Shown: positions 1-64,000 of the stretch, one piece after another | Position numbering within the stretch: position 1 is the first letter of the stretch | How the letters are laid out: every line of letters starts with the position of its first letter | Assembly: GCF_018531145.1 (NCBI RefSeq) | Contig: NZ_JAHDSZ010000001.1 | Coordinates: 310,001-374,000, forward strand | Reading direction: 5' to 3' | Source: Canibacter zhuwentaonis | Lineage (GTDB): Bacteria; Actinomycetota; Actinomycetes; Actinomycetales; Microbacteriaceae | DNA: 64,000 nucleotides | The notes under the pieces: generated by a model | Databases searched by the model: none | Told to the model about the DNA's origin: nothing | What the model saw: only the letters and a program-made list of their open reading frames with translations | Program-made: the position numbers and the translations under genes

Positions 1-22
1 AATGACTGGGTGGCAGCGCCAT

Positions 23-466
23 TTAGCCAATCTCTAAGATCTTGCGATAGTGCTGCCCGATTGGTTGAAAGTCTCTGCCGTTGTAAAAGTTCCCGATGTG
101 CGATGTCATCGCGGAAATTTGCCGTACTCCACGACCCATACAGTAGTGTTCGTTAGCCTCCATCAGGCGCTCGCCTATTCCCTGTTTGCGATGCTTCTCG
201 TCAACGACTATTTCCTGCAGGTGAGCGGTCAGACCCGGTGCGTGCAGAAGTCTCGACACTGTGAGCAGAGAATATCCCACAACCTCGCCTAACAGCTCTG
301 CAACAAAGAGCACATTAGCCTCCTGCTCGCGATAGCGTAAGATGTTGTCTAGGGCGATAGTAAACTCGTCGCGGGTGATAGATTCGCGACCTGTAACATA
401 CTGTGAAGCTAATCTGAAAAGAATTTTAGCATCTTCAGACTGACCTCGCCTAATTGAAATCTTCAT
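23..466 (-). CDS. GNAT-family N-acetyltransferase
   Basis: A complete 147-residue single-domain protein of the GNAT fold, which transfers an acetyl group from acetyl-CoA to an amine. The acetyl-CoA binding signature is visible as the strand LQEIVVDEKHRKQGIGERLM (about residues 83-102), with the R-x-x-G-I-G pyrophosphate loop, followed by a C-terminal segment with the usual NFYNGRDF pattern (an asparagine-phenylalanine-tyrosine loop). The substrate cannot be read from the sequence; small-molecule or protein N-termini are both possible. It lies 18 bases downstream of ctaF on the same strand, so it may be the last gene of the oxidase operon, although no Shine-Dalgarno sequence is obvious before its ATG. 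Confidence 0.8.
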   Translation of the reverse strand: MKISIRRGQSEDAKILFRLASQYVTGRESITRDEFTIALDNILRYREQEANVLFVAELLGEVVGYSLLTVSRLLHAPGLTAHLQEIVVDEKHRKQGIGERLMEANEHYCMGRGVRQISAMTSHIGNFYNGRDFQPIGQHYRKILEIG

Positions 467-484
467 AAAACCAGTTTAGCAGTT

Positions 485-910
485 TTAGCGAGCGAAGTTA
501 CCCCTGTAGTATTCGTAGATAAGACCCATAACACTAACTAGAACAACGGGTAAACCGTAAAATGAAAGCCAAAAGTTCTTGCCGATGCACAGCCCCAGAG
601 TCACAATCGCAATTCCAAAACCGAGCACAAGCGGCCACCAGCTCCAGGGGCTGAATTCACCGATCTCCGGGTCTGCGTCATCAATGTCAGAGTGCTCTTG
701 ATCTTCAAGCAACACACCTCCCTGATTCTTTTTAGTTAGTACTAGCCAGGTTACGAATAAAGCACTGAGCACACTGCCGCCGAGCATTGCAAGGGTGCCA
801 GCCCATTCAACCTCTCCATCATAGGTTATTATGCACCAGAAAGTGTAAACCCCCGAGATGATGAAAAAATAGACCGCAATTATTGAGTAAAGAACAATAT
901 TGGTTTTCAT
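485..910 (-). CDS. ctaF: Cytochrome c oxidase subunit IV, actinobacterial type
   Basis: A 141-residue membrane protein with four hydrophobic segments (about residues 5-28, 38-58, 92-108 and 112-132) separated by an acidic cytoplasmic loop. This is the size and layout of the actinobacterial aa3 oxidase subunit IV (CtaF), an accessory subunit of the quinol-cytochrome bcc-aa3 supercomplex. The tryptophan-rich motif PWSWWPLVLG is typical. It follows ctaD by 14 bases, and the trio ctaC-ctaD-ctaF on one strand supports the assignment. Subunit III and the qcr genes are not in the window and are presumably elsewhere. Confidence 0.9.
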   Translation of the reverse strand: MKTNIVLYSIIAVYFFIISGVYTFWCIITYDGEVEWAGTLAMLGGSVLSALFVTWLVLTKKNQGGVLLEDQEHSDIDDADPEIGEFSPWSWWPLVLGFGIAIVTLGLCIGKNFWLSFYGLPVVLVSVMGLIYEYYRGNFAR

Positions 911-924
911 GTGTTATCTATCCC

Positions 925-2580
925 CTAGTGAGTTAGAGATGCGGTAGATGCAGCAGAAGCTGTAACAGGTTTAGGCTGCTCAACACCGCTTATTTCTGGG
1001 TGATGTAGGTCAAACGCTGGAGACTCGCTGCGAATCCGAGGAATTGAGTTAAAGTTATGACGAGGTGGTGGGCAGCTTGTAGCCCACTCAAGAGAACGAC
1101 CATAACCCCACGGATCATCAACCTCAACCTTAACTCCTGAGCGCCATGTCACATAAACGTTCAGCAGGAACGGTAGCATTGAAACAGCGAGCATAAACGC
1201 GCCAACAGTTGACAGCTGGTTCATCCAGGTTACTCCGTCTTCTGGAAGGTACGAGTAGTAGCGACGTGGCAGTGATTTAACACCGATCCAGTGCTGTACT
1301 AAGAAGGTTGTGTGGAAGCCCACGAAAAGAATCCAGAAGTGGATCTTACCGAGTCTCTCGTTGAGGCGTTTGCCTGTGAACTTTGGCCACCAGAAATAGA
1401 AGCCAGAGAACATCGCAAACACTACCGTTCCAAAGATAACGTAGTGGAAGTGAGCAACCACGAAGTAAGAGTCTGAAAGATGGAAGTCGAGCGTTGGAGA
1501 GGCCAGAATAACACCGGTTAGACCACCGAAGATAAAGGTTACAATGAAGCCCAGAGCCCATAGCATCGGGGTTTCAAAGGTGATCGATCCGCGCCACATA
1601 GTGCCAATCCAGTTAAAGATTTTAACACCGGTTGGCACCGCGATCAGCATTGTCATCAGGGCGAAGAAAGGCAGCAGAACAGAACCCGTTACAAACATAT
1701 GGTGCGCCCACACAGTGCTTGACAGCGCAGAAATCGAGATTGTCGCGTAAATAAGCGTTTTATAGCCGAAGATAGGCTTCCGGCTAAACACCGGAAAAAC
1801 CTCGGATACGATACCAAAGAAGGGCAGCGCAATAACGTAAACCTCGGGGTGTCCGAAGAACCAGAACAGGTGCTGCCAAAGAATTGGTCCGCCAGTGGCT
1901 ACATCATAAACGTGTGAGCCGAAAATACGATCGGATGCCAGTGCCAGCATAGCTGCTGCAAGCACAGGGAAGATCAGTAGAATCAAAATTGAGGTGATAA
2001 CCGTGTTCCAGGTGAACACAGACATCCGCCACATTGTCATACCAGGAGCGCGCATTGTGAGGACGGTTGTAATGAAGTTTACGCCACCCATAATTGTCCC
2101 GAAACCGCCTATTCCAAGACCCAGCACCCAGAGGTTGCCGCCGATACCAGGCGAGAAGGTCTCGCTAGAGAGCGGTGCGTAGGCGAACCAGCCGAAAGAA
2201 GCGGCTCCCTGCGGGGTTAAAAATCCGCCTACTGCAATTAGTGAGCCGAAAGTGTAGAGCCAGAACGCAAACGCGTTGAGGCGCGGAAAAGCAACGTCGG
2301 GGGCACCAATCTGCAGCGGGAGCAGAATGTTTGCAAAGCCGGCAAACAGCGGAGTTGCAAACATCAGCAGCATAATTGTGCCGTGCATTGTGAAGAGCTG
2401 GTTGAACTGTTCACGAGTTGCCACAACCTCAAGTCCCGGAGCAAAAAGCTGTGCGCGGATAATTAGAGCCATCAGACCGCCAATTAGGAAGTAAACAAAC
2501 GAGCTAATCAGATACATATATCCGATAACTTTATGATCCGTGGAGGTTAGCCACGAAACTATTACATTACCTTTTCTCAT
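925..2580 (-). CDS. ctaD: Cytochrome c oxidase subunit I (aa3-type)
   Basis: The catalytic subunit of the terminal oxidase, reducing oxygen to water at the heme a3/CuB centre and pumping protons. At 551 residues it is close to normal length. Visible metal and heme ligands are His66 (HGTIM), the crosslinked HPEVY motif with His244 and Tyr248, His293-His294 (AHHMF) and the distal HFHYV pair. Glu246 in HPEV is the gating glutamate of A-type oxidases and is present. About twelve transmembrane segments follow the family pattern. It is 5 bases downstream of ctaC, so the two are co-transcribed. Assignment is secure from motifs alone. Confidence 0.98.
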
Positions 2581-2585
2581 TTTGC

Positions 2586-3473
2586 TTATCCCTCTGAGCT
2601 CTCATCGTGGGCTTTGTCTTCTGAAACGCTGTTTCCTGGCAAGTTTTGGTTAGGATTGTAGTCTGTTGTTAGCAAACCTTGGTTATCAGGGTTGGATTTG
2701 AGACCGGCGATATAAGCATCGTATTCTACCTGCTCAACCACACGCACCTCGAAAAGCATATTTGAGTGGTACTCGCCGCACAACTCGGCACACTTTCCTG
2801 TGAAGGTGCCAGTTTTTGTCGGTGTTAGGTACATATAGTTTGTTTTGCCCGGAATCATATCTTTTTTGTACAGATATTCAACAACCCAGAACGAGTGAAT
2901 AACATCGCGAGACTCAAGAGCTATCTCTGTTGTTTTGTTAACGGGCAGATAAAGCACCGGCATAGTCTTAGCGACGGGTGATCCGCTGCTGTCAGTCTGC
3001 ACCTGCACGCCTGAAAAGTGTACGTTTTCCTTGGTGTAATTGAAATCCCACGCCCAGCGTTTCGCAATAACCTCTACTTTATTTTCAGGGTTTGCAATTG
3101 GGTGCTCAATATCGCTCATGGTTTTTGCGGTGAACGCAAAAAAACCAATGATGAGCACAACCGGAAGCACTGTGAACAGCGTCTCAATTGGCATATTGTA
3201 GCGTAGTTGCACCGGCGCGCCGGTTTCGCCGCGCCGCCTGCGATAAGCAACAGCGGCCCACGCCACAAGACCCCACGCGATCAAACCAACTATGAGTAGG
3301 ATGATCCAAGAGGTTGTCCAGAGACCTGTTATGTCTGGAGTGTGATTAGTTGCGCCCTCAGACCCCTCCGGCAAAAACCCGCGCTGTTGCTCCGGGGTGC
3401 AACCTGCCAGAGTTAGTCCCGCTATGGCTGTTAGTGAAACAGCGGCTATTTTCATACTACGTCTAGAACGCAC
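2586..3473 (-). CDS. ctaC: Cytochrome c oxidase subunit II with CuA site
   Basis: Carries electrons from the bcc complex to subunit I through a binuclear CuA centre outside the membrane. I place the start at the GTG at 3473 because GGAAAGG lies 6 bases upstream; an in-frame ATG reaches back to 3596 but would add an unlikely charged leader. From the GTG the protein is 295 residues. It has a lipoprotein signal with lipobox LAGC (Cys25), two membrane helices, and the CuA ligands His193, Cys228, Cys232, His236 and Met239 in the pattern [12 protein letters not shown]. The lipobox means it is probably lipid-modified, which links it to lnt further along the window. Confidence 0.96.
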
Positions 3474-3595
3474 TATATACCTTTCCAAATGTGAATTAGG
3501 TAGATAATCCTGATTACTAACTGATAGTTTACCGTGAATTTGATTAGAGTTTTGCAACTGGCGCGCTGACTGGCGTTTTTTACAGCAAAAAGTCA

Positions 3596-3955
3596 TTAGC
3601 TGAAACTATCGCCACACGCGCAGCTCCCCTGCGCGTTGGGGTTGTCAATAGTGAAGCCCTGCTTTTCAATTGTGTCTTCAAAATCAATTGAGGCACCGTC
3701 AAGATAAGGCACGCTCATCTGGTCAACGACAACTGCTACCCCGTCAAACTCCACAACCGCATCATTTTCGAGCAGGCGCTCGTCAAAATACAGCTGGTAG
3801 ATTAACCCCGAGCAGCCCCCCGGCTGCACCGCGATCCGCAGTCTTAAATCTTCGCGCCCCTCCTGCTGCAGGAGGCTAGCAACCTTATCGCGCGCACGCT
3901 CAGATAGTTTTACCTGATGCGCTGGGAGTGTTGCCGATTGCAAAGTGTCTGACAT
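3596..3955 (-). CDS. erpA: Iron-sulfur cluster insertion protein (A-type carrier)
   Basis: A-type carrier that hands iron-sulfur clusters to target enzymes. The three conserved cysteines are present: one in PGGCSGLIY and two in the C-terminal GSCACGDSF. The start is set at the ATG at 3955, preceded by GGAGA with a 7-base gap, giving 119 residues; the in-frame ATG at 3973 has no such site. It sits upstream of ctaC on the same strand, a common arrangement in actinobacteria, though the 122-base gap to ctaC's start leaves room for a separate oxidase promoter. The exact family name (ErpA versus IscA/SufA) is inferred from context. Confidence 0.92.
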   Translation of the reverse strand: MSDTLQSATLPAHQVKLSERARDKVASLLQQEGREDLRLRIAVQPGGCSGLIYQLYFDERLLENDAVVEFDGVAVVVDQMSVPYLDGASIDFEDTIEKQGFTIDNPNAQGSCACGDSFS

Positions 3956-4064
3956 AAAATCATCTCCAAACAAATCTTGTTAAAACCATTCTACACCGCC
4001 GCAGGTTTGCGCTCGGTGCGCTAAAATTAAGACAGTAATTAGTTAGCACAAACCAGGAGCTTTT

Positions 4065-4619
4065 TTGACTCAGCAATCCAGCGCCACAGACTCGCAAAAT
4101 CACTCGGATAAAAAAGGCAAACCGACCCCTACTAGGAAGCAAGCGCAGGCGCGTAATGCGCGTCCTATCGTGGGCGCTGTCAGTAAAGAAGCCAAGGAAG
4201 CACAGCGTGCCGCACTAGCAGAGCAGCGGGCGCGGATCCGCGAGGGAATGGCAAACGGCGACGAGCGGTATCTGCCGGAGCGCGACAAGGGCGAACAGCG
4301 CAGATTTATCCGCGACTGGATCGACGCGAGATTCAGCATTGGAGAGCTGCTGCTGCCGACCCTATTTGTGACCGTGATTATCTCGTTTTTACCGATTAAA
4401 GAGGCAAAATACGGCTCACTGGTAATGATCTTGCTGTTTTTGTTGGTGATTGTTGACAGCATTATTATGAACCTGTTTTTGTATCGCAGACTGTGCCAAA
4501 AATTCGGCAAAACGCGGGTGCAACGCGGTTTTCGCTGGTACGCTTTTTCTCGCGCGACGCAGATGCGGGTTATGCGGATCCCAAAGCCACGGGTCAAGCA
4601 CGGGCAGTGGCCGAGCTAG
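4065..4619 (+). CDS. DUF3043 membrane protein
   Basis: A 184-residue protein of the actinobacterial DUF3043 family, function unknown. It starts at a TTG at 4065, with CAGGAG about 5 bases upstream. The N-terminal half is charged and rich in Arg, Lys and Ala (residues 1-85) with the family-typical block ERYLPERDKGEQRRFIRDW; two membrane helices follow (about 95-110 and 118-140), then a basic tail ending in RVMRIPKPRVKHGQWPS. It is divergent from erpA and convergent with pyrD, overlapping the pyrD stop by 4 bases. The same neighbours occur in other Microbacteriaceae as far as I recall. Confidence 0.85.
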   Translation: MTQQSSATDSQNHSDKKGKPTPTRKQAQARNARPIVGAVSKEAKEAQRAALAEQRARIREGMANGDERYLPERDKGEQRRFIRDWIDARFSIGELLLPTLFVTVIISFLPIKEAKYGSLVMILLFLLVIVDSIIMNLFLYRRLCQKFGKTRVQRGFRWYAFSRATQMRVMRIPKPRVKHGQWPS

Positions 4620-5659
4620 GCTGCGTTGCCGCGATACCCTAGTTTCACCAGTTCACGATTTATTTTATGCGCCCACAGCGGCCCGTTGTAGATAAATCCG
4701 CTGTATCCCTGCACGAGATGTGCTCCCGCAGCAAGGCGCTCTAAAACATCTTGCGCGCTGCTCACTCCGCCGGCCGCGATAATAGTGAAATCGCTCTCAG
4801 TGGGAACTGCCGCGCGTACCCGGCGTAAAACCTGCAGCGCCTTAGTGGCGAGCGGTTTACCTGATAAGCCGCCCGCTCCTATCGCTGAAATTTTAGCATC
4901 TGCAGTGCTTAGGTTATCTCGTGCAACGGTCGTGTTGGTAACAATAATGCCCCGCAGCTGTGCATCCAGCGCCAGCGTCACAATCTGCTCAATGTGCGTG
5001 TCGCTAAGATCGGGCGCTATTTTTAAGAGCACTGGGGTTGTGCCAGCCGCGCTTTGCACGCGCCGTACGAGTTTAGCGAGCGTGTTAAGTTGCTGCAGCT
5101 CACGTAATCCGGGAGTGTTGGGGCTGCTCACGTTAACCACTAGATAGTCGGCAAAAGGTGTCAAAAGCGTTGCGGAAAAAACATAGTCATCAGCTGCGTC
5201 TGCTAACGGGGTTATTTTACTTTTGCCGATATTAACCCCGATTACGGGGCGGTTGGGGCGTATTTTTGCTTTTGTAATATGCGATACGGCGGCAGCAGAT
5301 CCGCTGTTATTGAAGCCCATTCTATTGATCAGGGCGCTGTCTTTAACGAGCCGAAACAGGCGCGGTTTTGGGTTACCCGGTTGTGCGTGCATTGTGAGCG
5401 TGCCAATTTCAACGTGCCCAAAACCTAACAGCCCGAGTCCTGTAATCTGCGTTGCGTTCTTGTCAAACCCCGCAGCGAGTCCGAACGGGGTTGTAAACTC
5501 ACGCCCCAGCGCAACGGTACGCAAATTCTTGTGTGGGCGCAGGAACGGGCGCAGCGCAGCATCCGCCAGTGGCAGAGCTTTAATAACAGAGCTGGCAAGC
5601 AAGTGCGCAAACTCAGGATCGAGCCTGCGCAAAACCGTGTTAAAAAGTAGTTTATACAC
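4616..5659 (-). CDS. pyrD: Dihydroorotate dehydrogenase (quinone), class 2
   Basis: Oxidises dihydroorotate to orotate in pyrimidine synthesis and passes electrons to menaquinone. At 347 residues it has the class 2 form: an N-terminal membrane-associating helix pair (residues 1-45), then a FMN-binding TIM barrel. Visible marks are GLAAGFDKNA, the FMN/substrate loop NRMGFNNSG, VVNVSSPNTPG with the catalytic serine, and the terminal phosphate-binding GAHLVQGYSGFIYNGP. It is directly downstream of nrdR with a 1-base gap between start and stop, so the two are likely translated from one message. Confidence 0.97.
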   Translation of the reverse strand: MYKLLFNTVLRRLDPEFAHLLASSVIKALPLADAALRPFLRPHKNLRTVALGREFTTPFGLAAGFDKNATQITGLGLLGFGHVEIGTLTMHAQPGNPKPRLFRLVKDSALINRMGFNNSGSAAAVSHITKAKIRPNRPVIGVNIGKSKITPLADAADDYVFSATLLTPFADYLVVNVSSPNTPGLRELQQLNTLAKLVRRVQSAAGTTPVLLKIAPDLSDTHIEQIVTLALDAQLRGIIVTNTTVARDNLSTADAKISAIGAGGLSGKPLATKALQVLRRVRAAVPTESDFTIIAAGGVSSAQDVLERLAAGAHLVQGYSGFIYNGPLWAHKINRELVKLGYRGNAA

Positions 5660-5660
5660 G

Positions 5661-6119
5661 CTAATTACCTTCGTTATCGTCGTTTCTGAGTTTCAAAATG
5701 GCAGCCTCAAAGTCTTCCAGGGAGTCGAAGTTTTCGTACACGCTCGCAAATCGCAGGTATGCAACCCTGTCAAGTTTACTCAAGAACGGCAGCACGGCTT
5801 TGCCAACGTCGATCGCGTCAATCTGCGCGTTACCGAGAGCTTTTAGAGAGTCTTCAACGCGCTGCGCGAGTATTGCTAGTTCTGTGTCACCTACGGGTCG
5901 TCCCTGGCAGGCTTTGCGCACACCTGAAACAACTTTCTCACGGCTAAACTGTTCAACGAATCCGCCGCGTTTCACAACGTTCAGTACAATGGTTTCGGTT
6001 GTAGAAAAACGTTTTTTGCAATCGGGGCATTCCCGCCTACGTCGGATTGCGCGGCTTTCTTCTGTGCCGCGGCTGTCAATAACCTTTGATTCTATGCTGC
6101 TGCAAAAGGGGCACTGCAT
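5661..6119 (-). CDS. nrdR: Transcriptional repressor NrdR
   Basis: Represses ribonucleotide reductase genes in response to bound ATP/dATP. The 152-residue protein begins with a zinc ribbon formed by Cys3, Cys6, Cys31 and Cys34, followed by an ATP-cone domain (about residues 47-137) with [16 protein letters not shown]. Length and domain order match the family exactly. It lies between the methyltransferase-like gene at 6121 and pyrD. I see no ribonucleotide reductase gene or NrdR-box pair in the window, so its targets are elsewhere. Confidence 0.97.
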
Positions 6120-6120
6120 A

Positions 6121-7005
6121 CTATTTTCCTAATCTGTCTGTGTCGGTGCCAGTGAGGTTTAAGGCTCCGGGCTTGTCTGTGTCGGTACTAGCAAGGCTCA
6201 GTGCTCCGCGCCAGGCGTATTCACTAACAGCTTCTCTGATTTGCTGCCGGGTTGCTATAGCGTCGGCGTTAAATATTTGTGCGAGCGCGTCGCTTATCTG
6301 ACCGATTGTGAGCTCTTCGTCGCAGGCACCAAGGGGCGCGAGCGTTAGCGTATTCGCCTGTAAATGCCGTTGATAAGGTGTCGGCACTATCATGTTCAGC
6401 TGGCTGGCGGATTCATGCCCCGGCTCGTGAATGCGCTGCTCGAGCAGACCGCTGTTGTGAAGATACGGCGCGGATATCGCTTCAACGCGCACAACATTAC
6501 TGCCTGCTGTGGCTAGATTCTTTTGTAGTCGCAATGTTCCCAGTGACACACTGACAACATTGCGGCTCTTAAAATCGGCAAGATAGGCGCGTATTAGCTG
6601 CGCTGCCCGCTCGGTGTTAAGCAGAACACCTCCGTCACGCACCCACATTGCAGCGTACGCGACCGGCTCAAGGCGCTCACGCTCAACAATCCAGGCGGCG
6701 CTAACAATGCCCGTTGCGCAGCCTCTCTCAAGGCCGAGTGATGGCAGCGCGTTGTTCAAAGCTGCTGCTGACACACACTGTCCCAGTTGAAAAGTGCGGA
6801 TCATGGTCTTAAGCGCCACGCTCGCGTTAGAATCTGCCAGCGCAAACTTTGCCAGAACTTGCAACCCCTGCGTAATCTGCTGATACGCGGTTTTACCGAA
6901 CGTGTTAATAAGTGCGTGCTCGGTGAAATTAGCCGCAGATAGATCCGCCGCTAAAGCCTCCGCTACGGCAGTGACCGCAGCTTGCGATAACAGGCTTAAA
7001 GGCAT
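6121..7005 (-). CDS. DUF7059/DUF7782-type protein lacking its methyltransferase core
   Basis: A 294-residue reading frame. Residues about 14-100 resemble the N-terminal DUF7059 domain of a roughly 500-residue actinobacterial methyltransferase family: [20 protein letters not shown], then the [21 protein letters not shown] pattern. Residues about 102-290 resemble the post-catalytic part of the same family: [23 protein letters not shown], an [21 protein letters not shown] strand, and the terminal [20 protein letters not shown] domain. The SAM-binding GxGxG motif and the NPPF catalytic motif normally found between these parts are both absent. So either a structural remnant or a catalytically dead paralogue remains in frame. 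It ends in a 39-base tandem duplication. It is 9 bases downstream of the SDR gene and 1 base before nrdR. Family recall is from memory and should be checked. Confidence 0.65.
6135..6212. repeat. 39-base imperfect tandem duplication inside the 3' end of the DUF7059-type gene
   Basis: Two copies beginning TGTCTGTGTCGGT at 6135 and 6174, exactly 39 bases apart. In the protein they read [12 protein letters not shown] and [10 protein letters not shown] at the extreme C-terminus, beyond the conserved domain. The copies have diverged at several positions, so the duplication is not very recent. Confidence 0.8.
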
Positions 7006-7014
7006 TTACGCGAG

Positions 7015-7776
7015 CTATTTTTGAAAATCGGAGGTGTCTCCGACAAGGCGCGTGTTATCTGCTGGCACTGGCTCAACCGCAGCAGCCGCAACCTCCGCCG
7101 CGAACTCGGCAACATTGTAGAGCTTGCCAGCGCTTTCGCGCCGCGCTGCTATGGCGCCCGGGTTTGCGCGCTCGAGTAGTAGCGCTGTTACCGTGCCCTC
7201 TATCATATCGCCTGACACAACAACGAATTCTACGCCGACCGCTTTAAGAGCAGGGATTCTTTTGCGCAGCTCGTCTTCGCCAGCGCGTTTTGAGAGCGCA
7301 ACCGGCTCGTACTCCGGCATTGTCGGGTTAGTGTGAATGAAGTGAGCCTGGTGGCTCGTCACAAAAATAACGCGAGCTGCCGGTGCAAACAGGGGCTGCA
7401 AAGCCTCGAGCAGGCGCACCTGAGAGTCGCGGTTGAGCTGCATTGCGTAGTCTTCTGCCATGCCGCTCTCCATGCCACCAGAGGCGTTAAGAACAAGAAT
7501 ATCAAGCTCACCAAACTCTGTTTGTAGGATTTTTACAAGCTCTGCAACGGAGTCATCGTCAGTTATATCCGCTCCGATTGTCAATACTCTAGAGTCATGC
7601 TCTGCGCGCAACTGCGCAGCCAGTTTTTCCGCACGAGCAGCCTTGTTGCGGTAGTTGATTGCAACATCCGCGCCCGCAGCGGCGAAGTATTTTACAGTGT
7701 CAGCGCCAACACCGCGCGATGATCCTGTGACTAGTGCTCGTTTGCCGCGCAAGCTCCCCGGTTTTAGCGGATTCAT
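7015..7776 (-). CDS. Short-chain dehydrogenase/reductase family oxidoreductase
   Basis: A 253-residue Rossmann-fold protein. The dinucleotide-binding loop TGSSRGVG (residues 17-24) and the NASGG strand (NAG motif equivalent) identify the SDR family; the substrate is unknown. The catalytic region reads FVTSHQ then EYEPVALSKRAGE, so the tyrosine and lysine are separated by six residues rather than three; I believe the close actinobacterial homologues share this spacing, making a classical YxxxK mechanism doubtful. ATG is preceded by TAGGAG with a 7-base gap. The 78-base gap upstream toward lnt is AT-rich and probably holds a promoter for SDR, the DUF7059-type gene, nrdR and pyrD. Confidence 0.85.
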   Translation of the reverse strand: MNPLKPGSLRGKRALVTGSSRGVGADTVKYFAAAGADVAINYRNKAARAEKLAAQLRAEHDSRVLTIGADITDDDSVAELVKILQTEFGELDILVLNASGGMESGMAEDYAMQLNRDSQVRLLEALQPLFAPAARVIFVTSHQAHFIHTNPTMPEYEPVALSKRAGEDELRKRIPALKAVGVEFVVVSGDMIEGTVTALLLERANPGAIAARRESAGKLYNVAEFAAEVAAAAVEPVPADNTRLVGDTSDFQK

Positions 7777-7854
7777 AGTGGTAACTCCTAGTAGATAATT
7801 TGTGCTATATCTTTTGCTATAACTCTAGTGGAAAAACCCTAAAAAATGCGGTAT

Positions 7855-9447
7855 TTATGGTGCTGTGGATTTATTTTTTCTGCTGTGCATAAAAGATGCG
7901 CAGCCTGCTAGAAACAGCCCGAGCAGCCCGGAGCATATCCAGAATCCGGCAATTATGTGACCCAGCTGTGCTGCCGGGGTTATGCCGGTTGTGCGCTGCA
8001 ACTCGACCACTGCCCCGCCGCTCTCGTGCCAGAAAATAAGCTCTGTGAGTTTTCCCGTGTCCGGCGCTATAACACCGCTCGGACCGCGTGTGGAAACGGC
8101 AACCGTGTAGCGACCGGTACTCAGAGATTGTAGCCTGGCGAGCGCTAACTGTTGCGCAGCCTGATCCGCGGATCCGAAATCCGCATTGTTTGTCTGGGTG
8201 ATAACGTATTCTGCGCCGGAAGCGAGCATTAACCGTTGGTGATTGTCGTAAATCATATCGTAACAGATCGCAATTCCAGCGGTTGAACTGCCAATTTGCA
8301 TAACCGAGTCTGTAACCCCAGGAGTGTATTCGAGGTTAATTAATTTCACCAGCTCGGGCGCAATTTTAGTAAAAAAGTCACGGTGAGGCATATACTCAGC
8401 AAAAGGCACCGGGTATTTTTTATCGTAGCGCTCTACAACTTGCCCGGACTCTGCTATTAGCAGCGCAGAATTGGTGTAAAAATCTGTGCCGTTGGCGGCA
8501 GTGTTGGGCAGCACCGCTCCGGCAAGCACGGGGGCTTTAGCGCGCTTTGCAAGCTCGGTAATACGCGTTCTGTTGCGGTAGTTGTCAATGAGCGCATATT
8601 CTGCGGCGTTTTCGGGAAAAACAATCATATCAAGCTGCTGCTGAGTGTTGTCAAGCAGAGTGTTTGCCTCTTGCAGGTGGGCTTTTATGATGTCGCCGTT
8701 TTTGCGGTTATCGAATATTCCAGCGGCAACATTGCCCTGCACAATCCCCGCGCGCACTGGCTCGCCCACGTGCGGGAGTGTGATTTTAGGCAGCAGCAGA
8801 GTTGCGCACACAACGGCCGTTGCTGTTAAAGCCGTAAGTACTGCCGCGCTGCTGCTGCGCCGTTTTGCTGCGCCTTTTCGGTGGCAGTGCCAGGCCGCAA
8901 CCGGCAGCACCGCAACGAGCGTTACAAGCGCTGTGCACCCGGTAATTCCAAGGTAAGAAACCAGTTTTGCAAAGGGCGATTCGAGCAGTACCGCGCTTGT
9001 GCGAGCCCAGGCGAATCCGCCGTATGGAATGCTTGAAGCGAGCGTTTCGCGCACCACCCACAGCCCGGTAACGCTCAGCGTCTGCGCCGAAATTAGTGCG
9101 TGCCGGTTGTGCAACAGTGAGATTCTGGGCAGCGAGTTGACTGTGAACGTGGCAGCGGCGGCGAATAACACCGTCCACGCTATCATAACCGAGCTAAGCG
9201 CTAGCCACGGCACAATTCCCAAGTAGAAAGTGAGCCACTCAATGTGTGCCAGCCAGAAAGACGCCCCAAAGACGCTCCCGATTAAAGCAGCGGCGACCGG
9301 TTTTAACCCCCAGAAGCTAAGGGTAAAAATGGTTAGCGCGGGAATGCCCAGATACCAGATGCCAATGTCTGGCATGGCGGCATCGAGCATCAGCCCCGCA
9401 CCCGAGGCGGCCGCTATCCGCAGTAAAAAAAGCCGTTTTTTTACCAT
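7855..9447 (-). CDS. lnt: Apolipoprotein N-acyltransferase
   Basis: Adds the third acyl chain to the N-terminal cysteine of lipoproteins at the outer face of the cytoplasmic membrane. The 530-residue protein has an N-terminal bundle of about six to seven membrane helices (residues 5-220), then a nitrilase-like domain. The catalytic triad is visible as Glu279 (VFPEN), Lys343/344 (YDKKYPVPFAEY) and Cys395 (AICYD), with a final membrane helix near the C-terminus. It abuts the helicase gene with no gap. Likely substrates in this window include CtaC and the FKBP-like protein at 14584, both of which carry a lipobox. Confidence 0.95.
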   Translation of the reverse strand: MVKKRLFLLRIAAASGAGLMLDAAMPDIGIWYLGIPALTIFTLSFWGLKPVAAALIGSVFGASFWLAHIEWLTFYLGIVPWLALSSVMIAWTVLFAAAATFTVNSLPRISLLHNRHALISAQTLSVTGLWVVRETLASSIPYGGFAWARTSAVLLESPFAKLVSYLGITGCTALVTLVAVLPVAAWHCHRKGAAKRRSSSAAVLTALTATAVVCATLLLPKITLPHVGEPVRAGIVQGNVAAGIFDNRKNGDIIKAHLQEANTLLDNTQQQLDMIVFPENAAEYALIDNYRNRTRITELAKRAKAPVLAGAVLPNTAANGTDFYTNSALLIAESGQVVERYDKKYPVPFAEYMPHRDFFTKIAPELVKLINLEYTPGVTDSVMQIGSSTAGIAICYDMIYDNHQRLMLASGAEYVITQTNNADFGSADQAAQQLALARLQSLSTGRYTVAVSTRGPSGVIAPDTGKLTELIFWHESGGAVVELQRTTGITPAAQLGHIIAGFWICSGLLGLFLAGCASFMHSRKNKSTAP

Positions 9448-11697
9448 TTAGGCTACTGAACTCTCAACAATTCCGTACATTATTTTGCCTCGGGCGCTGC
9501 GCGCAAGGTTGGCGACGGTCAGCAGGTTGAGGGTGTTTACCGTGTCTGCGTCAGTGCTATTGATAACGGTTTCACAGGCCTGTGCGATTTGCCCCAGCAA
9601 ATCGGCGGTCTGTTTGATCCAGCGCAGAAAATCACCCGCGCTAAGCCCGCTCCCGGTAAGGATTTGCGTAAGCGATTTTTTGTTCGCCCAGGCGTCCATA
9701 ACCCAGGCAGAATATGTGAAAGGAGCGAGCGTGGGCGGCAGTTTGTACGCCCTCTCAATAGCATCAAGACCGGCCCAGAGCTTAATTGTTTCATCCATTG
9801 CCCGCTGCCACTCGGAGCTTAGCGGATAGCTCCCCGCAGCGGTTTCACTGCGCCGCGGTTCATATGTGAGGGTTGCTATTAAAGCCGCAAACTCCTGCGG
9901 GGTGAGCCGGTGCCACAGTTTATGCTTAAGCGCGGTTACTGTAAGCAGGGCTTTTTCGCCATAGAGCCTGGTTAGCGCCAGCCCCCACACGCTCGGCCGT
10001 AGATTTTGAGAATCTCCCGCGGTGTTTTCTGCGTCAGCGGGCACAAGATATTTAAGCTCTGTTAAAACTTGCGCAACTCGCTCAAACTCGCGCGCAATGC
10101 TGTTGGTCTGGCTTTTCACGCGCTGCGCAAGCCTTCTAACTTTTTTACGCAGCGGTTTTTCCCGCTCGCGCCAGATTTCAGCCGCCGTGTCATCGCCGTC
10201 GGTGATCGCTTTGCGGTAAGCTGCCAGGGAGCGCTCTGCCGCGGCCAGCTCTGTGGCATCCGCGACGACCGCACGATCCGCTTGAAACTGCGCAAACGAG
10301 CGCTCCAGAGTTTTGCGCACCTGCGATATTTCACGCTCGCGCAGCAGATTCACCGTCATATTGTATGTCGGTCTGAAGCTTGACCTAACAGGATAGGAGC
10401 GTGCTCCTGCGAGAGACTCAACAACCTCGAGATCGAGCGAATCTTCCCACAAAATTACCGCGTGCCCCTCGGTGTCAAGCCCACGCCTGCCTGCGCGCCC
10501 CGTTAGCTGCGTGTATTCGCCGCTTGAAAGGTAAACCCGTTCAACACCGTTGAACTTTTTCAGTTGCTCAAGCACAACCGCTTTTGCCGGCATATTGATA
10601 CCGAGCGCGAGCGTTTCCGTTGCAAAAACAACTTTCACAAGCCTGCGCAGAAAGAGCTGTTCAACAACGGCTTTTAGCTGCGGCAGCATTCCAGCGTGGT
10701 GGGCAGCGATTCCGTGCTCGAGCGCACGCAGCCAGGAGTTAATTCTTAAAATCCGGTGTTCATCTTTAGAGAGAGTCGCCACCGCCAGCTGGGCAATTGT
10801 GAGAATCTGGCGTTTTTCATCCGCCGTGTTCAAATCAATTCCCGCCCGTAAACACTGTGACGCCGCCAGATCGCAGCCTGCTCTGCTGAAAATAAAAACA
10901 ATGGCTGGCACAAGATCGTTGCTATTGAGCATTTCAACAACATCGTAGTGCGCGATTTTACCGCGCGATTTTTTGCGCGGCGCCGCACCCCTTGCGCGCT
11001 TGCCCTTTAACGGTTTTAAATATTTTAGATCCGGATTGAGTTTACCGTTTTTGTGCAGTGGATAGATGCGCTCCCGGGTTAAAATGTGCTGGAACAGCGG
11101 TGTGGGACGTCTTTCTGAGATGATCACCTCAGTGTTGCCGTGCACCGTGTGGATCCAGTCCCCCAGCTCTTCAACGTTGGAAACGGTTGCAGAAAGCCCC
11201 ACCAGTAGCACGTGCTGTGGAATGTGCAGAATTATTTCTTCCCACACAGCTCCGCGATACTGATCGCCGAGATAGTGCACCTCGTCGAGGATTACACAGC
11301 CGAGATTATGAAGGCGCGACACGTCGGCATAGATAATATTGCGTAGCACCTCGGTTGTCATAACCTTAATCGGGGCGTCCTGATTGATCGTGTTATCGCC
11401 CGTTAAAAGAGCTACCTGATCGGCGCCGTAGCGCTTGCACAGCTCCGCGTATTTCTGGTTAGAAAGGGCTTTAATCGGCGCGGTGTAAATAACATCCTGG
11501 TTTTTTTCGTGGCGAGCGAGCATAATCGCAAATTCGGCGACCGTGGTTTTACCCGAACCGGTTGGTGCGGCAACTAAAACCGAGTTGCCGCAGAGCAGTC
11601 TTTCGCAGGCTGCTTTTTGGAAGGGATCAAGCGGATATTCTAGCTGGGATTCAAAAAAATCAAGCGCATCAGAATCGTTCATACTGTTAAACATCAT
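9448..11697 (-). CDS. helY: Ski2/HelY-type DEAD/DEAH-box RNA helicase
   Basis: A 749-residue superfamily 2 helicase of the Ski2/Mtr4 class. Walker A APTGSGKTT (about residues 44-52), the DEVH box (138-141), the SAT motif (GLSATV), and the C-terminal helicase block with QLTGRAGRRG are all present; a charged coiled-coil-like region and a DSHCT-like C-terminal domain follow. Actinobacterial HelY has been linked to RNA processing, but the exact substrate is not known from sequence. The start overlaps the tatC stop codon by 11 bases. The length is on the short side for the family, mainly in the C-terminal part. Confidence 0.9.
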   Translation of the reverse strand: MMFNSMNDSDALDFFESQLEYPLDPFQKAACERLLCGNSVLVAAPTGSGKTTVAEFAIMLARHEKNQDVIYTAPIKALSNQKYAELCKRYGADQVALLTGDNTINQDAPIKVMTTEVLRNIIYADVSRLHNLGCVILDEVHYLGDQYRGAVWEEIILHIPQHVLLVGLSATVSNVEELGDWIHTVHGNTEVIISERRPTPLFQHILTRERIYPLHKNGKLNPDLKYLKPLKGKRARGAAPRKKSRGKIAHYDVVEMLNSNDLVPAIVFIFSRAGCDLAASQCLRAGIDLNTADEKRQILTIAQLAVATLSKDEHRILRINSWLRALEHGIAAHHAGMLPQLKAVVEQLFLRRLVKVVFATETLALGINMPAKAVVLEQLKKFNGVERVYLSSGEYTQLTGRAGRRGLDTEGHAVILWEDSLDLEVVESLAGARSYPVRSSFRPTYNMTVNLLREREISQVRKTLERSFAQFQADRAVVADATELAAAERSLAAYRKAITDGDDTAAEIWREREKPLRKKVRRLAQRVKSQTNSIAREFERVAQVLTELKYLVPADAENTAGDSQNLRPSVWGLALTRLYGEKALLTVTALKHKLWHRLTPQEFAALIATLTYEPRRSETAAGSYPLSSEWQRAMDETIKLWAGLDAIERAYKLPPTLAPFTYSAWVMDAWANKKSLTQILTGSGLSAGDFLRWIKQTADLLGQIAQACETVINSTDADTVNTLNLLTVANLARSARGKIMYGIVESSVA

Positions 11698-12478
11698 ACT
11701 CGGCGAAGGTTTTGCGTTGCTGCCTAGCTTTGCGGCGGTCGTGGAAGTAGGCTAGTATAGCCGCAACAGCGTACAGCAGAATCATCGGGGTTGCAATTAA
11801 AAACATACTAAAAACTTCAACCGAAGGTGTTACCGAAGCTGCAAAAACTAAAATTATAAGCACTGCAATGCGCCACTTGCTAATAACTGACTTTGCCGAC
11901 AGCACACCGACGAAATTGAGCAGCACAATAAAAACGGGGAGCACAAAGCCGATGCCGACGGAGATCGTCAAAGTTGTTGCAAAGTTTAGATAGTCTCCCG
12001 CGGTTAAAAGCAGGGCATCCTGCTTGGAGGAGAAGCTTGTTAAAATCCGGACAATTTTGGGCAGCGCCCACCACGCAACAACCGCGCCGCTCAGAAAGAG
12101 GGGCACAGATGCGCCAAGAAACACCGCTGCAGCTATTTTTTCGCGTTTTTTAAGCGCGGGTATGAAAAAAGCCCATATTTGGTAGAGCCAGATTGGGCTA
12201 GCAATAAAAATTGCGATAACAAATGCGATTTTAAGTTTTAGCCCGAAAGAACCTGTGACGTCGGTGAACGCGATATGCGCAATGCGGTTATCCTCGTGTG
12301 AGATTTCGTTAATCGGTGCGCGTAAAATCTCCCACACGTAATCCGCCAGAAACCATCCGCCGATAATCGCCACAGTAACCGCGATTAGGCAAACTATAAA
12401 CCTTTTGCGCAGTTCTATTAAGTGCTCCCCTAAACGCATTCGCGCTTCGGGGTTGGCTTTTTTTCTGTTTCTGCTCAC
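11687..12478 (-). CDS. tatC: Twin-arginine translocase subunit TatC
   Basis: Binds twin-arginine signal peptides and forms the core of the Tat export channel. The 263-residue protein has the N-terminal signature GEHLIELRKRF and six membrane helices. It starts at GTG, overlapping the pafBC stop codon as GTGA, so translation is coupled. In related actinobacteria a short tatA gene normally lies between pafC and tatC; there is no room for one here and none elsewhere in the window. TatA may be encoded at another locus. Confidence 0.96.
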   Translation of the reverse strand: MSRNRKKANPEARMRLGEHLIELRKRFIVCLIAVTVAIIGGWFLADYVWEILRAPINEISHEDNRIAHIAFTDVTGSFGLKLKIAFVIAIFIASPIWLYQIWAFFIPALKKREKIAAAVFLGASVPLFLSGAVVAWWALPKIVRILTSFSSKQDALLLTAGDYLNFATTLTISVGIGFVLPVFIVLLNFVGVLSAKSVISKWRIAVLIILVFAASVTPSVEVFSMFLIATPMILLYAVAAILAYFHDRRKARQQRKTFAEYDV

Positions 12479-14580
12479 GGTTGTTGGGTTATATGTTGCT
12501 GTTCTCTGGACAGCTTTGTTTGTAAATGGTTTAAAGCATTTTGCGCGGCTTTGGCTGCGGCTCTGCGTTTATTCTCTGGCTTTATGATTGCTAGCTGACC
12601 GCACCCCGCTCTTAAAAAGCGGTTAAAGCTAGTATCGTTCCAGATATCGCATTGCCCATGCGCAAAGTTCTGTTCCAGAAACTTCGTATCTCTTGTAGAC
12701 ACTTTACGGTAGGAAAACTCTGGCTTATAGTCACTGACTAGGAATTTATGCGCGCTATCAATTAGAAAATCAACCTTATCGCTAGTGGAGTTTCTAGTAG
12801 CTCTTCTAGCTTCTCGTGCCTTTTTCTGGAATAAAATTATTTGTTCTAGCACCTCCGTATCGTTGTTAGAACTCAGATTAGACATTGCCGCACATATAAA
12901 ATTATGCACAATTTTCTTTTGGTAACAATATGCGTATAATCGCCACTGCCCGTTTAGATACTCTATGTTAAGAGGAAACACTTCGCGATTTTTTGAGACC
13001 CTACCATCCCTGTAGATGTAGTCAAAAGTAACCTTTTTATTTTCTGTGAGCGCGTTGTAAAGAATATTTACGTTATTAGAGGTGACCGAGCTTATGCTGG
13101 GTGAGTCGATCTCTTGATGCGCGATAATACTAGGGCGATTATCCTCTTCTCGTTGAAGTTCACGCAATTTTTTGATTGTCTTTTTAGCGTCTGCAGCCAT
13201 CTCTCCATCAAATAAGTGCGTTACAATTTCAATTACTGATATTAGCATTTGAAGCTCACTATCAGTAAAAGCCAGTGGTCGCATATCGAATGTGCCGTCA
13301 AACTCTAAACCACTTTGGTCTTGAGACTCCGCAAAACTTATAGTATCTTGCGACTTAGTAAACAACTCTGCAAGAGTGGTAAATGTTTCCCTATTGCAGT
13401 CAAAGGTTGTTTCAAGTTCTGTAAATGTTATTTTTTCTCCATACTTTTTTTTAATAAACCATCCAATCTGAGCCATGGAATATGCCAGAACCGTGGTGTT
13501 TGGCACAGATAATTCGCGACCGTTAGACTCTTTAGAGCCGCCAGCGTTATCGACCTTGAAACTTTCGTTAGCAGTAGAATTGTTTAATTGCAGTGCGCGC
13601 CCATATATTGACGCAAGCTCTTCAAGTATTGCAGGAGGACCAATAACTGCGGAAGCAAAATTAAATGCGATCAGCTCTCTGGCAAAATCCGCGTAGTCGG
13701 CAGTGTTATAGTGCAAAACACCGTTGTCAAATGTTTTAGGTTTTAGTGATTTTGTAAACTCGGGAGGGTTTCTGCCCTCGTGGATATAGGTATCTATTAT
13801 TTCAGCGGTGAGTTGCGCATTAAAAAATACTTCTTGTTGAGAAGCTCTGTTTTGTATTTCTTCCACGAGCGCTTGCAGTGCGCTCGCAGACAGAGGCTTA
13901 TGATCACTCGATCTTGTAGCAAGCTTTATTTTGCCAACAAAGCGACTTAGTAAAAACACGCGGGGTTCTTTTTTGTCGCAGTCATAGCAGAATAGATGCC
14001 ACCTGCTTTCAAAAAAATACAGTTGCTGTGGTGAAACAGTGCGAGCGCTAACCGTACTATCTGGTTTTCTATATTCGAACGATATATTTTTATTGTAAAT
14101 AATCGCTTCTAGTACTTTATCAACCTGCCATACCCAGTGCTTAGACCCCTCGCGCACTATGATTTTAGAGAAATTAATATCTTTAATTATGCCAGCAAGT
14201 TTTAGAAATGTTGTGTACGCTAAGGAATCACTGGCTCCGTGCGAAAGATAATCAATTGCGGCGCGGATAATAATTCTTTCGCCAGACTCCAGACGAAAAT
14301 CTTTGGCGATGAAACTGCTTTTGGTATCTATTGAATACAGGTTTTTGCTACCTTTTTTCGTAATTAAGTTCCGCACACTGATTTTAACGCCGCACTGTTC
14401 CAGATCTTTTATATCACGCTGAAATTTTTTGATAGAGCTATTGATGTTTTTAGATTTATATTCTTTGATTTCTTGGATATGCTTAAAATTGTTGTCTTCC
14501 CTTAAACTCATTTCTGTTGCAGATAAAATATTCATTAGTTTCAACTGTCTAAGCGTAGCTGCTTTGCTGTTTTCATGCAT
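12475..14580 (-). CDS. pafBC: Fused PafB-PafC WYL-domain regulator
   Basis: A 701-residue protein with two copies of the winged-helix plus WYL layout: the first about residues 1-330, the second about 365-690. PafB and PafC form the activator of the LexA-independent DNA damage response in mycobacteria; here they are one chain. The WYL triplet is altered in both halves: RWHLFCYD in the first and QWRLYAYC in the second, so the central Tyr is His and Arg. The gene is noticeably richer in A+T than its neighbours (positions 13021-13080 contain 18 G/C of 60) and the protein is rich in Lys, Asn and Ser. GGAG precedes the ATG. It sits between the FKBP-like gene and tatC. No Pup-proteasome genes are visible. 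Confidence 0.85.
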   Translation of the reverse strand: MHENSKAATLRQLKLMNILSATEMSLREDNNFKHIQEIKEYKSKNINSSIKKFQRDIKDLEQCGVKISVRNLITKKGSKNLYSIDTKSSFIAKDFRLESGERIIIRAAIDYLSHGASDSLAYTTFLKLAGIIKDINFSKIIVREGSKHWVWQVDKVLEAIIYNKNISFEYRKPDSTVSARTVSPQQLYFFESRWHLFCYDCDKKEPRVFLLSRFVGKIKLATRSSDHKPLSASALQALVEEIQNRASQQEVFFNAQLTAEIIDTYIHEGRNPPEFTKSLKPKTFDNGVLHYNTADYADFARELIAFNFASAVIGPPAILEELASIYGRALQLNNSTANESFKVDNAGGSKESNGRELSVPNTTVLAYSMAQIGWFIKKKYGEKITFTELETTFDCNRETFTTLAELFTKSQDTISFAESQDQSGLEFDGTFDMRPLAFTDSELQMLISVIEIVTHLFDGEMAADAKKTIKKLRELQREEDNRPSIIAHQEIDSPSISSVTSNNVNILYNALTENKKVTFDYIYRDGRVSKNREVFPLNIEYLNGQWRLYAYCYQKKIVHNFICAAMSNLSSNNDTEVLEQIILFQKKAREARRATRNSTSDKVDFLIDSAHKFLVSDYKPEFSYRKVSTRDTKFLEQNFAHGQCDIWNDTSFNRFLRAGCGQLAIIKPENKRRAAAKAAQNALNHLQTKLSREQQHITQQP

Positions 14581-14583
14581 ACT

Positions 14584-15561
14584 TTACTCCGATGCTAGAA
14601 CATCCACAACAAGAACTTGCGCGGGTGTTGCTTGGCTGGCATCGCTCTTAGCGGGCATCAAGATTACAACCTGAGACCCAACAGGCACGCCGTTAAGCTC
14701 ATTTCGCCAAGAGACTGCTGGATCATCTGCCGGGATGATCATTGGTCCGTCATTCCAGGTAGAAGCGGTGACTTTACCCGCCCAGCTAACTGATAAAACC
14801 TGCGCAACAACGTTACTGCCCGCATGCACACTGCGCCCTTCGCCTTTAATGCGCAGCGCGCTGCGCAACTCGCTAGGCGCCTGCTGTGGCGGCAACACAA
14901 CACCGGGATCACCTGCGGCTGTGCGTGTCACCGCGGGAAAGCCGTTAGGCAAGGGCTGTTCTTTGCCCGATGCTTTGAAGTTGCTGGTGTTTTTAACATC
15001 AATATAGGCGATAGCCGCCGCGCCCTCGCTCAGCCCGCTGCGTAAGAATCCGGCAGCCTCTTTTGGTGTCATAGCAACCGTCACCCGTTGCCCCGGCAGA
15101 GCGCACAGCGCCGCATCGCTGAGCACGTTAAGGCCGCGCTTTTCAGGAACCGCAAGAAAATCAGCGGCAGAGTTCTTGCTCGATGTTGAATACACGCGAG
15201 CGCCGGTTACCGAGTCATAAATATTAATATCCGCCGTTACAATCGCGGGAGCTGCAACAACTGCTTTACCTTGCGCAGTTTCGCTCGCGGATACTGACCG
15301 CGCAATTGTTGCAGTGTCGGCAGTCTGATCCGCCGTGGTAACGGTGCGTTGCGCAACCGTCACGGGCAGCGCGGTTGCCGGTTTGATGCTGTCTCCTAAG
15401 GGAACAGATGCCTTCGCGGCATAGGCATCGCTTACAGCGCCGCTGCTAAGCGGATTTTCGCACTCTGCAGCTGCAGACTCGGCGGTTGAACTCTGAGCAC
15501 AGCCCGCCAGTGCGGCAACGGTGACCGCAACACACAGCGGAGCAATTAACCTGTGGCGCAT
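14584..15561 (-). CDS. FKBP-like lipoprotein (peptidyl-prolyl isomerase family)
   Basis: A 325-residue exported protein. It starts with a signal peptide ending in the lipobox LAGC (Cys21), followed by a low-complexity Ser/Ala stretch. Two regions look like FKBP domains: about residues 65-170 and 205-320, the latter containing LRIKGEGRSVHAGSNVVAQVLSVSW and VPVGSQVVILMPA. The position between trmI and pafBC is where Microbacteriaceae carry an FKBP-type isomerase. The active-site aromatic residues are not well preserved in the first half, so that half may be inactive. ATG is preceded by AAAGGA. It ends 3 bases before the pafBC start. Confidence 0.7.
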   Translation of the reverse strand: MRHRLIAPLCVAVTVAALAGCAQSSTAESAAAECENPLSSGAVSDAYAAKASVPLGDSIKPATALPVTVAQRTVTTADQTADTATIARSVSASETAQGKAVVAAPAIVTADINIYDSVTGARVYSTSSKNSAADFLAVPEKRGLNVLSDAALCALPGQRVTVAMTPKEAAGFLRSGLSEGAAAIAYIDVKNTSNFKASGKEQPLPNGFPAVTRTAAGDPGVVLPPQQAPSELRSALRIKGEGRSVHAGSNVVAQVLSVSWAGKVTASTWNDGPMIIPADDPAVSWRNELNGVPVGSQVVILMPAKSDASQATPAQVLVVDVLASE

Positions 15562-15597
15562 TAGATTCCTTTCAGCGATTGTAAATATTCTACTCCA

Positions 15598-16599
15598 TTA
15601 AACAGACTGGTTGTGGTTGGACGATCCGGCGGGTGCGGTTCTAGCTGCGGCGAATTTCTGTGCATCGCGCACCTTTTTGCGCAAAACTTTCTCGCTCTTG
15701 TGTAGTTCCCTAACCATTCCAGGAGTCCATATTTCCAGATCCTCAGAAGAGTACTCAGATTTTGAGGCGCGCCGTTTCAACTCAGGCAAAACGGTGTCGG
15801 CCGATAGCTTACGAGCTGTTATCAAAAATCCCGTATGTCCAACCATTCTGTGATCCGGGCGCACCGCCAGCCCTTCCACGTGCCAGGTGCGCACCATTGT
15901 TTCAGAGGCTTGCGGATGTGTGAACTGCCCAGTTTTTCGCACTGTCTCAACAAATCGCGAAAGCTGGGTAACGGTTGCAACATAGCTAATAATTACGCCC
16001 CCGGCAACAAGCGCGGTTGCTGCCGCTGCGACGCACTCCCAGGGCGCTAGCATATCAAGCACAACGCGATCAACTGACCCGGGCGCTGTAGTTGCGGGCA
16101 GAACATCTTGAAAATCGCCCACGCTCAGCTGCCAGTTGGGGGCTGCTCCGCCATAAAATGCGGTCACATTGGCGCTTGCAATTTCAGCAAACTCCGCGCG
16201 TCGTTCGATTGAGTGCACCGTGCCAGCGGAGCTAACTGCGCGCAACAGGTGCAGGGTGAGTGCTCCCGAGCCAACCCCGGCTTCGACAATGTTAAGCCCG
16301 GGCGCAATATCCGCCTGTGATACAATCTGTGCGGCATCCTTAGGGTACACAATTGCCGCTCCGCGTGGCATTGCCATAACGAAATCCGCGAGCAGAGGGC
16401 GGATCGCCAAAAACTCTTCCCCGCCCGAGGTTGTTAGTACGCTAGCGTCGTTGCGCCCAACAATTTCGTGGTGTGGAATAACCCCGCGGTGTGTGTGGAA
16501 CTCGCCATCCGGGGTGAGTGTGATCGTGTACCGCTTGTTGCGCGACCCGGTTAGCTGCACTCTGTCGCCAAAAACAAAAGGACCGCGTGCTGCGCTCAT
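15598..16599 (-). CDS. trmI: tRNA (adenine-58-N1)-methyltransferase
   Basis: Methylates adenine 58 in the T-loop of tRNA using S-adenosylmethionine. At 333 residues it has the family's N-terminal beta domain (GPFVFGDRVQLTGSRNKRYTI), then a class I methyltransferase with the SAM loop VEAGVGSGALTLHLL (about residue 110) and VVLDMLAPWE as motif IV. The C-terminal tail is basic. The start codon overlaps the HAD gene stop as ATGA. It is separated by only 36 bases from the lipoprotein gene downstream. Confidence 0.93.
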   Translation of the reverse strand: MSAARGPFVFGDRVQLTGSRNKRYTITLTPDGEFHTHRGVIPHHEIVGRNDASVLTTSGGEEFLAIRPLLADFVMAMPRGAAIVYPKDAAQIVSQADIAPGLNIVEAGVGSGALTLHLLRAVSSAGTVHSIERRAEFAEIASANVTAFYGGAAPNWQLSVGDFQDVLPATTAPGSVDRVVLDMLAPWECVAAAATALVAGGVIISYVATVTQLSRFVETVRKTGQFTHPQASETMVRTWHVEGLAVRPDHRMVGHTGFLITARKLSADTVLPELKRRASKSEYSSEDLEIWTPGMVRELHKSEKVLRKKVRDAQKFAAARTAPAGSSNHNQSV

Positions 16600-17303
16600 A
16601 GGGTGTGTTTTCCTTGTCTCCTGGGTGAATTATTTGCCCGGGTGTCTGCGAAGGTTGTAATCACGCGCTCGAGTGTGAAATCTTGCAGCGACGGCAAGAC
16701 CAGGTGCGCTCCTGCGGCTGTGATATCAGCCAGGTATTTGACACCTATTGTAACAGCGCCCGCAGCGGTTGCAGAGTGGATACCCGGTAGTGAATCTTCA
16801 AAAGCAACGCAGCTGGTGATGCTAACGCCGATTTTAGCCGCCCCTGCCAGGTATGCTTCGGGGTGTGGTTTGCCGTGCGTCACGTCGTCGCCGCAGATAA
16901 TCTCGGTGAACGTATTTAGCGGGAGCAGTTTTCGCACGTTTGATACAACGTTACGAAAAGCCATTGTGACAAGCACGTTTGGGATACCCGCAGCAACTGC
17001 CTGGGCGAGTAACTCTCGCGCACCTGGCCGCCACGGAAATTCGCCCCGCGCGCAAATCTCACTTACTCGCCCGGTCTGATCGGCAATAATCTGCTCTGTA
17101 GGGAGCGCAACCCCGTGCGCTTGAAAAATCTTGGCGCCCTCAAGCAGAGTCGCGCCGACCAGTTGTCGACGGCTCGCCTCGGTTAAGCGCGCGTCGTATC
17201 GCGCGAGAATTTCATCCGCCGCGGTATTCCAAATACTGTGCGAGTCGATAATAGTGCCGTCCATATCCCAGAGCAGTGCCGCTGGTTTTGTGGGGTGTGA
17301 CAT
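16596..17303 (-). CDS. HAD-superfamily phosphatase
   Basis: A 235-residue haloacid-dehalogenase hydrolase of the phosphoglycolate-phosphatase/beta-phosphoglucomutase type. The nucleophile motif DMDGT is at residues 13-17, an alpha-helical cap follows, then VTMAF (motif II), HGKPHPEAYL (motif III lysine) and FEDSLPGIHSATAAG (motif IV). The substrate cannot be deduced. It follows uppP by 24 bases with AGGAG before the ATG and overlaps trmI, so it lies in the uppP-HAD-trmI transcript. Confidence 0.9.
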   Translation of the reverse strand: MSHPTKPAALLWDMDGTIIDSHSIWNTAADEILARYDARLTEASRRQLVGATLLEGAKIFQAHGVALPTEQIIADQTGRVSEICARGEFPWRPGARELLAQAVAAGIPNVLVTMAFRNVVSNVRKLLPLNTFTEIICGDDVTHGKPHPEAYLAGAAKIGVSITSCVAFEDSLPGIHSATAAGAVTIGVKYLADITAAGAHLVLPSLQDFTLERVITTFADTRANNSPRRQGKHTL

Positions 17304-17327
17304 TTTGCTCCTTAGCTTTTGAGGCGG

Positions 17328-18176
17328 TTAGTGCGTGACAGCCGGAACACCGGCGTGCGGATCGAGCACTCCCGTTGCTACGAGCGCAAGAATTACCACG
17401 CCCAGAACAACCCGATAGATCACAAAGGGGGTGAACGATTTTGTAGAAATATAGCGCATAAACCATTTTATTATCACAATCGCAACAGTAAAAGCGACAA
17501 TGGTTGCCACAAGCGTTGGCAGCGCCGCAACCTGCGCGGGTTCGTTGAGAGTTTTGACCAGTTTGTACCCGCCAGAGCCGAGCACCGCAGGAATGGCCAG
17601 CAAAAAGCTGTAACGTGCCGCAGCCTCACGCTGGTAGCCAATTAACAGCCCGGCCGTGATCGTGCCGCCAGAGCGGGAAACACCCGGAATCAGGGCTGCC
17701 GCCTGTGCTAGACCGTAGATCAGACCGTGTTTTGCGCTCAGTTGATTTAGAGTGCGGTATTTTCTGCCGATGCTGTCGGCAACTCCCAGCAGCACGCCAA
17801 AAACAATCAGGCTTGCGCCAACAAACCAGAGCGAGCGCAAAGACGTGTCAATAAGGTCTTCAAACAGCAGCCCGAGTATCACGATTGGGAGCGAGCCGAG
17901 AATGATCCACCAGCCGAGCAGCGCATCGGAATCCTGGCGCGGGACACTTCCGCTGAGTGAGGCAAACCAGTTTTTAATGATCCGCACAATATCACGCCAG
18001 AAGAAAACAACCACCGCCGCCTCCGTGCCCAGCTGGATTATCGCGGTAAAAGCGGATCCAACATCGCCAAGTCCGAGCAGTTCTGTTGCAACACGCAGGT
18101 GCGCGCTAGAGGACACCGGCAGAAACTCGGTTAGCCCCTGTAAAGCGCCCAGCAGAATCGCTTCTAAAATGTTCAT
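17328..18176 (-). CDS. uppP: Undecaprenyl-diphosphatase
   Basis: Removes a phosphate from undecaprenyl diphosphate to recycle the lipid carrier of cell wall synthesis; also known as BacA and linked to bacitracin resistance. The 282-residue membrane protein carries both family motifs, [13 protein letters not shown] (residues 15-27) and the [10 protein letters not shown] loop, with about eight membrane helices. It is the first gene of a leftward operon whose promoter must lie in the 149 bases shared with the rightward tRNA-Leu gene. Confidence 0.96.
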
Positions 18177-18268
18177 TGATCAGCTCTCTTTGTGGTTTTG
18201 TGCGAGAATTAAAACCTAGCAAGTAACTTTAGCGCACTAAAATAAAAGCGTTTAGAATGCGACGCTGC

Positions 18269-18297
18269 TTGTGGATAGCCGCTAATTCTGGTAGGGT
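18269..18297 (+). promoter_or_regulatory. Promoter of tRNA-Leu
   Basis: TTGTGG at 18269-18274 and TAGGGT at 18292-18297 are separated by 17 bases, fitting a vegetative actinobacterial promoter (TTGnnn, TAnnnT). The expected transcription start near 18304 would leave a leader of about 20 bases before the mature tRNA. Confidence 0.6.
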
Positions 18298-18325
18298 GTA
18301 TTCGTTAGTTGTGAAATTAACATTT

Positions 18326-18412
18326 GCGCGGGTGGCGGAATAGGTAGACGCGCTAGCTTGAGGTGCTAGTGCCCGCATTTAGGGCGTGGGGGTTCAAGTC
18401 CCCCCTCGCGCA
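18326..18412 (+). tRNA. tRNA-Leu (anticodon GAG)
   Basis: A class II tRNA of 87 bases. The acceptor arm GCGCGGG pairs with CTCGCGC, with discriminator A at 18412; CCA is not encoded. The anticodon stem CTAGC/GCTAG encloses the loop TTGAGGT, giving anticodon GAG, which reads CUC and CUU. A long variable arm pairs TGCCC with GGGCG, and the T arm is GGGGG-TTCAAGT-CCCCC. It is followed at once by a strong terminator. Confidence 0.97.
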
Positions 18413-18420
18413 CAAGCAAA

Positions 18421-18451
18421 TTGCTGAGAGTTAGCTCTCAGCAATTTTTTT
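18421..18451 (+). terminator. Rho-independent terminator after tRNA-Leu
   Basis: TTGCTGAGAG and CTCTCAGCAA form a perfect 10-base-pair stem around a 4-base loop, followed by seven T. It ends only 18 bases before the dedA start codon. Confidence 0.93.
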
Positions 18452-18469
18452 ACACAGAACAGGAACAAG

Positions 18470-19153
18470 ATGGCACAGACACTCGCGGTTACGCTCTTTA
18501 CTCTTGCAAATCAGCAAAACGAGAGCTGGCTTGATCGCTTTGTGCTGTGGATCGTCGAGCTGATGAACATTATCGGCGCCCCCGGGGTTGGTCTTGGTAT
18601 CGCGATTGAAAACATCTTCCCGCCCATTCCGAGCGAAGTTTTGCTGCCGCTTGCCGGCTTCACCGCCGCCAGACCGGGCGCCAACTTCGGGCCGATAGCT
18701 GCAACCCTGTGGGCAACTGCAGGGTCTGTTCTGGGAGCGCTGCTACTCTACTATATCGGGGTTATAATCGGGCACGACCGCATCGTGAAAATTGCGAACA
18801 GGCTGCCGCTGGTAAAAGGCTCTGACATTACTAAAACCGTCGCCTGGTTTCAGCGAAACGGCTACAAAGCCGTTTTCTTCGGCAGAATGCTGCCGATATT
18901 CAGAAGCCTGATTTCTATTCCCGCGGGAATGGAGCGGATGAACCTGCTGGCGTTCACGCTGCTCACAACCGCAGGCTCGCTGATCTGGAATGCGGCCTTT
19001 ATTTTTGCGGGCTATTTTCTTGGCGATAACTGGGAGCTGGTAAGTGCCTGGATTGACAGGTTTAAGTACGTTATCGTGTTTGTAACTGCCGTTTTAGTAC
19101 TGTTGTGGATCATCAGGCGCGTGCTGCAAAACACGCGCTCCAAAAAGGCTTAA
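18470..19153 (+). CDS. DedA-family membrane protein
   Basis: A 227-residue member of the DedA/VTT family, which includes lipid flippases for undecaprenyl phosphate and related carriers. Signature pieces are GIAIENIFPPIPSEVLLPLAG (re-entrant loop with the conserved Glu) and GRMLPIFRSLISIPAGMERM (conserved Arg and Pro). About four to five membrane helices follow. AGGAAC lies 5 bases before the ATG. Together with uppP on the other side of tRNA-Leu this gives two lipid-carrier recycling proteins close together. There is no room for an ordinary promoter between the tRNA terminator and this gene. Confidence 0.92.
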   Translation: MAQTLAVTLFTLANQQNESWLDRFVLWIVELMNIIGAPGVGLGIAIENIFPPIPSEVLLPLAGFTAARPGANFGPIAATLWATAGSVLGALLLYYIGVIIGHDRIVKIANRLPLVKGSDITKTVAWFQRNGYKAVFFGRMLPIFRSLISIPAGMERMNLLAFTLLTTAGSLIWNAAFIFAGYFLGDNWELVSAWIDRFKYVIVFVTAVLVLLWIIRRVLQNTRSKKA

Positions 19154-19164
19154 AGCGGCATTAA

Positions 19165-19215
19165 AACGGGGTCAGCGGGCTCGGATAAGTGAGTGCTAAC
19201 CCCGTTACAATTTTT
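19165..19215 (+). terminator. Possible terminator between dedA and nusB
   Basis: AACGGGGT (19165-19172) and ACCCCGTT (19199-19206) can pair over a 26-base loop and are followed by a five-T run at 19211. The large loop makes it weak. It would serve dedA and is close to the convergent nusB stop. Confidence 0.4.
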
Positions 19216-19219
19216 ACGG

Positions 19220-19636
19220 CTAGAGCGCTTTTAGATCGGCGATCTTTCCTAAAATGCCATGCACAAAAGAACCTGATTCCGCTGTGGAATATTCTTTGGC
19301 GAGGTTAATTGCCTCGTCGATAACAACTTCAGTCGGCACCTCGTCGTTGTAAAACATTTCCCACACGGCAATTCTGAGCACGGAGCGATCAACATTGGGC
19401 ATACGGTCAATGCTCCAGCTTTCTGAAACACTAACGATCCGCTCGTCGATTTCTACCGCGTGAGCTATTATCCCGCGCACGATCTCGTTTGCGTACAGCC
19501 AGGACGCTTTACGCTCCGGCTCTGCAATTGCCCGCGCGACCTCTGTTTCGCGGATCTGCTCCAGCGGCTGTCTTAAAACATCCGCCGCATATAGCATATC
19601 CATAGCGCGTTTACGGGCTTTGCTACGAGCGCTCAT
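19220..19636 (-). CDS. nusB: Transcription antitermination factor NusB
   Basis: A 138-residue all-helical RNA-binding protein that assembles on boxA of rRNA operons. Recognisable features are the N-terminal SKARKRAMDMLYAADV, the VDRSVLRIAVWEM helix and the terminal AKEYSTAESGSFVHGILGKI. Length is normal. It overlaps the efp stop codon as TAATG, so it is translationally coupled to efp. Confidence 0.96.
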   Translation of the reverse strand: MSARSKARKRAMDMLYAADVLRQPLEQIRETEVARAIAEPERKASWLYANEIVRGIIAHAVEIDERIVSVSESWSIDRMPNVDRSVLRIAVWEMFYNDEVPTEVVIDEAINLAKEYSTAESGSFVHGILGKIADLKAL

Positions 19637-20199
19637 TAACCGTTGGCCCGGCCGGTGTACTCGCCCGTGCGCGTGTCGATTTTAATGCGCGTGCCGGTTT
19701 CAAGGAATAACGGCACCTGAATCTCAGCTCCTGTTTCCACCGTTGCCGGTTTTGTGCCACCGGTTGAGCGATCGCCCTGCAAGCCGGGCTCGGTGTAGGC
19801 TATTTCAAGGGTTACAGTTGCTGGCATATCAACGTACAGCACTGCGCCATCATGCATCGCAATTGTAACATCCTGATTTTCGAGCAGATATTTAGCCGCG
19901 TCGCCAACAACGCTGCCCTCTACTGTGATCTGCTCGTACTCGCTTGTGTCCATAAAAACAAAATCGTTGCCGTCGCGGTACAAGAACTGGTAGTCGCGGC
20001 GATCAACGTTTGTTGTCTCAATTTTTGCGCCGGCGTTGTAGGTTTTGTCAACGACTTTACCGGTGCTGATGTTCCTCTGTTTTGTGCGCACAAAAGCGCC
20101 GCCCTTACCGGGTTTAACGTGCTGAAACTCCAGCACGCTCCACAGCTGACCGTTTTCTACAATCACGGTGCCGTTTCTAATGTCGTTTGTTGTTGCCAC
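19636..20199 (-). CDS. efp: Elongation factor P
   Basis: Relieves ribosome stalling at polyproline stretches. The 187-residue protein has the KOW-like N domain and two OB domains, ending in [16 protein letters not shown]. The tip loop reads [10 protein letters not shown] with Lys32 at the apex. Actinobacterial EF-P with this kind of loop has been reported to act without lysine modification; no modification enzymes are in the window. The start is GTG, with GAGG 8 bases upstream. A 16-base perfect AT palindrome lies just ahead of it. Confidence 0.97.
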
Positions 20200-20216
20200 T
20201 AGCTAACCTCACAAAT

Positions 20217-20232
20217 ATTTTTAATTAAAAAT
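20217..20232. repeat. Perfect 16-base AT palindrome before efp
   Basis: ATTTTTAATTAAAAAT is self-complementary over all 16 bases and lies 17 bases upstream of the efp GTG, in a 101-base gap between aroB and efp. It could be an operator or simply an AT-rich promoter element; the sequence does not decide. Confidence 0.5.
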
Positions 20233-20300
20233 TAAGTATCCTAAAAGTGTACGCTATCTATCTTAGCGCCGGTTATCGCGAACAGCGCTGAGCTGCGACG

Positions 20301-21380
20301 CTAACGTGAAATTTCATCGTAGGCAAAACGCAGCAGTGTGTGATCGGCTCCGGCTAAGATTCTCGGTTTTGCAATATCGTCAAGAACAACAAAGCGCAGC
20401 ATTCCAGCGCGGGTTTTTTTATCACGTTGCATAATCGAGAGCAGACCCTCCCAGCGCGCGGCAGAATAGCTCAGCGGCAACTCGAGCGATTCTAAAATTG
20501 AGCGGTGTCGATCCACTACCCGCTCCGAGAGATTACCCGCGAGCCGCCCGAGTTCTGCCGCGTAAACCATGCCGATAGCAACGGCAACTCCGTGTCGCCA
20601 CTGGTATCTTTCAGAGTGCTCGATTGCGTGCCCCAGAGTGTGCCCGTAGTTTAGAATCTCGCGCTGCGAGCTGTCGCGAAAATCTGCGCTCACAACCTGC
20701 GCCTTAACATCCACGGCGAGTTCGACAAGGCGCTGAAACTCGGCAGAATTCGGGTTGCTTGCGACTGCCACATCGCGCTCTAAAATCTCAAGAATCTCAG
20801 GTTCGGCAATAAATCCGCACTTTACAACCTCTGCAAAACCGGCGAGAATCTCGTTGCGTGGCAGCGTTTGCAGCGTTTCAAAATCGCACAGCACTCGGCT
20901 CGGAGCCGCGAACACACCGATTAGGTTTTTGCCCTCTGCCGAGTTAATTCCTGTTTTGCCGCCGATTGCCGCGTCAACCATACCCAAAACGCTCGTGGGA
21001 ATCAGCACAACTTTAACGCCGCGCAGCCAGCATCCGCCAACAAACCCTGCAAGATCGGTGACCGCTCCCCCGCCGAGACCGATAATCGCGTCACTGCGGG
21101 TGAAATCGGTCTGCCCTAAAATTTGCCAGCAGAAAGCAGCAACCTCAATACGCTTTGCGTTTTCCGCGTCTGGCACCTCTGCTAAAAGTGCCTGGTAGCC
21201 CGCTTCTTGCAGCTGTTCGCGCAGTGCAGTAGCTTGTTTTGCGCCGCTTCCTGTGTGAATAATCAGAACTTTTTTTACTAGCTCACCGAGAGCTTCAGGA
21301 ACCGCGCTAAACAGCCCGCGCCCGATTGTTATTTGTGATGCAGCCTCGCCGGTAACGTGAATATTTGTGACCTTAGACAC
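20301..21380 (-). CDS. aroB: 3-dehydroquinate synthase
   Basis: Second step of the shikimate pathway: converts DAHP to 3-dehydroquinate with NAD and a divalent metal. The 359-residue protein has the NAD/substrate core GLGGGAVTDLAGFVGG, PTSVLGMVDAAIGGKTGIN and the metal-binding histidines in NYGHTLGHAIEH. Its GTG start shares one base with the aroK stop codon. It closes the aroE-aroC-aroK-aroB run. Confidence 0.96.
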   Translation of the reverse strand: MSKVTNIHVTGEAASQITIGRGLFSAVPEALGELVKKVLIIHTGSGAKQATALREQLQEAGYQALLAEVPDAENAKRIEVAAFCWQILGQTDFTRSDAIIGLGGGAVTDLAGFVGGCWLRGVKVVLIPTSVLGMVDAAIGGKTGINSAEGKNLIGVFAAPSRVLCDFETLQTLPRNEILAGFAEVVKCGFIAEPEILEILERDVAVASNPNSAEFQRLVELAVDVKAQVVSADFRDSSQREILNYGHTLGHAIEHSERYQWRHGVAVAIGMVYAAELGRLAGNLSERVVDRHRSILESLELPLSYSAARWEGLLSIMQRDKKTRAGMLRFVVLDDIAKPRILAGADHTLLRFAYDEISR

Positions 21381-22015
21381 TATAGTTTCTCATTTCTGTT
21401 GCTCCAATCTGGCCGCCCCGCTTTTAACCACTCAATAACGGCCGTTTTAACCGCCTGGCTCGAGTTGATATCCGTGCGAAACTCTACGCTGGCCAGCTCT
21501 TTATAGAGGTGGCTGCGCTGCTGTAGGATTTTGGTCCACGCCCCCGGATCTTTTTTTAGCAGCGGGCGTTTACTGAGGTTAATACCGTCACGCGTGATGG
21601 CGTGTTCCGATGTCATCAGCAAAATAACCGGGTGATTTTTTAGAATTTTGCGCGTCTGCGAGCTTAGAATCGCGCCGCCGCCGAGCGCCACAATTCTGCA
21701 GCCGGGCTCGGCAAGCTCTCGCTTAACAACGCTAGCCTCAAGCCGCCGAAACTCTGCCTCGCCCTGGTTGGCAAAAATGTCCGAAATTTGCCCGTGCGCG
21801 TGAACAATCCGCGCATCCGTGTCAATAAAAGGGATTTTAAGCTCTTTTGCAACCGTCTTGCCAATGGTTGTTTTGCCCGCTGCCATAGGGCCTATAAAAA
21901 CAACCGCTTTTTGCGGCAGCTGCGACAGATTAGATCCCTGTTTGGGAGGCGCTGGCACCGGTCTTTTGCCGCCGATCCAAGAAATTAAGCCCGGTTTAGA
22001 GTCTTTGCTATTCAT
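21380..22015 (-). CDS. aroK: Shikimate kinase
   Basis: Phosphorylates shikimate at the 3-hydroxyl. The P-loop is GPMAAGKTTIGK (about residues 42-53), with DTDARI and GEAEFRRLEA for shikimate binding and GGGAI as the third conserved block. The 211-residue protein has an extra N-terminal tail of about 36 residues (KRPVPAPPKQ), probably disordered, compared with the usual 165-180. It lies 2 bases downstream of aroC. Confidence 0.95.
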   Translation of the reverse strand: MNSKDSKPGLISWIGGKRPVPAPPKQGSNLSQLPQKAVVFIGPMAAGKTTIGKTVAKELKIPFIDTDARIVHAHGQISDIFANQGEAEFRRLEASVVKRELAEPGCRIVALGGGAILSSQTRKILKNHPVILLMTSEHAITRDGINLSKRPLLKKDPGAWTKILQQRSHLYKELASVEFRTDINSSQAVKTAVIEWLKAGRPDWSNRNEKL

Positions 22016-22017
22016 CG

Positions 22018-23223
22018 CTAACGCTCAATTTCGGTGCGAAGCTGCTGCGGAATCGCCTCCAAATACGCCGCCATATTGCGCTTTGTCTCTGCGAGACTGT
22101 CGCCGCCGAACTTCTCGAGCACCGCATCCGCTAAAATCAGGGCGAGCATCGCCTCGGCAACCACCCCGGCGGCCGGCACAGCGCAAACATCGCTGCGCTG
22201 GTGGTGCGCCGTGGCAGCTTCGCCGGTTGCGACATTCACAGTTGGCAAGGCCCTGGGCACGGTTGCAATTGGCTTCATAGCGGCGCGCACGCGCAGCACC
22301 TGCCCTGTTGTCATACCGCCCTCGATACCACCGGCACGACCGGTTTCACGCGCTATCGGCGTGTCGGAATCGGAGTTAACGGTTAGCGGATCGTGCGCGA
22401 CGCTACCTCTGCGGCGGGCGGTTGTAAAACCGTCACCGATTTCAACGCCTTTAATCGCCTGGATTCCCATGAGCGCGCCGGCTATTTTAGAGTCGAGCCG
22501 GCGATCCCAATGCACGTAGCTGCCCAGCCCGCTGGGCAGCCCGTACGCGAGAACTTCAACAACACCGCCTACTGTGTCGCCGGATTTCTTAGTGTCGTCA
22601 ATCTCCGCAACCATTTTGGCACTCAGCTCCGGGTCAAAACAGCGCACAGGGTCGCTATCGAGTTTTGTAAGATCTGTGAGCCGAGGTGTTATTGCGCCGA
22701 TTTCAGCTGCTACCTCGCCAATTGCCACGGTGTGGCTCACCAGCTCAATGCCCAGCTCTAACAAAAACGATTTTGCTACGGCACCGAGCGCCACCCGCGC
22801 CGCCGTTTCACGAGCGCTGGCGCGCTCTAACACGGGTCGCGCTTGCTTAAAACCGTACTTCTGCATTCCCGCAAGGTCGGCGTGCCCCGGACGTGGGCGG
22901 GTTAAAGGAGCTGATCTGCCCCGAGACTTGTCGGTCATTTCCGTTGGTTCCGGGTTCATAACCTCTTGCCATTTTGACCACTCGGTGTTGCCGATCCGCA
23001 GTGCAACCGGGCTGCCGATTGAGAGCCCGTGCACAACTCCGCCGGATAAGCTCAGCTCATCCACCTCAAACTTCATGCGTGAGCCGCGCCCGTAACCGAG
23101 TTTGCGCCGAGCCAGGTCAGCGCGCAGCATTTCTAAGCTGAGCGGCACTCCCGCCGGCAGTCCTTCTAACACCGCAACCAGCTCAGCGCCGTGCGACTCT
23201 CCTGCAGTAATCCAACGAAGCAT
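22018..23223 (-). CDS. aroC: Chorismate synthase
   Basis: Makes chorismate from EPSP with reduced FMN as cofactor. Family signatures are [18 protein letters not shown] near the N-terminus, [16 protein letters not shown], and [11 protein letters not shown] with the RAAMKPIAT segment. Length 401 is typical. It follows aroE by 26 bases. EPSP synthase (aroA) and dehydroquinase are not in this window. Confidence 0.97.
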
Positions 23224-23249
23224 AATTATTATCTTACTAATTTCTGGCG

Positions 23250-24110
23250 CTAAGAGCTTAAACCGTGAAAAGTGTTGCGCAGCGTGTCTTCAATCGGCAG
23301 CGGCGCGGCAGGCGAGCCGTTAATGAAAATACGCAGCTGTAGCAGCGCCTGCTCAAACAGCATTGAGCCGCCGTTTGCGTGCTGCGCCGGGTTTAGACGC
23401 TGCGCGATCAGGCTCATTTTTGCGGAATAGGTGACGTCATAAAATTGCGCTCTGGCAAACTGCGCGGGCAGCTCGACATCGGCATCCGCTGGAAGCGTGT
23501 TAATAATCAAATCGGGTGCGGTGAGCCGCGGCGGATCGGTGATAAGCGCCGTGTTAAGCCTAAAATCTTGCGTGATACTGAGCATTTTTACGGCCGTTTG
23601 TAGCTGCTGCGTGAACTCTTGCAGCGCAGTCTGTCGTCTGGCACGAATTTCGAGGGAATCCGCTCCCAGCAGCAGCGCGGTCAGCGCCGCAGATAGCGCA
23701 GTTGCCCCGGATCCTAGAATAAGCGCGTTTACGCAGCTGAAATTATTGCGCACAAGCGCGTTTTGCAGCCCTGGAATGTCGGTATTGTAGGCGCTCCACT
23801 GTGGTCTGTGCCAGTCTGCGCCGGTGATCTTCACAAGGGTGTTGGCAACGCCGGTTGCGCGCACAAACTCACACTTTTCTGTTGCGATTTGGGCGGCTAG
23901 CTTTTTGAGCGGCATGGTAACGGAAAACCCGCTGTACTCGTGTGCGGCAGCTGTTATAAACTCGATAAAATCGGCTTCTTTAGTGTCGCGCCGCAAATAC
24001 TGCCACCCGTTTAAACCTAGCTCGTAATACGCCCGCGTGTGTATTTGCGGTGATTTAGAGTGGGCAACTGGGCTGCCCAAAACCGCAAACTTTTTTACTG
24101 CCGCTTTCAT
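23250..24110 (-). CDS. aroE: Shikimate dehydrogenase
   Basis: Reduces 3-dehydroshikimate to shikimate with NADPH. The N-terminal substrate motif [17 protein letters not shown] (residues 12-28) carries the two serines, SVTMPLKK holds the catalytic Lys, and [16 protein letters not shown] is the nucleotide-binding loop. The 286-residue length fits. The conserved Asp of the YNTDIPG motif is present. It is 6 bases downstream of mltG. Confidence 0.94.
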
Positions 24111-24116
24111 TTTAAG

Positions 24117-25652
24117 CTAGTCACAGCGGGTACCGCCTGCCGCTCGATGCGCATTGCACCAGTCTGCGAGGAGGTCCGTGTTTTTTTCGTGCTCTGTGAA
24201 TGTTTCAGCGAATGCGGTTTCGCCGGTTTCCAGGTTTATCGGAACAAAATATAGCCAGTTGCCGTTTGCGGGTTTCAGCGCGGCTTTAATAGCGATGTCA
24301 CCGGGCAGCCCAATAGGGCCAATTGGCAAGCCGGGGTTTGCGTAGGTGTTGTATTTGTTGCTCGCATCGGCTCGCTCTGCGGCGGTCGTCCAGACCGTAT
24401 GCGTGCGTCCCGTGCCGTAGGCGACGGTCGCATCAGACTCAAGGTGCATATCTTTTTCGAGACGGTTATAGAACACCCGCGCAATTTTTGGGAAATCGTT
24501 TTTATCCGCACCCGCTTCGCGCTGCACTAGCGCCGCCATCGTTAAGATTTTGTGCGCATCAGACGCTGTAACACCGTGTTCTTGCAAGGCCTGCCACATT
24601 CTGTCAACAGTTTTCCGCAGAATATCGCTTGCAGTATCATCGGGGTTCAGCTCGTATGTTGCCGGAAATATAAAGCCCTCTATACTCGGAAAATCTGTGG
24701 GCACTCCCAACGCCTGGTAATTGGCTGCCGCCTGCTTAAAATCCTCGAGCGGGATGCCTGTAACAGCGCTAAAACGTTCAAAAGCCTGATCTGCGCTAAT
24801 TCCCTCGGGAAGCGTTACAACCAGATCTTCTTTATTTTTAGGATCCTGCAGAGCAGTATAAGCGGCCTCTGGACTCATCTTGTGCTTAAGCTTATACGAG
24901 CCAACGTCAAAAACGGCCTCTGGGTGATTTCTGAGCAGGTATTTAACAAATCCCTCCGCCGTTTTTACAACGTTCGCCTCGGCGAGTGCCTCGGCAATAT
25001 CGCTGCCGGTGTCGCCGCTTTTAACAGTAACAAACACCTCGCCTTCGCCAGCGCCTTCATAATCTAAGCTAACACCGATTCCAAACCTGTCACGTACGCC
25101 GTCAATAATCGCTTTTCCCGTGAACGCGAGCGCGCCTATAAGCAACAGCGCAATTATCGTCGAAACTACAATTCTAAATCTTTTTTTATTTTTTATTGTG
25201 CTGCTGCCCTGTTGTAAATTATTTTCCGCTGTTGAATTCTGCGCGATAACTGGCAAACCCAGCTCAGAAAAACTGCTCTGCGGCAGTCGCTCCGCGGTGC
25301 TGTTTTGCCGCATATTAAGCTGTGAATATTCCGTCGGTGGTAAATCATCCTGAGATTCTCTCAGGGATTGTGCAAGCTGCGCATTTCGTGCAGGAAGTTT
25401 TGCCGGTTCCGGAAAGAGTAGCGGATTGTAAGCTGATGCTGTCGGTTGCTGCGCATTGTTCAGAGGTTGCTCTGGCTGAGTATCTGCCGCACCCGGTGCG
25501 TCGCTGGCAGCCCTGCGAGGGGCACGTTTCAGCGCGGTTTGATCCGCTAAGCTCTCAGAAAATTGCTCCGCTGCTGGCTCTTGCCTTGCCCTGCGCGGGC
25601 GATAGCTCTGCTGCGAAGCCATGTTATTATCTTCCGGATACTCTTCTACCAT
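24117..25652 (-). CDS. mltG: Endolytic murein transglycosylase MltG
   Basis: Cleaves nascent peptidoglycan strands and is thought to end glycan synthesis. The 511-residue protein has a long disordered N-terminal region rich in Gln, Ala and Pro (1-155), one membrane helix (about 160-180), a LysM-like segment (GDTGSDIAEALAEANVV) and the YceG domain with the catalytic-glutamate motif ALVQREAG and GLPIGPIGLPG. The long cytoplasmic tail is common in actinobacteria. An ATG ten codons further in is an alternative start. It lies 10 bases downstream of ruvX. Confidence 0.94.
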   Translation of the reverse strand: MVEEYPEDNNMASQQSYRPRRARQEPAAEQFSESLADQTALKRAPRRAASDAPGAADTQPEQPLNNAQQPTASAYNPLLFPEPAKLPARNAQLAQSLRESQDDLPPTEYSQLNMRQNSTAERLPQSSFSELGLPVIAQNSTAENNLQQGSSTIKNKKRFRIVVSTIIALLLIGALAFTGKAIIDGVRDRFGIGVSLDYEGAGEGEVFVTVKSGDTGSDIAEALAEANVVKTAEGFVKYLLRNHPEAVFDVGSYKLKHKMSPEAAYTALQDPKNKEDLVVTLPEGISADQAFERFSAVTGIPLEDFKQAAANYQALGVPTDFPSIEGFIFPATYELNPDDTASDILRKTVDRMWQALQEHGVTASDAHKILTMAALVQREAGADKNDFPKIARVFYNRLEKDMHLESDATVAYGTGRTHTVWTTAAERADASNKYNTYANPGLPIGPIGLPGDIAIKAALKPANGNWLYFVPINLETGETAFAETFTEHEKNTDLLADWCNAHRAAGGTRCD

Positions 25653-25662
25653 GCTTTAACCT

Positions 25663-26148
25663 TTAAATATCAGTGCCAACAAGCCTACCAACTGCGGCGG
25701 TTGCGTACCTATCCATATCGATGGCGTGTTGCAAAATAACAACCGCCGCCGCCTGGTCTATAATTCCTCTTGTTTTTTTGGTGCGTAGCCCCGCCTGCTG
25801 CAGCTGCCGACTCGCGCTCACGGTTGAAAGCCGCTCATCAACAAGACGCACCGTGATCTTGGCATTACTACTTCGTAGATGCTGTGCGAGCGCGAGTGCA
25901 AACTCTTCAGCGTCACGCGTGGACGCAGTTTGCTGCCCGCTCATGCTCAGCGGCAGCCCAACAACAATATCAACGACGCTGTATTTCGCGGCAAGCTCTG
26001 CGATGCGCGCAATATCGTCATCGATGCCGGTTGCGCCGCTTGTGCGGGGCACCGTTTCCAGCGGCACAGCAAGAGTTTGTAGCGGATCGCACCGTGACAC
26101 CCCGATCCGCGCCTTGCCAACGTCTATGCCGAGTCTGGCACCGATCAC
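25663..26148 (-). CDS. ruvX: RuvX/YqgF RNase H-like protein
   Basis: RNase H-fold protein needed for 16S rRNA end processing and also described as a putative Holliday junction resolvase. I choose the GTG at 26148, one base after the alaS stop codon, giving 161 residues; an in-frame ATG at 26346 would add 66 residues read out of alaS. Active-site motifs are LGIDVGKARIG at the start and VDERLSTVSA with the catalytic Glu, plus a final DQAAAVVIL. This protein matters because ruvC is missing from the ruvAB locus in this window. Confidence 0.93.
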   Translation of the reverse strand: MIGARLGIDVGKARIGVSRCDPLQTLAVPLETVPRTSGATGIDDDIARIAELAAKYSVVDIVVGLPLSMSGQQTASTRDAEEFALALAQHLRSSNAKITVRLVDERLSTVSASRQLQQAGLRTKKTRGIIDQAAAVVILQHAIDMDRYATAAVGRLVGTDI

Positions 26149-26149
26149 G

Positions 26150-28819
26150 CTAGTTTGCCGCCTGCTCTGTAAGCTGCGCACGCACTCCCTGCAGTGCTGC
26201 TGCAATGGCCTGCGGATCCTGCCCGCCGCCCTGCGCAATATCTGGCTTGCCGCCGCCGCCGCCGCCGAGAATATTCGCTGCCTGTCGCACGAGCTGCCCG
26301 GCGTTAAACTTTTTGTCGCGCGCGAGTTGTGTGGTTGCCGCAGCAACTAGCGGTTTGCTTTCTAGCACAGCACAACACACAACCACCGCGTTGCTGCCTT
26401 CCAGTTGTAACCGGAGCTGCTGCACTATGCCGCGCAGCTCGTCAGCGCTGCTCACGATGCCAATATCAGCGGCAATAAACCGCACATCGCCGACTGTTTG
26501 CAAGCTTTTTAACAGCTGTCGCACTTTTGCGCCGAGTTTTTCAGCTTCGAGCTTGGCGATTTTTTTCTCCGCCGCTTTAAGCTGAGCTGCGAGCTCGCTA
26601 ACCCTGCTAACCACTGCTGCGCGAGGAGCTTTGAGGCTCGAGGAGAGCTCTGTAACCAGGGCGCGTTCTGCTGCAAACTGCTTAAATGCATCAAAACCAA
26701 CAAGCGCCTCAACTCGCCTGTTTGCCGACCCTACAGAGCTTTCGGAAAGGAGATTAATGAGCCCTATCTGAGCCGAGTTTTTAACGTGCGTGCCCGCGCA
26801 CAGCTCGCGCGACCACGATCCGCCAATATCGACCATGCGCACGGTATCGCCGTATTTTTCACTGAACAGCGACATTGCGCCCATAGCCTTTGCTTCATTA
26901 AGCGGCAGCACGCGAGTTACTACTTCAAAAGACTTGTTAATTGCGGTGTTTGAAATATCTTCAATTTCGGTGCGGGTGTCCAGGCTGAGGGCTTCGTTGT
27001 GCGCGAAATCCAGGCGCATATATCCGGATTTGTTGAAAGATCCGCTCTGGTGAGCCTGCTCTCCCAGCACTTCGCGCAGTGCTGCGTGCACAATATGGGT
27101 AGCCGAGTGCGCCTGCTCTGCGGCGAAACGGTGCGCGGGGTCGACGCTGCTGTAAGCGCTATCTGCAACGGCGACCGTACCGTCGGTGATTTTAACCGTG
27201 TGCACGATGAGACCCGGCACTGTTTTTTGCACGTCGAGCACCTCTGCGGTGAATGAATCGCCGTATATTTTGCCGCGATCTGCGGCCTGCCCACCAGCTT
27301 CTGCCCAGAGGGTTGTTTCCTGTAAAACCAGCTCTGCGCTGCTGCCCGCAGTAGCGGAATTAGCGGGCTGACCGTCAACTAGGATACCGAGGATTTTACT
27401 TTTGGTTTCCAGCTGCTCGTAACCGAGGAAAACGGTTTCACCCATTGCGCGCAGTGACTGATAAACAGAGATATCAGCCTTTTGGTTCTTTTTAGCTTTG
27501 GCGTCTGCTTTTGCGCGATCGCGCTGTGCAGTTAGCAGCGTCTCAAAAACCTGTCGGTCTACTTCAAGCCCTGCTTCGGCGGCAATTTCGCTTGTTAGCT
27601 CGATTGGGAAACCGTGGGTGTCGTGCAACAAAAATGCAGCGTCACCTGAAATTAAGCTGCTGTTTTTGTCTGTTGCGGTTGTAACAGCGTTAGAGAGCAG
27701 CTGCAGTCCTGAGCTGAGCGTGCGTAAAAATGTTTGTTCTTCCGCATAAGCTGTGCGCGATATAAACTCAAATTTTTCAGCCACTTCGGGGTATGCGCTG
27801 CTCATTGCGTCACGGGAAATCGGGAAGAGCTCTGGGAAAATAGGTTTTGTAACTCCGAGCAGGCGCATTGACAGCACGATCCGCCGCAAAAGTCGGCGCA
27901 AAATGTAACCGCGCCCGTCTTTTCCCGGGGTTACGCCGTCTGCAATGAGCATTAAACCTGAACGTACGTGGTCGGCTATTACGCGCAAGCGCACGTCAGC
28001 GGCGCTGTTTTGCCCGTATGTAACCCCGGCAATCTCGGCCGCACGATCTAGCACAGGACGCACCTGGTCGATCTCGTACATATTGTCAACGCCCTGCTTA
28101 ATAAAGGCTACGCGCTCGAGCCCTAAGCCGGTGTCAATGTTTTTGTGCGGCAGCTCGCTGAGAATTGTGAACTCAGTTTTGCTCTTAACCTCGGTGATCT
28201 GATACTGCATAAAAACAAGATTCCAGATTTCGACGTAGCGATCATCGTCGGTTGCCGGCCCTCCGTCAACACCGTAAGCTGGTCCACGATCAAAGAAAAT
28301 CTCTGACGACGGTCCTGCCGGCCCGGGCTGACCCGTTGACCAGAAGTTGGTATCTTTGTCGAGCCGCTGGATTCGCTCCGCCGGAAGATCTGAAATTTCG
28401 ATCCAGAGGTTATAAGCCTCGTTATCTTCTTTGTAAACGGTAACCCACAGATCTGTGCTGCTAAAGCCAAGCCCGCCAGCAGACTCTGTGGTCGTTAGAA
28501 ACTCCCAGGCAAAGCTGATGGCTTCGCGCTTAAAGTAGTCGCCGAAAGAAAAGTTGCCACACATTTGAAAAAAAGTACCGTGACGCGGAGTGCGCCCAAC
28601 CTCTTCAATATCGTTTGTGCGGATGCACTTTTGCACACTCGTTGCACGCGGAAACGGCGCCGGCACAACGCCCGTAAGATACGGCACGAACGGCACCATT
28701 CCAGCAACAACAAACATTAGCGTTGGATCGTCGCTAACAAGTGGCGCAGATGGCACAACGGTATGTTTTTTACGGTCGTAAAAATCAAGCCAGCGTTTGT
28801 GTATTTCTGCGGTCTGCAT
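26150..28819 (-). CDS. alaS: Alanyl-tRNA synthetase
   Basis: Charges tRNA-Ala. The 889-residue protein has the class II aminoacylation core at the N-terminus (MCGNFSFGDYFKREAI), the editing domain with zinc ligands HSATH and CAGTH, a coiled-coil linker (LAAQLKAAEKKIAKLEAEKL) and the C-Ala domain with a run of six glycines, GGGGGGKPDIAQGGG. Length and order are complete. It follows the small membrane-anchored protein gene by 62 bases and is translationally tied to ruvX. Confidence 0.98.
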   Translation of the reverse strand: MQTAEIHKRWLDFYDRKKHTVVPSAPLVSDDPTLMFVVAGMVPFVPYLTGVVPAPFPRATSVQKCIRTNDIEEVGRTPRHGTFFQMCGNFSFGDYFKREAISFAWEFLTTTESAGGLGFSSTDLWVTVYKEDNEAYNLWIEISDLPAERIQRLDKDTNFWSTGQPGPAGPSSEIFFDRGPAYGVDGGPATDDDRYVEIWNLVFMQYQITEVKSKTEFTILSELPHKNIDTGLGLERVAFIKQGVDNMYEIDQVRPVLDRAAEIAGVTYGQNSAADVRLRVIADHVRSGLMLIADGVTPGKDGRGYILRRLLRRIVLSMRLLGVTKPIFPELFPISRDAMSSAYPEVAEKFEFISRTAYAEEQTFLRTLSSGLQLLSNAVTTATDKNSSLISGDAAFLLHDTHGFPIELTSEIAAEAGLEVDRQVFETLLTAQRDRAKADAKAKKNQKADISVYQSLRAMGETVFLGYEQLETKSKILGILVDGQPANSATAGSSAELVLQETTLWAEAGGQAADRGKIYGDSFTAEVLDVQKTVPGLIVHTVKITDGTVAVADSAYSSVDPAHRFAAEQAHSATHIVHAALREVLGEQAHQSGSFNKSGYMRLDFAHNEALSLDTRTEIEDISNTAINKSFEVVTRVLPLNEAKAMGAMSLFSEKYGDTVRMVDIGGSWSRELCAGTHVKNSAQIGLINLLSESSVGSANRRVEALVGFDAFKQFAAERALVTELSSSLKAPRAAVVSRVSELAAQLKAAEKKIAKLEAEKLGAKVRQLLKSLQTVGDVRFIAADIGIVSSADELRGIVQQLRLQLEGSNAVVVCCAVLESKPLVAAATTQLARDKKFNAGQLVRQAANILGGGGGGKPDIAQGGGQDPQAIAAALQGVRAQLTEQAAN

Positions 28820-28881
28820 CTTAAATCTGCTTTTCTTTCGGTTACTTATGTTATTTACTCCTTAACGAGTAAGGATTTTGC

Positions 28882-29121
28882 TTATTTCTCGGTATCGGAT
28901 TTATCCGCTGCTTTGGTGTTTTCATCGACACCAAAATCGTTTTCGTCTTTATCTTCCCCCGAATAGCCGTTTACAACCGCGTCGCGAATCTCGCTGTACG
29001 CCTGCACAACCCGGTCAATTACGTTTTCGCCGGCGTTGTTTTTGCTCTCGTTGCGCTTTGTGAAACGTGATACCACGTAACCAATTCCGAAACCTATAGC
29101 TAGTGTAAATAATTTGCGCAT
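28882..29121 (-). CDS. Small membrane-anchored protein, unknown function
   Basis: A 79-residue protein with one N-terminal membrane helix (LFTLAIGFGIGYVVSRF, residues 4-20), a basic patch after it, a short helix that may be amphipathic (NVIDRVVQAYSEIRDAVVNG) and an acidic tail. It resembles the small YtxH-like proteins found between rpsD and alaS in related actinobacteria. AAAGGA precedes the ATG. Its role is not known; the position suggests it belongs to the alaS transcript. Confidence 0.7.
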   Translation of the reverse strand: MRKLFTLAIGFGIGYVVSRFTKRNESKNNAGENVIDRVVQAYSEIRDAVVNGYSGEDKDENDFGVDENTKAADKSDTEK

Positions 29122-29260
29122 TTTTGTTTTCCTTTCTTAAAAGTGTACAGAACAAAAGCAATGATACAGGGCACACCTGCGTAAACAATGTTGAACTATC
29201 TGTGAGCTGTGTCGGCTGAAATCCGCTCCGCTGCAATCTCGCTGTGGCAATATATAAGAT

Positions 29261-30682
29261 ATGAAATTTTTATCCACTCGCGGTTGGCTGCGGCAGGCAA
29301 ACTTTAGTGACATTCTAATTGAAGGGCTTGCCCCGGACGGTGGATTAACCGTGCCTGAGCAGCTCCCGCAGCTCTCGATACCAACTATTGAGAGCTGGCG
29401 CGGACTCAGCTATCCGCAGCTGGCGGCAAAGGTGATCGGAATTTTTTGGGATGATATTTCAGAAGCGGATCTGACAGAACTCGCAAAAAACGCCTACGGG
29501 GAGCAGTTTGCGGCGGCAGAAACTGTGCCGATTAAGCCTTTTACAGTTAATTTTGGGTTAGTTGGTCTGTCAGAGGGACCAACTCTCGCTTTTAAAGATA
29601 TGGCGATGCAGTTTCTAGGCGAAGCTATTCCTTACGTGCTCAAACAGCGCGGTGGAAAACTGAACATTATCGGGGCTACGAGCGGCGATACCGGATCCGC
29701 TGCCGAATACGCTTTCAAAAACAAGCCCCGCACGAGCGTTGTGATGCTCTCCCCCAAGGGTCGAATGAGCGCGTTTCAGCGCGCGCAAATGTACACACTG
29801 GACGTTAAAAATATTCACAATGTGGTTATTGACGGGGCTTTTGACGACTGTCAGAATCTTGTTAAAGAGCTAAACGGTGATCTTGAGTACAAACAGAAGT
29901 ACTCTCTCGGCGTTGTGAACTCTATCAACTTTGTGCGTCTGGCCGCGCAGTGTGTTTACTATTTCTGGGCATGGCTGCGCATTACTGACAAGATGTCTGC
30001 TGCGCAGAAAGAGCGCGCGAAAATTTCTTTCACCGTGCCCAGCGGGAATTTTGGCAATCTGTTTTCTGGAATGCTCGCAAAAGGTCTCGGTCTGCCTGTT
30101 TATCGGCTGGTTATTGCCACCAATGAAAATGATGTGCTGCACGAACTGTTTACAACCGGGGTTTATAAACCTCGCAAAAGTGCGGACACCTTTATAACCT
30201 CGAGCCCGTCTATGGATATTTCTAAAGCATCTAATATTGAGCGGTTTATTTACGAGTTGCTCGGCCGTGATCCCGCCAAACTGGTTGCGGCTTTTGCGGA
30301 GCTTGATCGCAGGGGCGAGCTTGATTTGCGCGCGCACCTGCCAAAGTTTGTCGGCGAGTATCAGCTTGCGAGCGGTGTTTCACGGCACGCTAATAGAATC
30401 ACAACAATACGCCAGATATTTAACGACTACAAGGTGATAATTGATCCGCACACGGCTGACGGCGTAAAAGTTGCGCAGGAGGTACAAGAGAGCGGTGAGA
30501 TTATGTACGTTATGGAGACAGCGAAGCCGCAAAAGTTTGAAACCACAGTATACGAGGCGCTCGGTTTTGCCGCTAAGCTCAGCTTTGAAATGCTTGAAAT
30601 GATGCAGGCGGAGCAGCACACTGTTGAGATGGATTCGGATTCTAAAGAGCTGCGCAAGTTTGTAGCGCGTAACGCGGTTTAA
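29261..30682 (+). CDS. thrC: Threonine synthase
   Basis: PLP enzyme converting phosphohomoserine to threonine. The 473-residue length and the start MKFLSTRGW are typical of the longer class. The PLP lysine lies in GPTLAFKDMAMQFLG (about residues 105-119), the phosphate-binding loop in ATSGDTGSAAEYAF, and PSGNFGNLFSG follows. There is no Shine-Dalgarno before the ATG; TATATA sits at 29251-29256, which would suit a very short or absent leader. It is isolated on the plus strand, with no hom or thrB beside it, and ends at a strong shared terminator. Confidence 0.95.
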   Translation: MKFLSTRGWLRQANFSDILIEGLAPDGGLTVPEQLPQLSIPTIESWRGLSYPQLAAKVIGIFWDDISEADLTELAKNAYGEQFAAAETVPIKPFTVNFGLVGLSEGPTLAFKDMAMQFLGEAIPYVLKQRGGKLNIIGATSGDTGSAAEYAFKNKPRTSVVMLSPKGRMSAFQRAQMYTLDVKNIHNVVIDGAFDDCQNLVKELNGDLEYKQKYSLGVVNSINFVRLAAQCVYYFWAWLRITDKMSAAQKERAKISFTVPSGNFGNLFSGMLAKGLGLPVYRLVIATNENDVLHELFTTGVYKPRKSADTFITSSPSMDISKASNIERFIYELLGRDPAKLVAAFAELDRRGELDLRAHLPKFVGEYQLASGVSRHANRITTIRQIFNDYKVIIDPHTADGVKVAQEVQESGEIMYVMETAKPQKFETTVYEALGFAAKLSFEMLEMMQAEQHTVEMDSDSKELRKFVARNAV

Positions 30683-30695
30683 AAGCGGATATAAA

Positions 30696-30727
30696 AAGCG
30701 GGGCGGAGAATAATTTCCGCCCCGCTT
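30696..30727. terminator. Bidirectional terminator between thrC and rpsD
   Basis: AAGCGGGGCGGA and TCCGCCCCGCTT form a perfect 12-base-pair stem with an 8-base loop. T-rich sequence follows on both strands, so it can end both thrC (plus) and rpsD (minus) transcripts, which converge here. Confidence 0.92.
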
Positions 30728-30738
30728 AAAGTTTTTAT

Positions 30739-31368
30739 TTAGCGACCTGAGTAGTACTCAACAACCAGCTGCTCTTCGCAGGTGATTGGCACCTCAATAC
30801 GCATTGGGCGACGCACCAGTTTAGCTTCTAGCTTGTCAAGGGTTACATCAAGGTATGCAGGAACGGCTGGCAAAACATCAACGTGTCCCCCAACGGCTGC
30901 AACCTGGAAAGGCTCCAGCGCTTCTGAACGCTCTTTAACATGGATAAGCTGACCCGGTTTTACACGGTACGATGGACGATCCACAATTTTGCCGTCAACT
31001 AGGATGTGACGGTGCACAACGATCTGGCGAGCCTGCGCCTGAGTGCGTGCAAAGCCTGCCCGCAAAACTAGCGCGTCAAGGCGCATTTCGAGCAGCTCAA
31101 CCAGGTTTTCACCGGTTAGACCCTGCTGGCGACGCGCCTCGTTGAATACAATGCGCAGCTGCTTCTCGCGAATGCCATACTGCGCGCGTAGACGCTGCTT
31201 CTCGCGCAAGCGTACAGCATAGTCGCTGTCACTTTTACGTTTTGTGCGACCGTGCTGACCCGGAGCGTAAGGACGCTTCTCGAGATAGCGAGCTGCTTTT
31301 GGGGTTAGCGCAATACCGAGCGCGCGGGACTGGCGCACTTTAGCGCGGCTACGAGTTATTTTTGACAT
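30739..31368 (-). CDS. rpsD: Small ribosomal subunit protein S4
   Basis: Primary 16S rRNA-binding protein and assembly initiator. The 209-residue protein contains the S4 RNA-binding domain (RLDALVLRAGFARTQAQARQIVVHRHILVDGK). AAAGGA precedes the ATG. It is monocistronic, as is common outside the alpha operon in actinobacteria, with a 266-base 5' region containing several hairpins, which is where S4 feedback control would be expected. Confidence 0.98.
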   Translation of the reverse strand: MSKITRSRAKVRQSRALGIALTPKAARYLEKRPYAPGQHGRTKRKSDSDYAVRLREKQRLRAQYGIREKQLRIVFNEARRQQGLTGENLVELLEMRLDALVLRAGFARTQAQARQIVVHRHILVDGKIVDRPSYRVKPGQLIHVKERSEALEPFQVAAVGGHVDVLPAVPAYLDVTLDKLEAKLVRRPMRIEVPITCEEQLVVEYYSGR

Positions 31369-31634
31369 ATCGTAATTCCTTTCGATTCATCTTCTGCATT
31401 TTGCTTTGCGCGGAGCGCAAAATGTTTTCTCGGCCTGTGCAATGCCCGCACAAAACATTAATGCAGTGTGCACGCGACATTGCTTACAGCATGAGCTGTA
31501 AGAAAACGACCAGCGCAGAAAATAATCTTCTCTGCCCTGCAAACTAAAAGTTTGTATTCATTAACAACCGCAAGTTACTAATAGACCAATTAAAAACTTT
31601 ACCACAGAGCGGCTAAAAAATTAGCAGCAAGTTG
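31369..31634 (-). promoter_or_regulatory. rpsD promoter region and structured 5' leader
   Basis: This gap between rarA and rpsD holds three inverted repeats on the rpsD leader. The distal one is TTACAGC/GCTGTAA with a 4-base loop (31484-31501). The middle one has outer arms AATGTTTT/AAAACATT (31421-31428, 31452-31459) around TGTGC/GCACA. The proximal one can pair in two ways: CATTTTGC with GCAAAATG (31397-31404, 31417-31424), or TTTGCGC with GCGCAAA (31405-31411, 31415-31421); the two are mutually exclusive, and the first also competes with the middle hairpin at 31421-31424. The proximal hairpin ends about 17 bases before the ribosome binding site. The rarA-proximal half is AT-rich and probably carries the promoter. 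Confidence 0.55.
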
Positions 31635-33008
31635 TTAATCTCCGATAATTTCGCGAATCCTGCGCAACCGCGCCATAACCTCCGCCTCATTACCGTGCGG
31701 CGTGGGCGCGTAGTAGTGTATGCCGCGCAGAGTATCTGGTAAATACTGCTGCCTCACAATCGCGCTCCTATTGGCGTGCGGATACCTGTACCCAACAGCG
31801 TGACCGAGCTTGCGCGCGCCGGGATAGTGCCCGTCACGCAAATGCGCGGGTATCTGCCCGGTCCTGCCGCTTTTAACATCCGCTATTGCCGTGTCAATCG
31901 CGCTGATTACCGCGTTCGATTTGGGCGCGAGAGCAAGATAGATGGTCGCTTCGGCGAGCGGGATCCGCGCTTCGGGCAGCCCGATTAGCTGCGCCGCCTC
32001 TGCTGCTGCGCTTGCAATTAGGAGGGCTTGCGGATCCGCCATACCAATATCTTCTGCCGCGTGCACAATCAAGCGCCGTGCGATAAAGCGCGGATCTTCG
32101 CCCGCAACTATCATGCGGGCCAGATAGTGCAGCGCGGCATCCGGATTGGAGCCGCGAATCGACTTAATAAAAGCGCTTATCACATCGTAGTGCTGGTCGC
32201 CGTTTTTGTCGTATCGCAGCAGCGCGCGGTCAACCACGGAACTGACGTGCTCTGCTGTTATTGTTGCGGATTTATTTGTCCGCGTTGCTGGGTCGCCGGT
32301 GGTTGTTGCAGGGTTATCGTCCGCTAGCGTGCTATCGGCGCTGGCCAGTACGGTGTTGCTCACCGCCTCAAGAGAGGTTAGCGCGCGGCGTGCGTCACCA
32401 GCTGACAGCTGCACAATTGCGGCGAGCGCCTCAGGCGTCAGTCGCACGCTGTCAGCGAGCCCGGTAGGTGAGCTCACAGCGCGGTTAATGAGGGTTGCTA
32501 AATCAGTGTCGGTGAGCGGTTGTAGTGTGAGCTGCAGCGATCGCGAGAGCAGCGGACCAATAACAGCAAAAGAGGGGTTTTCTGTTGTTGCGGCAATTAG
32601 CGTCACCCAGCCGTTTTCGACTCCGGGCAAAAGGGCATCTTGCTGCGACTTGGAGAAGCGGTGAATTTCGTCTAAAAACAGCACCGTTTGCACGCTGAAC
32701 ATATCCCGCTCGGTAAGCGCTGTTTGCATTACATCGCGGACATCTTTGATGCCCGCAGTAACGGCCGAGAGCTCAACAAACTTACGACCGCTGGATTGCG
32801 TGAGAGCCTGCGCGATTGTGGTTTTGCCGGTGCCCGGCGGACCCCAGAGAATAACAGATACTGCGCGGGATGTATCCGCTTCCAGCTGGCGGAGCGGACT
32901 TCCCGGTCGCAGAAGGTGCTGCTGGCCCACAATCTCGTCGAGCGATCGCGGGCGCATCCGCACGGCGAGAGGAGCTGTGGCGAGTGTGCTAAGCGCTGCT
33001 GTGTTCAT
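31635..33008 (-). CDS. rarA: Replication-associated recombination protein A (MgsA/WRNIP1 type AAA ATPase)
   Basis: AAA ATPase of the clamp-loader family that acts at stalled replication forks. The 457-residue protein has Walker A GPPGTGKTTIAQAL, Walker B VLFLDEIHRFSK, sensor 1 (AATTENPSF) and the tetramerisation domain with YDKNGDQHYDVISAFIKSIRGSNPDAALHYLARM. Between the ATPase lid and that domain is an extra stretch made of three 7-residue repeats (NPATTTG, DPATRTN, KSATITA), not expected in the family. It is upstream of rpsD on the same strand. Confidence 0.95.
   Translation of the reverse strand: MNTAALSTLATAPLAVRMRPRSLDEIVGQQHLLRPGSPLRQLEADTSRAVSVILWGPPGTGKTTIAQALTQSSGRKFVELSAVTAGIKDVRDVMQTALTERDMFSVQTVLFLDEIHRFSKSQQDALLPGVENGWVTLIAATTENPSFAVIGPLLSRSLQLTLQPLTDTDLATLINRAVSSPTGLADSVRLTPEALAAIVQLSAGDARRALTSLEAVSNTVLASADSTLADDNPATTTGDPATRTNKSATITAEHVSSVVDRALLRYDKNGDQHYDVISAFIKSIRGSNPDAALHYLARMIVAGEDPRFIARRLIVHAAEDIGMADPQALLIASAAAEAAQLIGLPEARIPLAEATIYLALAPKSNAVISAIDTAIADVKSGRTGQIPAHLRDGHYPGARKLGHAVGYRYPHANRSAIVRQQYLPDTLRGIHYYAPTPHGNEAEVMARLRRIREIIGD
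32253..32315. repeat. Three imperfect 21-base tandem repeats inside rarA
   Basis: Units at 32253-32273, 32274-32294 and 32295-32315 each contain GTTGC at the same spot (spaced 21 bases). On the minus strand they encode NPATTTG, DPATRTN and KSATITA. They lie in the loop between two conserved domains. Confidence 0.75.
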
Positions 33009-33045
33009 TAAAACAATAATAGCGGTGGCTTTGCTGTCAGGCTGT

Positions 33046-33051
33046 TATAAT
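33046..33051 (+). promoter_or_regulatory. Extended -10 promoter of the DUF349 gene
   Basis: TATAAT preceded by TGT reads TGTTATAAT, an extended -10 element (TG at 33043-33044). No good -35 is seen at the proper distance, which extended -10 promoters can tolerate. A start near 33058 would leave a leader of about 54 bases. Confidence 0.6.
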
Positions 33052-33111
33052 TACTTGTAACTGTTAAGAACGCAGTGTTACTAGCGCAACTCATTTATGG
33101 AAAGAGCGAAA

Positions 33112-34338
33112 TTGACTGAAACTAACCAGGGTCGTTGGGGTCGTGTAGACGCAGACGGCACAGTTTATGTGAAAGACAACGGTGAAGAGCGTGAAGTTGG
33201 CCAGTTTTCAGATGGCACTCCCGAAGAAGCGCTTGCGTTGTACGAGCGTCGCTATGCGGATTTGCAGGGCGAGGTGACCCTGCTCGAAGCTCGTATTGCG
33301 AAGGGAACAGCGGATGCGCAGGTGGCGAAAACGGTTGAGAAACTAGCCGGGAAGCTTGTTGCGCCGCACGCTGTTGGTGATCTTGAAGCGCTGCGCAAGC
33401 GGGTTCATGCGCTGTCTGAAAAGGCTCAGGAGTTTGCCACGAAACAGCGTGAGAAACGCGAGCAGGAGCGGGCGGTTGCGTTCCAGGAGCGTGAGGCAAT
33501 TGTTGTGGCAGCGGAGCAGATTGCACAGCGCGTTAATAACGGCGAGAAGCTGCAGTGGAACGACACTTCTAAGATTATGCAGGGGCTGTTTGAAAAGTGG
33601 CAGACGCACCAGAGCACTAGCGCACACCTGCCGAAGTCGCAGGCTGATCAGCTTTGGAAGCGCTTCCGCGACGCTAGAAAAGTTTTTGACAAAGCTAAGA
33701 GCGAGTATTTTGCAAAAACAGAAGCAAAGTTTAAGCTCGCTCGTGAAGCCAAAGAGAACCTGGTTAAACAGGCTGCAGCGCTTGCTGGCAGCGGAGGTGA
33801 CGGGGTTAAAAAGTACCGTGTACTGCTTGATGAGTGGAAAAAAGTAGGCAGCGCGGGTCGTAAATACGAAGACAAGCTGTGGGCTAAGTTCAAAGCGGCC
33901 GGTGACATTGTTTACAACGCTTTAAAAGAAGAGATGGCTGTTACTGACGAAGAGTTCAAGCAGAATCTTGTGTGCAAAGAAGAGTTGCTGGCGGAAGCGG
34001 AAACCTTGCTCAGTGAGTCAAACCACAAGAAGGCGCGTAAGGCTCTGAGCGAATACCAGATGAAATGGGATGAAATTGGTCGTGTGCCGCGGGATCAGGT
34101 GCGTGAGGTTGAGGCGCGGATGCGTAAAATCGAAGCTCACGTGAAAAAACTTGAGGATGATTACTGGCAGGCAACAGATCCTGAGCCGGCTGCCCGCACA
34201 GAGGGGCTGAGCAAACAGCTGAGCGAGTCAATAGCTCAGCTTGAAGCTGAGCTTGTGAACGCGCCGACCAATAAAAAAGCGGCTCTTGAAGAGAAGCTTA
34301 AAACTCAGCGCGAGTGGTTGGCGGCTATTACTCGGTAA
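33112..34338 (+). CDS. DUF349 protein
   Basis: A largely helical, charged protein of unknown function with repeated DUF349 units (visible as LWKRFRDARKVFDKAK and LWAKFKAAGDIVYNALK, about 75 residues apart). I choose the TTG at 33112, giving 408 residues, because GGAAAGAG lies just upstream and homologues begin at the corresponding T-E-T; an ATG at 33097 has no ribosome binding site. The N-terminal WGRVDADGTVYV block is a family mark. It is next to rarA (divergent) and rel, a neighbourhood kept in other actinobacteria. Confidence 0.88.
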   Translation: MTETNQGRWGRVDADGTVYVKDNGEEREVGQFSDGTPEEALALYERRYADLQGEVTLLEARIAKGTADAQVAKTVEKLAGKLVAPHAVGDLEALRKRVHALSEKAQEFATKQREKREQERAVAFQEREAIVVAAEQIAQRVNNGEKLQWNDTSKIMQGLFEKWQTHQSTSAHLPKSQADQLWKRFRDARKVFDKAKSEYFAKTEAKFKLAREAKENLVKQAAALAGSGGDGVKKYRVLLDEWKKVGSAGRKYEDKLWAKFKAAGDIVYNALKEEMAVTDEEFKQNLVCKEELLAEAETLLSESNHKKARKALSEYQMKWDEIGRVPRDQVREVEARMRKIEAHVKKLEDDYWQATDPEPAARTEGLSKQLSESIAQLEAELVNAPTNKKAALEEKLKTQREWLAAITR

Positions 34339-34363
34339 TTGATCACGGGTAGGCTATTAAGCA

Positions 34364-34388
34364 GGGGCGGTGTGTTTTGCACCGTCCC
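34364..34388 (+). terminator. Hairpin after the DUF349 gene
   Basis: GGGGCGGTG (34364-34372) pairs with CACCGTCCC (34380-34388), nine pairs including one G-U, around a 7-base loop. Only a short T-containing tail follows, so termination may be partial. Confidence 0.5.
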
Positions 34389-34444
34389 TTAGCTTTAGGA
34401 AGTTATCCACAGATATTTTTATCCGGTAGCGGATTATCCGCAGT

Positions 34445-35053
34445 ATGGTGCATGATAGTAGCATGAATCAGCAACCATTAATGCAGGGCGCAAAAAGTAT
34501 CCCGCCGGAAATATACATGCTCAAACAGACCGCTTTGGATGCGCACCATCGGCGCGGTGAACTTGTTAGGTGCGGTTTTGGGTATGTGTTAAGCAGCGAG
34601 CCGATCAGTCCCGCTGCACGCCTGCTCAGTTACGGGAAATACTTGTCGCACAGTGTTGTTGTTTGTTCACAGTCGGCAGCCTGGGTATGGGGTGCGTTAA
34701 ACACTTGCCCCCAGAAAATATATCTTAATCCAATGCCCGGGGCGAGTCGGATTAAAACTGAAAAGCTAGCCCCTCTTGGTGAGCAGCACCTGTTTGAACT
34801 GAAGCATACAAGGCTTAGCACACCTGAAATTGTGAGCTTTGGTGGGTTTAGAGTCACAACTCAGATGCGCACGCTGTACGACATACTGTTTAACACCCTA
34901 ACCGTTGAGTTTACCCCCAAGCTGCGGCGCGCCTGCCGGATGCTGACGCTGCAGCTTGGGTTGAGCGGCGCGGATGTTAGAGTGCTGTGCGCGAGCAAGC
35001 GCCATCCTAATAAGGTGCGGGCGTTGAGTAATATTGACCTGGTTTGGAACTGA
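34445..35053 (+). CDS. AbiEi-antitoxin-like / DUF559-neighbour type protein, unknown function
   Basis: A protein of up to 202 residues; the ATG at 34463 is an equally plausible start. Conserved-looking blocks are VCSQSAAWVWGA (about 73-84) and SFGGFRVTTQMRTLYDIL (about 130-147), the pattern seen in many actinobacterial proteins labelled as type IV toxin-antitoxin AbiEi-like. No AbiEii toxin partner is adjacent, so a toxin-antitoxin role is doubtful here. It lies between the DUF349 gene and convergent rel. No Shine-Dalgarno is seen. Function is not assigned. Confidence 0.55.
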   Translation: MVHDSSMNQQPLMQGAKSIPPEIYMLKQTALDAHHRRGELVRCGFGYVLSSEPISPAARLLSYGKYLSHSVVVCSQSAAWVWGALNTCPQKIYLNPMPGASRIKTEKLAPLGEQHLFELKHTRLSTPEIVSFGGFRVTTQMRTLYDILFNTLTVEFTPKLRRACRMLTLQLGLSGADVRVLCASKRHPNKVRALSNIDLVWN

Positions 35054-35117
35054 GCTGGGGATTTTTACCCACGGCTCTTCCAATAAGGCACTGGCGCTGA
35101 GCAATACTGGCTGAGCT

Positions 35118-37346
35118 TTATACCCTGTAAACGTCGTAAACACCGCTCACCTTACGCACGGCTTTTAGCACCTGTTCTAGATGCGTTAGATTGGCCATTT
35201 CAAAGGTGAAGCGGATTTTTGCAACGCGCTCGTTAGAGGTGTTAAGCGAAGCGTTGAGGATGTTTACATGATGCTCCGAAAGGGTGTTTGCAATATCAAA
35301 CAGCAGGCGCGACCTGTCGAGCGCTTCAATTTTGATATTTACCGTAAACACACTGTTAGAAACGGTTTTACTCCAGGAGACGGAAGTTATGCGTCCGGCG
35401 TTTTGCTGCAGCACAATAAAGTTTGGGCAGTCTGTGCGGTGCACAGAAACCCCAAAGCCGAGCGTTACGTATCCGCCTATCTCATCGCTCGGAACAGGGG
35501 TACAGCACTTTGCAAGCTTAACGAGCACATCGCTAACACCCTCAACGATCACGGTGCCGTCGGCTGCAGCCGGAGTATTATTCCGTTTTGCCGGGGGGAT
35601 AGAAAAATCAACCGTACTAACATCGCTGACGTTATCACCCTCGAGCAGCGATTCTGTTTTCTCAACAACAGATTTAGCCGAGATTTGCCCCTCACCAATA
35701 GCGACATAGAGTTTCTCAATATCGGCAAAGTGCAGCTGCAGTGCTATCTGCTGCAGCGCTTCGAGCTGAATCATCCGCTGTATTGGCAGATTGCGTTTGC
35801 GGATTTCGCGCACAATACACTCTTTGCCGTGCTCGGCCGCGTCCGCTCGACGCTCTTTTGTGAAGTGCTGCCTGATCTTGTTTTGAGCACGCTTGCTCTT
35901 AACAAAATCCAGCCACCCTTGTTTTGGCCCGGCGTTAGGGTCTTTTGAGGTGAGAATCTGCACGACATCACCGGTTTTAAGCACCGTTTCAAGCGACACC
36001 ATCCGCCCGTTAACCTTGGCACCCATTGTCCTGTGCCCAACCTCGGTATGCACCGCGTACGCGAAATCAACCAGGGTTGCGCCAGCTGGGAGCCCAATTA
36101 TTTTACCCTTCGGGGTGAAGGCGTAAACTTCTTTTGCACCTATTTCATAGCGCAAAGCGTCTAGGAACTCCTGTGGATCTGCGGTTTCTTGCTGCCAGTC
36201 ATTAATGTGTGAGAGCCACGTCATATCTAGTTCTTTTTTGGATCTGCTGCCCTCAGACTGGCGTGACTTGTATTTCCAGTGCGCAGCGATACCGTACTCG
36301 GCGCGCTGGTGCATTTCCTCAGTACGCACTTGAACTTCAACGGGACGCCCGCCCGGGCCTAAAACGCTCGTGTGCAAAGACTCGTAGAGGTTAAACTTCG
36401 GGGTTGCTATATAGTCTTTAAACCTGCCAGGAACGGGTGTCCATTTAGAATGCACAGCGCCCAAAACCGTGTAGCAGTCAGCGACCGTATCGACGATAAC
36501 ACGAATTCCCACCAGGTCGTAGATATCGTCAAAATCACGCCCGCGCACAACCATTTTTTGGTAGATAGAATATATTTCTTTTGGACGCCCGGTAACTTTG
36601 CCTTTTATCCTAGCGGATCGCAGCTCCTGTTCAACAGCGGCAATAACCTTGTCAGTAACCTCTTCGCGCCCGGGGTTGCGCAGCGTCACCAGGTTTTTAA
36701 TCTCCTCGTAGAGCTTTGGGTTAATAACAGCGAAAGAAAGATCTTCAAGCTCTGTTTTAAGCGGCTGAATGCCCAAACGGTGCGCTAAAGGAGCATATAT
36801 TTCAAGGGTTTCTTTAGCCTTTGCGCGCGCCTTTTCGATGGGCATGAATCCCCAGGTGCGCGCGTTGTGCAGCCTGTCGGCAAGTTTAATGACCAAAACA
36901 CGGATGTCTTTGGTCATTGTGATGATCATTTTGCGCACTGTTTCGGTTTGCGCGTCGTTGCCGTGTTGCAATTTATCGAGTTTTGTAACGCCGTCTACTA
37001 GAAGAGCTATTTCTTCTCCGAAATCAGCCCGCAGTTTGTCAAGCGTATACTCTGTGTCTTCTACTGTGTCGTGCAGCAGCCCGGCTGCCACAACAACGGG
37101 TGAAACACCCAGGTAAGCAAGTATCTGTGCAACCGCAACGGGGTGCGTTATATAGGGCTCTCCGCTTTTGCGCAGCTGCCCCGTGTGCGCTTTTGCCGCA
37201 ACCTCGTAAGCGCGCATAATCATTGGAATATCCGCTTTAGGGTGCGTTGCTTTAACGGTTTTTACCATCCGCTCAACCGCGTCAGGTGCGTTAGAACGCG
37301 AAAAAACTCGAGGCACAAAACGTTTGAGCGCGCTGTTGCTGTTCAT
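35118..37346 (-). CDS. rel: Bifunctional (p)ppGpp synthetase/hydrolase
   Basis: Makes and degrades (p)ppGpp in the stringent response. From the ATG at 37346, preceded by GAAAGGTG, it is 742 residues; an in-frame ATG at 37382 lacks a site. The hydrolase HD motif GLLHDTVEDT is intact, so hydrolysis is expected. The synthetase domain has RGRDFDDIYDLVGIRV, RFKDYIATPKFNLYESLHTSV; TGS (VYAFTPKGKIIGLPAGATLVDFAY) and a C-terminal ACT domain follow. It is downstream of secF, separated by a strong hairpin. Confidence 0.97.
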   Translation of the reverse strand: MNSNSALKRFVPRVFSRSNAPDAVERMVKTVKATHPKADIPMIMRAYEVAAKAHTGQLRKSGEPYITHPVAVAQILAYLGVSPVVVAAGLLHDTVEDTEYTLDKLRADFGEEIALLVDGVTKLDKLQHGNDAQTETVRKMIITMTKDIRVLVIKLADRLHNARTWGFMPIEKARAKAKETLEIYAPLAHRLGIQPLKTELEDLSFAVINPKLYEEIKNLVTLRNPGREEVTDKVIAAVEQELRSARIKGKVTGRPKEIYSIYQKMVVRGRDFDDIYDLVGIRVIVDTVADCYTVLGAVHSKWTPVPGRFKDYIATPKFNLYESLHTSVLGPGGRPVEVQVRTEEMHQRAEYGIAAHWKYKSRQSEGSRSKKELDMTWLSHINDWQQETADPQEFLDALRYEIGAKEVYAFTPKGKIIGLPAGATLVDFAYAVHTEVGHRTMGAKVNGRMVSLETVLKTGDVVQILTSKDPNAGPKQGWLDFVKSKRAQNKIRQHFTKERRADAAEHGKECIVREIRKRNLPIQRMIQLEALQQIALQLHFADIEKLYVAIGEGQISAKSVVEKTESLLEGDNVSDVSTVDFSIPPAKRNNTPAAADGTVIVEGVSDVLVKLAKCCTPVPSDEIGGYVTLGFGVSVHRTDCPNFIVLQQNAGRITSVSWSKTVSNSVFTVNIKIEALDRSRLLFDIANTLSEHHVNILNASLNTSNERVAKIRFTFEMANLTHLEQVLKAVRKVSGVYDVYRV

Positions 37347-37393
37347 AAACACACCTTTCTTTTTTATATATGTAGGATACACCAGAATTAAAG

Positions 37394-37440
37394 ATAAAGA
37401 ACGAGCGCACCATCTAGAAGATGATCCGCTCGTTCTTTAT
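37394..37440 (-). terminator. Terminator between secF and rel
   Basis: ATAAAGAACGAGCG (37394-37407) and CGCTCGTTCTTTAT (37427-37440) form a perfect 14-base-pair stem. The loop itself holds a small palindrome ATCTAGAAGAT. T-rich sequence follows on the minus strand. It would end the ruv-sec transcript and leave rel with its own short promoter region, only about 50 bases long. Confidence 0.75.
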
Positions 37441-37450
37441 CGTCGTAACC

Positions 37451-38437
37451 TTATGCCCGCGCGCTCAGGGTCTGGGTGTCGTGCTTCTTAATTTCCGGCT
37501 CGTTCTCTCGCATATGGGAGTAAACTGGCGCGGCAATAAAGATTGTCGAGTATGCACCAACCATAATGCCAATAAACAGCGACAGCGCGATGTCACGCAG
37601 TGTGCCAGCGCCTAGAATAAAAGCACCGATGAACAGAATCGAACCAACTGGCAGCAGCGCTACAACCGAGGTATTAATCGAGCGTACCAGAGTCTGGTTT
37701 ACCGCGAGATTAACAGACTCTGCAAAGGTATGAGTTTTACCCATAACATCCGGACGCGTGTTTTCGCGGATCTTGTCGAAAACTACCACGGTGTCATAGA
37801 GGGAATAACCAAGAATTGTGAGGAATCCAATAACAGCGGCCGGCGTTACCTCAAAACCTGCCAGACCGTAAACACCAGCCGTTAGCACGAGGTCGTGCAG
37901 CAGTGCGATAAGAGCTGCCACGCTCATTTTCCAGGTGCGGAAGTATATCGCCATCACAATGGTTGCAAATAACAAGAACACACCAACGGCGATTAGTGCC
38001 TGACGGGTTACATCCTGCCCCCATACCGCGCCGATAAACGAAGAGGTTACCTGCTCTTCAGCAACGTTATATGCCTTTGCTAGCTCTTTTGCGAGGCTGT
38101 TGGTCTCGTTGGCCTCTAGCTGTTCTGTTTGCACGTGCACATCGCCCTGTCCAACGAGGGTTACCCGTGATTCGGAGCCTGGCAAGATCTGCTGCACAAC
38201 GTCTTTAGCCGGTTGCGTTTCGCGTTCGCGATCTGCTCCCACGTGGATCTGGAACTGGCTACCACCGGTGAACTCAATGCCGAGCGAGTAGCCACCGTGC
38301 ACAAACGGCGCTGCCACAGAGAGTACAATTGAAATAATTGCGATGGCATACCAGGTTTTACGCTTACCAACAAAGTTAAACGACTTTTTGCCGATGTAGA
38401 GGTCGTTACCAAACTGCCCAAAAGATTTTTTTGCCAT
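37451..38437 (-). CDS. secF: Protein translocase subunit SecF
   Basis: Partner of SecD in proton-driven completion of Sec export. The 328-residue protein has an N-terminal membrane helix with FNFVGKRKTWY, the periplasmic P1 domain with GIEFTGGSQFQI, and five more helices carrying the conserved VIGFLTILGYSLYDTVVVFDKIREN. It follows secD by 2 bases. Confidence 0.97.
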   Translation of the reverse strand: MAKKSFGQFGNDLYIGKKSFNFVGKRKTWYAIAIISIVLSVAAPFVHGGYSLGIEFTGGSQFQIHVGADRERETQPAKDVVQQILPGSESRVTLVGQGDVHVQTEQLEANETNSLAKELAKAYNVAEEQVTSSFIGAVWGQDVTRQALIAVGVFLLFATIVMAIYFRTWKMSVAALIALLHDLVLTAGVYGLAGFEVTPAAVIGFLTILGYSLYDTVVVFDKIRENTRPDVMGKTHTFAESVNLAVNQTLVRSINTSVVALLPVGSILFIGAFILGAGTLRDIALSLFIGIMVGAYSTIFIAAPVYSHMRENEPEIKKHDTQTLSARA

Positions 38438-38439
38438 TC

Positions 38440-40167
38440 TTAGCTCTCCTTACTCTTCAGAGCAGCTTTGCGCTCGGCAATTGTTTTCCTGCGCAGTGCT
38501 TCTTTATCACTTGTTTTACGGCGGCGCGCAATTTTTTCTGAAGCTGCTGGTGCGCTCACAAATCGCGCCCTACCCTTGTAGACCGCTCCAAGCATATCCG
38601 GATTGAGACCCGATGCGGGGTGACCCTGACCCCAGAAATTGGTGCGAGCCATAAGCATCAGCATTGGGTGAGTGAACAGCGCAACAACGATAATGTCTAC
38701 CAGCGTTGTCAAACCCAGTGTAAACGCAAAGCCACGCACGTTACCAATGGCGAATGCAAACAGAATCGCCGCTGCCAAAAAGTTAATCGCGTCAGAAGCA
38801 AGCACTGTTCTGAAAGCTCGCTTCCAGCCCTGGTGCACCGCCTGATCCACTATAAAACCATCACGCAGCGCGTCACGCACACGCTCAAAGTAAACAATAA
38901 AGCTGTCGGCAATAAAACCAATCGCCACAATAATACCCGTAACGCCCGCAAGCGAGAGACGATAGCCGTAGCGCCATGAGAAGAATGTTAGCAGCAGATA
39001 GATTACAATAGCGGATGCTAGCAGTGACGCCACAGTTAAAGATGCCAAAGCACGATATTGGAAAATAGAGTACAGCACAACAACCAGCAGACCAATAATA
39101 CCGGCTATCAGACCCGCCTGTAACTGATTACTGCCTAGCGTTGCGGAAATATCTTCCTGGCTCTGCACCTGGAAGCTAATCGGCAGCGCACCATATTTAA
39201 GCTGATCCGCTAGCGCTTCAGAGCTTTCCTGCGTGAACCCGCCTGTGATCTGCGGTCTGCCGTCAAGAATTGTGCCGTTCATACTCGGCGCAGACAGCAC
39301 ACGTCCGTCAATCACGAACGCAAATTGTTTTAGCGGCCCCTGCTGTGTCACAAGGCGCTGGCTGATTTTTCCGAATGTTTCGGTACCGGCCTCGTTAAGG
39401 CGCAGATTAACACCCCACTGCCCCGTACTCGCGCCGGTCTGGGTTGTTACAACGGAGGCAGACGCATCAGCGATTGAATCACCCGTGAGCTCAACAGGAC
39501 CCAGCAGATACTTTACAACGCCCGTGCCGTCACAGGTGATCAAAGGACGATCCGAAGGAGCCTCGCTCAGCTTTGCAACAGACTCCGTGGTGCACTGAAA
39601 CTCTAAAAACTGCTGCCGCAGTTTAGGTGTTATCCAGGCAAGATCACCGGCGCCTTCCGGTAGCGGATCAGGATACAGCTCACCGGAAGCCTCTGCCGGT
39701 TTTTCCGGCTCTGCTTCGGCTTCGTTCTCAGGAGTGTCTGGATTGTCTTTCGGCTTCTCCGGAGCAGTCTGTCCCGGACCGATGCTCAGCACCGGACGGA
39801 AATCAAGCCGTGCAGACGCTTCAATACGCGCGAGCGTTGCCTCATCAGCTTTACCAGGAATGGACACCAGAATGTTAGATCCGCCCTGGGTTGTAACCTC
39901 AGCTTCGGACACGCCAGCCGCGTCAACACGCTGTCTAATAATCGCAACGGCCTGCTGCACCTGCTCGCTGGATACGTTGGCACCGTCAACGTTTTTTGGC
40001 GCTAACAGTATTTGTGTGCCGCCCTGCAGGTCGAGCGCAAGTTTTGGAACCAGGGTTGCTTCGTTACGCGTTACACCGAGCGTGATCAGACCGATCAAAA
40101 CCACAATAATTGCGGCAAACCACCCGAGCGATCGCCTAGCACTCTTCACAATTGGTGAGGACGCCAA
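38440..40167 (-). CDS. secD: Protein translocase subunit SecD
   Basis: Pulls proteins out of the SecYEG channel with energy from the proton gradient. The 575-residue protein starts at a TTG (40167) with AGAG upstream. It has the LALDLQGGTQI signature, a Pro/Glu-rich insert in the external domain (about residues 133-165) common in actinobacteria, and five C-terminal helices with GVTGIIVAIGFIADSFIVYFERVRD. The C-terminal tail is strongly basic. Confidence 0.97.
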   Translation of the reverse strand: MASSPIVKSARRSLGWFAAIIVVLIGLITLGVTRNEATLVPKLALDLQGGTQILLAPKNVDGANVSSEQVQQAVAIIRQRVDAAGVSEAEVTTQGGSNILVSIPGKADEATLARIEASARLDFRPVLSIGPGQTAPEKPKDNPDTPENEAEAEPEKPAEASGELYPDPLPEGAGDLAWITPKLRQQFLEFQCTTESVAKLSEAPSDRPLITCDGTGVVKYLLGPVELTGDSIADASASVVTTQTGASTGQWGVNLRLNEAGTETFGKISQRLVTQQGPLKQFAFVIDGRVLSAPSMNGTILDGRPQITGGFTQESSEALADQLKYGALPISFQVQSQEDISATLGSNQLQAGLIAGIIGLLVVVLYSIFQYRALASLTVASLLASAIVIYLLLTFFSWRYGYRLSLAGVTGIIVAIGFIADSFIVYFERVRDALRDGFIVDQAVHQGWKRAFRTVLASDAINFLAAAILFAFAIGNVRGFAFTLGLTTLVDIIVVALFTHPMLMLMARTNFWGQGHPASGLNPDMLGAVYKGRARFVSAPAASEKIARRRKTSDKEALRRKTIAERKAALKSKES

Positions 40168-40221
40168 CTATCTCTACTTTCTGCTTGTACCGATTAAAAA
40201 CTATGTATTTTTCGCTATTTC

Positions 40222-40590
40222 TTATGGCTTGTTAGCAGAGTTTGGGGTTTCAGTAGCGTTATTCTCTGCAACCTGGTCGCCAGTCTCTGCAGCTGCGACA
40301 ACTGACTCATCCGCCGCAACATCAGCAGCGTTAGTGGTTGGCACCAGCTGCGCAATTGCGCCGGTGTGAACTTCAATAACCGCTTCACCGGTGCGGACGC
40401 GAGCCCTTTGTGTTGTTTCGTTAACGCTGACAATAGTGGCGTAAATACCTGATCCGAGCATCACTTCAACCCCGGGGTTCATATTTTCGCGCAGCTTTTC
40501 CATAGCCTTTTTGCGCTTACGACCATTGATAAAAGCGAAAACAATCATAACACCGAGTAAAACAAGCAACATGAGCATAAGCGGATCCAT
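40222..40590 (-). CDS. yajC: Sec translocase accessory subunit YajC
   Basis: Small membrane protein associated with SecDF. One N-terminal helix (MLMLLVLLGVMIVFAFI), a basic NGRKRKKAMEKLRENM segment and the family core VEVMLGSGIYATIVSVNE are visible in 122 residues; the tail is low in complexity and acidic. It lies between ruvB and secD, the standard place. Confidence 0.93.
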   Translation of the reverse strand: MDPLMLMLLVLLGVMIVFAFINGRKRKKAMEKLRENMNPGVEVMLGSGIYATIVSVNETTQRARVRTGEAVIEVHTGAIAQLVPTTNAADVAADESVVAAAETGDQVAENNATETPNSANKP

Positions 40591-40630
40591 AAGCAGTAAC
40601 CTTTCTAAGTTAAAATGATAACCTAATCAA

Positions 40631-41626
40631 CTATACGCTATTAGGTCGCGTAATCCCACAAAAACTATATGCAAGAGGTGTTGCAATACGTCCGCGAGGG
40701 GTGCGAGCGAGCAATCCCGCGCGCACCAGGAAGGGCTCCACAACGGAGGCGATTGTTTCGGCCTCCTCTCCAACAGAAACTGCCAGAGTGCTTAGCCCAA
40801 CCGGTCCGCCGTTAAAGCGTTCAATGAGTGTTATAAGAATCTCACGGTCCAGTCGATCCAGCCCTTTTTCGTCAACGTCGTAGAGCGCGAGCGCGGCATT
40901 AACGGTTTCGATGTTGGCAGGAGTTTCGTGCACTAGCGCGTAATCACGCACCCTACGCAAAAGTCGGTTCGCAATTCGAGGAGTGCCCCGCGAGCGGCTC
41001 GCTATTTGTGCGAGCGCGGCATCCTCCAGCGGGCAGTTAATTAGTTTACTGGCACGTCGCACAACATCTTCAAGCTCGGTGTCGCTGTAAAACTCCAGGT
41101 GCGCGGTGAAGCCGAAGCGGTCACGTAGCGGACTGGGCAGCAATCCCGCGCGAGTTGTTGCACCCACGAGCGTAAACGGGGCAATTTCGAGCGGAATGGA
41201 GGTTGCTCCCGCCCCCTTGCCGACCATAATGTCTATTTTGAAATCTTCCATCGCAAGGTAAAGCATCTCTTCTGCGGCACGCGCCATGCGGTGAATCTCG
41301 TCAATAAACAGCACCTCCCCCTCGCTGAGGGCGCTCAAAACAGCCGCCAGATCGCCCGCGTGCTGAATTGCAGGGCCCGAAGTTTGGTGCAGCGGCTTGC
41401 CCAGCTCTGCCGCTACGATCATCGAGAGCGTTGTTTTGCCAAGCCCTGGAGGACCCGCAAGCAGAATGTGGTCGGGGCTGCGCTGCTGCAGTTGCGCCGC
41501 GCTCAAAAGCAGGTCAAGCTGCCCGCGCACTTTTGACTGTCCGATAAACTCCTGTAGGTTTTTAGGGCGCAGAGCACCCTCAAAACTTATTTCGCTACTC
41601 TGTATTTCAGCTGAAAGTTCGCTCAT
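40631..41626 (-). CDS. ruvB: Holliday junction branch migration ATPase RuvB
   Basis: Hexameric motor of branch migration. The 331-residue protein has [15 protein letters not shown], Walker [14 protein letters not shown], Walker [11 protein letters not shown], the [18 protein letters not shown] sensor region, and the C-terminal winged helix. It lies 6 bases downstream of ruvA. Confidence 0.98.
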
Positions 41627-41632
41627 ATTTGC

Positions 41633-42241
41633 CTACTTCTGTTGCAGAATTTGCAGCGCAGCTCGCAACAGGCTCTGGCTATTGTGTTCGACGCTGGCAG
41701 CGGATGCAGCAGTAACAGCACTAAGCGCGGTGGTTTCATCCCACCCCAATCCCGTCAGCGCGGTTACAACCTGTGCGCTAAGAGCGCTGTTCGCGCTCTT
41801 AGGCGAGTTCGCGGCAGCTGCGAGTGCGGCGGTGTTCGGCAGCTGTCTAATTTTGCTCGCAAGCGAGAGCACAATCTGCTTTGCTCCCTTTGGACCAATG
41901 CCGGACACCGCTGTAAAAGGCTTATAGTCGTCACCGCTGATGGCCGCAATAATCTGCGCCGCACTCATTGCGTTTAGTACCTCGAGCGCGATCCGCGGAC
42001 CAATTCCGCTGACGCTCAAGAGCAGATTAAAAATCTGTAGCGATGTGCTATCTAAAAATCCAAACAGGGTTAAAGAGTCTTCGCGCACAACCAGTTGAGT
42101 TTGCAGGCTAACGGTTTGCCCTTTTTCACAGGCGGCTAAAACGTTACCGGGAGCCTCCACCCGATAGCCCACTCCATGCACGTTAAGCACAACAAAATCA
42201 AGCTCTCGCACGAGCACGTTTCCTGTTAGAGCGGAGATCAT
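41633..42241 (-). CDS. ruvA: Holliday junction DNA helicase subunit RuvA
   Basis: Binds four-way junctions and loads RuvB. The 202-residue protein has the OB domain (MISALTGNVLVRELDFVVLNVHGVGYRV), two helix-hairpin-helix motifs (LSVSGIGPRIALEVL and VSGIGPKGAKQIVL) and the C-terminal RuvB-binding domain (LTGLGWDETTALSAV). Its ATG overlaps the era stop codon in the string TAATG. In most actinobacteria ruvC precedes ruvA here; it is absent. Confidence 0.97.
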   Translation of the reverse strand: MISALTGNVLVRELDFVVLNVHGVGYRVEAPGNVLAACEKGQTVSLQTQLVVREDSLTLFGFLDSTSLQIFNLLLSVSGIGPRIALEVLNAMSAAQIIAAISGDDYKPFTAVSGIGPKGAKQIVLSLASKIRQLPNTAALAAAANSPKSANSALSAQVVTALTGLGWDETTALSAVTAASAASVEHNSQSLLRAALQILQQK

Positions 42242-43149
42242 TAGAATCCTAACCTGGTGAGCATTTTAGGATCGTTCTGCCACTCTTTTAGCACTTTTAC
42301 GTGCAGCACAAGATATATTTTGCGACCGATAATCTCTTCGATTTGAGGCTTTGAGTCGCGTCCTATCTGACTTATACGAGAGCCTTTGTGACCGATCACA
42401 ATTGCTTTTTGGCTGGCGCGCTCAACAAAAATCGTGGCGTAAACGTGGAGCAGCCCCGTGTCAGACTCGACGGCATCTTCAACGCTCACGGCGAGCGAGT
42501 GTGGCAACTCTTCGCGGGCGTTTTCAAGGGCAGATTCCCTTATTATTTCGGCGATCCGCTCGTGCTCTCCCTCTTCTGTTACAACTGTTGATTGATAGAG
42601 CTGCGGCGACAGCGGCATTAGCTTAAGCAGCAGGGAAACAAGTATTTCAAGCTGCTCTCCCGAAACAGCGGATACGGGGATAATTTCCGCCCACTCGCCA
42701 AGCTCGTTAACCTCCTGTAGGCGCTCAAATATCTGGCTTTTGCTCGCCCGGTCAATTTTGGTGACGATCGCAATTTTTTTAGCGTTTTTTAAGCGCTCTA
42801 GCTGTTCAAAAATAAAACGATCACCCGGTCCTATTCTTTCGTTTGCCGGGAAACACATTCCGATCACATCAACATCAGAAAGAGTGCTTTGCACCAGCGA
42901 GTTAAGGCGTTTTCCAATTAGCTTCCGGGGACGGTGAATACCGGGAGTGTCAACAATAATTAATTGCCCAGAATCCCGGTGGACTATGCCCCTAATTGCC
43001 CGCCTGGTAGTCTGCGGTTTGGAGCTGGTTATAGCAATTTTCTGCCCCACAAGAGCGTTTGTTAGAGTTGATTTACCAACGTTTGGTCTGCCCACAAAGC
43101 TTACAAAACCCGCGCGAAAATCGAGGTTTTGTAAATGTTTATCTAACAT
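42241..43149 (-). CDS. era: GTPase Era
   Basis: Assembly GTPase that binds the 3' end of 16S rRNA. I start it at the ATG at 43149, after AAAGAG, giving 302 residues rather than the longer in-frame form to 43188. G1 is GRPNVGKSTLTN, G3 DTPGIH, G4 TKID, and the C-terminal KH domain contains VIGHKGSRISQIGRDSKPQIE. It follows the CNNM protein gene. Its stop is joined to ruvA, an order not usual for either cluster. Confidence 0.97.
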   Translation of the reverse strand: MLDKHLQNLDFRAGFVSFVGRPNVGKSTLTNALVGQKIAITSSKPQTTRRAIRGIVHRDSGQLIIVDTPGIHRPRKLIGKRLNSLVQSTLSDVDVIGMCFPANERIGPGDRFIFEQLERLKNAKKIAIVTKIDRASKSQIFERLQEVNELGEWAEIIPVSAVSGEQLEILVSLLLKLMPLSPQLYQSTVVTEEGEHERIAEIIRESALENAREELPHSLAVSVEDAVESDTGLLHVYATIFVERASQKAIVIGHKGSRISQIGRDSKPQIEEIIGRKIYLVLHVKVLKEWQNDPKMLTRLGF

Positions 43150-43189
43150 TGAAATCTCTTTCTGTAAAATTAGCACCGCACACGCCAAA

Positions 43190-44512
43190 CTAGCCCTCTG
43201 CCGCTTCTATTTTATCGGTATCAGCGACCGCCAATTCGGCAACGGTTTGGCGTTTTGCAACTATGTGCTGCACCGCGCCACGCCTGTCAACCTTAGTTGC
43301 GGTGAGTTTAATTCCCGCAACTACAACGGAATCATCTGCCTCGGCGAGCCGGCCGAGCTCCTTCACAAAAAGTCCGGCGGCGGTGTCAACGTCCTCGTCG
43401 GTGAGCTCTATTTCGAACAAATCTCCCAACTCAGAAACCAGCAGGCGCGGACTAATATTAAAACTGCCGTCGACGTTTTCGGTGTAGCCCTGATCCGCCC
43501 GATCGTGCTCGTCGTAAATATCGCCGATTAGCTCTTCTATCAGGTCTTCGAGCGTTACTAGCCCAGAAATACCGCCATACTCGTCAACCGTTAGCGCCAG
43601 ATGGTTGTTTTCGCGCTGCATCTGCGCAAGCAGATCATCCGCACGCATTAAATCCGGCACAAACAACGCCTGCCGCATCAGCTTGGTGACCGGCACAGTG
43701 GCGGCCTCGGTGCTGTGCCTAAAAAAGAATCCCGCAACATCGCGCAGGTGGATGATCCCGATTACATCGTCAGCATTTTCAGTGATCACCGGCATACGTG
43801 AGGTTCTGTTAGCGAGCAGGGTATCAAGAGCCGCGCAAATATCCGTTTTATACTCGAGCGTCTTCATATCAGTGCGCGGCACGATAATCTCGCTCACGGG
43901 TGTGTCGCCAAACTTTAGCAGCGAGTGGATATAGTCGCGGTCTTCTTCCTCGAGCGCGTCATGCTCTGCGGCGCGATCAACGAGCGACAGCAGCTCACTG
44001 TCGCCGGACAGGCTCTCGCGCTCAAACTGGCTCACGCCTCCGTTAAGAACCGCAGTGTGAAAGCGCATAATTGCAATTGCGAGCGGACCGAGAATAACCC
44101 GCACAGCTCGCACCAACGGAGCGGTTAAGCGGATAACCCCGCTGGGTATGGCACGCCCGATTCTGCGGGGGCTGGTGCCAACGAGCACAAATGTTGCCAG
44201 CAAAACCGTTAGCGATGACAGGCTTAAAACAACCCAAATATTGGTGAACACGGTTGTGTAGACAACCGTTAAAAACACGGCGGCTAAACTCTCGCCGGCA
44301 ATTCTTGCAAAGGCTATCGACAGCAGGTGTGATACTTCATCCTCTGCGATTTGCACAATTGCGCGACGACTTTTTTTGGCGCTCTCTGCGAGTTTCAAAA
44401 GCTCTGCGCGCGAGCGCACGTTTAATGCTGCCTCAGCGGCTGCCAACAGTCCGGCGTGCAAAATAAGCACTATTGAAACAACAACCAGGATTCCTGCAAA
44501 CAGCGGATTCAC
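43190..44512 (-). CDS. CNNM/CorC-type transporter-associated CBS protein
   Basis: A 440-residue protein of the hemolysin C/CNNM family, related to magnesium or cobalt efflux. It has a DUF21 membrane domain (three to four helices, residues 1-150), a pair of CBS domains (IIVPRTDMKTLEY through VDEYGGISGLVTLEDLIEELIGDIYDE) and a C-terminal CorC-HlyC domain. The transported ion is inferred from family only. It overlaps the ybeY stop region by 4 bases. Confidence 0.92.
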   Translation of the reverse strand: MNPLFAGILVVVSIVLILHAGLLAAAEAALNVRSRAELLKLAESAKKSRRAIVQIAEDEVSHLLSIAFARIAGESLAAVFLTVVYTTVFTNIWVVLSLSSLTVLLATFVLVGTSPRRIGRAIPSGVIRLTAPLVRAVRVILGPLAIAIMRFHTAVLNGGVSQFERESLSGDSELLSLVDRAAEHDALEEEDRDYIHSLLKFGDTPVSEIIVPRTDMKTLEYKTDICAALDTLLANRTSRMPVITENADDVIGIIHLRDVAGFFFRHSTEAATVPVTKLMRQALFVPDLMRADDLLAQMQRENNHLALTVDEYGGISGLVTLEDLIEELIGDIYDEHDRADQGYTENVDGSFNISPRLLVSELGDLFEIELTDEDVDTAAGLFVKELGRLAEADDSVVVAGIKLTATKVDRRGAVQHIVAKRQTVAELAVADTDKIEAAEG

Positions 44513-44994
44513 GATGTTATATCCTGTTCAAACTCGGCTAGCAGCTGGCGTTGTAAACCGAACATTTCAGCCTCTTTAACGGGTGTGTCATGATCATATC
44601 CAACAAGGTGCAGCAAACTGTGGGTAATAAGCATCCGCACCTCTGTTTGTAGCTCGTGATCCGCAGCCAGCGCCTGGTCTTTTGCAACATCAAAGCACAC
44701 CACAATATCACCGAGTACCCCCGGCGGCGTGAGCTGCCCTGCCGTGCCGGGAACAAGCTGATCCATTGGGAAGCTCATAACATCAGTGGGTCCTGCAAGA
44801 TTCATCCAGGCAAGATGTAGGCGTTCCATTTCTGCTGCGTCAACAAAGGTTATCGCAACTTCTGTTGCCGGGTCTAAAAAGAGTTTTGTAAAGGCGTATT
44901 TCACAAGCTCTGGGAGCAGCCAGTCGCTGTAACTGGCATCGTCTGCAACACCCAGAGCGCCGCTGTTATCGTTAATCGTTATATTTTCTGTCAC
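44509..44994 (-). CDS. ybeY: Endoribonuclease YbeY
   Basis: Metal-dependent RNase for 16S rRNA maturation and ribosome quality control. The zinc motif HSLLHLVGYDH is complete (three His). The 161-residue protein also has the MSFPMDQL and LGDIVVCFDVA strands of the family. It overlaps phoH by 4 bases. Confidence 0.97.
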   Translation of the reverse strand: MTENITINDNSGALGVADDASYSDWLLPELVKYAFTKLFLDPATEVAITFVDAAEMERLHLAWMNLAGPTDVMSFPMDQLVPGTAGQLTPPGVLGDIVVCFDVAKDQALAADHELQTEVRMLITHSLLHLVGYDHDTPVKEAEMFGLQRQLLAEFEQDITS

Positions 44995-45938
44995 AGCCTG
45001 CCCTCATAAGCTGCGACAATCTGGCTCACTAAGCTGTTGCGCACAATATCTTCAGCGTCGAGATGTGTTATCCCGATTTCGGGAATATTGCTTAGCTTGT
45101 GCATTGCATCAGCTAGGCCGCTTATGTTGTGTGATAAATCAACCTGTGAGCTGTCACCGGTTATAACCATGCGCGAGGCGTAACCGAGCCTGGTTAAAAA
45201 CATTTTCATTTGTTCCCCAGTCGTGTTTTGCGCCTCGTCAAGAATTATAAAAGATTCGTTAAGAGTGCGCCCGCGCATATAGGCAAGAGGAGCAACCTCA
45301 ACCGCGCCGGATTCAACAAGCTTAGCCACGGTTTCAGGATCGAGCATAGCCGCCAGAGCGTCAAACAAAGGACGCAAATAAGGGTCAATTTTGTCTTCTA
45401 AACTGCCGGGCAAATAGCCCAGCTTTTCGCCCGCTTCAACAGCAGGCCTTGTTAAAACAATTTTTGCTACCTCACGCCGCTGCAAAGCTCGCACGGCAAA
45501 AGCAACGGCGAGGTATGTTTTTCCCGTTCCGGCGGGACCCTCGCAAAAAACTATTTCACACTCTTCAAGTGATTTCACATAATCACGCTGCCCCGCTGTT
45601 TGCGGGCGTACTCCCCGCCCTCGCACGGTTAAAATCGATTCCGGCAATTTTTTACCGTTTTCAAGAGAAGTCGTTTTAAACTGCTTAATATCGCGACTAT
45701 CTACCGCCGCAGCGGTTTTGTGAGCGGCGAGTATTTCGAGTACTGCACGCTCAACCTCAGCAACGCTTTCGCGCGTGCCACGCAGGGTTAACAAATGATC
45801 GCGCAGGTGAAAATTAACCTCCTGATAGGCCCGCTCAAGCTCGCCAAGCAGCGACTCATTAGCACCTAGCAGATCGGATAAATGCACTCCCGACAACAAC
45901 ACGGAGCGTGTTATTTCGGGATAGAAGGTTTTATCCAC
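44991..45938 (-). CDS. phoH: PhoH-family ATPase
   Basis: A 315-residue protein with an N-terminal KH-like part and a P-loop ATPase domain: FCEGPAGTGKTYLAVAFAVRAL (Walker A), RPAVEAGEKLGYLPG, and FIILDEAQNTT (Walker B). The role is not settled; the constant pairing with ybeY suggests RNA processing. It starts at GTG and overlaps the hinT gene end by 8 bases. Confidence 0.95.
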   Translation of the reverse strand: MDKTFYPEITRSVLLSGVHLSDLLGANESLLGELERAYQEVNFHLRDHLLTLRGTRESVAEVERAVLEILAAHKTAAAVDSRDIKQFKTTSLENGKKLPESILTVRGRGVRPQTAGQRDYVKSLEECEIVFCEGPAGTGKTYLAVAFAVRALQRREVAKIVLTRPAVEAGEKLGYLPGSLEDKIDPYLRPLFDALAAMLDPETVAKLVESGAVEVAPLAYMRGRTLNESFIILDEAQNTTGEQMKMFLTRLGYASRMVITGDSSQVDLSHNISGLADAMHKLSNIPEIGITHLDAEDIVRNSLVSQIVAAYEGRL

Positions 45939-46278
45939 CCGCGCTGCTTTCTGTTAGATCTCCCGCTAGTACGTGTGCGTGAACGTGAAATACCGTTTGC
46001 CCCGCGCCCGCGCCGTTGTTGAAAACCAGGCGGTAATCACCGTCAGCGTACACGGTCGCAAGTTTTTTAGCAACCTGTACAATCTCGGCTAGCAGCCCAG
46101 GATCACCCGCAGCCAGTTCCGTTACGTTTGCGTACTCTGTGGTTTTAGGAATCACCAGAATATGCACGGAAGCCTGCGGATTCTGATCGTAAAAAGCCAA
46201 AACCCTATCGGTTTCAGCAAGTTTTTTAACGGGAATCTCACCGGATACAATTTGCCCAAAAACAGTTTTATTACTCAT
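45931..46278 (-). CDS. hinT: HIT-family nucleotide hydrolase (HinT-like)
   Basis: A 115-residue HIT protein with the triad motif HVHAHVL near the C-terminus, which hydrolyses purine nucleoside phosphoramidates or other adenylated compounds. KPL-type N-terminal strands (FGQIVSGEIPVKKLAETDRVLAF) fit the HinT branch. It sits between rsmE and phoH in the standard order. Confidence 0.93.
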   Translation of the reverse strand: MSNKTVFGQIVSGEIPVKKLAETDRVLAFYDQNPQASVHILVIPKTTEYANVTELAAGDPGLLAEIVQVAKKLATVYADGDYRLVFNNGAGAGQTVFHVHAHVLAGDLTESSAGG

Positions 46279-46353
46279 AGCCTAAAGTCTAGTGCCACCC
46301 TCTGACAGTAATTTTTAAGCGCCAAAGCGCAGTCGTCACACGGCACAGCTTAA

Positions 46354-47130
46354 CTACCACACCCCCAGCGCAAGGTTGCACACCGCAAGCGCCGCTGCGG
46401 CAGCGCTTGCAGAGCGCAACACCGTTTCCCCAACCGTCACAGCGCGCGCGCCGTGATCTGCAAACAGCTGCAATTCTGATTCGGTAATGCCACCCTCTGG
46501 ACCAATTGCAAAAACAATTCTTGAATAATGCTTTAGCCCGGCTTCACCCAGCCCTACTAGCTCGTTGCTCAGCCGCAGATTTTGCCACGGATCGAGCACA
46601 AGCACGAGAGTATGCTCATCCGCCGCCAGCTGCGCCAGCTGCTTAGGACTGTGCAGTTTGTGCACCTTAGGCACTCGCGCGCGCAGTGACTGCTTAGATG
46701 CCTCTCGCGTTATTTTTTGCCACTTAGTGAGCATTTTATCCACTTTTGCGCAATCTTGCCACTGCACAACAGAGCGCTGCGCCCGCCACGGCAGAATCTG
46801 GTTAACGCCAAACTCCGTGCTCTGCTGCACCGCCATTTCATCGCGCCCGCCCTTGACCAGCGCCTGCGCTAAAACCAGCTCAACAGGGTGCTTTGTAACC
46901 GTGCGCACGCTAAGAACTTCCGCGTGAAACAGCGGATTTTTGCCAGGCAGCACCTTCGTAACCTGTACGGTTGCAATTCTGCCGTCGGTATCTCCCAGAT
47001 AAACCTGCTCACCGGCGCGCAATCGCGCCACAGTAACCGCGTGACGTGCCTCCTCACCGGTTAGCGTAAGGGTCTTGCCCGGCTTAATAGGTGCGCCTAT
47101 TAAGCCACTGTCATAGTATAAATGCGCCAT
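46354..47130 (-). CDS. rsmE: 16S rRNA (uridine-1498-N3)-methyltransferase
   Basis: SPOUT-class methyltransferase. The 258-residue protein has an N-terminal PUA-like domain with GEEARHAVTVARLRAGEQVYL and the knotted SAM-binding end IGPEGGITESELQLF and GETVLRSASAAAAAL. It directly follows dnaJ, stop and start touching. Confidence 0.95.
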   Translation of the reverse strand: MAHLYYDSGLIGAPIKPGKTLTLTGEEARHAVTVARLRAGEQVYLGDTDGRIATVQVTKVLPGKNPLFHAEVLSVRTVTKHPVELVLAQALVKGGRDEMAVQQSTEFGVNQILPWRAQRSVVQWQDCAKVDKMLTKWQKITREASKQSLRARVPKVHKLHSPKQLAQLAADEHTLVLVLDPWQNLRLSNELVGLGEAGLKHYSRIVFAIGPEGGITESELQLFADHGARAVTVGETVLRSASAAAAALAVCNLALGVW

Positions 47131-48225
47131 CTACCCGAAAAACTTGTTGCGCATTTTTTCAAAGAAACCCTGCTTGTGCGCGCCCAGCCGAGTGCTTTGT
47201 TTGTCAAGGCTGTTAGCAAACTCCTGCAGCAGCTCTTTTTGTTTACGGTTTAAGTTTGTAGGGGTTATAACCTTTGCAATCAGCTTTAAATCACCTCGCT
47301 TTTCGCCGTGTAGTTCTGTAATACCACGCCCTGCGACGGTGATTATATCGCCGGACTGAACGCCCTCGGGAACTGTTATTTGCGCCTCTCCGTCAAGTAT
47401 CTGCAGTGTTATCTGCGTGCCGAACACGGCCGCGGTTAGCGGGATTTCCAGGGTTGCTAACAGGTCATTGCCGTCACGGTTAAACTGCTCGTGAGGAGCC
47501 ACCATAAACTCAATAAACAGGTCGCCGTTTGTGCCGCCACCGAGACCAGCCTCGCCCGCGCCGCGCATCTGCAACCTGGTACCATCAGCAACTCCCGACG
47601 GAATCTGCACTTCAATAGTGCGTTTTTCGCGCACCCTGCCGCGCCCACCACAGTCACCACACGGATTATCAATAACAGTGCCGTAGCCCTGGCAGTTGCT
47701 ACACGGATTGCTGGTCACAACCTGCCCCAGAATTGAACGCACCTGCCTGCGCACGTGACCTGTTCCCTGGCACATATCGCAGGTGCGGGGTGTGGTACCG
47801 GGCGCGCAACACTTCCCATCACAGTTTGCGCAAACAACCGCGGTTGTGATGTCAATATCGCGGGTTGCGCCAAAGATCACATCGGCAAGCTCGATTCGCA
47901 TCTGAATCAGCGCGTCATTGCCGGGTTGTTTGCGCGAATTGGGAGTTCCGCCACCGCCAAAACCAAAACCGCCGCCAAACATATTCCCGAGAAAATCACC
48001 CAGGTCGGTGAATCCACCTTGCGATCCGCCCGTGTCATACTCGCGGCGCTGTTGCGGATCACTCAGCACATCATACGCGCGAGTTACCTCTTTAAACTGC
48101 TCTGCCGCTTCAGGACTCGGGTTGCGATCAGGGTGCAGCTTCATAGCGAGCTTACGGTAGGCTTTTTTGATTTCCTGCTCGCTCGCATCCCTGCTGACCC
48201 CGAGGGTTTCATAGTGATTGACCAT
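47131..48225 (-). CDS. dnaJ: Chaperone DnaJ (DnaJ2 type)
   Basis: Hsp70 co-chaperone. The 364-residue protein has the J domain with HPD (KLHPDRNP), a Gly/Phe-rich segment, a zinc-binding domain and the C-terminal substrate domains. Cysteine motifs read [24 protein letters not shown] and CGDCGGRG; the first ends in Cys rather than the usual Gly. It pairs with hrcA, the usual place of the second DnaJ in actinobacteria. dnaK and grpE are not in the window. Confidence 0.96.
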
Positions 48226-48252
48226 TTGTGTTCTCCTTTTAAAATCTTCTTA

Positions 48253-49287
48253 CTAGCTTAAAATTTTATTGAGGTAACTCGCCACAGCCTGCACCGCAAC
48301 AATGTTTTCTGCGTAATCCATGTGCAGTGAGCCGATAACCCCGAGCTGTGAGCCGGTGCTGTTGGCGTTACCATAGCTCGTGGCTAAAACCGCGGTTCCC
48401 TGCAGCCCATAGGTTTCATTCTCGCGCCCGATACTAATGCTAATTTCACGCTCCTGCTGCAGCGCAAACTCGTTAAACAGCTGCAACAGCGTCACCTGTT
48501 CTTCGAGCGCTTCTAAAACGACCTCTGCCGACAGCTCTGCAACCGCCGCGCGTGATATATTTGCCGTTCCTGAAACCTTTAGTTTAGCAGCTGTGCTAAC
48601 CGCTAACTGTTCGCACACACTATCAAAGATAATTGCCGCCGGCGCTTTAGCTACGGGCGGCAGCTGTGGCAGTATAATATTTTTATATTCTGCGGCAAGA
48701 GTGGCAAGCGCAGCTTTTAGATCCTTATCAATAATTGCCCGGTAAATCTGCCCGCGTACGGTGGGCAGGCTCAGATGCCGCAGCTCATCCGCATTAAAAA
48801 CTATTAGCTGCTGCGCCACCACCCCACTGCTTTTTACAAGAATTGCCAACACCCTGTTTGCAGACAGCTGCACCAGGTCAAAATGCCGCACCCGCTCGCT
48901 CGGCACACCCGGATATTGAATCAGCGCAACTTGATTTGTGAGCAGCGACAAAATCCTGGCGGTGCGGTTTAAGACCTCGTCAAGGTCGTGTGTCTCCCCC
49001 AGGAACCGTTCAATCGCGAGCTTTTTAGCTGCAGAGAGCGGTTGCAAGCGAGTCAGTGTGTCCACGTGTAAACGGTATCCTTTATCGGTTGGCACGCGCC
49101 CCGACGAAGTGTGCGGTGCGGTTATTAGCCCCGCCTTCTCAAGCGCCATCATATCGCTGCGGATAGTGGCCGCAGACACGTCAAAAGCGTATTTTTGCAC
49201 GATCCGCTTAGAACCGACCGGTTCGTGGTGCACCACATAATCGTTGACAATTGCCCGTAAAACCTGCAAGCTACGCTCAGAAACCAT
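48253..49287 (-). CDS. hrcA: Heat-inducible transcription repressor HrcA
   Basis: Represses chaperone genes by binding CIRCE elements. I start it at the ATG at 49287, preceded by AGGGGG, giving 344 residues. The N-terminal winged helix has VLRAIVNDYVVHHEPVGSKRIVQ and SAATIRSDMMALEKAGLI; the GAF-like middle and dimerisation parts follow. A degenerate CIRCE lies about 50 bases upstream, consistent with autoregulation of hrcA-dnaJ. Confidence 0.96.
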   Translation of the reverse strand: MVSERSLQVLRAIVNDYVVHHEPVGSKRIVQKYAFDVSAATIRSDMMALEKAGLITAPHTSSGRVPTDKGYRLHVDTLTRLQPLSAAKKLAIERFLGETHDLDEVLNRTARILSLLTNQVALIQYPGVPSERVRHFDLVQLSANRVLAILVKSSGVVAQQLIVFNADELRHLSLPTVRGQIYRAIIDKDLKAALATLAAEYKNIILPQLPPVAKAPAAIIFDSVCEQLAVSTAAKLKVSGTANISRAAVAELSAEVVLEALEEQVTLLQLFNEFALQQEREISISIGRENETYGLQGTAVLATSYGNANSTGSQLGVIGSLHMDYAENIVAVQAVASYLNKILS

Positions 49288-49332
49288 AATGCACCCCCTG
49301 AAATATCTCGCCACCAGCGCTAACAGCAAAAT

Positions 49333-49359
49333 CTGGCACTGTCACCTATAGAGTGCTAG
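49333..49359. promoter_or_regulatory. Degenerate CIRCE operator upstream of hrcA
   Basis: CTGGCACTG, exactly 9 bases, then GAGTGCTAG, against the consensus TTAGCACTC-N9-GAGTGCTAA. The second half matches 8 of 9 and the first 6 of 9. Position and spacing support HrcA autoregulation. Confidence 0.75.
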
Positions 49360-49385
49360 TTTACCCTGTGAAACTTAAAACTCAG

Positions 49386-51365
49386 CTATCCCAGCAGCTG
49401 GTGCACTATCTGATCTGCTAGCAACCGCCCTTTTAACGTGGGCACAATTCGCTGCTGCGCAAACAGCGGCTCGGGCTGCACCAGCTCTTGTGTGAGCAGT
49501 CCGGCAACTCGCGAGCGCTCTTGCGCGGTGAGCGCCTGCAACGGAAGCCCCCAGCGGATTCTGCTTTCTAACAGCACTCGCTCTGTATGGCGCGCGTGCG
49601 GATCGAGCACCTCTTGCGCATACCCTGGCGACACGCCAGCACGTACGCGAGCTGCGTACACGCGCGGATGTTTCACGTTCCACCAACGCACGCCCCCTAC
49701 GTGACTGTGCGCGCCGGGCCCGAAACCCCACCAGTTGGCACCCTGCCAGTATCCCAAATTGTGGCGCGAATATGACCCGCCCCGTTCCCAGTTACTGATC
49801 TCATACCAGCGGTAGCCCGCCTCACTAAAGAGCTTATCTGCTAGCTCGTACATATCAGCCTGTGTGTCATCGTCGGGCATTTGATACTTGCCGCGCTTAA
49901 TCTGCGCGGCAAGCTTGGTGCCCGGCTCGATAATTAGCGCATACGCTGAAATGTGATCAGGCTCGCACGCCAGTGCGGTGAGCACAGATTCGCGCCAGTT
50001 GGAGAGCGTTTCGTGCGGGGTGCCGTAGATTAAATCGAGGCTCACCTGCAAGCCCAACTCGCGGGCAAATTTTGTAACCGGCAGAATTCGCGACGGATCG
50101 TGCGTGCGCTCCAGAACCTCTAAAACGTGAGCAACCGCAGACTGCATCCCAAAGCTAATACGAGTAAAACCGGCATCGCGCAGCTCTTCTAGATAGCTGT
50201 AGTCAACAGAATCCGGATTGGCTTCGGTTGTGACCTCGGCATCTGCGGTCAAACCCCAGGTGTTTTTTAGCCCGTTAAACATTTTAACAAGGTCACCCGC
50301 GGGCAAAAGCGTGGGCGTGCCCCCGCCAAAAAATACCGTATCTAACGGCCGCTGCGGCACTTGGCTAAGCTGCAGCGCGGTTTTTGCAAAGGCAATTTCC
50401 TGCAGCACCTCTGCAGTGTAATTGCTCTGGTTTGTGCTGCCAAGTTCGGTTGCCGTGTAGGTGTTGAAATCGCAGTACCCGCAGCGCACGCGGCAGTATG
50501 GCACGTGTACATAGGCTCCAAAGCCACGCTCTGCGGAGTTAACGGCCGCCTGCGCGGGGAGTCTGCCATCCGCTGGTACTGGATCGCCCGGCAGCAGCGC
50601 GCTAGGAGGCATCTGTGACGGGCGCTGGGGCTGTGTTTTGAACTCTGTTTTTGCGCTGGCAGCGCCGCCGTTTACTCTGTTCAGAGAGGCATAACCGGGT
50701 ATCAGACAGGAGAGCGTTTCTTTGATTTCGGCGGATAGTTTCTGCCCGTTTTTGCCGTCGCACAAAAAATTGAACCGGGAGCGTTTTGGCAGGTGGAAGA
50801 ATCCGCGCGCGACAGCCTGCACGCTGTCATCAGCGAGCAGCTGCACCTCAAAGCTTACTTCGCCGGCAAATTCGCGAGCGGATGACACCGTGCCGAGCAC
50901 CACCCCGGAGCGCAACACCGGCTCTGCGCCAGTTTCTGCGCTGCCGGTTAAATCTTCCTGCCTATCTCCCCTTAAAAGCCGCACAACACTGTAAACACCG
51001 CTTAAATCGACCGCGTTTTTAGCGACTGTTGTTGCGCTTTGTAGCTCTGCCTTTGCTCCCGTGAGCAGATACGCTGTTCCCTCCGCGCTGTACACGGTCT
51101 CGTTCAGGCTCGGGCGCGCTGGTATGCTTCCCTGGTCAAGCACGGTAACGCTGTACCCGGCAAGCTCGAACACGCGCCACGTCATTAACTGCCCAACAGC
51201 GTCATCGAATCGATTTTTGCCAATTCCCAGCCTGACGCTCTCGGCAAATGGATACGCCCCGTTTGGCGGATAATCAAGCAGGTCGGGCGCCTGGCTACCA
51301 CCAACTTCAGCGTAGTTGAGAACAGAATCTACAAAAGTACTGCGGCGTCTTGGCTCAGAACTCAT
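49386..51365 (-). CDS. hemW: DUF1990-HemW fusion protein
   Basis: A single 659-residue reading frame. Residues about 1-225 resemble DUF1990 ([31 protein letters not shown], then [14 protein letters not shown]), a domain of unknown function. Residues about 252-659 are HemW, a radical-SAM heme chaperone: [14 protein letters not shown] carries the CX3CX2C cluster cysteines, [11 protein letters not shown] the SAM-binding GGGTP, followed by the HemN C-terminal domain. Met252 matches where stand-alone HemW proteins begin, but no ribosome binding site precedes it. The start overlaps the lepA stop by 4 bases. In relatives I recall DUF1990 and hemW as separate neighbouring genes. Heme delivery fits with the aa3 oxidase genes in the window. 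Confidence 0.88.
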
Positions 51366-53206
51366 TTTTTACCCTCAACTTCGCCAGACAGCGCGGCGAT
51401 AAAGGCTTCCTGCGGCACTTCCACGCGCCCCACCATTTTCATCCGCTTTTTGCCTTCTTTTTGCTTTTCTAGCAGCTTGCGCTTACGACTAATATCACCG
51501 CCGTAGCACTTTGCTAAAACATCTTTTCTGATTGCGCGGATGTTTTCGCGCGCAATAATTCTAGCCCCGATAGCTGCCTGAATCGGCACTTCAAACTGCT
51601 GGCGCGGAATTAGCTTACGCAGTCGCTCCGACATCATGGTACCGTAGCCGTAGGCGCTATCGCGATGCACAATCGCGCTAAAAGCGTCAACTTTATCACC
51701 CTGCAGCAGAATATCAACCTTTACAAGATCCGCATTCTGCTCGCCGGCCGACTCGTAGTCAAGGCTTGCGTACCCCTGGGTGCAGCTTTTGAGCTGATCA
51801 AAAAAGTCAAACACGATTTCACCGAGCGGGATTTTATAGCGCAGCTCAACCCGTTCTGTGCCGAAATACTCCATACCCTGCAGGCTGCCGCGCCTGGCCT
51901 GGCACAGCTCCATAATCTGCCCGACATAGTCTTTGGGCGTAAGAATTGCGGCACTTACAACGGGTTCGTAAACTTCTGAGATTTTACCGTCGGGGTATTC
52001 GCTCGGGTTTGTAACGGTAACCTCTTTGCCATCTTCGCGCACAACCCGATAGACAACGCTCGGCGCGGTCGCGATCAAATCAAGATTGAACTCGCGGCGC
52101 AACCTTTCGCTTATGATTTCAAGGTGCAAAAGCCCCAGAAAACCGCACCTAAAACCGAACCCCAGCGCAACTGAGGTTTCTGGTTCGTACTGCAGCGCGG
52201 CATCTGAGAGTTTAAGCTTATCAAGGGCTTCGCGCAACACCGGATAATCGCTGCCGTCGATCGGGTAGATACCGGAAAAAACCATCGGCTTCGGATCGAT
52301 GTACCCCGGCAGCGCGTCGCTCGCTGGCGCGCGCTTGGTTGTGATGGTGTCACCAACTTTAGACTGCCGCACGTCTTTAACACCCGTAATCAGGTAGCCC
52401 ACCTCACCGGCAGCAAGCCCCGCTGTGGGAATCTGCTCGGGAGCAGAAACGCCTATTTCTAGAGCCTCGTGCTCGGCCAGCGTTGACATCATCAAAATGC
52501 GCTCGCGCGGTAACAGCTTGCCGTCAATCATCCGCACATAGGTGATAACCCCGCGATACGGGTCGTACACGGAGTCAAAAATCATAGCTCGCGCGGGCGC
52601 TGTCAGCTCTCCCACTGGCGCCGGAACTTTAGCAACAACACAGTCAAGCAGCGCCTCAACACCCGCGCCGGTTTTACCGGAGACAGCGAGCACATCCGCC
52701 GGATCACAGCCAATTAGCTCGGATATTTCTTGCGCAATGCGCACCGGATCCGCCGCGGGAAGGTCGATTTTATTCAGCACCGGAATAATCTCAAGATCGT
52801 GTTCCATTGCCAGGTATAGGTTCGCGAGCGTTTGCGCCTCAATGCCCTGTGCCGCGTCGACCAGCAGAATAGCGCCTTCACAGGCCGCTAGCGAGCGTGA
52901 AACCTCGTAGCTGAAATCTACGTGCCCGGGCGTGTCGATCATATTCAGCGCGTAATCAGTGCCGTTAAGCTCCCAGTGCATCCGTACCGCCTGCGACTTG
53001 ATTGTGATGCCCCGCTCGCGCTCAATATCCATGCGGTCGAGATACTGCGCCCGCATCTCACGGTCAGACACTGTGCCGGTAATCTGCAGCATTCTGTCTG
53101 CGAGCGTTGATTTGCCGTGGTCAATATGCGCGATAATGCAGAAATTGCGGATCGCGGACGCAGGAGTTTGTGAGGGACGCGGCGGATTAACACTGCGAGG
53201 AGACAT
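51362..53206 (-). CDS. lepA: Elongation factor 4 (LepA)
   Basis: Ribosome-associated GTPase acting in initiation and back-translocation. The 614-residue protein has G1 [15 protein letters not shown]3 DTPGHVDF, G4 NKID and the characteristic C-terminal domain with [22 protein letters not shown]. Domain order is complete. Confidence 0.98.
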
Positions 53207-53251
53207 TCAACACCTATCTTAAAACGGACACGGGGCTAAATTTAAGACAAA

Positions 53252-53284
53252 GGCACGCACACCGTAAAAACAGGTATGCGTGCC
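53252..53284 (-). terminator. Terminator of rpsT
   Basis: On the minus strand GGCACGCATACC pairs with GGTGTGCGTGCC (12 pairs including one G-U) around a 9-base loop, followed by TTTGTCTT. It lies 25 bases after the rpsT stop and ahead of lepA. Confidence 0.85.
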
Positions 53285-53308
53285 GAAACTGTCTCAAGCT
53301 TAGGTAGC

Positions 53309-53569
53309 TTAGAGAGCAGTTACTTTCTTAGCAAGCTTTGATTTACGGTTAGCAGCCTGATTCTTGTGAATCACGCCCTTGCTAACAGCCTTGTCTAGCT
53401 TACGGCTAGCTTCCTGCAGTGCCTTTACAGCTGCGTCTTTATCTCCTGTCTCAACAGCAAGACGAGTTTTGCGCACAAAGGTGCGTAGCTCGCTCTTGTA
53501 AGCGCGATTGCGCTCGGTTGCTGCGAGATTGGTGCGAATCCGCTTAATTTGCGACTTAATGTTTGCCAC
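53309..53569 (-). CDS. rpsT: Small ribosomal subunit protein S20
   Basis: An 86-residue, very basic helical protein binding 16S r[17 protein letters not shown] and the [22 protein letters not shown] end are diagnostic. GTG start with AAGGA 6 bases before it. It is flanked by a terminator and a 153-base gap, so it is an independent unit between holA and lepA. Confidence 0.98.
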
Positions 53570-53722
53570 TTAGCTTCCTTCAAAAGTTTACGATTAATAC
53601 TTATCCGACGCGCAATCAGAGAGGGGAAAACGCGCCACTGTGGTTATTCACACCACAAGCAAGTCAGTTAATAACCCTAGCATATTTTTATACGCAGAGG
53701 TGCGATAGCATGATTTCAGGCG

Positions 53723-54715
53723 TTAAATGTTGCCGCGCACAGCTACTGTGAGCAGTAGTCGCTCTAGGGCATACTCGGGGTCTTTTGCAAAGCCCTTTAC
53801 CGCCATATCGGTTTCAGTTGCCTGTAAGATTACTTTTGCAAGATTGGTGCGCTGCCATTTAGCCGCCCGTCTTCTCACTTTGTCAACCATCCAGGGCGGC
53901 ATGCCCAGCTCTTTAGCGAGCTGCTGCACGGGCTCGGCTCGCCCGTGCACACGCGCTAAATCTCGCAGTGAGCGATTGATCATGGCAACTATAAAAACGG
54001 GGTCAATGCCGGTGTGCAGCGCGTGTCTAATCAGGATCATGGTCTGCGCAACATCGCCGTTTAGCGCGGCATCAATAACAGCAAAAACGCTCGTTTCAAC
54101 TCGCCCTGCGGTTAGATCCTGCACGCTCTGTAAGGTTATTTCACAGTTTACCGCGTGATGCGCGAGCTGCTCGAGAGCGGCAAACAGCTCTCCCAGATCT
54201 GTTGTGAATGCGCTGCTCAACTGTCTAAGCGGCTCTGCCGCGATCCGCACCCCCAGTCTTTTAGCCTCGCGCGTAATAATGTTGGGGCGCTCAGAGAGTT
54301 CTACTTTGGCGCAGTTAACCTCGATAAGCCCTGCGGTTTGCCGCACCTGACGCAGCACAGCCTTGCCGCTAACACCGCCCGGATGCTGCAGCAAGAAAAA
54401 GGTTTCGCCGTCTAGCTGCGACGTGGTCTGCGCGAATTCCTCTGTGAAGCACGCGCTGGCTCTATCTAGATCGCTGATTTTAATTAGCCGCGGCTCGCCA
54501 AAGAGCGACGGCGTTGCAAATGTTAAAAGCGTGCCGCGCGAGTACTCTGCTGCGCTTATTTCGTGTGTGACTAGGTTGGGATACTCTTTGCGCAACAGTT
54601 CTGTGATTTGCCTTGCTGCCCTGTCGGCCAAAACCGTTTCTTTACCATACAACAAAGTGACCTCGGCAATACGCACGCTGTCGTAAGCAACGCTGTTTGC
54701 AGCGGCACGCGACAT
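53723..54715 (-). CDS. holA: DNA polymerase III subunit delta
   Basis: Opens the sliding clamp within the clamp loader. The 330-residue protein has the AAA-like fold with LLYGKETVLADRAARQI near the N-terminus, ISDLDRASACF, and the C-terminal helical collar (MINRSLRDLARVHGRAEPVQQLAKELGMPPWMVDKVRR). It lies 2 bases downstream of manA. Confidence 0.93.
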   Translation of the reverse strand: MSRAAANSVAYDSVRIAEVTLLYGKETVLADRAARQITELLRKEYPNLVTHEISAAEYSRGTLLTFATPSLFGEPRLIKISDLDRASACFTEEFAQTTSQLDGETFFLLQHPGGVSGKAVLRQVRQTAGLIEVNCAKVELSERPNIITREAKRLGVRIAAEPLRQLSSAFTTDLGELFAALEQLAHHAVNCEITLQSVQDLTAGRVETSVFAVIDAALNGDVAQTMILIRHALHTGIDPVFIVAMINRSLRDLARVHGRAEPVQQLAKELGMPPWMVDKVRRRAAKWQRTNLAKVILQATETDMAVKGFAKDPEYALERLLLTVAVRGNI

Positions 54716-54717
54716 TG

Positions 54718-56172
54718 TTAGCGCCAGCTCTTAATCTGCCCGGTGGCAACATAAGCTTCGCCCGACCCAGTCAGAGACACTTTACCGCCTGGAATGAACA
54801 CGCTATCGCCGATTTTAAGCGCTGCTTTAGAGCCCCTCGCCACAATTTCGTATTTGCCGTTAACAACCAGCACGCTCAGCGGAAAATCACTCTCAATAAC
54901 GCAGTCTTCGAGCACGCGCACAAGCTCGAAAGGAGTTGCGTACTCGCCGTTTTGATCGGGCGCATAGCGCGAGTTTTTGCCGTTAGTTTCAGGGATAAAG
55001 CGGATCGCGGCGCTACCATTAAAATCGATAATTTTAGCAAGCTCTGCCGGGTTTACGTGCTTTACGGTGAGCCCGCCGCGCAAAACGTTATCGCTGGGAC
55101 TCATAACTTCAACCCCGTAGCCGTGAACATAGGCGTGCAGCGTGCCCGGCGGAATCCAAAGCGCCTCACCAGGAGCCAAGGTTAGATGGTTTAACAGGCT
55201 CGCAACAACTATGCCGGCATCTTGTGGATACTGTGAGTTGAGCTTCAGCAGCAACGTCACGAGTCTTGTCAGCTGTGGATTATTGCCCGGCAGCGGAATC
55301 GCAGTGTGTGTTAGTGCCGCTTCTTGCAGCGCCGCAAGAACCTCCTGCATTATAAGCCGTCCCCGTCCGATGCGCGGGGTTTTTAGCACCCCGATAAGCT
55401 CATCATCGCGCAGGTGAAAAATGTCAATTTCTGCTTCTCCGGCGGTATCTTCTGTCGCATCGTCAGCTGTTTCAGCAGCGTTCTTAATTGCCTCAGCTGC
55501 GGTATCTTCTGCGATATCTGACAGCGGATCAGCATTATGATTATCCGCCGTTAAAGCCGCGCGCTCTTCTGCCGCAGCAATTTCTGCGATGCGCTTAGCC
55601 TGCTGCTCAAGTGCCCACGTCACAACTCCAGAGATGCCTTCACCGCGGAGCATCCTGATGTACTCTTTAATAACATCGCGCGCGGCTTTACGCAGGCTCG
55701 GGTGTGCGCCCAGAGCTTCAAAAACCTGCACGCTGTCGAGCGCTTGTCGAAACCCACAGAGCGCTTCGAATCCGCTTTCTAAAGCAACTAAAACTTCGGG
55801 TTTTGCCTGCGCATCAGGATAGTTACGCACCGGCGAGTTAAACGGCACTTCAGATTTATTTTCTGCAGCGTGTCCAACAGCGGCCTGCTCTTTTGTAGGG
55901 TGCGCCTGCAGCGATAAAACCTCGTTAACGGCGAGCAGTTTAAGTAGGAACGGCAGGGTTTGCCCGCTAGATTTTTCGTAGTCCAGCAGCGTATTGCTCG
56001 TTGCGTTTTGCTGCGCAACAAACTCACTGGGTGCTTTTGGGTGCGCGCCAATCCATAGCTCAGCCTCGACCTGAGCTGTCTTGTCGTATTTGAGGCGGCT
56101 GCTAATGCCTCCTATCATGCCCCATTTGTAGGGCATGATTTTATTTCTAATAGCGAGTATTTCGTTCGACAT
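54718..56172 (-). CDS. manA: Mannose-6-phosphate isomerase, class I
   Basis: Interconverts mannose-6-phosphate and fructose-6-phosphate with zinc. The start is set at the ATG at 56172 after GGAAAG, giving 484 residues; a GTG at 56184 is possible. Zinc and substrate motifs include LSLQAHPTKEQA, NKSEVPFNSPVRNYPDAQAKPEVL and PPGTLHAYVHGYGVEVM. The family is usually near 390-420; the excess is an acidic Ala/Glu/Asp stretch (about residues 195-255) between the helical domain and the second barrel. The first 58 bases overlap the 3' end of comEC, and the gene sits between comEC and holA, which are usually adjacent. Confidence 0.93.
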   Translation of the reverse strand: MSNEILAIRNKIMPYKWGMIGGISSRLKYDKTAQVEAELWIGAHPKAPSEFVAQQNATSNTLLDYEKSSGQTLPFLLKLLAVNEVLSLQAHPTKEQAAVGHAAENKSEVPFNSPVRNYPDAQAKPEVLVALESGFEALCGFRQALDSVQVFEALGAHPSLRKAARDVIKEYIRMLRGEGISGVVTWALEQQAKRIAEIAAAEERAALTADNHNADPLSDIAEDTAAEAIKNAAETADDATEDTAGEAEIDIFHLRDDELIGVLKTPRIGRGRLIMQEVLAALQEAALTHTAIPLPGNNPQLTRLVTLLLKLNSQYPQDAGIVVASLLNHLTLAPGEALWIPPGTLHAYVHGYGVEVMSPSDNVLRGGLTVKHVNPAELAKIIDFNGSAAIRFIPETNGKNSRYAPDQNGEYATPFELVRVLEDCVIESDFPLSVLVVNGKYEIVARGSKAALKIGDSVFIPGGKVSLTGSGEAYVATGQIKSWR

Positions 56173-58820
56173 CTTCTTTCCCACGCAATTAATTTTACTC
56201 TGCTACTTTCACCAGTGATAGCAACCCCCGGGATATTCTCAGGAACACGCTGTTGCCACACCCGGTTTTGCTCATCCGCTGTAATTGCGACCGCACCCAT
56301 AATATCAGTTCGTAAAACATTCGTGCCCGCGTCGTGCAGGCTCCGCAACGTCTCACGGCTAGGATGCCCATACTTATTACGCGCCCCGACCCCGATAATT
56401 CCCCATTTTGCCTGCACAGCCCTTGTTAATAACGGATCCTGATTTTTTGAGCCGTGGTGAGCAACTTTTAACACGTCCGCGCGCAGCATTGCTGCGGGAT
56501 ATTTTGCCAACAGCTCGGTTTGCTCCTTTCTGCCGGTGTCGGCAAGCATTAAAATTTTAAGTCCGGCAACGTGGATTATTGCCACCTGGCTAATAGCGTT
56601 GGTGTCTTTATCTGCTTTGTTTGCATCGGGCGCTAATATTTGCCAACTTATAGCGGTCTCGTCGCCAGCCGCGCGCAGCAGAATCTCGCCCTTCTTGGTT
56701 ATTACCCCACTCATACCTGCAACGCCGTATTTACTCTTTAATTTTAAGCGCTTAAGAGTTGTTAAAAGCGTTCTTTTGCCGGTGCGTTTTTGTTCTGTTG
56801 TTGGCGGTGCAATCAGTGCATACTCACCACGCTCTGCAGCAACATGAACGGCCCCAACATGGTCTTTATCGTCGTGCGTGAGCATAATTAGCGCAAGATG
56901 CTGCACCCCGAATGTTTCAAAACACTTTTTGAGCAGCTCCGGGTTTTCTCCCGTGTCAATCAGCATAACAGCGTCGGGATACGCAGGATCGCGCACCATA
57001 ACGGCATCCCCCTGGCCAATGTCACAACCGGCAACTATCCAGTTTTTAGGCACACTCAGCTGCGCGCTAACAGGAGCAATAATGGTATTTATTGCAATAA
57101 TAACGCCTGCGAGCAGGTATCCGCTCGCTATTAAAATGCGCTGTTTTAGGCTAGGAGCGTATTTTACGACCCAGGGGTGAGCGCCGCTGCGTAAACGTCT
57201 TAAATACTCTCTGTATCGCCAGGCAAGCAGCAAAGCTGTTTGGGCTATTAACATTGTTAAAAAGCCGCTAAATCCGCCCTGCCAGGATACTGAGCCGCCC
57301 GGAATCTGGCTGCACACCCAGGCTATTTTAGCTATTACCCAGCCGAATATTGCGGCTACGAAAATAATTGGTCCAGCAAGCATGGGAATTACGGCAATAG
57401 CGATAACAGCCAACAACCCCATCCCTGTTAACCACGGTGCAATCGGCGCCGCGACTAGATTTGCAAACACGCCAACCAGCGACACATTTTCTTGTAAAAA
57501 CAGCAGTATCGGAGCGCACGCTATTTGTGCGGCAACTGTCACAGCCAGTGGCAGCGCGACAATCTGCGGAAGTTTCAACCCGGTAAAAAGCGTTTGAAAA
57601 ACGGGAGACCCCACTAAAATCCCGAGGGTTGCTGCAACAGATAGCGCGAACCCCGGTTTCAAAGCCTGCCACGGATCGTAAATTATCAGCACGATAACGG
57701 CGACGCTGAGGGCTGTTATTCCGGCGCTTTTCACCGAGCCAAACTTTGCCAGCAGCAGAACCCCCGCCATAACTGCTGCCCTAGCCAGCGAAGAATCAGG
57801 ACCAACAAGCAGCGCAAACAACAGCAGCGCGCCGAGCATTAAAAATATTCGTACGCTGCGCGGCACTCCCGCGCGGCTTGCAATAACACTTGCGGCAGCG
57901 ATCACAAGCGCGCAGTTGCCTCCTGAAACGGCTGTTAAATGGGTAAGACCTGCCGTTTGCATATTTTCTGCTAGCTGCGGATCCAGCAGCGAGGTATCCC
58001 CTATTGCAAATCCCGGCAGTAGTTGCGTACCCGGCTGTTTAGAGCTGCGCTCTCTCAGCTGATAGCGCAGCACTGCCAGCTGAGACTGCAGTGTTGCAAC
58101 AACGCCCACGCTGTGTTTTGAACCGGTGCCGCGCGTTAAATCAATACCGAGTGTTGAGTCAGCGCCGCGCGTTGAATCGGTGATTTTTTGCGCCTGCAGC
58201 GTAAACCCCTCCGCGGCGTTAAGCGGTTGTTTTTGTAATCGCCCAAAAACTGTGATGTCAGAACCAGGAGCCCATTTATTTAAAGGCGCATCGCGAAGCC
58301 AAACCCGCACTCGCACACCACTCGGAACTGTCCGCACAGTTTTATCTTTTTGCACAACACCAGTAATTTTTGCGACCATATAGCGCACACTTGAAACCTC
58401 ATTGAGTTTAGTTTTGGGATACTCAACAAGCTGCAGTTCTAACTCGTGTATGCCGTCTGAGAGCTGTTCCTGCAAGTGCTCGCGGGCTGTTAGCTGCGCA
58501 CACAGGTGAGTGGCCAGCAGCGCAAACATTGCAAGTGCTATAACAAACGCTGGCAGTATTTTATATAGCTTAACGCTGCTTATGCTGACGGTTGCACGCC
58601 TGCACGCGAAGCGCCCGATCCGCCACAGCAGAAAGATTAAAACAACCACTGTGACCACCGCAATAACCGCAGTAACACGCGCAAAGTCAGCGCTGCTGCC
58701 CGGCGTGAGCAAAAACAGTAACGCTGCGCCCCACACAGTGACCGCCGCAGGCATTAAACGCGCGACGCCCTGCAGCGCAGTTACTGATCGCGCCGTCTTT
58801 AGCGTGTGTGTTGCTCGCAT
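56115..58820 (-). CDS. comEC: ComEC/Rec2 DNA-uptake channel
   Basis: Membrane channel that takes in single-stranded DNA in natural transformation. The 901-residue protein has an N-terminal membrane pair, an OB-like external domain (about 110-215), the competence helices (HLTAVSGGNCALVI and following, about 290-560) and a C-terminal metallo-beta-lactamase domain with MLTHDDKDHVGAVH. An 18-base tandem repeat in the outer domain encodes STRGAD/STLGID/LTRGTG. The last 19 residues are read through the manA start region, suggesting a lost stop codon. It follows comEA by 2 bases. Confidence 0.92.
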   Translation of the reverse strand: MRATHTLKTARSVTALQGVARLMPAAVTVWGAALLFLLTPGSSADFARVTAVIAVVTVVVLIFLLWRIGRFACRRATVSISSVKLYKILPAFVIALAMFALLATHLCAQLTAREHLQEQLSDGIHELELQLVEYPKTKLNEVSSVRYMVAKITGVVQKDKTVRTVPSGVRVRVWLRDAPLNKWAPGSDITVFGRLQKQPLNAAEGFTLQAQKITDSTRGADSTLGIDLTRGTGSKHSVGVVATLQSQLAVLRYQLRERSSKQPGTQLLPGFAIGDTSLLDPQLAENMQTAGLTHLTAVSGGNCALVIAAASVIASRAGVPRSVRIFLMLGALLLFALLVGPDSSLARAAVMAGVLLLAKFGSVKSAGITALSVAVIVLIIYDPWQALKPGFALSVAATLGILVGSPVFQTLFTGLKLPQIVALPLAVTVAAQIACAPILLFLQENVSLVGVFANLVAAPIAPWLTGMGLLAVIAIAVIPMLAGPIIFVAAIFGWVIAKIAWVCSQIPGGSVSWQGGFSGFLTMLIAQTALLLAWRYREYLRRLRSGAHPWVVKYAPSLKQRILIASGYLLAGVIIAINTIIAPVSAQLSVPKNWIVAGCDIGQGDAVMVRDPAYPDAVMLIDTGENPELLKKCFETFGVQHLALIMLTHDDKDHVGAVHVAAERGEYALIAPPTTEQKRTGKRTLLTTLKRLKLKSKYGVAGMSGVITKKGEILLRAAGDETAISWQILAPDANKADKDTNAISQVAIIHVAGLKILMLADTGRKEQTELLAKYPAAMLRADVLKVAHHGSKNQDPLLTRAVQAKWGIIGVGARNKYGHPSRETLRSLHDAGTNVLRTDIMGAVAITADEQNRVWQQRVPENIPGVAITGESSRVKLIAWERRCRTKYSLLEIKSCPTNGA
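58120..58191. repeat. 18-base tandem repeats inside comEC
   Basis: Units at 58120-58137, 58138-58155 and 58156-58173, plus a decayed fourth copy, all on an 18-base period; units one and three share GCCGCGCGTT. The protein shows a 6-residue repeat (STRGAD, STLGID, LTRGTG). Confidence 0.8.
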
Positions 58821-58822
58821 AG

Positions 58823-59920
58823 TTATAGTCGCAACATAGGTTTTAGATTCGCAAACACTTTTTCGCCTATTCCCGCCACCTCTAAAAGCTGCTCAACGCG
58901 CTTGAACCCGCCGTGCGAGTTGCGCCAGGCAACTATTTTTGCCGCAGTTTTCGCCCCTATTTTCGGCAGAGTTTGCAGCTCCTCGGCACTTGCCGTGTTC
59001 AGACTTACGCCCTTAGCAGCTGCGCCATCTTGCAACTTTGAACCGTCCAATTCTGCCACTGGTGTAGTGTCTTCTCCCCGAGCCAGGACACGGATCTGCT
59101 CACCGTCAACCAGCGGACGCGCGATATTAATTTTTGCCAGTTCTGCCGAGTCGGTTGCCCCGCCAGCCAAGGTAATCGCATCGCTCACGCGCGAGTTAAC
59201 GGGTAATTCATAAAGTCCCGGTTTATTAACGGCGCCGATAACGTGCACAACAAGTTTTTGCGACGGGGATGTTTGATTAAGTGTATCTTGTGCTGTGTCT
59301 GTGGCAGAATCTGTTTTTAGCTCGCCCAGTGACGTGAACTCCGCTGTTGCACTCAGCGCTGTTTTATTATCACCAGCTAGGCTGCCGAGTGCCTGTGCCT
59401 CCCAAAGCAGCCAGACGCACACCGCCAGGGCAATTACCGCCGCAAATGCCAAAGCCGCACCAACGGGGGTTTTTAACGCTTTTTTGATACGGTCGGTAAC
59501 GGTAATTTCGGGAGCCAAGACGGCCTCTGCATCTGCTCCGTAAAGCGCCTGCGCTAGCTGATAGTCAACAACATCATCCGGCACCGTATTTTGCCGCTTT
59601 GCCGACGTACTCGCAGTCACTTCGCTAGTGCCGTTAAAGCGGCAACGAGCGCCTACGAGTTCACCAGTGCTGTCAAAACGCGGCTGAGTGCTCGCCGCCA
59701 TTCCGCCATCGCTGTTAAAGCCCGCTATCCCGCCAGTATCGCCAAAACGCGGCTGCCCGCCCTGATACTGCCCTATTGTGCCCTCGCGGTACGCGAGCAG
59801 ATGATCCTGCAGATCCCACCTGGCGCCGTGCGCAGCTTCTAAACTCGAAAGTTTTGGGTTAGCGTCAGGCGCAGCCAGATCTGCCAAAGGTGGAATAATA
59901 GATTTCTTTGATCGTGCCAT
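58823..59920 (-). CDS. comEA: ComEA-type DNA-binding protein
   Basis: Membrane-anchored receptor that binds double-stranded DNA for uptake by ComEC. The 365-residue protein has a long cytoplasmic N-terminal part (1-155), one membrane helix (about 152-172, AALAFAAVIALAVCVWLLWEA), an SLBB domain (VHVIGAVNKPGLYELPVNSRV) and a C-terminal helix-hairpin-helix pair (LNTASAEELQTLPKIGAKTAAKIVAWR). The N-terminal part contains four imperfect repeats of the type RFxxTG. Upstream is a cluster of palindromes that could be an operator. Confidence 0.92.
   Translation of the reverse strand: MARSKKSIIPPLADLAAPDANPKLSSLEAAHGARWDLQDHLLAYREGTIGQYQGGQPRFGDTGGIAGFNSDGGMAASTQPRFDSTGELVGARCRFNGTSEVTASTSAKRQNTVPDDVVDYQLAQALYGADAEAVLAPEITVTDRIKKALKTPVGAALAFAAVIALAVCVWLLWEAQALGSLAGDNKTALSATAEFTSLGELKTDSATDTAQDTLNQTSPSQKLVVHVIGAVNKPGLYELPVNSRVSDAITLAGGATDSAELAKINIARPLVDGEQIRVLARGEDTTPVAELDGSKLQDGAAAKGVSLNTASAEELQTLPKIGAKTAAKIVAWRNSHGGFKRVEQLLEVAGIGEKVFANLKPMLRL
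59623..59752. repeat. Four imperfect repeats in the 5' part of comEA
   Basis: Copies start at 59623, 59662, 59704 and 59731 (steps of 39, 42 and 27), the clearest pair sharing TCAAAACGCGGCTG-like endings. On the protein they give RFGDTGG, GFNSDGG, RFDSTGE and RFNGTSE. All steps are multiples of three, so the frame is kept. Confidence 0.7.
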
Positions 59921-60006
59921 ACCGCTATTTTGGCAATACTAAGCACACACTAAGCAATAATTGTGTTTAGCTGTGCATAACTCTATAAAAACAGTGATTT
60001 TAGCAC

Positions 60007-60063
60007 CTGTTGCAAACAGTTCCAAAACCGCTGTTGCTAACAGCTACCCATGAGCGAGCTCGC
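60007..60063. promoter_or_regulatory. Palindrome cluster upstream of comEA
   Basis: CTGTTGCAAACAG (60007-60019) and CTGTTGCTAACAG (60031-60043) differ at one base and are 24 bases apart, start to start; a third palindrome, GCGAGCTCGC, lies at 60054-60063. They occupy the 163-base gap between the leuS stop and the comEA start. Tandem near-identical palindromes suggest an operator for comEA-comEC; a weak leuS terminator is the alternative, but no T run follows. Confidence 0.5.
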
Positions 60064-60083
60064 GTATTAACCGGATTGCGCGC

Positions 60084-62582
60084 CTAAACCGTCTTAGAAG
60101 CGATGCTGATAATACGCGGCAGGCGCACAATAACCTTTACAATCTCACGCCCCGCCAGCGCCCTCTGCACTCTGTTATCTGACAGCACCGCACGCTGTGC
60201 GTCTGCTTCGCTCGTATCTGCGGGCAGTTCTAGATGTGCGCGCATTTTGCCATCCACTTGCACCGCAACTGTAATTTGCTCACTCACGGTTAAAGAAATG
60301 TCCGCTTCGGGCAGCGAAGCGAGCGCAACAGTTGGTTCGTAGCCAAGATTTTGCCACATATCTTCCGCCGTGTACGGCGCAAACATACTAAGCCCAATAG
60401 CGATTGTCTCAACAGACTCCCGCACCGCCGCGTCACCAGCCCCAACAGCACCGTCAATTGCCTTGCGGGTCACATTAACCTGCTCCATGAGTCGCGCCAC
60501 AACAACATTGAACTTATACTGCTCAATAAGCTCCGGAATCTGCGATAACAGCTTATGGGTTGAAGCGCGCAATTTTTTATCACCGAGGGTAAAATCAACG
60601 CCCGGCTTAGCTGTAACATCTTGAGAAAGCCGCCACGCGCGCGCCAAAAACTTTGCCGCGCCCTGCACCGAAATATCCGCCCAGTCAATATCATCCTCTG
60701 GCGGGCCGGCAAAAATCAAGGCAACACGCAGCGCATCAGCCCCGTTTTCGCGCAGCTGCTCAGCAAACTCAACCAGATTACCCTTTGACTTTGACATCTT
60801 TGAACCGTCAAGCAAAACCATGCCCTGGTTAAGCAACTCATTAAACGGCTCGTCAAAGTCGAGATACCCCAGATCGTGCAGCACCTTGGTGATAAAACGC
60901 GCGTACAAAAGGTGCAAAATCGCATGCTCAACCCCGCCAACATACTGATCAACAGGACCCCAGCTGTTTGCCGCCGCCGGGTCAAACGCCCGCGTTTCGT
61001 CATGCGGCGACAGAAACCGTAAAAAGTACCACGAGCTATCAACAAAGGTGTCCATTGTGTCCGGATCGCGCTGCCACTCGGTGCCATCAGCTGCAACAAC
61101 CTGACGCCACAGATCCGCTGCCCCGAGCGGCGATGTGCCCTTAGGTTGCAGGTCGAGACCTGCCGCGTCAGGCAGCAGCACCGGCAACTCTGCAACCGCA
61201 ACAGGGCGAATTTCACCGTCTGCACCGTGCAAAACCGGAATCGGAGTACCCCAGTAACGCTGCCGTGAAATCAACCAGTCACGCAAGCGATAGTTTGTTG
61301 CCGCCGTACCCTTCCCCTGCCAGGCGAGAAGCTCGAGCTGCTTTTTAATAGCCGCCGCTTTTGTCAGACCGTTTAACTCGCCAGAATTAATCAACACACC
61401 GTCACCGCTTACAGCAACACCCGATTCTGCCGGATCTGGCAACAGCTCGCCGTTGTCATCGCGCACCTCCAGCACGCATCTCACAGGGAGCTTAAACCGC
61501 AGCGCAAAATCAAGATCGCGCTGATCGTGCGCGGGCACGCTCATAACCGCGCCGTGCCCGTAATCAGCTAGCACAAAATCACCCGCCCATATTGGCAAGC
61601 GCTCACCAGTTAGCGGATGCACCGCGTACCGCTCAAGAAACAGCCCGGTTTTTTCACGGTCTGTGCTCTGCCGCTCAATATCTGTTTGGCGCTGGGTTTT
61701 TGCGAGGTACTCGGCAAAATCACGCTGCACCTGCTCGGGAGCGTTCGCCACAAGCTCTGCCGCAAGCTCGCTGTCGGGGGCAACAACCATAAAAGTAACT
61801 CCGTGCAGAGTGTCCGGGCGGGTTGTAAAAACTGTGACGGGATCTTGCCTGCCATCAATCTCAAACTTTATTGCTGCGCCATTTGAACGACCAATCCAGT
61901 TGCGCTGCATCTGCAGCACTTTTTCGGGCCATTTGCCCTCCAGCTTGTCAAGGTCGTCAAGCAGGCGATCGGCGTAATCTGTGATCTTGAAATACCACTG
62001 GGTTAGTTTTTTCTTAACAACTACTGCGCCCGAGCGCTCACTCGTGCCGTCAGCTAAAACCTGCTCGTTTGCAAGCACGGTCTGATCCACCGGATCCCAG
62101 TTCACCCAGCTGTCTTTGCGATACGCAAGCCCTCGCTCATACATTTGCAAAAACAACCACTGATTCCAGCGGTAATACTCCGGATCGCTCGTGTGCAAAA
62201 TACGATTCCAGTCAAAGCTCGGGGCGTATTTCTGAAAACTGGCTCGCTGCTGCGCAATATTTGCGTACGTCCACTCCTTAGGATCAACACCGCGCTTAAT
62301 CGCCGCGTTCTCAGCGGGCAGCCCGAAGCTGTCCCACCCGATGGGATGCAACACCTCATATCCGCGCAGACGCCAATAACGCGCCATAACATCGCCCATA
62401 CTGAAGGCCTCTGCGTGCCCCATGTGCAAATCGCCAGATGGGTACGGGAACATATCCAACACATATTTGCGCGGCTTCTCGCCAGGCTCGTTCGAGACGT
62501 TAAACGGACCGAGCTCTTGGATCACAGGCAACCATTTATCCTGGATCCTCTGAAAATCATAATTCAATAGCTGCCGATTCAA
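60084..62582 (-). CDS. leuS: Leucyl-tRNA synthetase
   Basis: Charges tRNA-Leu, including the tRNA-Leu(GAG) at 18326. I start it at a TTG at 62582 because AAGGAG lies 6 bases upstream and homologues begin just before [10 protein letters not shown]; an in-frame ATG at 62696 would add a cysteine-rich tail not expected. This gives 832 residues. HIGH motif DLHMGH, editing domain, and SKMSKSKGN (KMSKS) are present. A possible -10 (TATTAT on the minus strand) lies at 62623-62628. Confidence 0.97.
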
Positions 62583-62766
62583 CGATGGCTCCTTGTCAAT
62601 ATGCGCTCTAGCGTCAGTGAAAATAATAGCGTTAAAACACTCTAAAGACTCTAATATACAGCACTTACAGCGCAGTGCGCACACCACAAAACGCAACCGC
62701 GCATTTTAGATAGCGCGGCAGGTTGCTTGCATCGTTAGCGGATTAGGTTAAGCCGCTCTTTGTAAA

Positions 62767-62799
62767 TTAAGTCTAGGTGCTGTTAGCACATCAACTTAA
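62767..62799. repeat. Interrupted palindrome in the leuS-App1 gap
   Basis: Outer arms TTAAGT (62767-62772) and ACTTAA (62794-62799) enclose GTGCT-GTT-AGCAC (62777-62789). The flanking strings TTAAGCCGCTC and TTAAGCCACCGCTC are similar direct repeats on either side. It may be an operator or a transcribed hairpin. Confidence 0.5.
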
Positions 62800-62904
62800 G
62801 CCACCGCTCACACCAAAGCAGCAATTAGCCGACCGGGGGTCACACTCTATCACCAAAGCTTATAAAGTTTATATTCAAAAATAGCGCAAAGCCAAAAAAT
62901 CTCG

Positions 62905-62910
62905 TAAAAT
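62905..62910 (+). promoter_or_regulatory. -10 element giving a leaderless App1-type transcript
   Basis: TAAAAT ends 7 bases before the GTG start at 62918, so transcription would begin at or next to the start codon. There is no Shine-Dalgarno before this GTG, which fits a leaderless message. Confidence 0.55.
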
Positions 62911-62917
62911 TGACCGA

Positions 62918-63958
62918 GTGAGTCCAGCAATAACTGTGAAAACCCCCCGCAAGCTGATTATGCGCTTAGACACCTGGCTTAGTCAGAAACGCGAACAGCA
63001 TGCCAGGGGTAAAGGGAAGACCCCCACAACCGTGCCGTTTATGAGCTACGGATCAACCACCTGGCTGCGTGTGCTCGGGCGTACTCTGCTGCTAAACAGC
63101 CCCTACACACAAGACGCAGAACAGCTGCTCTACAACGAAAGCTTACGAGGCTGGCGCAGTTTTATGAGCGTGGCGGCTGCTAACGAAAAGGTTAAAGTTG
63201 TTATTGAAGGAAAAACTATCGGCATTGCTACAAGCGATCACGGCGGTGTGCTCGACGCAACGTTTCAAATAGAGCTTGACCCGGGATGGCACACAATCGA
63301 GTATATCACTTCGACCGGCAACTATTCAGCAACCCGAATTTATATAGTTGCCCCCGATAAAACAATCGGAATTATTAGCGACGTTGATGACACTATTATT
63401 AACACGGTGCTTCCCAAACCGCTCGTTGCCGCGTGGAACAGTTTTGTGCTCTCTGAGCAGGCGCGTCTTGCCGTTCCGGGAATGCCGGTTTTGCTCGATC
63501 ACCTAAAACGCGCACACCCGGGCATGCCCGTAATCTACCTTTCCACCGGCGCGTGGAACGCCGCACCCGCACTCAGTCGGTTTCTCAAACGGCACCTCTA
63601 CCCGGAGGGTCCGCTGCTGCTCACCGACTGGGGTCCAACGCCCGACAGGTGGTTCCGCAGCGGTAAAGCCCACAAGCGACGCGAATTACGTCGCCTGGCG
63701 CACGAGTTTCCACACATTAAATGGCTGCTCGTTGGCGATGACGGGCAGCATGATGAGCCGATATACCGCGAGTTTGCGCTCGAATTCCCCGATCATATTA
63801 GCGCGGTTGCGATCCGCCGCCTGTCAACCGGTGAAGCTATACTTGCCGGTGGTCGTTCTAAAGCTGGTATGCAGCACACAGTCAACGGCGTACCGTGGGT
63901 TTATGGCAGAAACGGCGCGGAGCTGCTAAAGGAGCTGCGCAAACTGCATATGCTATAG
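62918..63958 (+). CDS. App1-type phosphatase domain protein
   Basis: A 346-residue protein of the App1/DUF2183 family; the yeast namesake is a phosphatidate phosphatase. An N-terminal beta-rich part (about 45-150) precedes a HAD-like catalytic domain with DVDDTI (about residue 155-160), the nucleophile motif DxDxT, then YLSTGAWNAAP and LVGDDGQHDEPIY for the later motifs. The bacterial substrate is not known. Start at GTG with no ribosome binding site (see the -10 at 62905). The gene is complete and ends 42 bases before the window edge. Confidence 0.88.
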   Translation: MSPAITVKTPRKLIMRLDTWLSQKREQHARGKGKTPTTVPFMSYGSTTWLRVLGRTLLLNSPYTQDAEQLLYNESLRGWRSFMSVAAANEKVKVVIEGKTIGIATSDHGGVLDATFQIELDPGWHTIEYITSTGNYSATRIYIVAPDKTIGIISDVDDTIINTVLPKPLVAAWNSFVLSEQARLAVPGMPVLLDHLKRAHPGMPVIYLSTGAWNAAPALSRFLKRHLYPEGPLLLTDWGPTPDRWFRSGKAHKRRELRRLAHEFPHIKWLLVGDDGQHDEPIYREFALEFPDHISAVAIRRLSTGEAILAGGRSKAGMQHTVNGVPWVYGRNGAELLKELRKLHML

Positions 63959-64000
63959 CGCGAGCGCCCTTTTGCAGGATCATGCGTGCCAAGCTCTGTA

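Follow-up and report, generated by a model that had tools for sequence, protein, structure and literature searches.

A core-less DUF7059 methyltransferase remnant in Canibacter zhuwentaonis, probably a dead enzyme of genome reduction

Background

What becomes of an enzyme gene when its catalytic core is cut out while the reading frame stays open? Such a gene is present in Canibacter zhuwentaonis. The window analysed here is a stretch of 64,000 nucleotides, positions 310001-374000 of contig 12 (477 kb), in a genome of 1.41 Mb that is rated 100% complete (G000). At 6121-7005 on its minus strand lies a 294-aa frame, open from an ATG start, exactly as an initial annotation made from the sequence alone had described it. 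That annotation took the frame for the two flanking parts of a methyltransferase of about 500 residues, joined by a clean in-frame deletion, and saw in it a hint of a retained non-catalytic role rather than a pseudogene. Is the protein kept for a role of its own, or is it the remnant of a dead enzyme in a shrinking genome? To answer this, the frame was compared with the intact genes at the same locus, with the wider family, with predicted structures and with the neighbouring genes.

Results

Domain content of the remnant and of the intact family

DUF7059 (PF23186) is the sole Pfam match above cut-off in the 294-aa protein. It covers residues 24-103 and scores 42.2 bits, where the cut-off is 27 (E 9e-11). 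The N-terminal domain, residues 1-101 (6703..7005, minus strand), is essentially complete; this fragment alone matches profile positions 1-75 of 85 with E 2.3e-11, and it is helical in the manner of AerE, although its VIA match to AerE residues 2-101 is weak (Z 4.4). No methyltransferase profile and no DUF7782 profile of Pfam matches the protein at E<=1. The profiles therefore bear out the DUF7059 end and the missing methyltransferase domain of the initial annotation, while the DUF7782 end that it proposed is not recovered in this way. Neither GxGxG nor NPPF was found when the 294 residues were searched by eye, so the absence of the SAM-binding glycine loop and of the NPPF motif stands as claimed. 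PqqD (PF05402) stays below its cut-off of 23.4 bits, scoring 11.4 and 13.8 (E 0.078-0.44). NCBIfam gave no match to the window protein, a PDB sequence search gave nothing at E<=1, and a phage and plasmid search gave no match.

The intact gene can be seen in three congeners. The same-locus proteins of Canibacter oris DSM 27064 (G001), Canibacter zhoujuaniae ZJ955 (G002) and Leucobacter sp. OH1287 (G004) have 573, 512 and 592 aa, and all carry DUF7059 plus MTS. The homologues in the genus are thus full-length members of the family and not unrelated proteins of about 300 residues. A fourth congener (G003) is treated below. In profile searches both DUF7059 and MTS match 28 of 28 family members. 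Among 14 control genomes, PF23186 has matches in Corynebacterium glutamicum and Thermus composti, one of them above the cut-off. DUF7782 matches 19 of the 28, and none of the window protein and the three congeners. In the remnant the DUF7782 region is aligned, its first ~20 residues falling within the second of the two deletions described below, and the DUF7782 of other members maps onto a PqqD-like region. The PqqD profile itself is found at E<=0.01 in 3 of the 28. NPPF occurs at 37 of the 38 named loci, the exception (L073) ending at a contig edge, and at 36 of the 38 it is accompanied by an upstream glycine motif. Repeats of the window, G001, G002 and G004 genes (L001/L003/L004/L010/L031-L034) were dropped before these counts.

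Some irregular loci were seen among the relatives. The frame at L056 of Leucobacter chromiireducens LYC-2, 356 aa long, has NPPF and the C part but lacks the glycine loop, probably owing to an upstream frameshift. At L007 (G012) and at G014:C11:262348-263989 the N part is in another frame than the C part, by frameshifts or sequencing errors; L007, broken between the two parts, was left out of alignments A2/A3.

Two in-frame deletions

In the G001 and G002 proteins, BLAST pairs residues 315-571 with window residues 101/103-272/275. In alignment, residues 1-101 of the remnant go with the congener N-termini and residues 102-273 with their C-terminal ~200 residues. The reading of the frame as flanking parts holds, as its two ends correspond to the N-terminal ~97 and the C-terminal ~200 residues of same-locus proteins of 512-592 aa, with a core of ~213 aa missing in frame.

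The first joint is at residue 101/102 (6702..6703, minus strand), within the range of residues 98-103 proposed before. About 213 aa (639 nt, G002 ~98-310) are absent there. According to the alignment and the G002 model, these contain strands 97-132, Rossmann strands beta1-beta5, the glycine loop and NPPF. There is also a second loss that the initial annotation did not mention. At residue 181/182 (6462..6463, minus strand) about 33 aa (99 nt, G002 388-420) are absent, which in the G002 model hold the helices 390-408 and 412-417. G002 numbering serves as reference, and the ends of both deletions are uncertain by a few residues. Both losses leave their flanking sides in one frame. As for the register around the first joint, alignment A3 (MAFFT) set window residues 92-101 on motif I, and the register of the DUF7059 profile and the pairwise alignments was taken instead. 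Alignment A4, with 57 rows of fragments, was left unused since it put the N fragments in the wrong place.

Is the first deletion a clean excision? AlphaFold2 models the intact G002 protein with pLDDT 92.4 and pTM 0.91. The model has a helical N-domain to ~96, then strands 97-132, the Rossmann strands 167-173, 188-195, 216-220, 232-237 and 275-290 (the strand numbers are our own assignment), beta6 (311-321) and beta7 (359-371) with two helices between them, and, from ~378 on, a C-terminal domain. In the remnant, residues 102-165 (6511..6702, minus strand) correspond to beta6, the helices and beta7, with the YAxMWxRDGG motif kept. These strands are orphans: they are left without beta1-beta5, so that the deletion passes through the catalytic domain instead of removing it whole. 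The deletion proposed at about 200 residues is thus confirmed as in-frame and measured at ~213, but it is not clean. In the same way, the segment after the joint was described as the one that follows the catalytic domain, which is only partly true, as it opens with beta6 and beta7 of the methyltransferase fold itself.

Predicted structure of the remnant

The remnant is modelled with mean pLDDT 79.6 and pTM 0.41. Confidence falls below 50 at 94-102, 174-180 and 275-294, that is, at both joints and the tail, while block pLDDT is mostly 83-97 in both remaining domains. AlphaFold is insensitive to deletions, and residues 92-101 of this model are unreliable because it used A3. The core that AerE/PoyE-type methylation of Asn side chains would need is absent from the window protein, having been deleted. 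With the SAM site and the core gone, the remnant should be incapable of methylation.

The C-terminal domain, residues 178-277 (6175..6474, minus strand), is the DUF7782 region of other members. At the level of the model it contains a winged helix with a three-stranded sheet and resembles PqqD and the RiPP recognition elements (RRE). VIA gives Z 10.4 for 6jx3, 9.8 for TbiB1 and 9.6 for PqqD (5sxy), with rmsd 2.3-3.2 over 84-89 residues, and the Foldseek matches of the domain to PqqD-like folds have TMt 0.71-0.73 and E 0.007-0.8. With the window model, Foldseek gave no row at E<=0.001, and its top matches by E were chains of Rv2067c with TM 0.17-0.24. Because GdmN (VIA Z 8.9) and several unrelated winged-helix domains (Z 5-6) match the window model too, the PqqD likeness is one of fold and not a proof of kinship.

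Past the end of the family alignment the protein has a C-terminal extension of ~21 residues (6121..6186, minus strand). This tail contains a 13-nt exact repeat, ACCGACACAGACA, with a spacing of 39 nt. It is possibly a small duplication, or possibly the result of read-through into former intergenic sequence after the loss of hisD. Elsewhere in the window, GC skew reaches +0.152 at 32001-34000 and is mostly slightly negative in the rest.

The locus in the genus

The gene order in G001, G002 and G004 is pyrD/nrdR/hisD/methyltransferase/SDR/Lnt, the names being checked by profile. The window has the same order minus hisD, with a short methyltransferase gene. The stretch between the SDR gene and nrdR is about 0.9 kb long here and about 2.9 kb in C. 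zhoujuaniae. The remnant thus occupies the orthologous site of the three congeners, between the genes for SDR and NrdR. Upstream of it is the SDR oxidoreductase (PRK07806-like; 7015..7776, minus strand), a neighbour kept in five of five genus genomes. On the other side it adjoins the profile-named nrdR (5661..6119, minus strand), from which it is separated in the congeners by hisD. The stop codon TAG of the remnant stands 1 nt ahead of the nrdR ATG, which agrees with the tight operon claimed earlier, and a candidate ribosome-binding site of nrdR, AGGAAAA (6124..6130, minus strand), lies inside the last codons of the remnant. In G001, G002 and G004 the last base of the hisD frame (identified by TIGR00069 in G002) is the first base of nrdR. 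A consensus scan for promoter-like sites on the minus strand found none in 5600-7900; such scans are weak evidence.

A genome search found no hisD in the window genome. Of the five genus genomes, G000 and G003 have neither hisD nor hisG and the remaining three have both, and the loss of these two genes suggests that G000 is a histidine auxotroph. The methyltransferase gene is absent in G003 as well as hisD and hisG. There 32 bp separate the SDR stop from the start of nrdR, with neither hisD nor the methyltransferase gene between them, both flanks being on one contig. G003 is 91% complete. Its rpoB (L096, G003:C4:2963-6278) is split over two frames of 379 and 844 aa, a sign of an error in the assembly or sequencing of G003.

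Did the window and G003 lineages lose the enzyme together? A concatenate of four genes gave an unresolved tree with supports of 22, 44 and 50. With six genes (3353 columns) the window and G003 are joined with a weak ultrafast bootstrap of 69%. The AU p values are 0.62 for the window with G003, 0.31 with G001, 0.083 with G002 and 0.005 with G004. The best tree pairs the window with G003 and the pairing with G001 is not rejected, so a loss shared by the two lineages is possible.

Distribution of intact and core-less members

The intact protein was searched against 299 Microbacteriaceae genomes with a threshold of E<=1e-4, and 241 of them have a match. Among the 22 listed genomes of the family smaller than 2.0 Mb, the only strong full-length matches are the three congeners (G001, G002, G004). 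Six others have weak matches (9e-5 to 4e-9), which are probably other methyltransferases; 12 have none, four of these being 75-83% complete; and one is the window genome. A further 38 no-match genomes fall outside this size count.

Are there other proteins that lost the core? A query spanning the joint (window residues 40-165) was searched against 396 genomes of the order at E<=1e-6 and found matches in 290. Among the matches listed there is no other core-less member, and all other frames have at least 504 aa; in a few (e.g. G218, G620) the alignment passes the joint by as much as ~35 residues, and their frames have 552-613 aa. Nor was a core-less member seen among the 38 named loci, which include the contig-cut L073 and the short L056 with its NPPF.

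Rate of evolution and conservation

If the gene is decaying, its sequence may be expected to evolve faster than that of its neighbours. The tree of five taxa was fixed, and the length of the window tip was expressed as a fraction of total tree length, with 40 bootstraps for each gene. Its share is 0.206 for the C part of the remnant (5-95% 0.151-0.257) and 0.280 for the N part (5-95% 0.209-0.356), as against 0.291 for pyrD, 0.266 for nrdR, 0.242 for SDR, 0.224 for rpoC and 0.215 for rpoB. Identity in the C part is 31-44% over the five compared taxa, and the relatives are too distant for dN/dS.

Conserved columns were defined for each of the 29 compared proteins from the other 28. At the 90% threshold the window keeps 26 of 30 columns of the C part, and the congeners keep 29 of 34, 30 of 33 and 28 of 33. 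The four residues lost include the DG[ED]L glycine, in whose place the window has Glu at residue 230. At the 75% threshold the window keeps 37 of 64, the lowest of the 29 proteins, and the congeners are next lowest with 39 of 60, 38 of 59 and 38 of 62.

The codon-usage score of the remnant is 0.148. Other frames of the window with 250 codons or more were picked mechanically for comparison; these 36 score 0.193 (sd 0.041), three of them lower than the remnant, and all five other frames of the ORF score negative. In short, neither a broken frame nor odd codon usage nor rate acceleration was found in the remnant. As there is no acceleration, codon usage is gene-like and conserved residues are kept, either the core was lost recently or constraint continues. 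A remnant that had evolved neutrally over much of this long branch would be expected to be in a worse state. If unconstrained residues change at least four times faster, the tip shares suggest, by a calculation made by hand, that the remnant has been unconstrained for at most about one tenth of the window branch.

Discussion

How can an enzyme without its core keep an open frame? We judge it rather probable that the protein is what remains of a SAM-dependent N-methyltransferase, catalytically dead and without an essential role of its own, in a Canibacter lineage whose genome has been reduced. Two in-frame deletions have taken out the SAM-binding and catalytic core of a protein with an AerE/GenN-like predicted fold and a PqqD/RRE-like C-domain. 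The locus itself is eroding, as the adjacent hisD has been lost and hisG too, and congener G003 is minus both neighbouring genes. The frame may still be open since the core deletion is young on the window branch. It may also be open since the operon of SDR, remnant, nrdR and pyrD tolerates in-frame cuts, while frame-breaking ones would be polar. Operon polarity explains the open frame and not the conservation of residues; a recent event or a residual binding role explains both. Against the explanation stands that the remnant evolves no faster than its neighbours, which demands a recent deletion or continued selection. Most likely, this is a gene on its way to loss whose remaining ends are reasonably well preserved.

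One competing reading is a retained non-catalytic protein, in which the N-domain and the PqqD/RRE-like domain would still bind the old substrate as a chaperone, decoy or scaffold. The unaccelerated rate relative to the control genes speaks for it, as does the keeping of conserved residues near the congener level, YAxMWxRDGG included. Both remaining domains are predicted with good block pLDDT, and the fold of the C-domain resembles stand-alone PqqD, a known peptide-binding fold. Against it, the core deletion does not respect the domain borders and leaves beta6 and beta7 without their sheet, and the second one takes two helices linking to the PqqD-like domain. Among the matches listed from the 396 genomes of the order no second protein of this kind is found, congener G003 lives without the gene, and at the 75% threshold the window ranks last among the 29 proteins in the conserved columns kept in the C part. 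We therefore regard this reading as not very likely. The initial annotation was right about the in-frame loss of the core, and the frame, codon usage and rate do not mark a decayed pseudogene; the retained role of which it saw a hint is one of several readings. A kept non-catalytic protein is possible, but we do not prefer it to a remnant that genome reduction left in frame a short time ago.

A more specific form of that idea, which we consider unlikely, is that in-frame excision of the core made a functional stand-alone binder, with an AerE-like substrate-holding N-domain and a PqqD/RRE-like domain, kept by selection. Its task would be to bind, shield or present what the enzyme used to methylate, or to regulate its operon partners in nrdR-pyrD. 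If true, the conversion of an enzyme to an adaptor would be caught in the act.

Could the polypeptide be irrelevant altogether? As a sub-form of the dead-enzyme explanation, the frame might serve purely as an operon spacer that lets ribosomes reach nrdR-pyrD. This is in keeping with the 1-nt gap from stop to start and the candidate ribosome-binding site inside the end of the ORF, with both internal deletions being in frame, and with the one-base overlap of hisD and nrdR in three congeners. But a spacer has no need of amino-acid conservation near the congener level, and it is dispensable, since in G003 nrdR follows the SDR stop after 32 bp. It is improbable that the frame is nothing but a spacer.

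An assembly or consensus artefact, with an intact gene in the true genome, is very improbable. The analysis covered a single genome of the species, which leaves some room for it; but the gene lies inside a 477-kb contig, hisG is missing too, and two separate in-frame losses accompany the loss of hisD in a sequence that has diverged from all congeners. A mis-assembly with two clean in-frame joints would be unlikely. It is scarcely credible that a separate gene gives the catalytic core in trans: the stand-alone 221-aa MTS protein at L097:1336-2001 (G000:C12, outside the window) is closest to the lost core, but the core query finds it with just E 1.9e-5 (32% over 96 aa), it looks like an independent enzyme because its MTS domain is complete (PF05175 positions 2-169 of 170), and the only other core-like match in the genome is a UbiE/MenG-family protein (E 0.0087).

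The genus shows a series of states at one locus, namely enzyme with hisD in three species, a core-less gene without hisD in the window, and nothing in G003. The series is a usable natural case of a gene vanishing in genome reduction, in which one may ask whether in-frame intermediates are passive or kept. A literature search on in-frame methyltransferase deletion in genome reduction found nothing relevant, and searches on the names DUF7059 and DUF7782, on RRE-methyltransferase and on Canibacter zhoujuaniae found no papers in the collection searched.

Comparison with known systems

The closest relatives of the remnant are the DUF7059-MTS-DUF7782 methyltransferases of Micrococcales. They share with it the DUF7059 domain, the locus, the YAxxWxRDGG motif and the order of the C-terminal domains. 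They keep the SAM loop, NPPF and beta1-beta5, whereas the remnant is without all of these and has 294 aa against 512-592.

What do the intact enzymes resemble? The intact G002 model matches the gentamicin methyltransferase structures 5tyq, 5u0n, 5u18 and 5u4t, which we take to be GenN, with Z 27.5 (308 aligned, rmsd 3.2). Its VIA match to AerE (7rc2-7rc6) has Z 28.0 (349 aligned, rmsd 3.9), and the next folds have Z 17.6 and lower. The matches stop at residue 383 of the G002 model for AerE and at 402 for the gentamicin enzyme, before the PqqD-like C-domain. AerE puts methyl groups on Asn amides of a RiPP, with the precursor bound in an extended form, according to the consulted parts of PMC11285071. 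From these folds we infer that the intact members are peptide or protein N-methyltransferases. Compared with AerE and the gentamicin methyltransferase, the remnant lacks everything catalytic.

For the C-terminal domain, PqqD and the RREs (5sxy, TbiB1 5v1u/5v1v, lasso B1 6jx3) have a fold like that of remnant residues ~178-277, with Pfam PqqD below threshold only. VIA also matches the remnant C-domain with the C-domains of two kinds of protein methyltransferase, those of Rickettsia PKMT1/2 (Z 6.9-8.6, PKMT2 8.6) and of M. tuberculosis Rv2067c (Z 8.3). Rv2067c consists of a catalytic domain and a CTD of ~100 residues, as given in the consulted parts of PMC10739865, which describe dimerisation inserts in its catalytic domain and mention no DUF7059; the remnant has no catalytic domain.

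In the widespread DUF7059/DUF7782 family the C-terminal domain, labelled DUF so far, is thus predicted from models to be PqqD/RRE-like, as seen also in L035/L036/L037. This gives a first structural guess for a family known by two DUF names, and as the intact members look AerE/GenN-like with a PqqD/RRE-like C-domain, a peptide or protein substrate becomes testable. The remnant itself is not a new kind of system but a derivative of this known family in a transition state.
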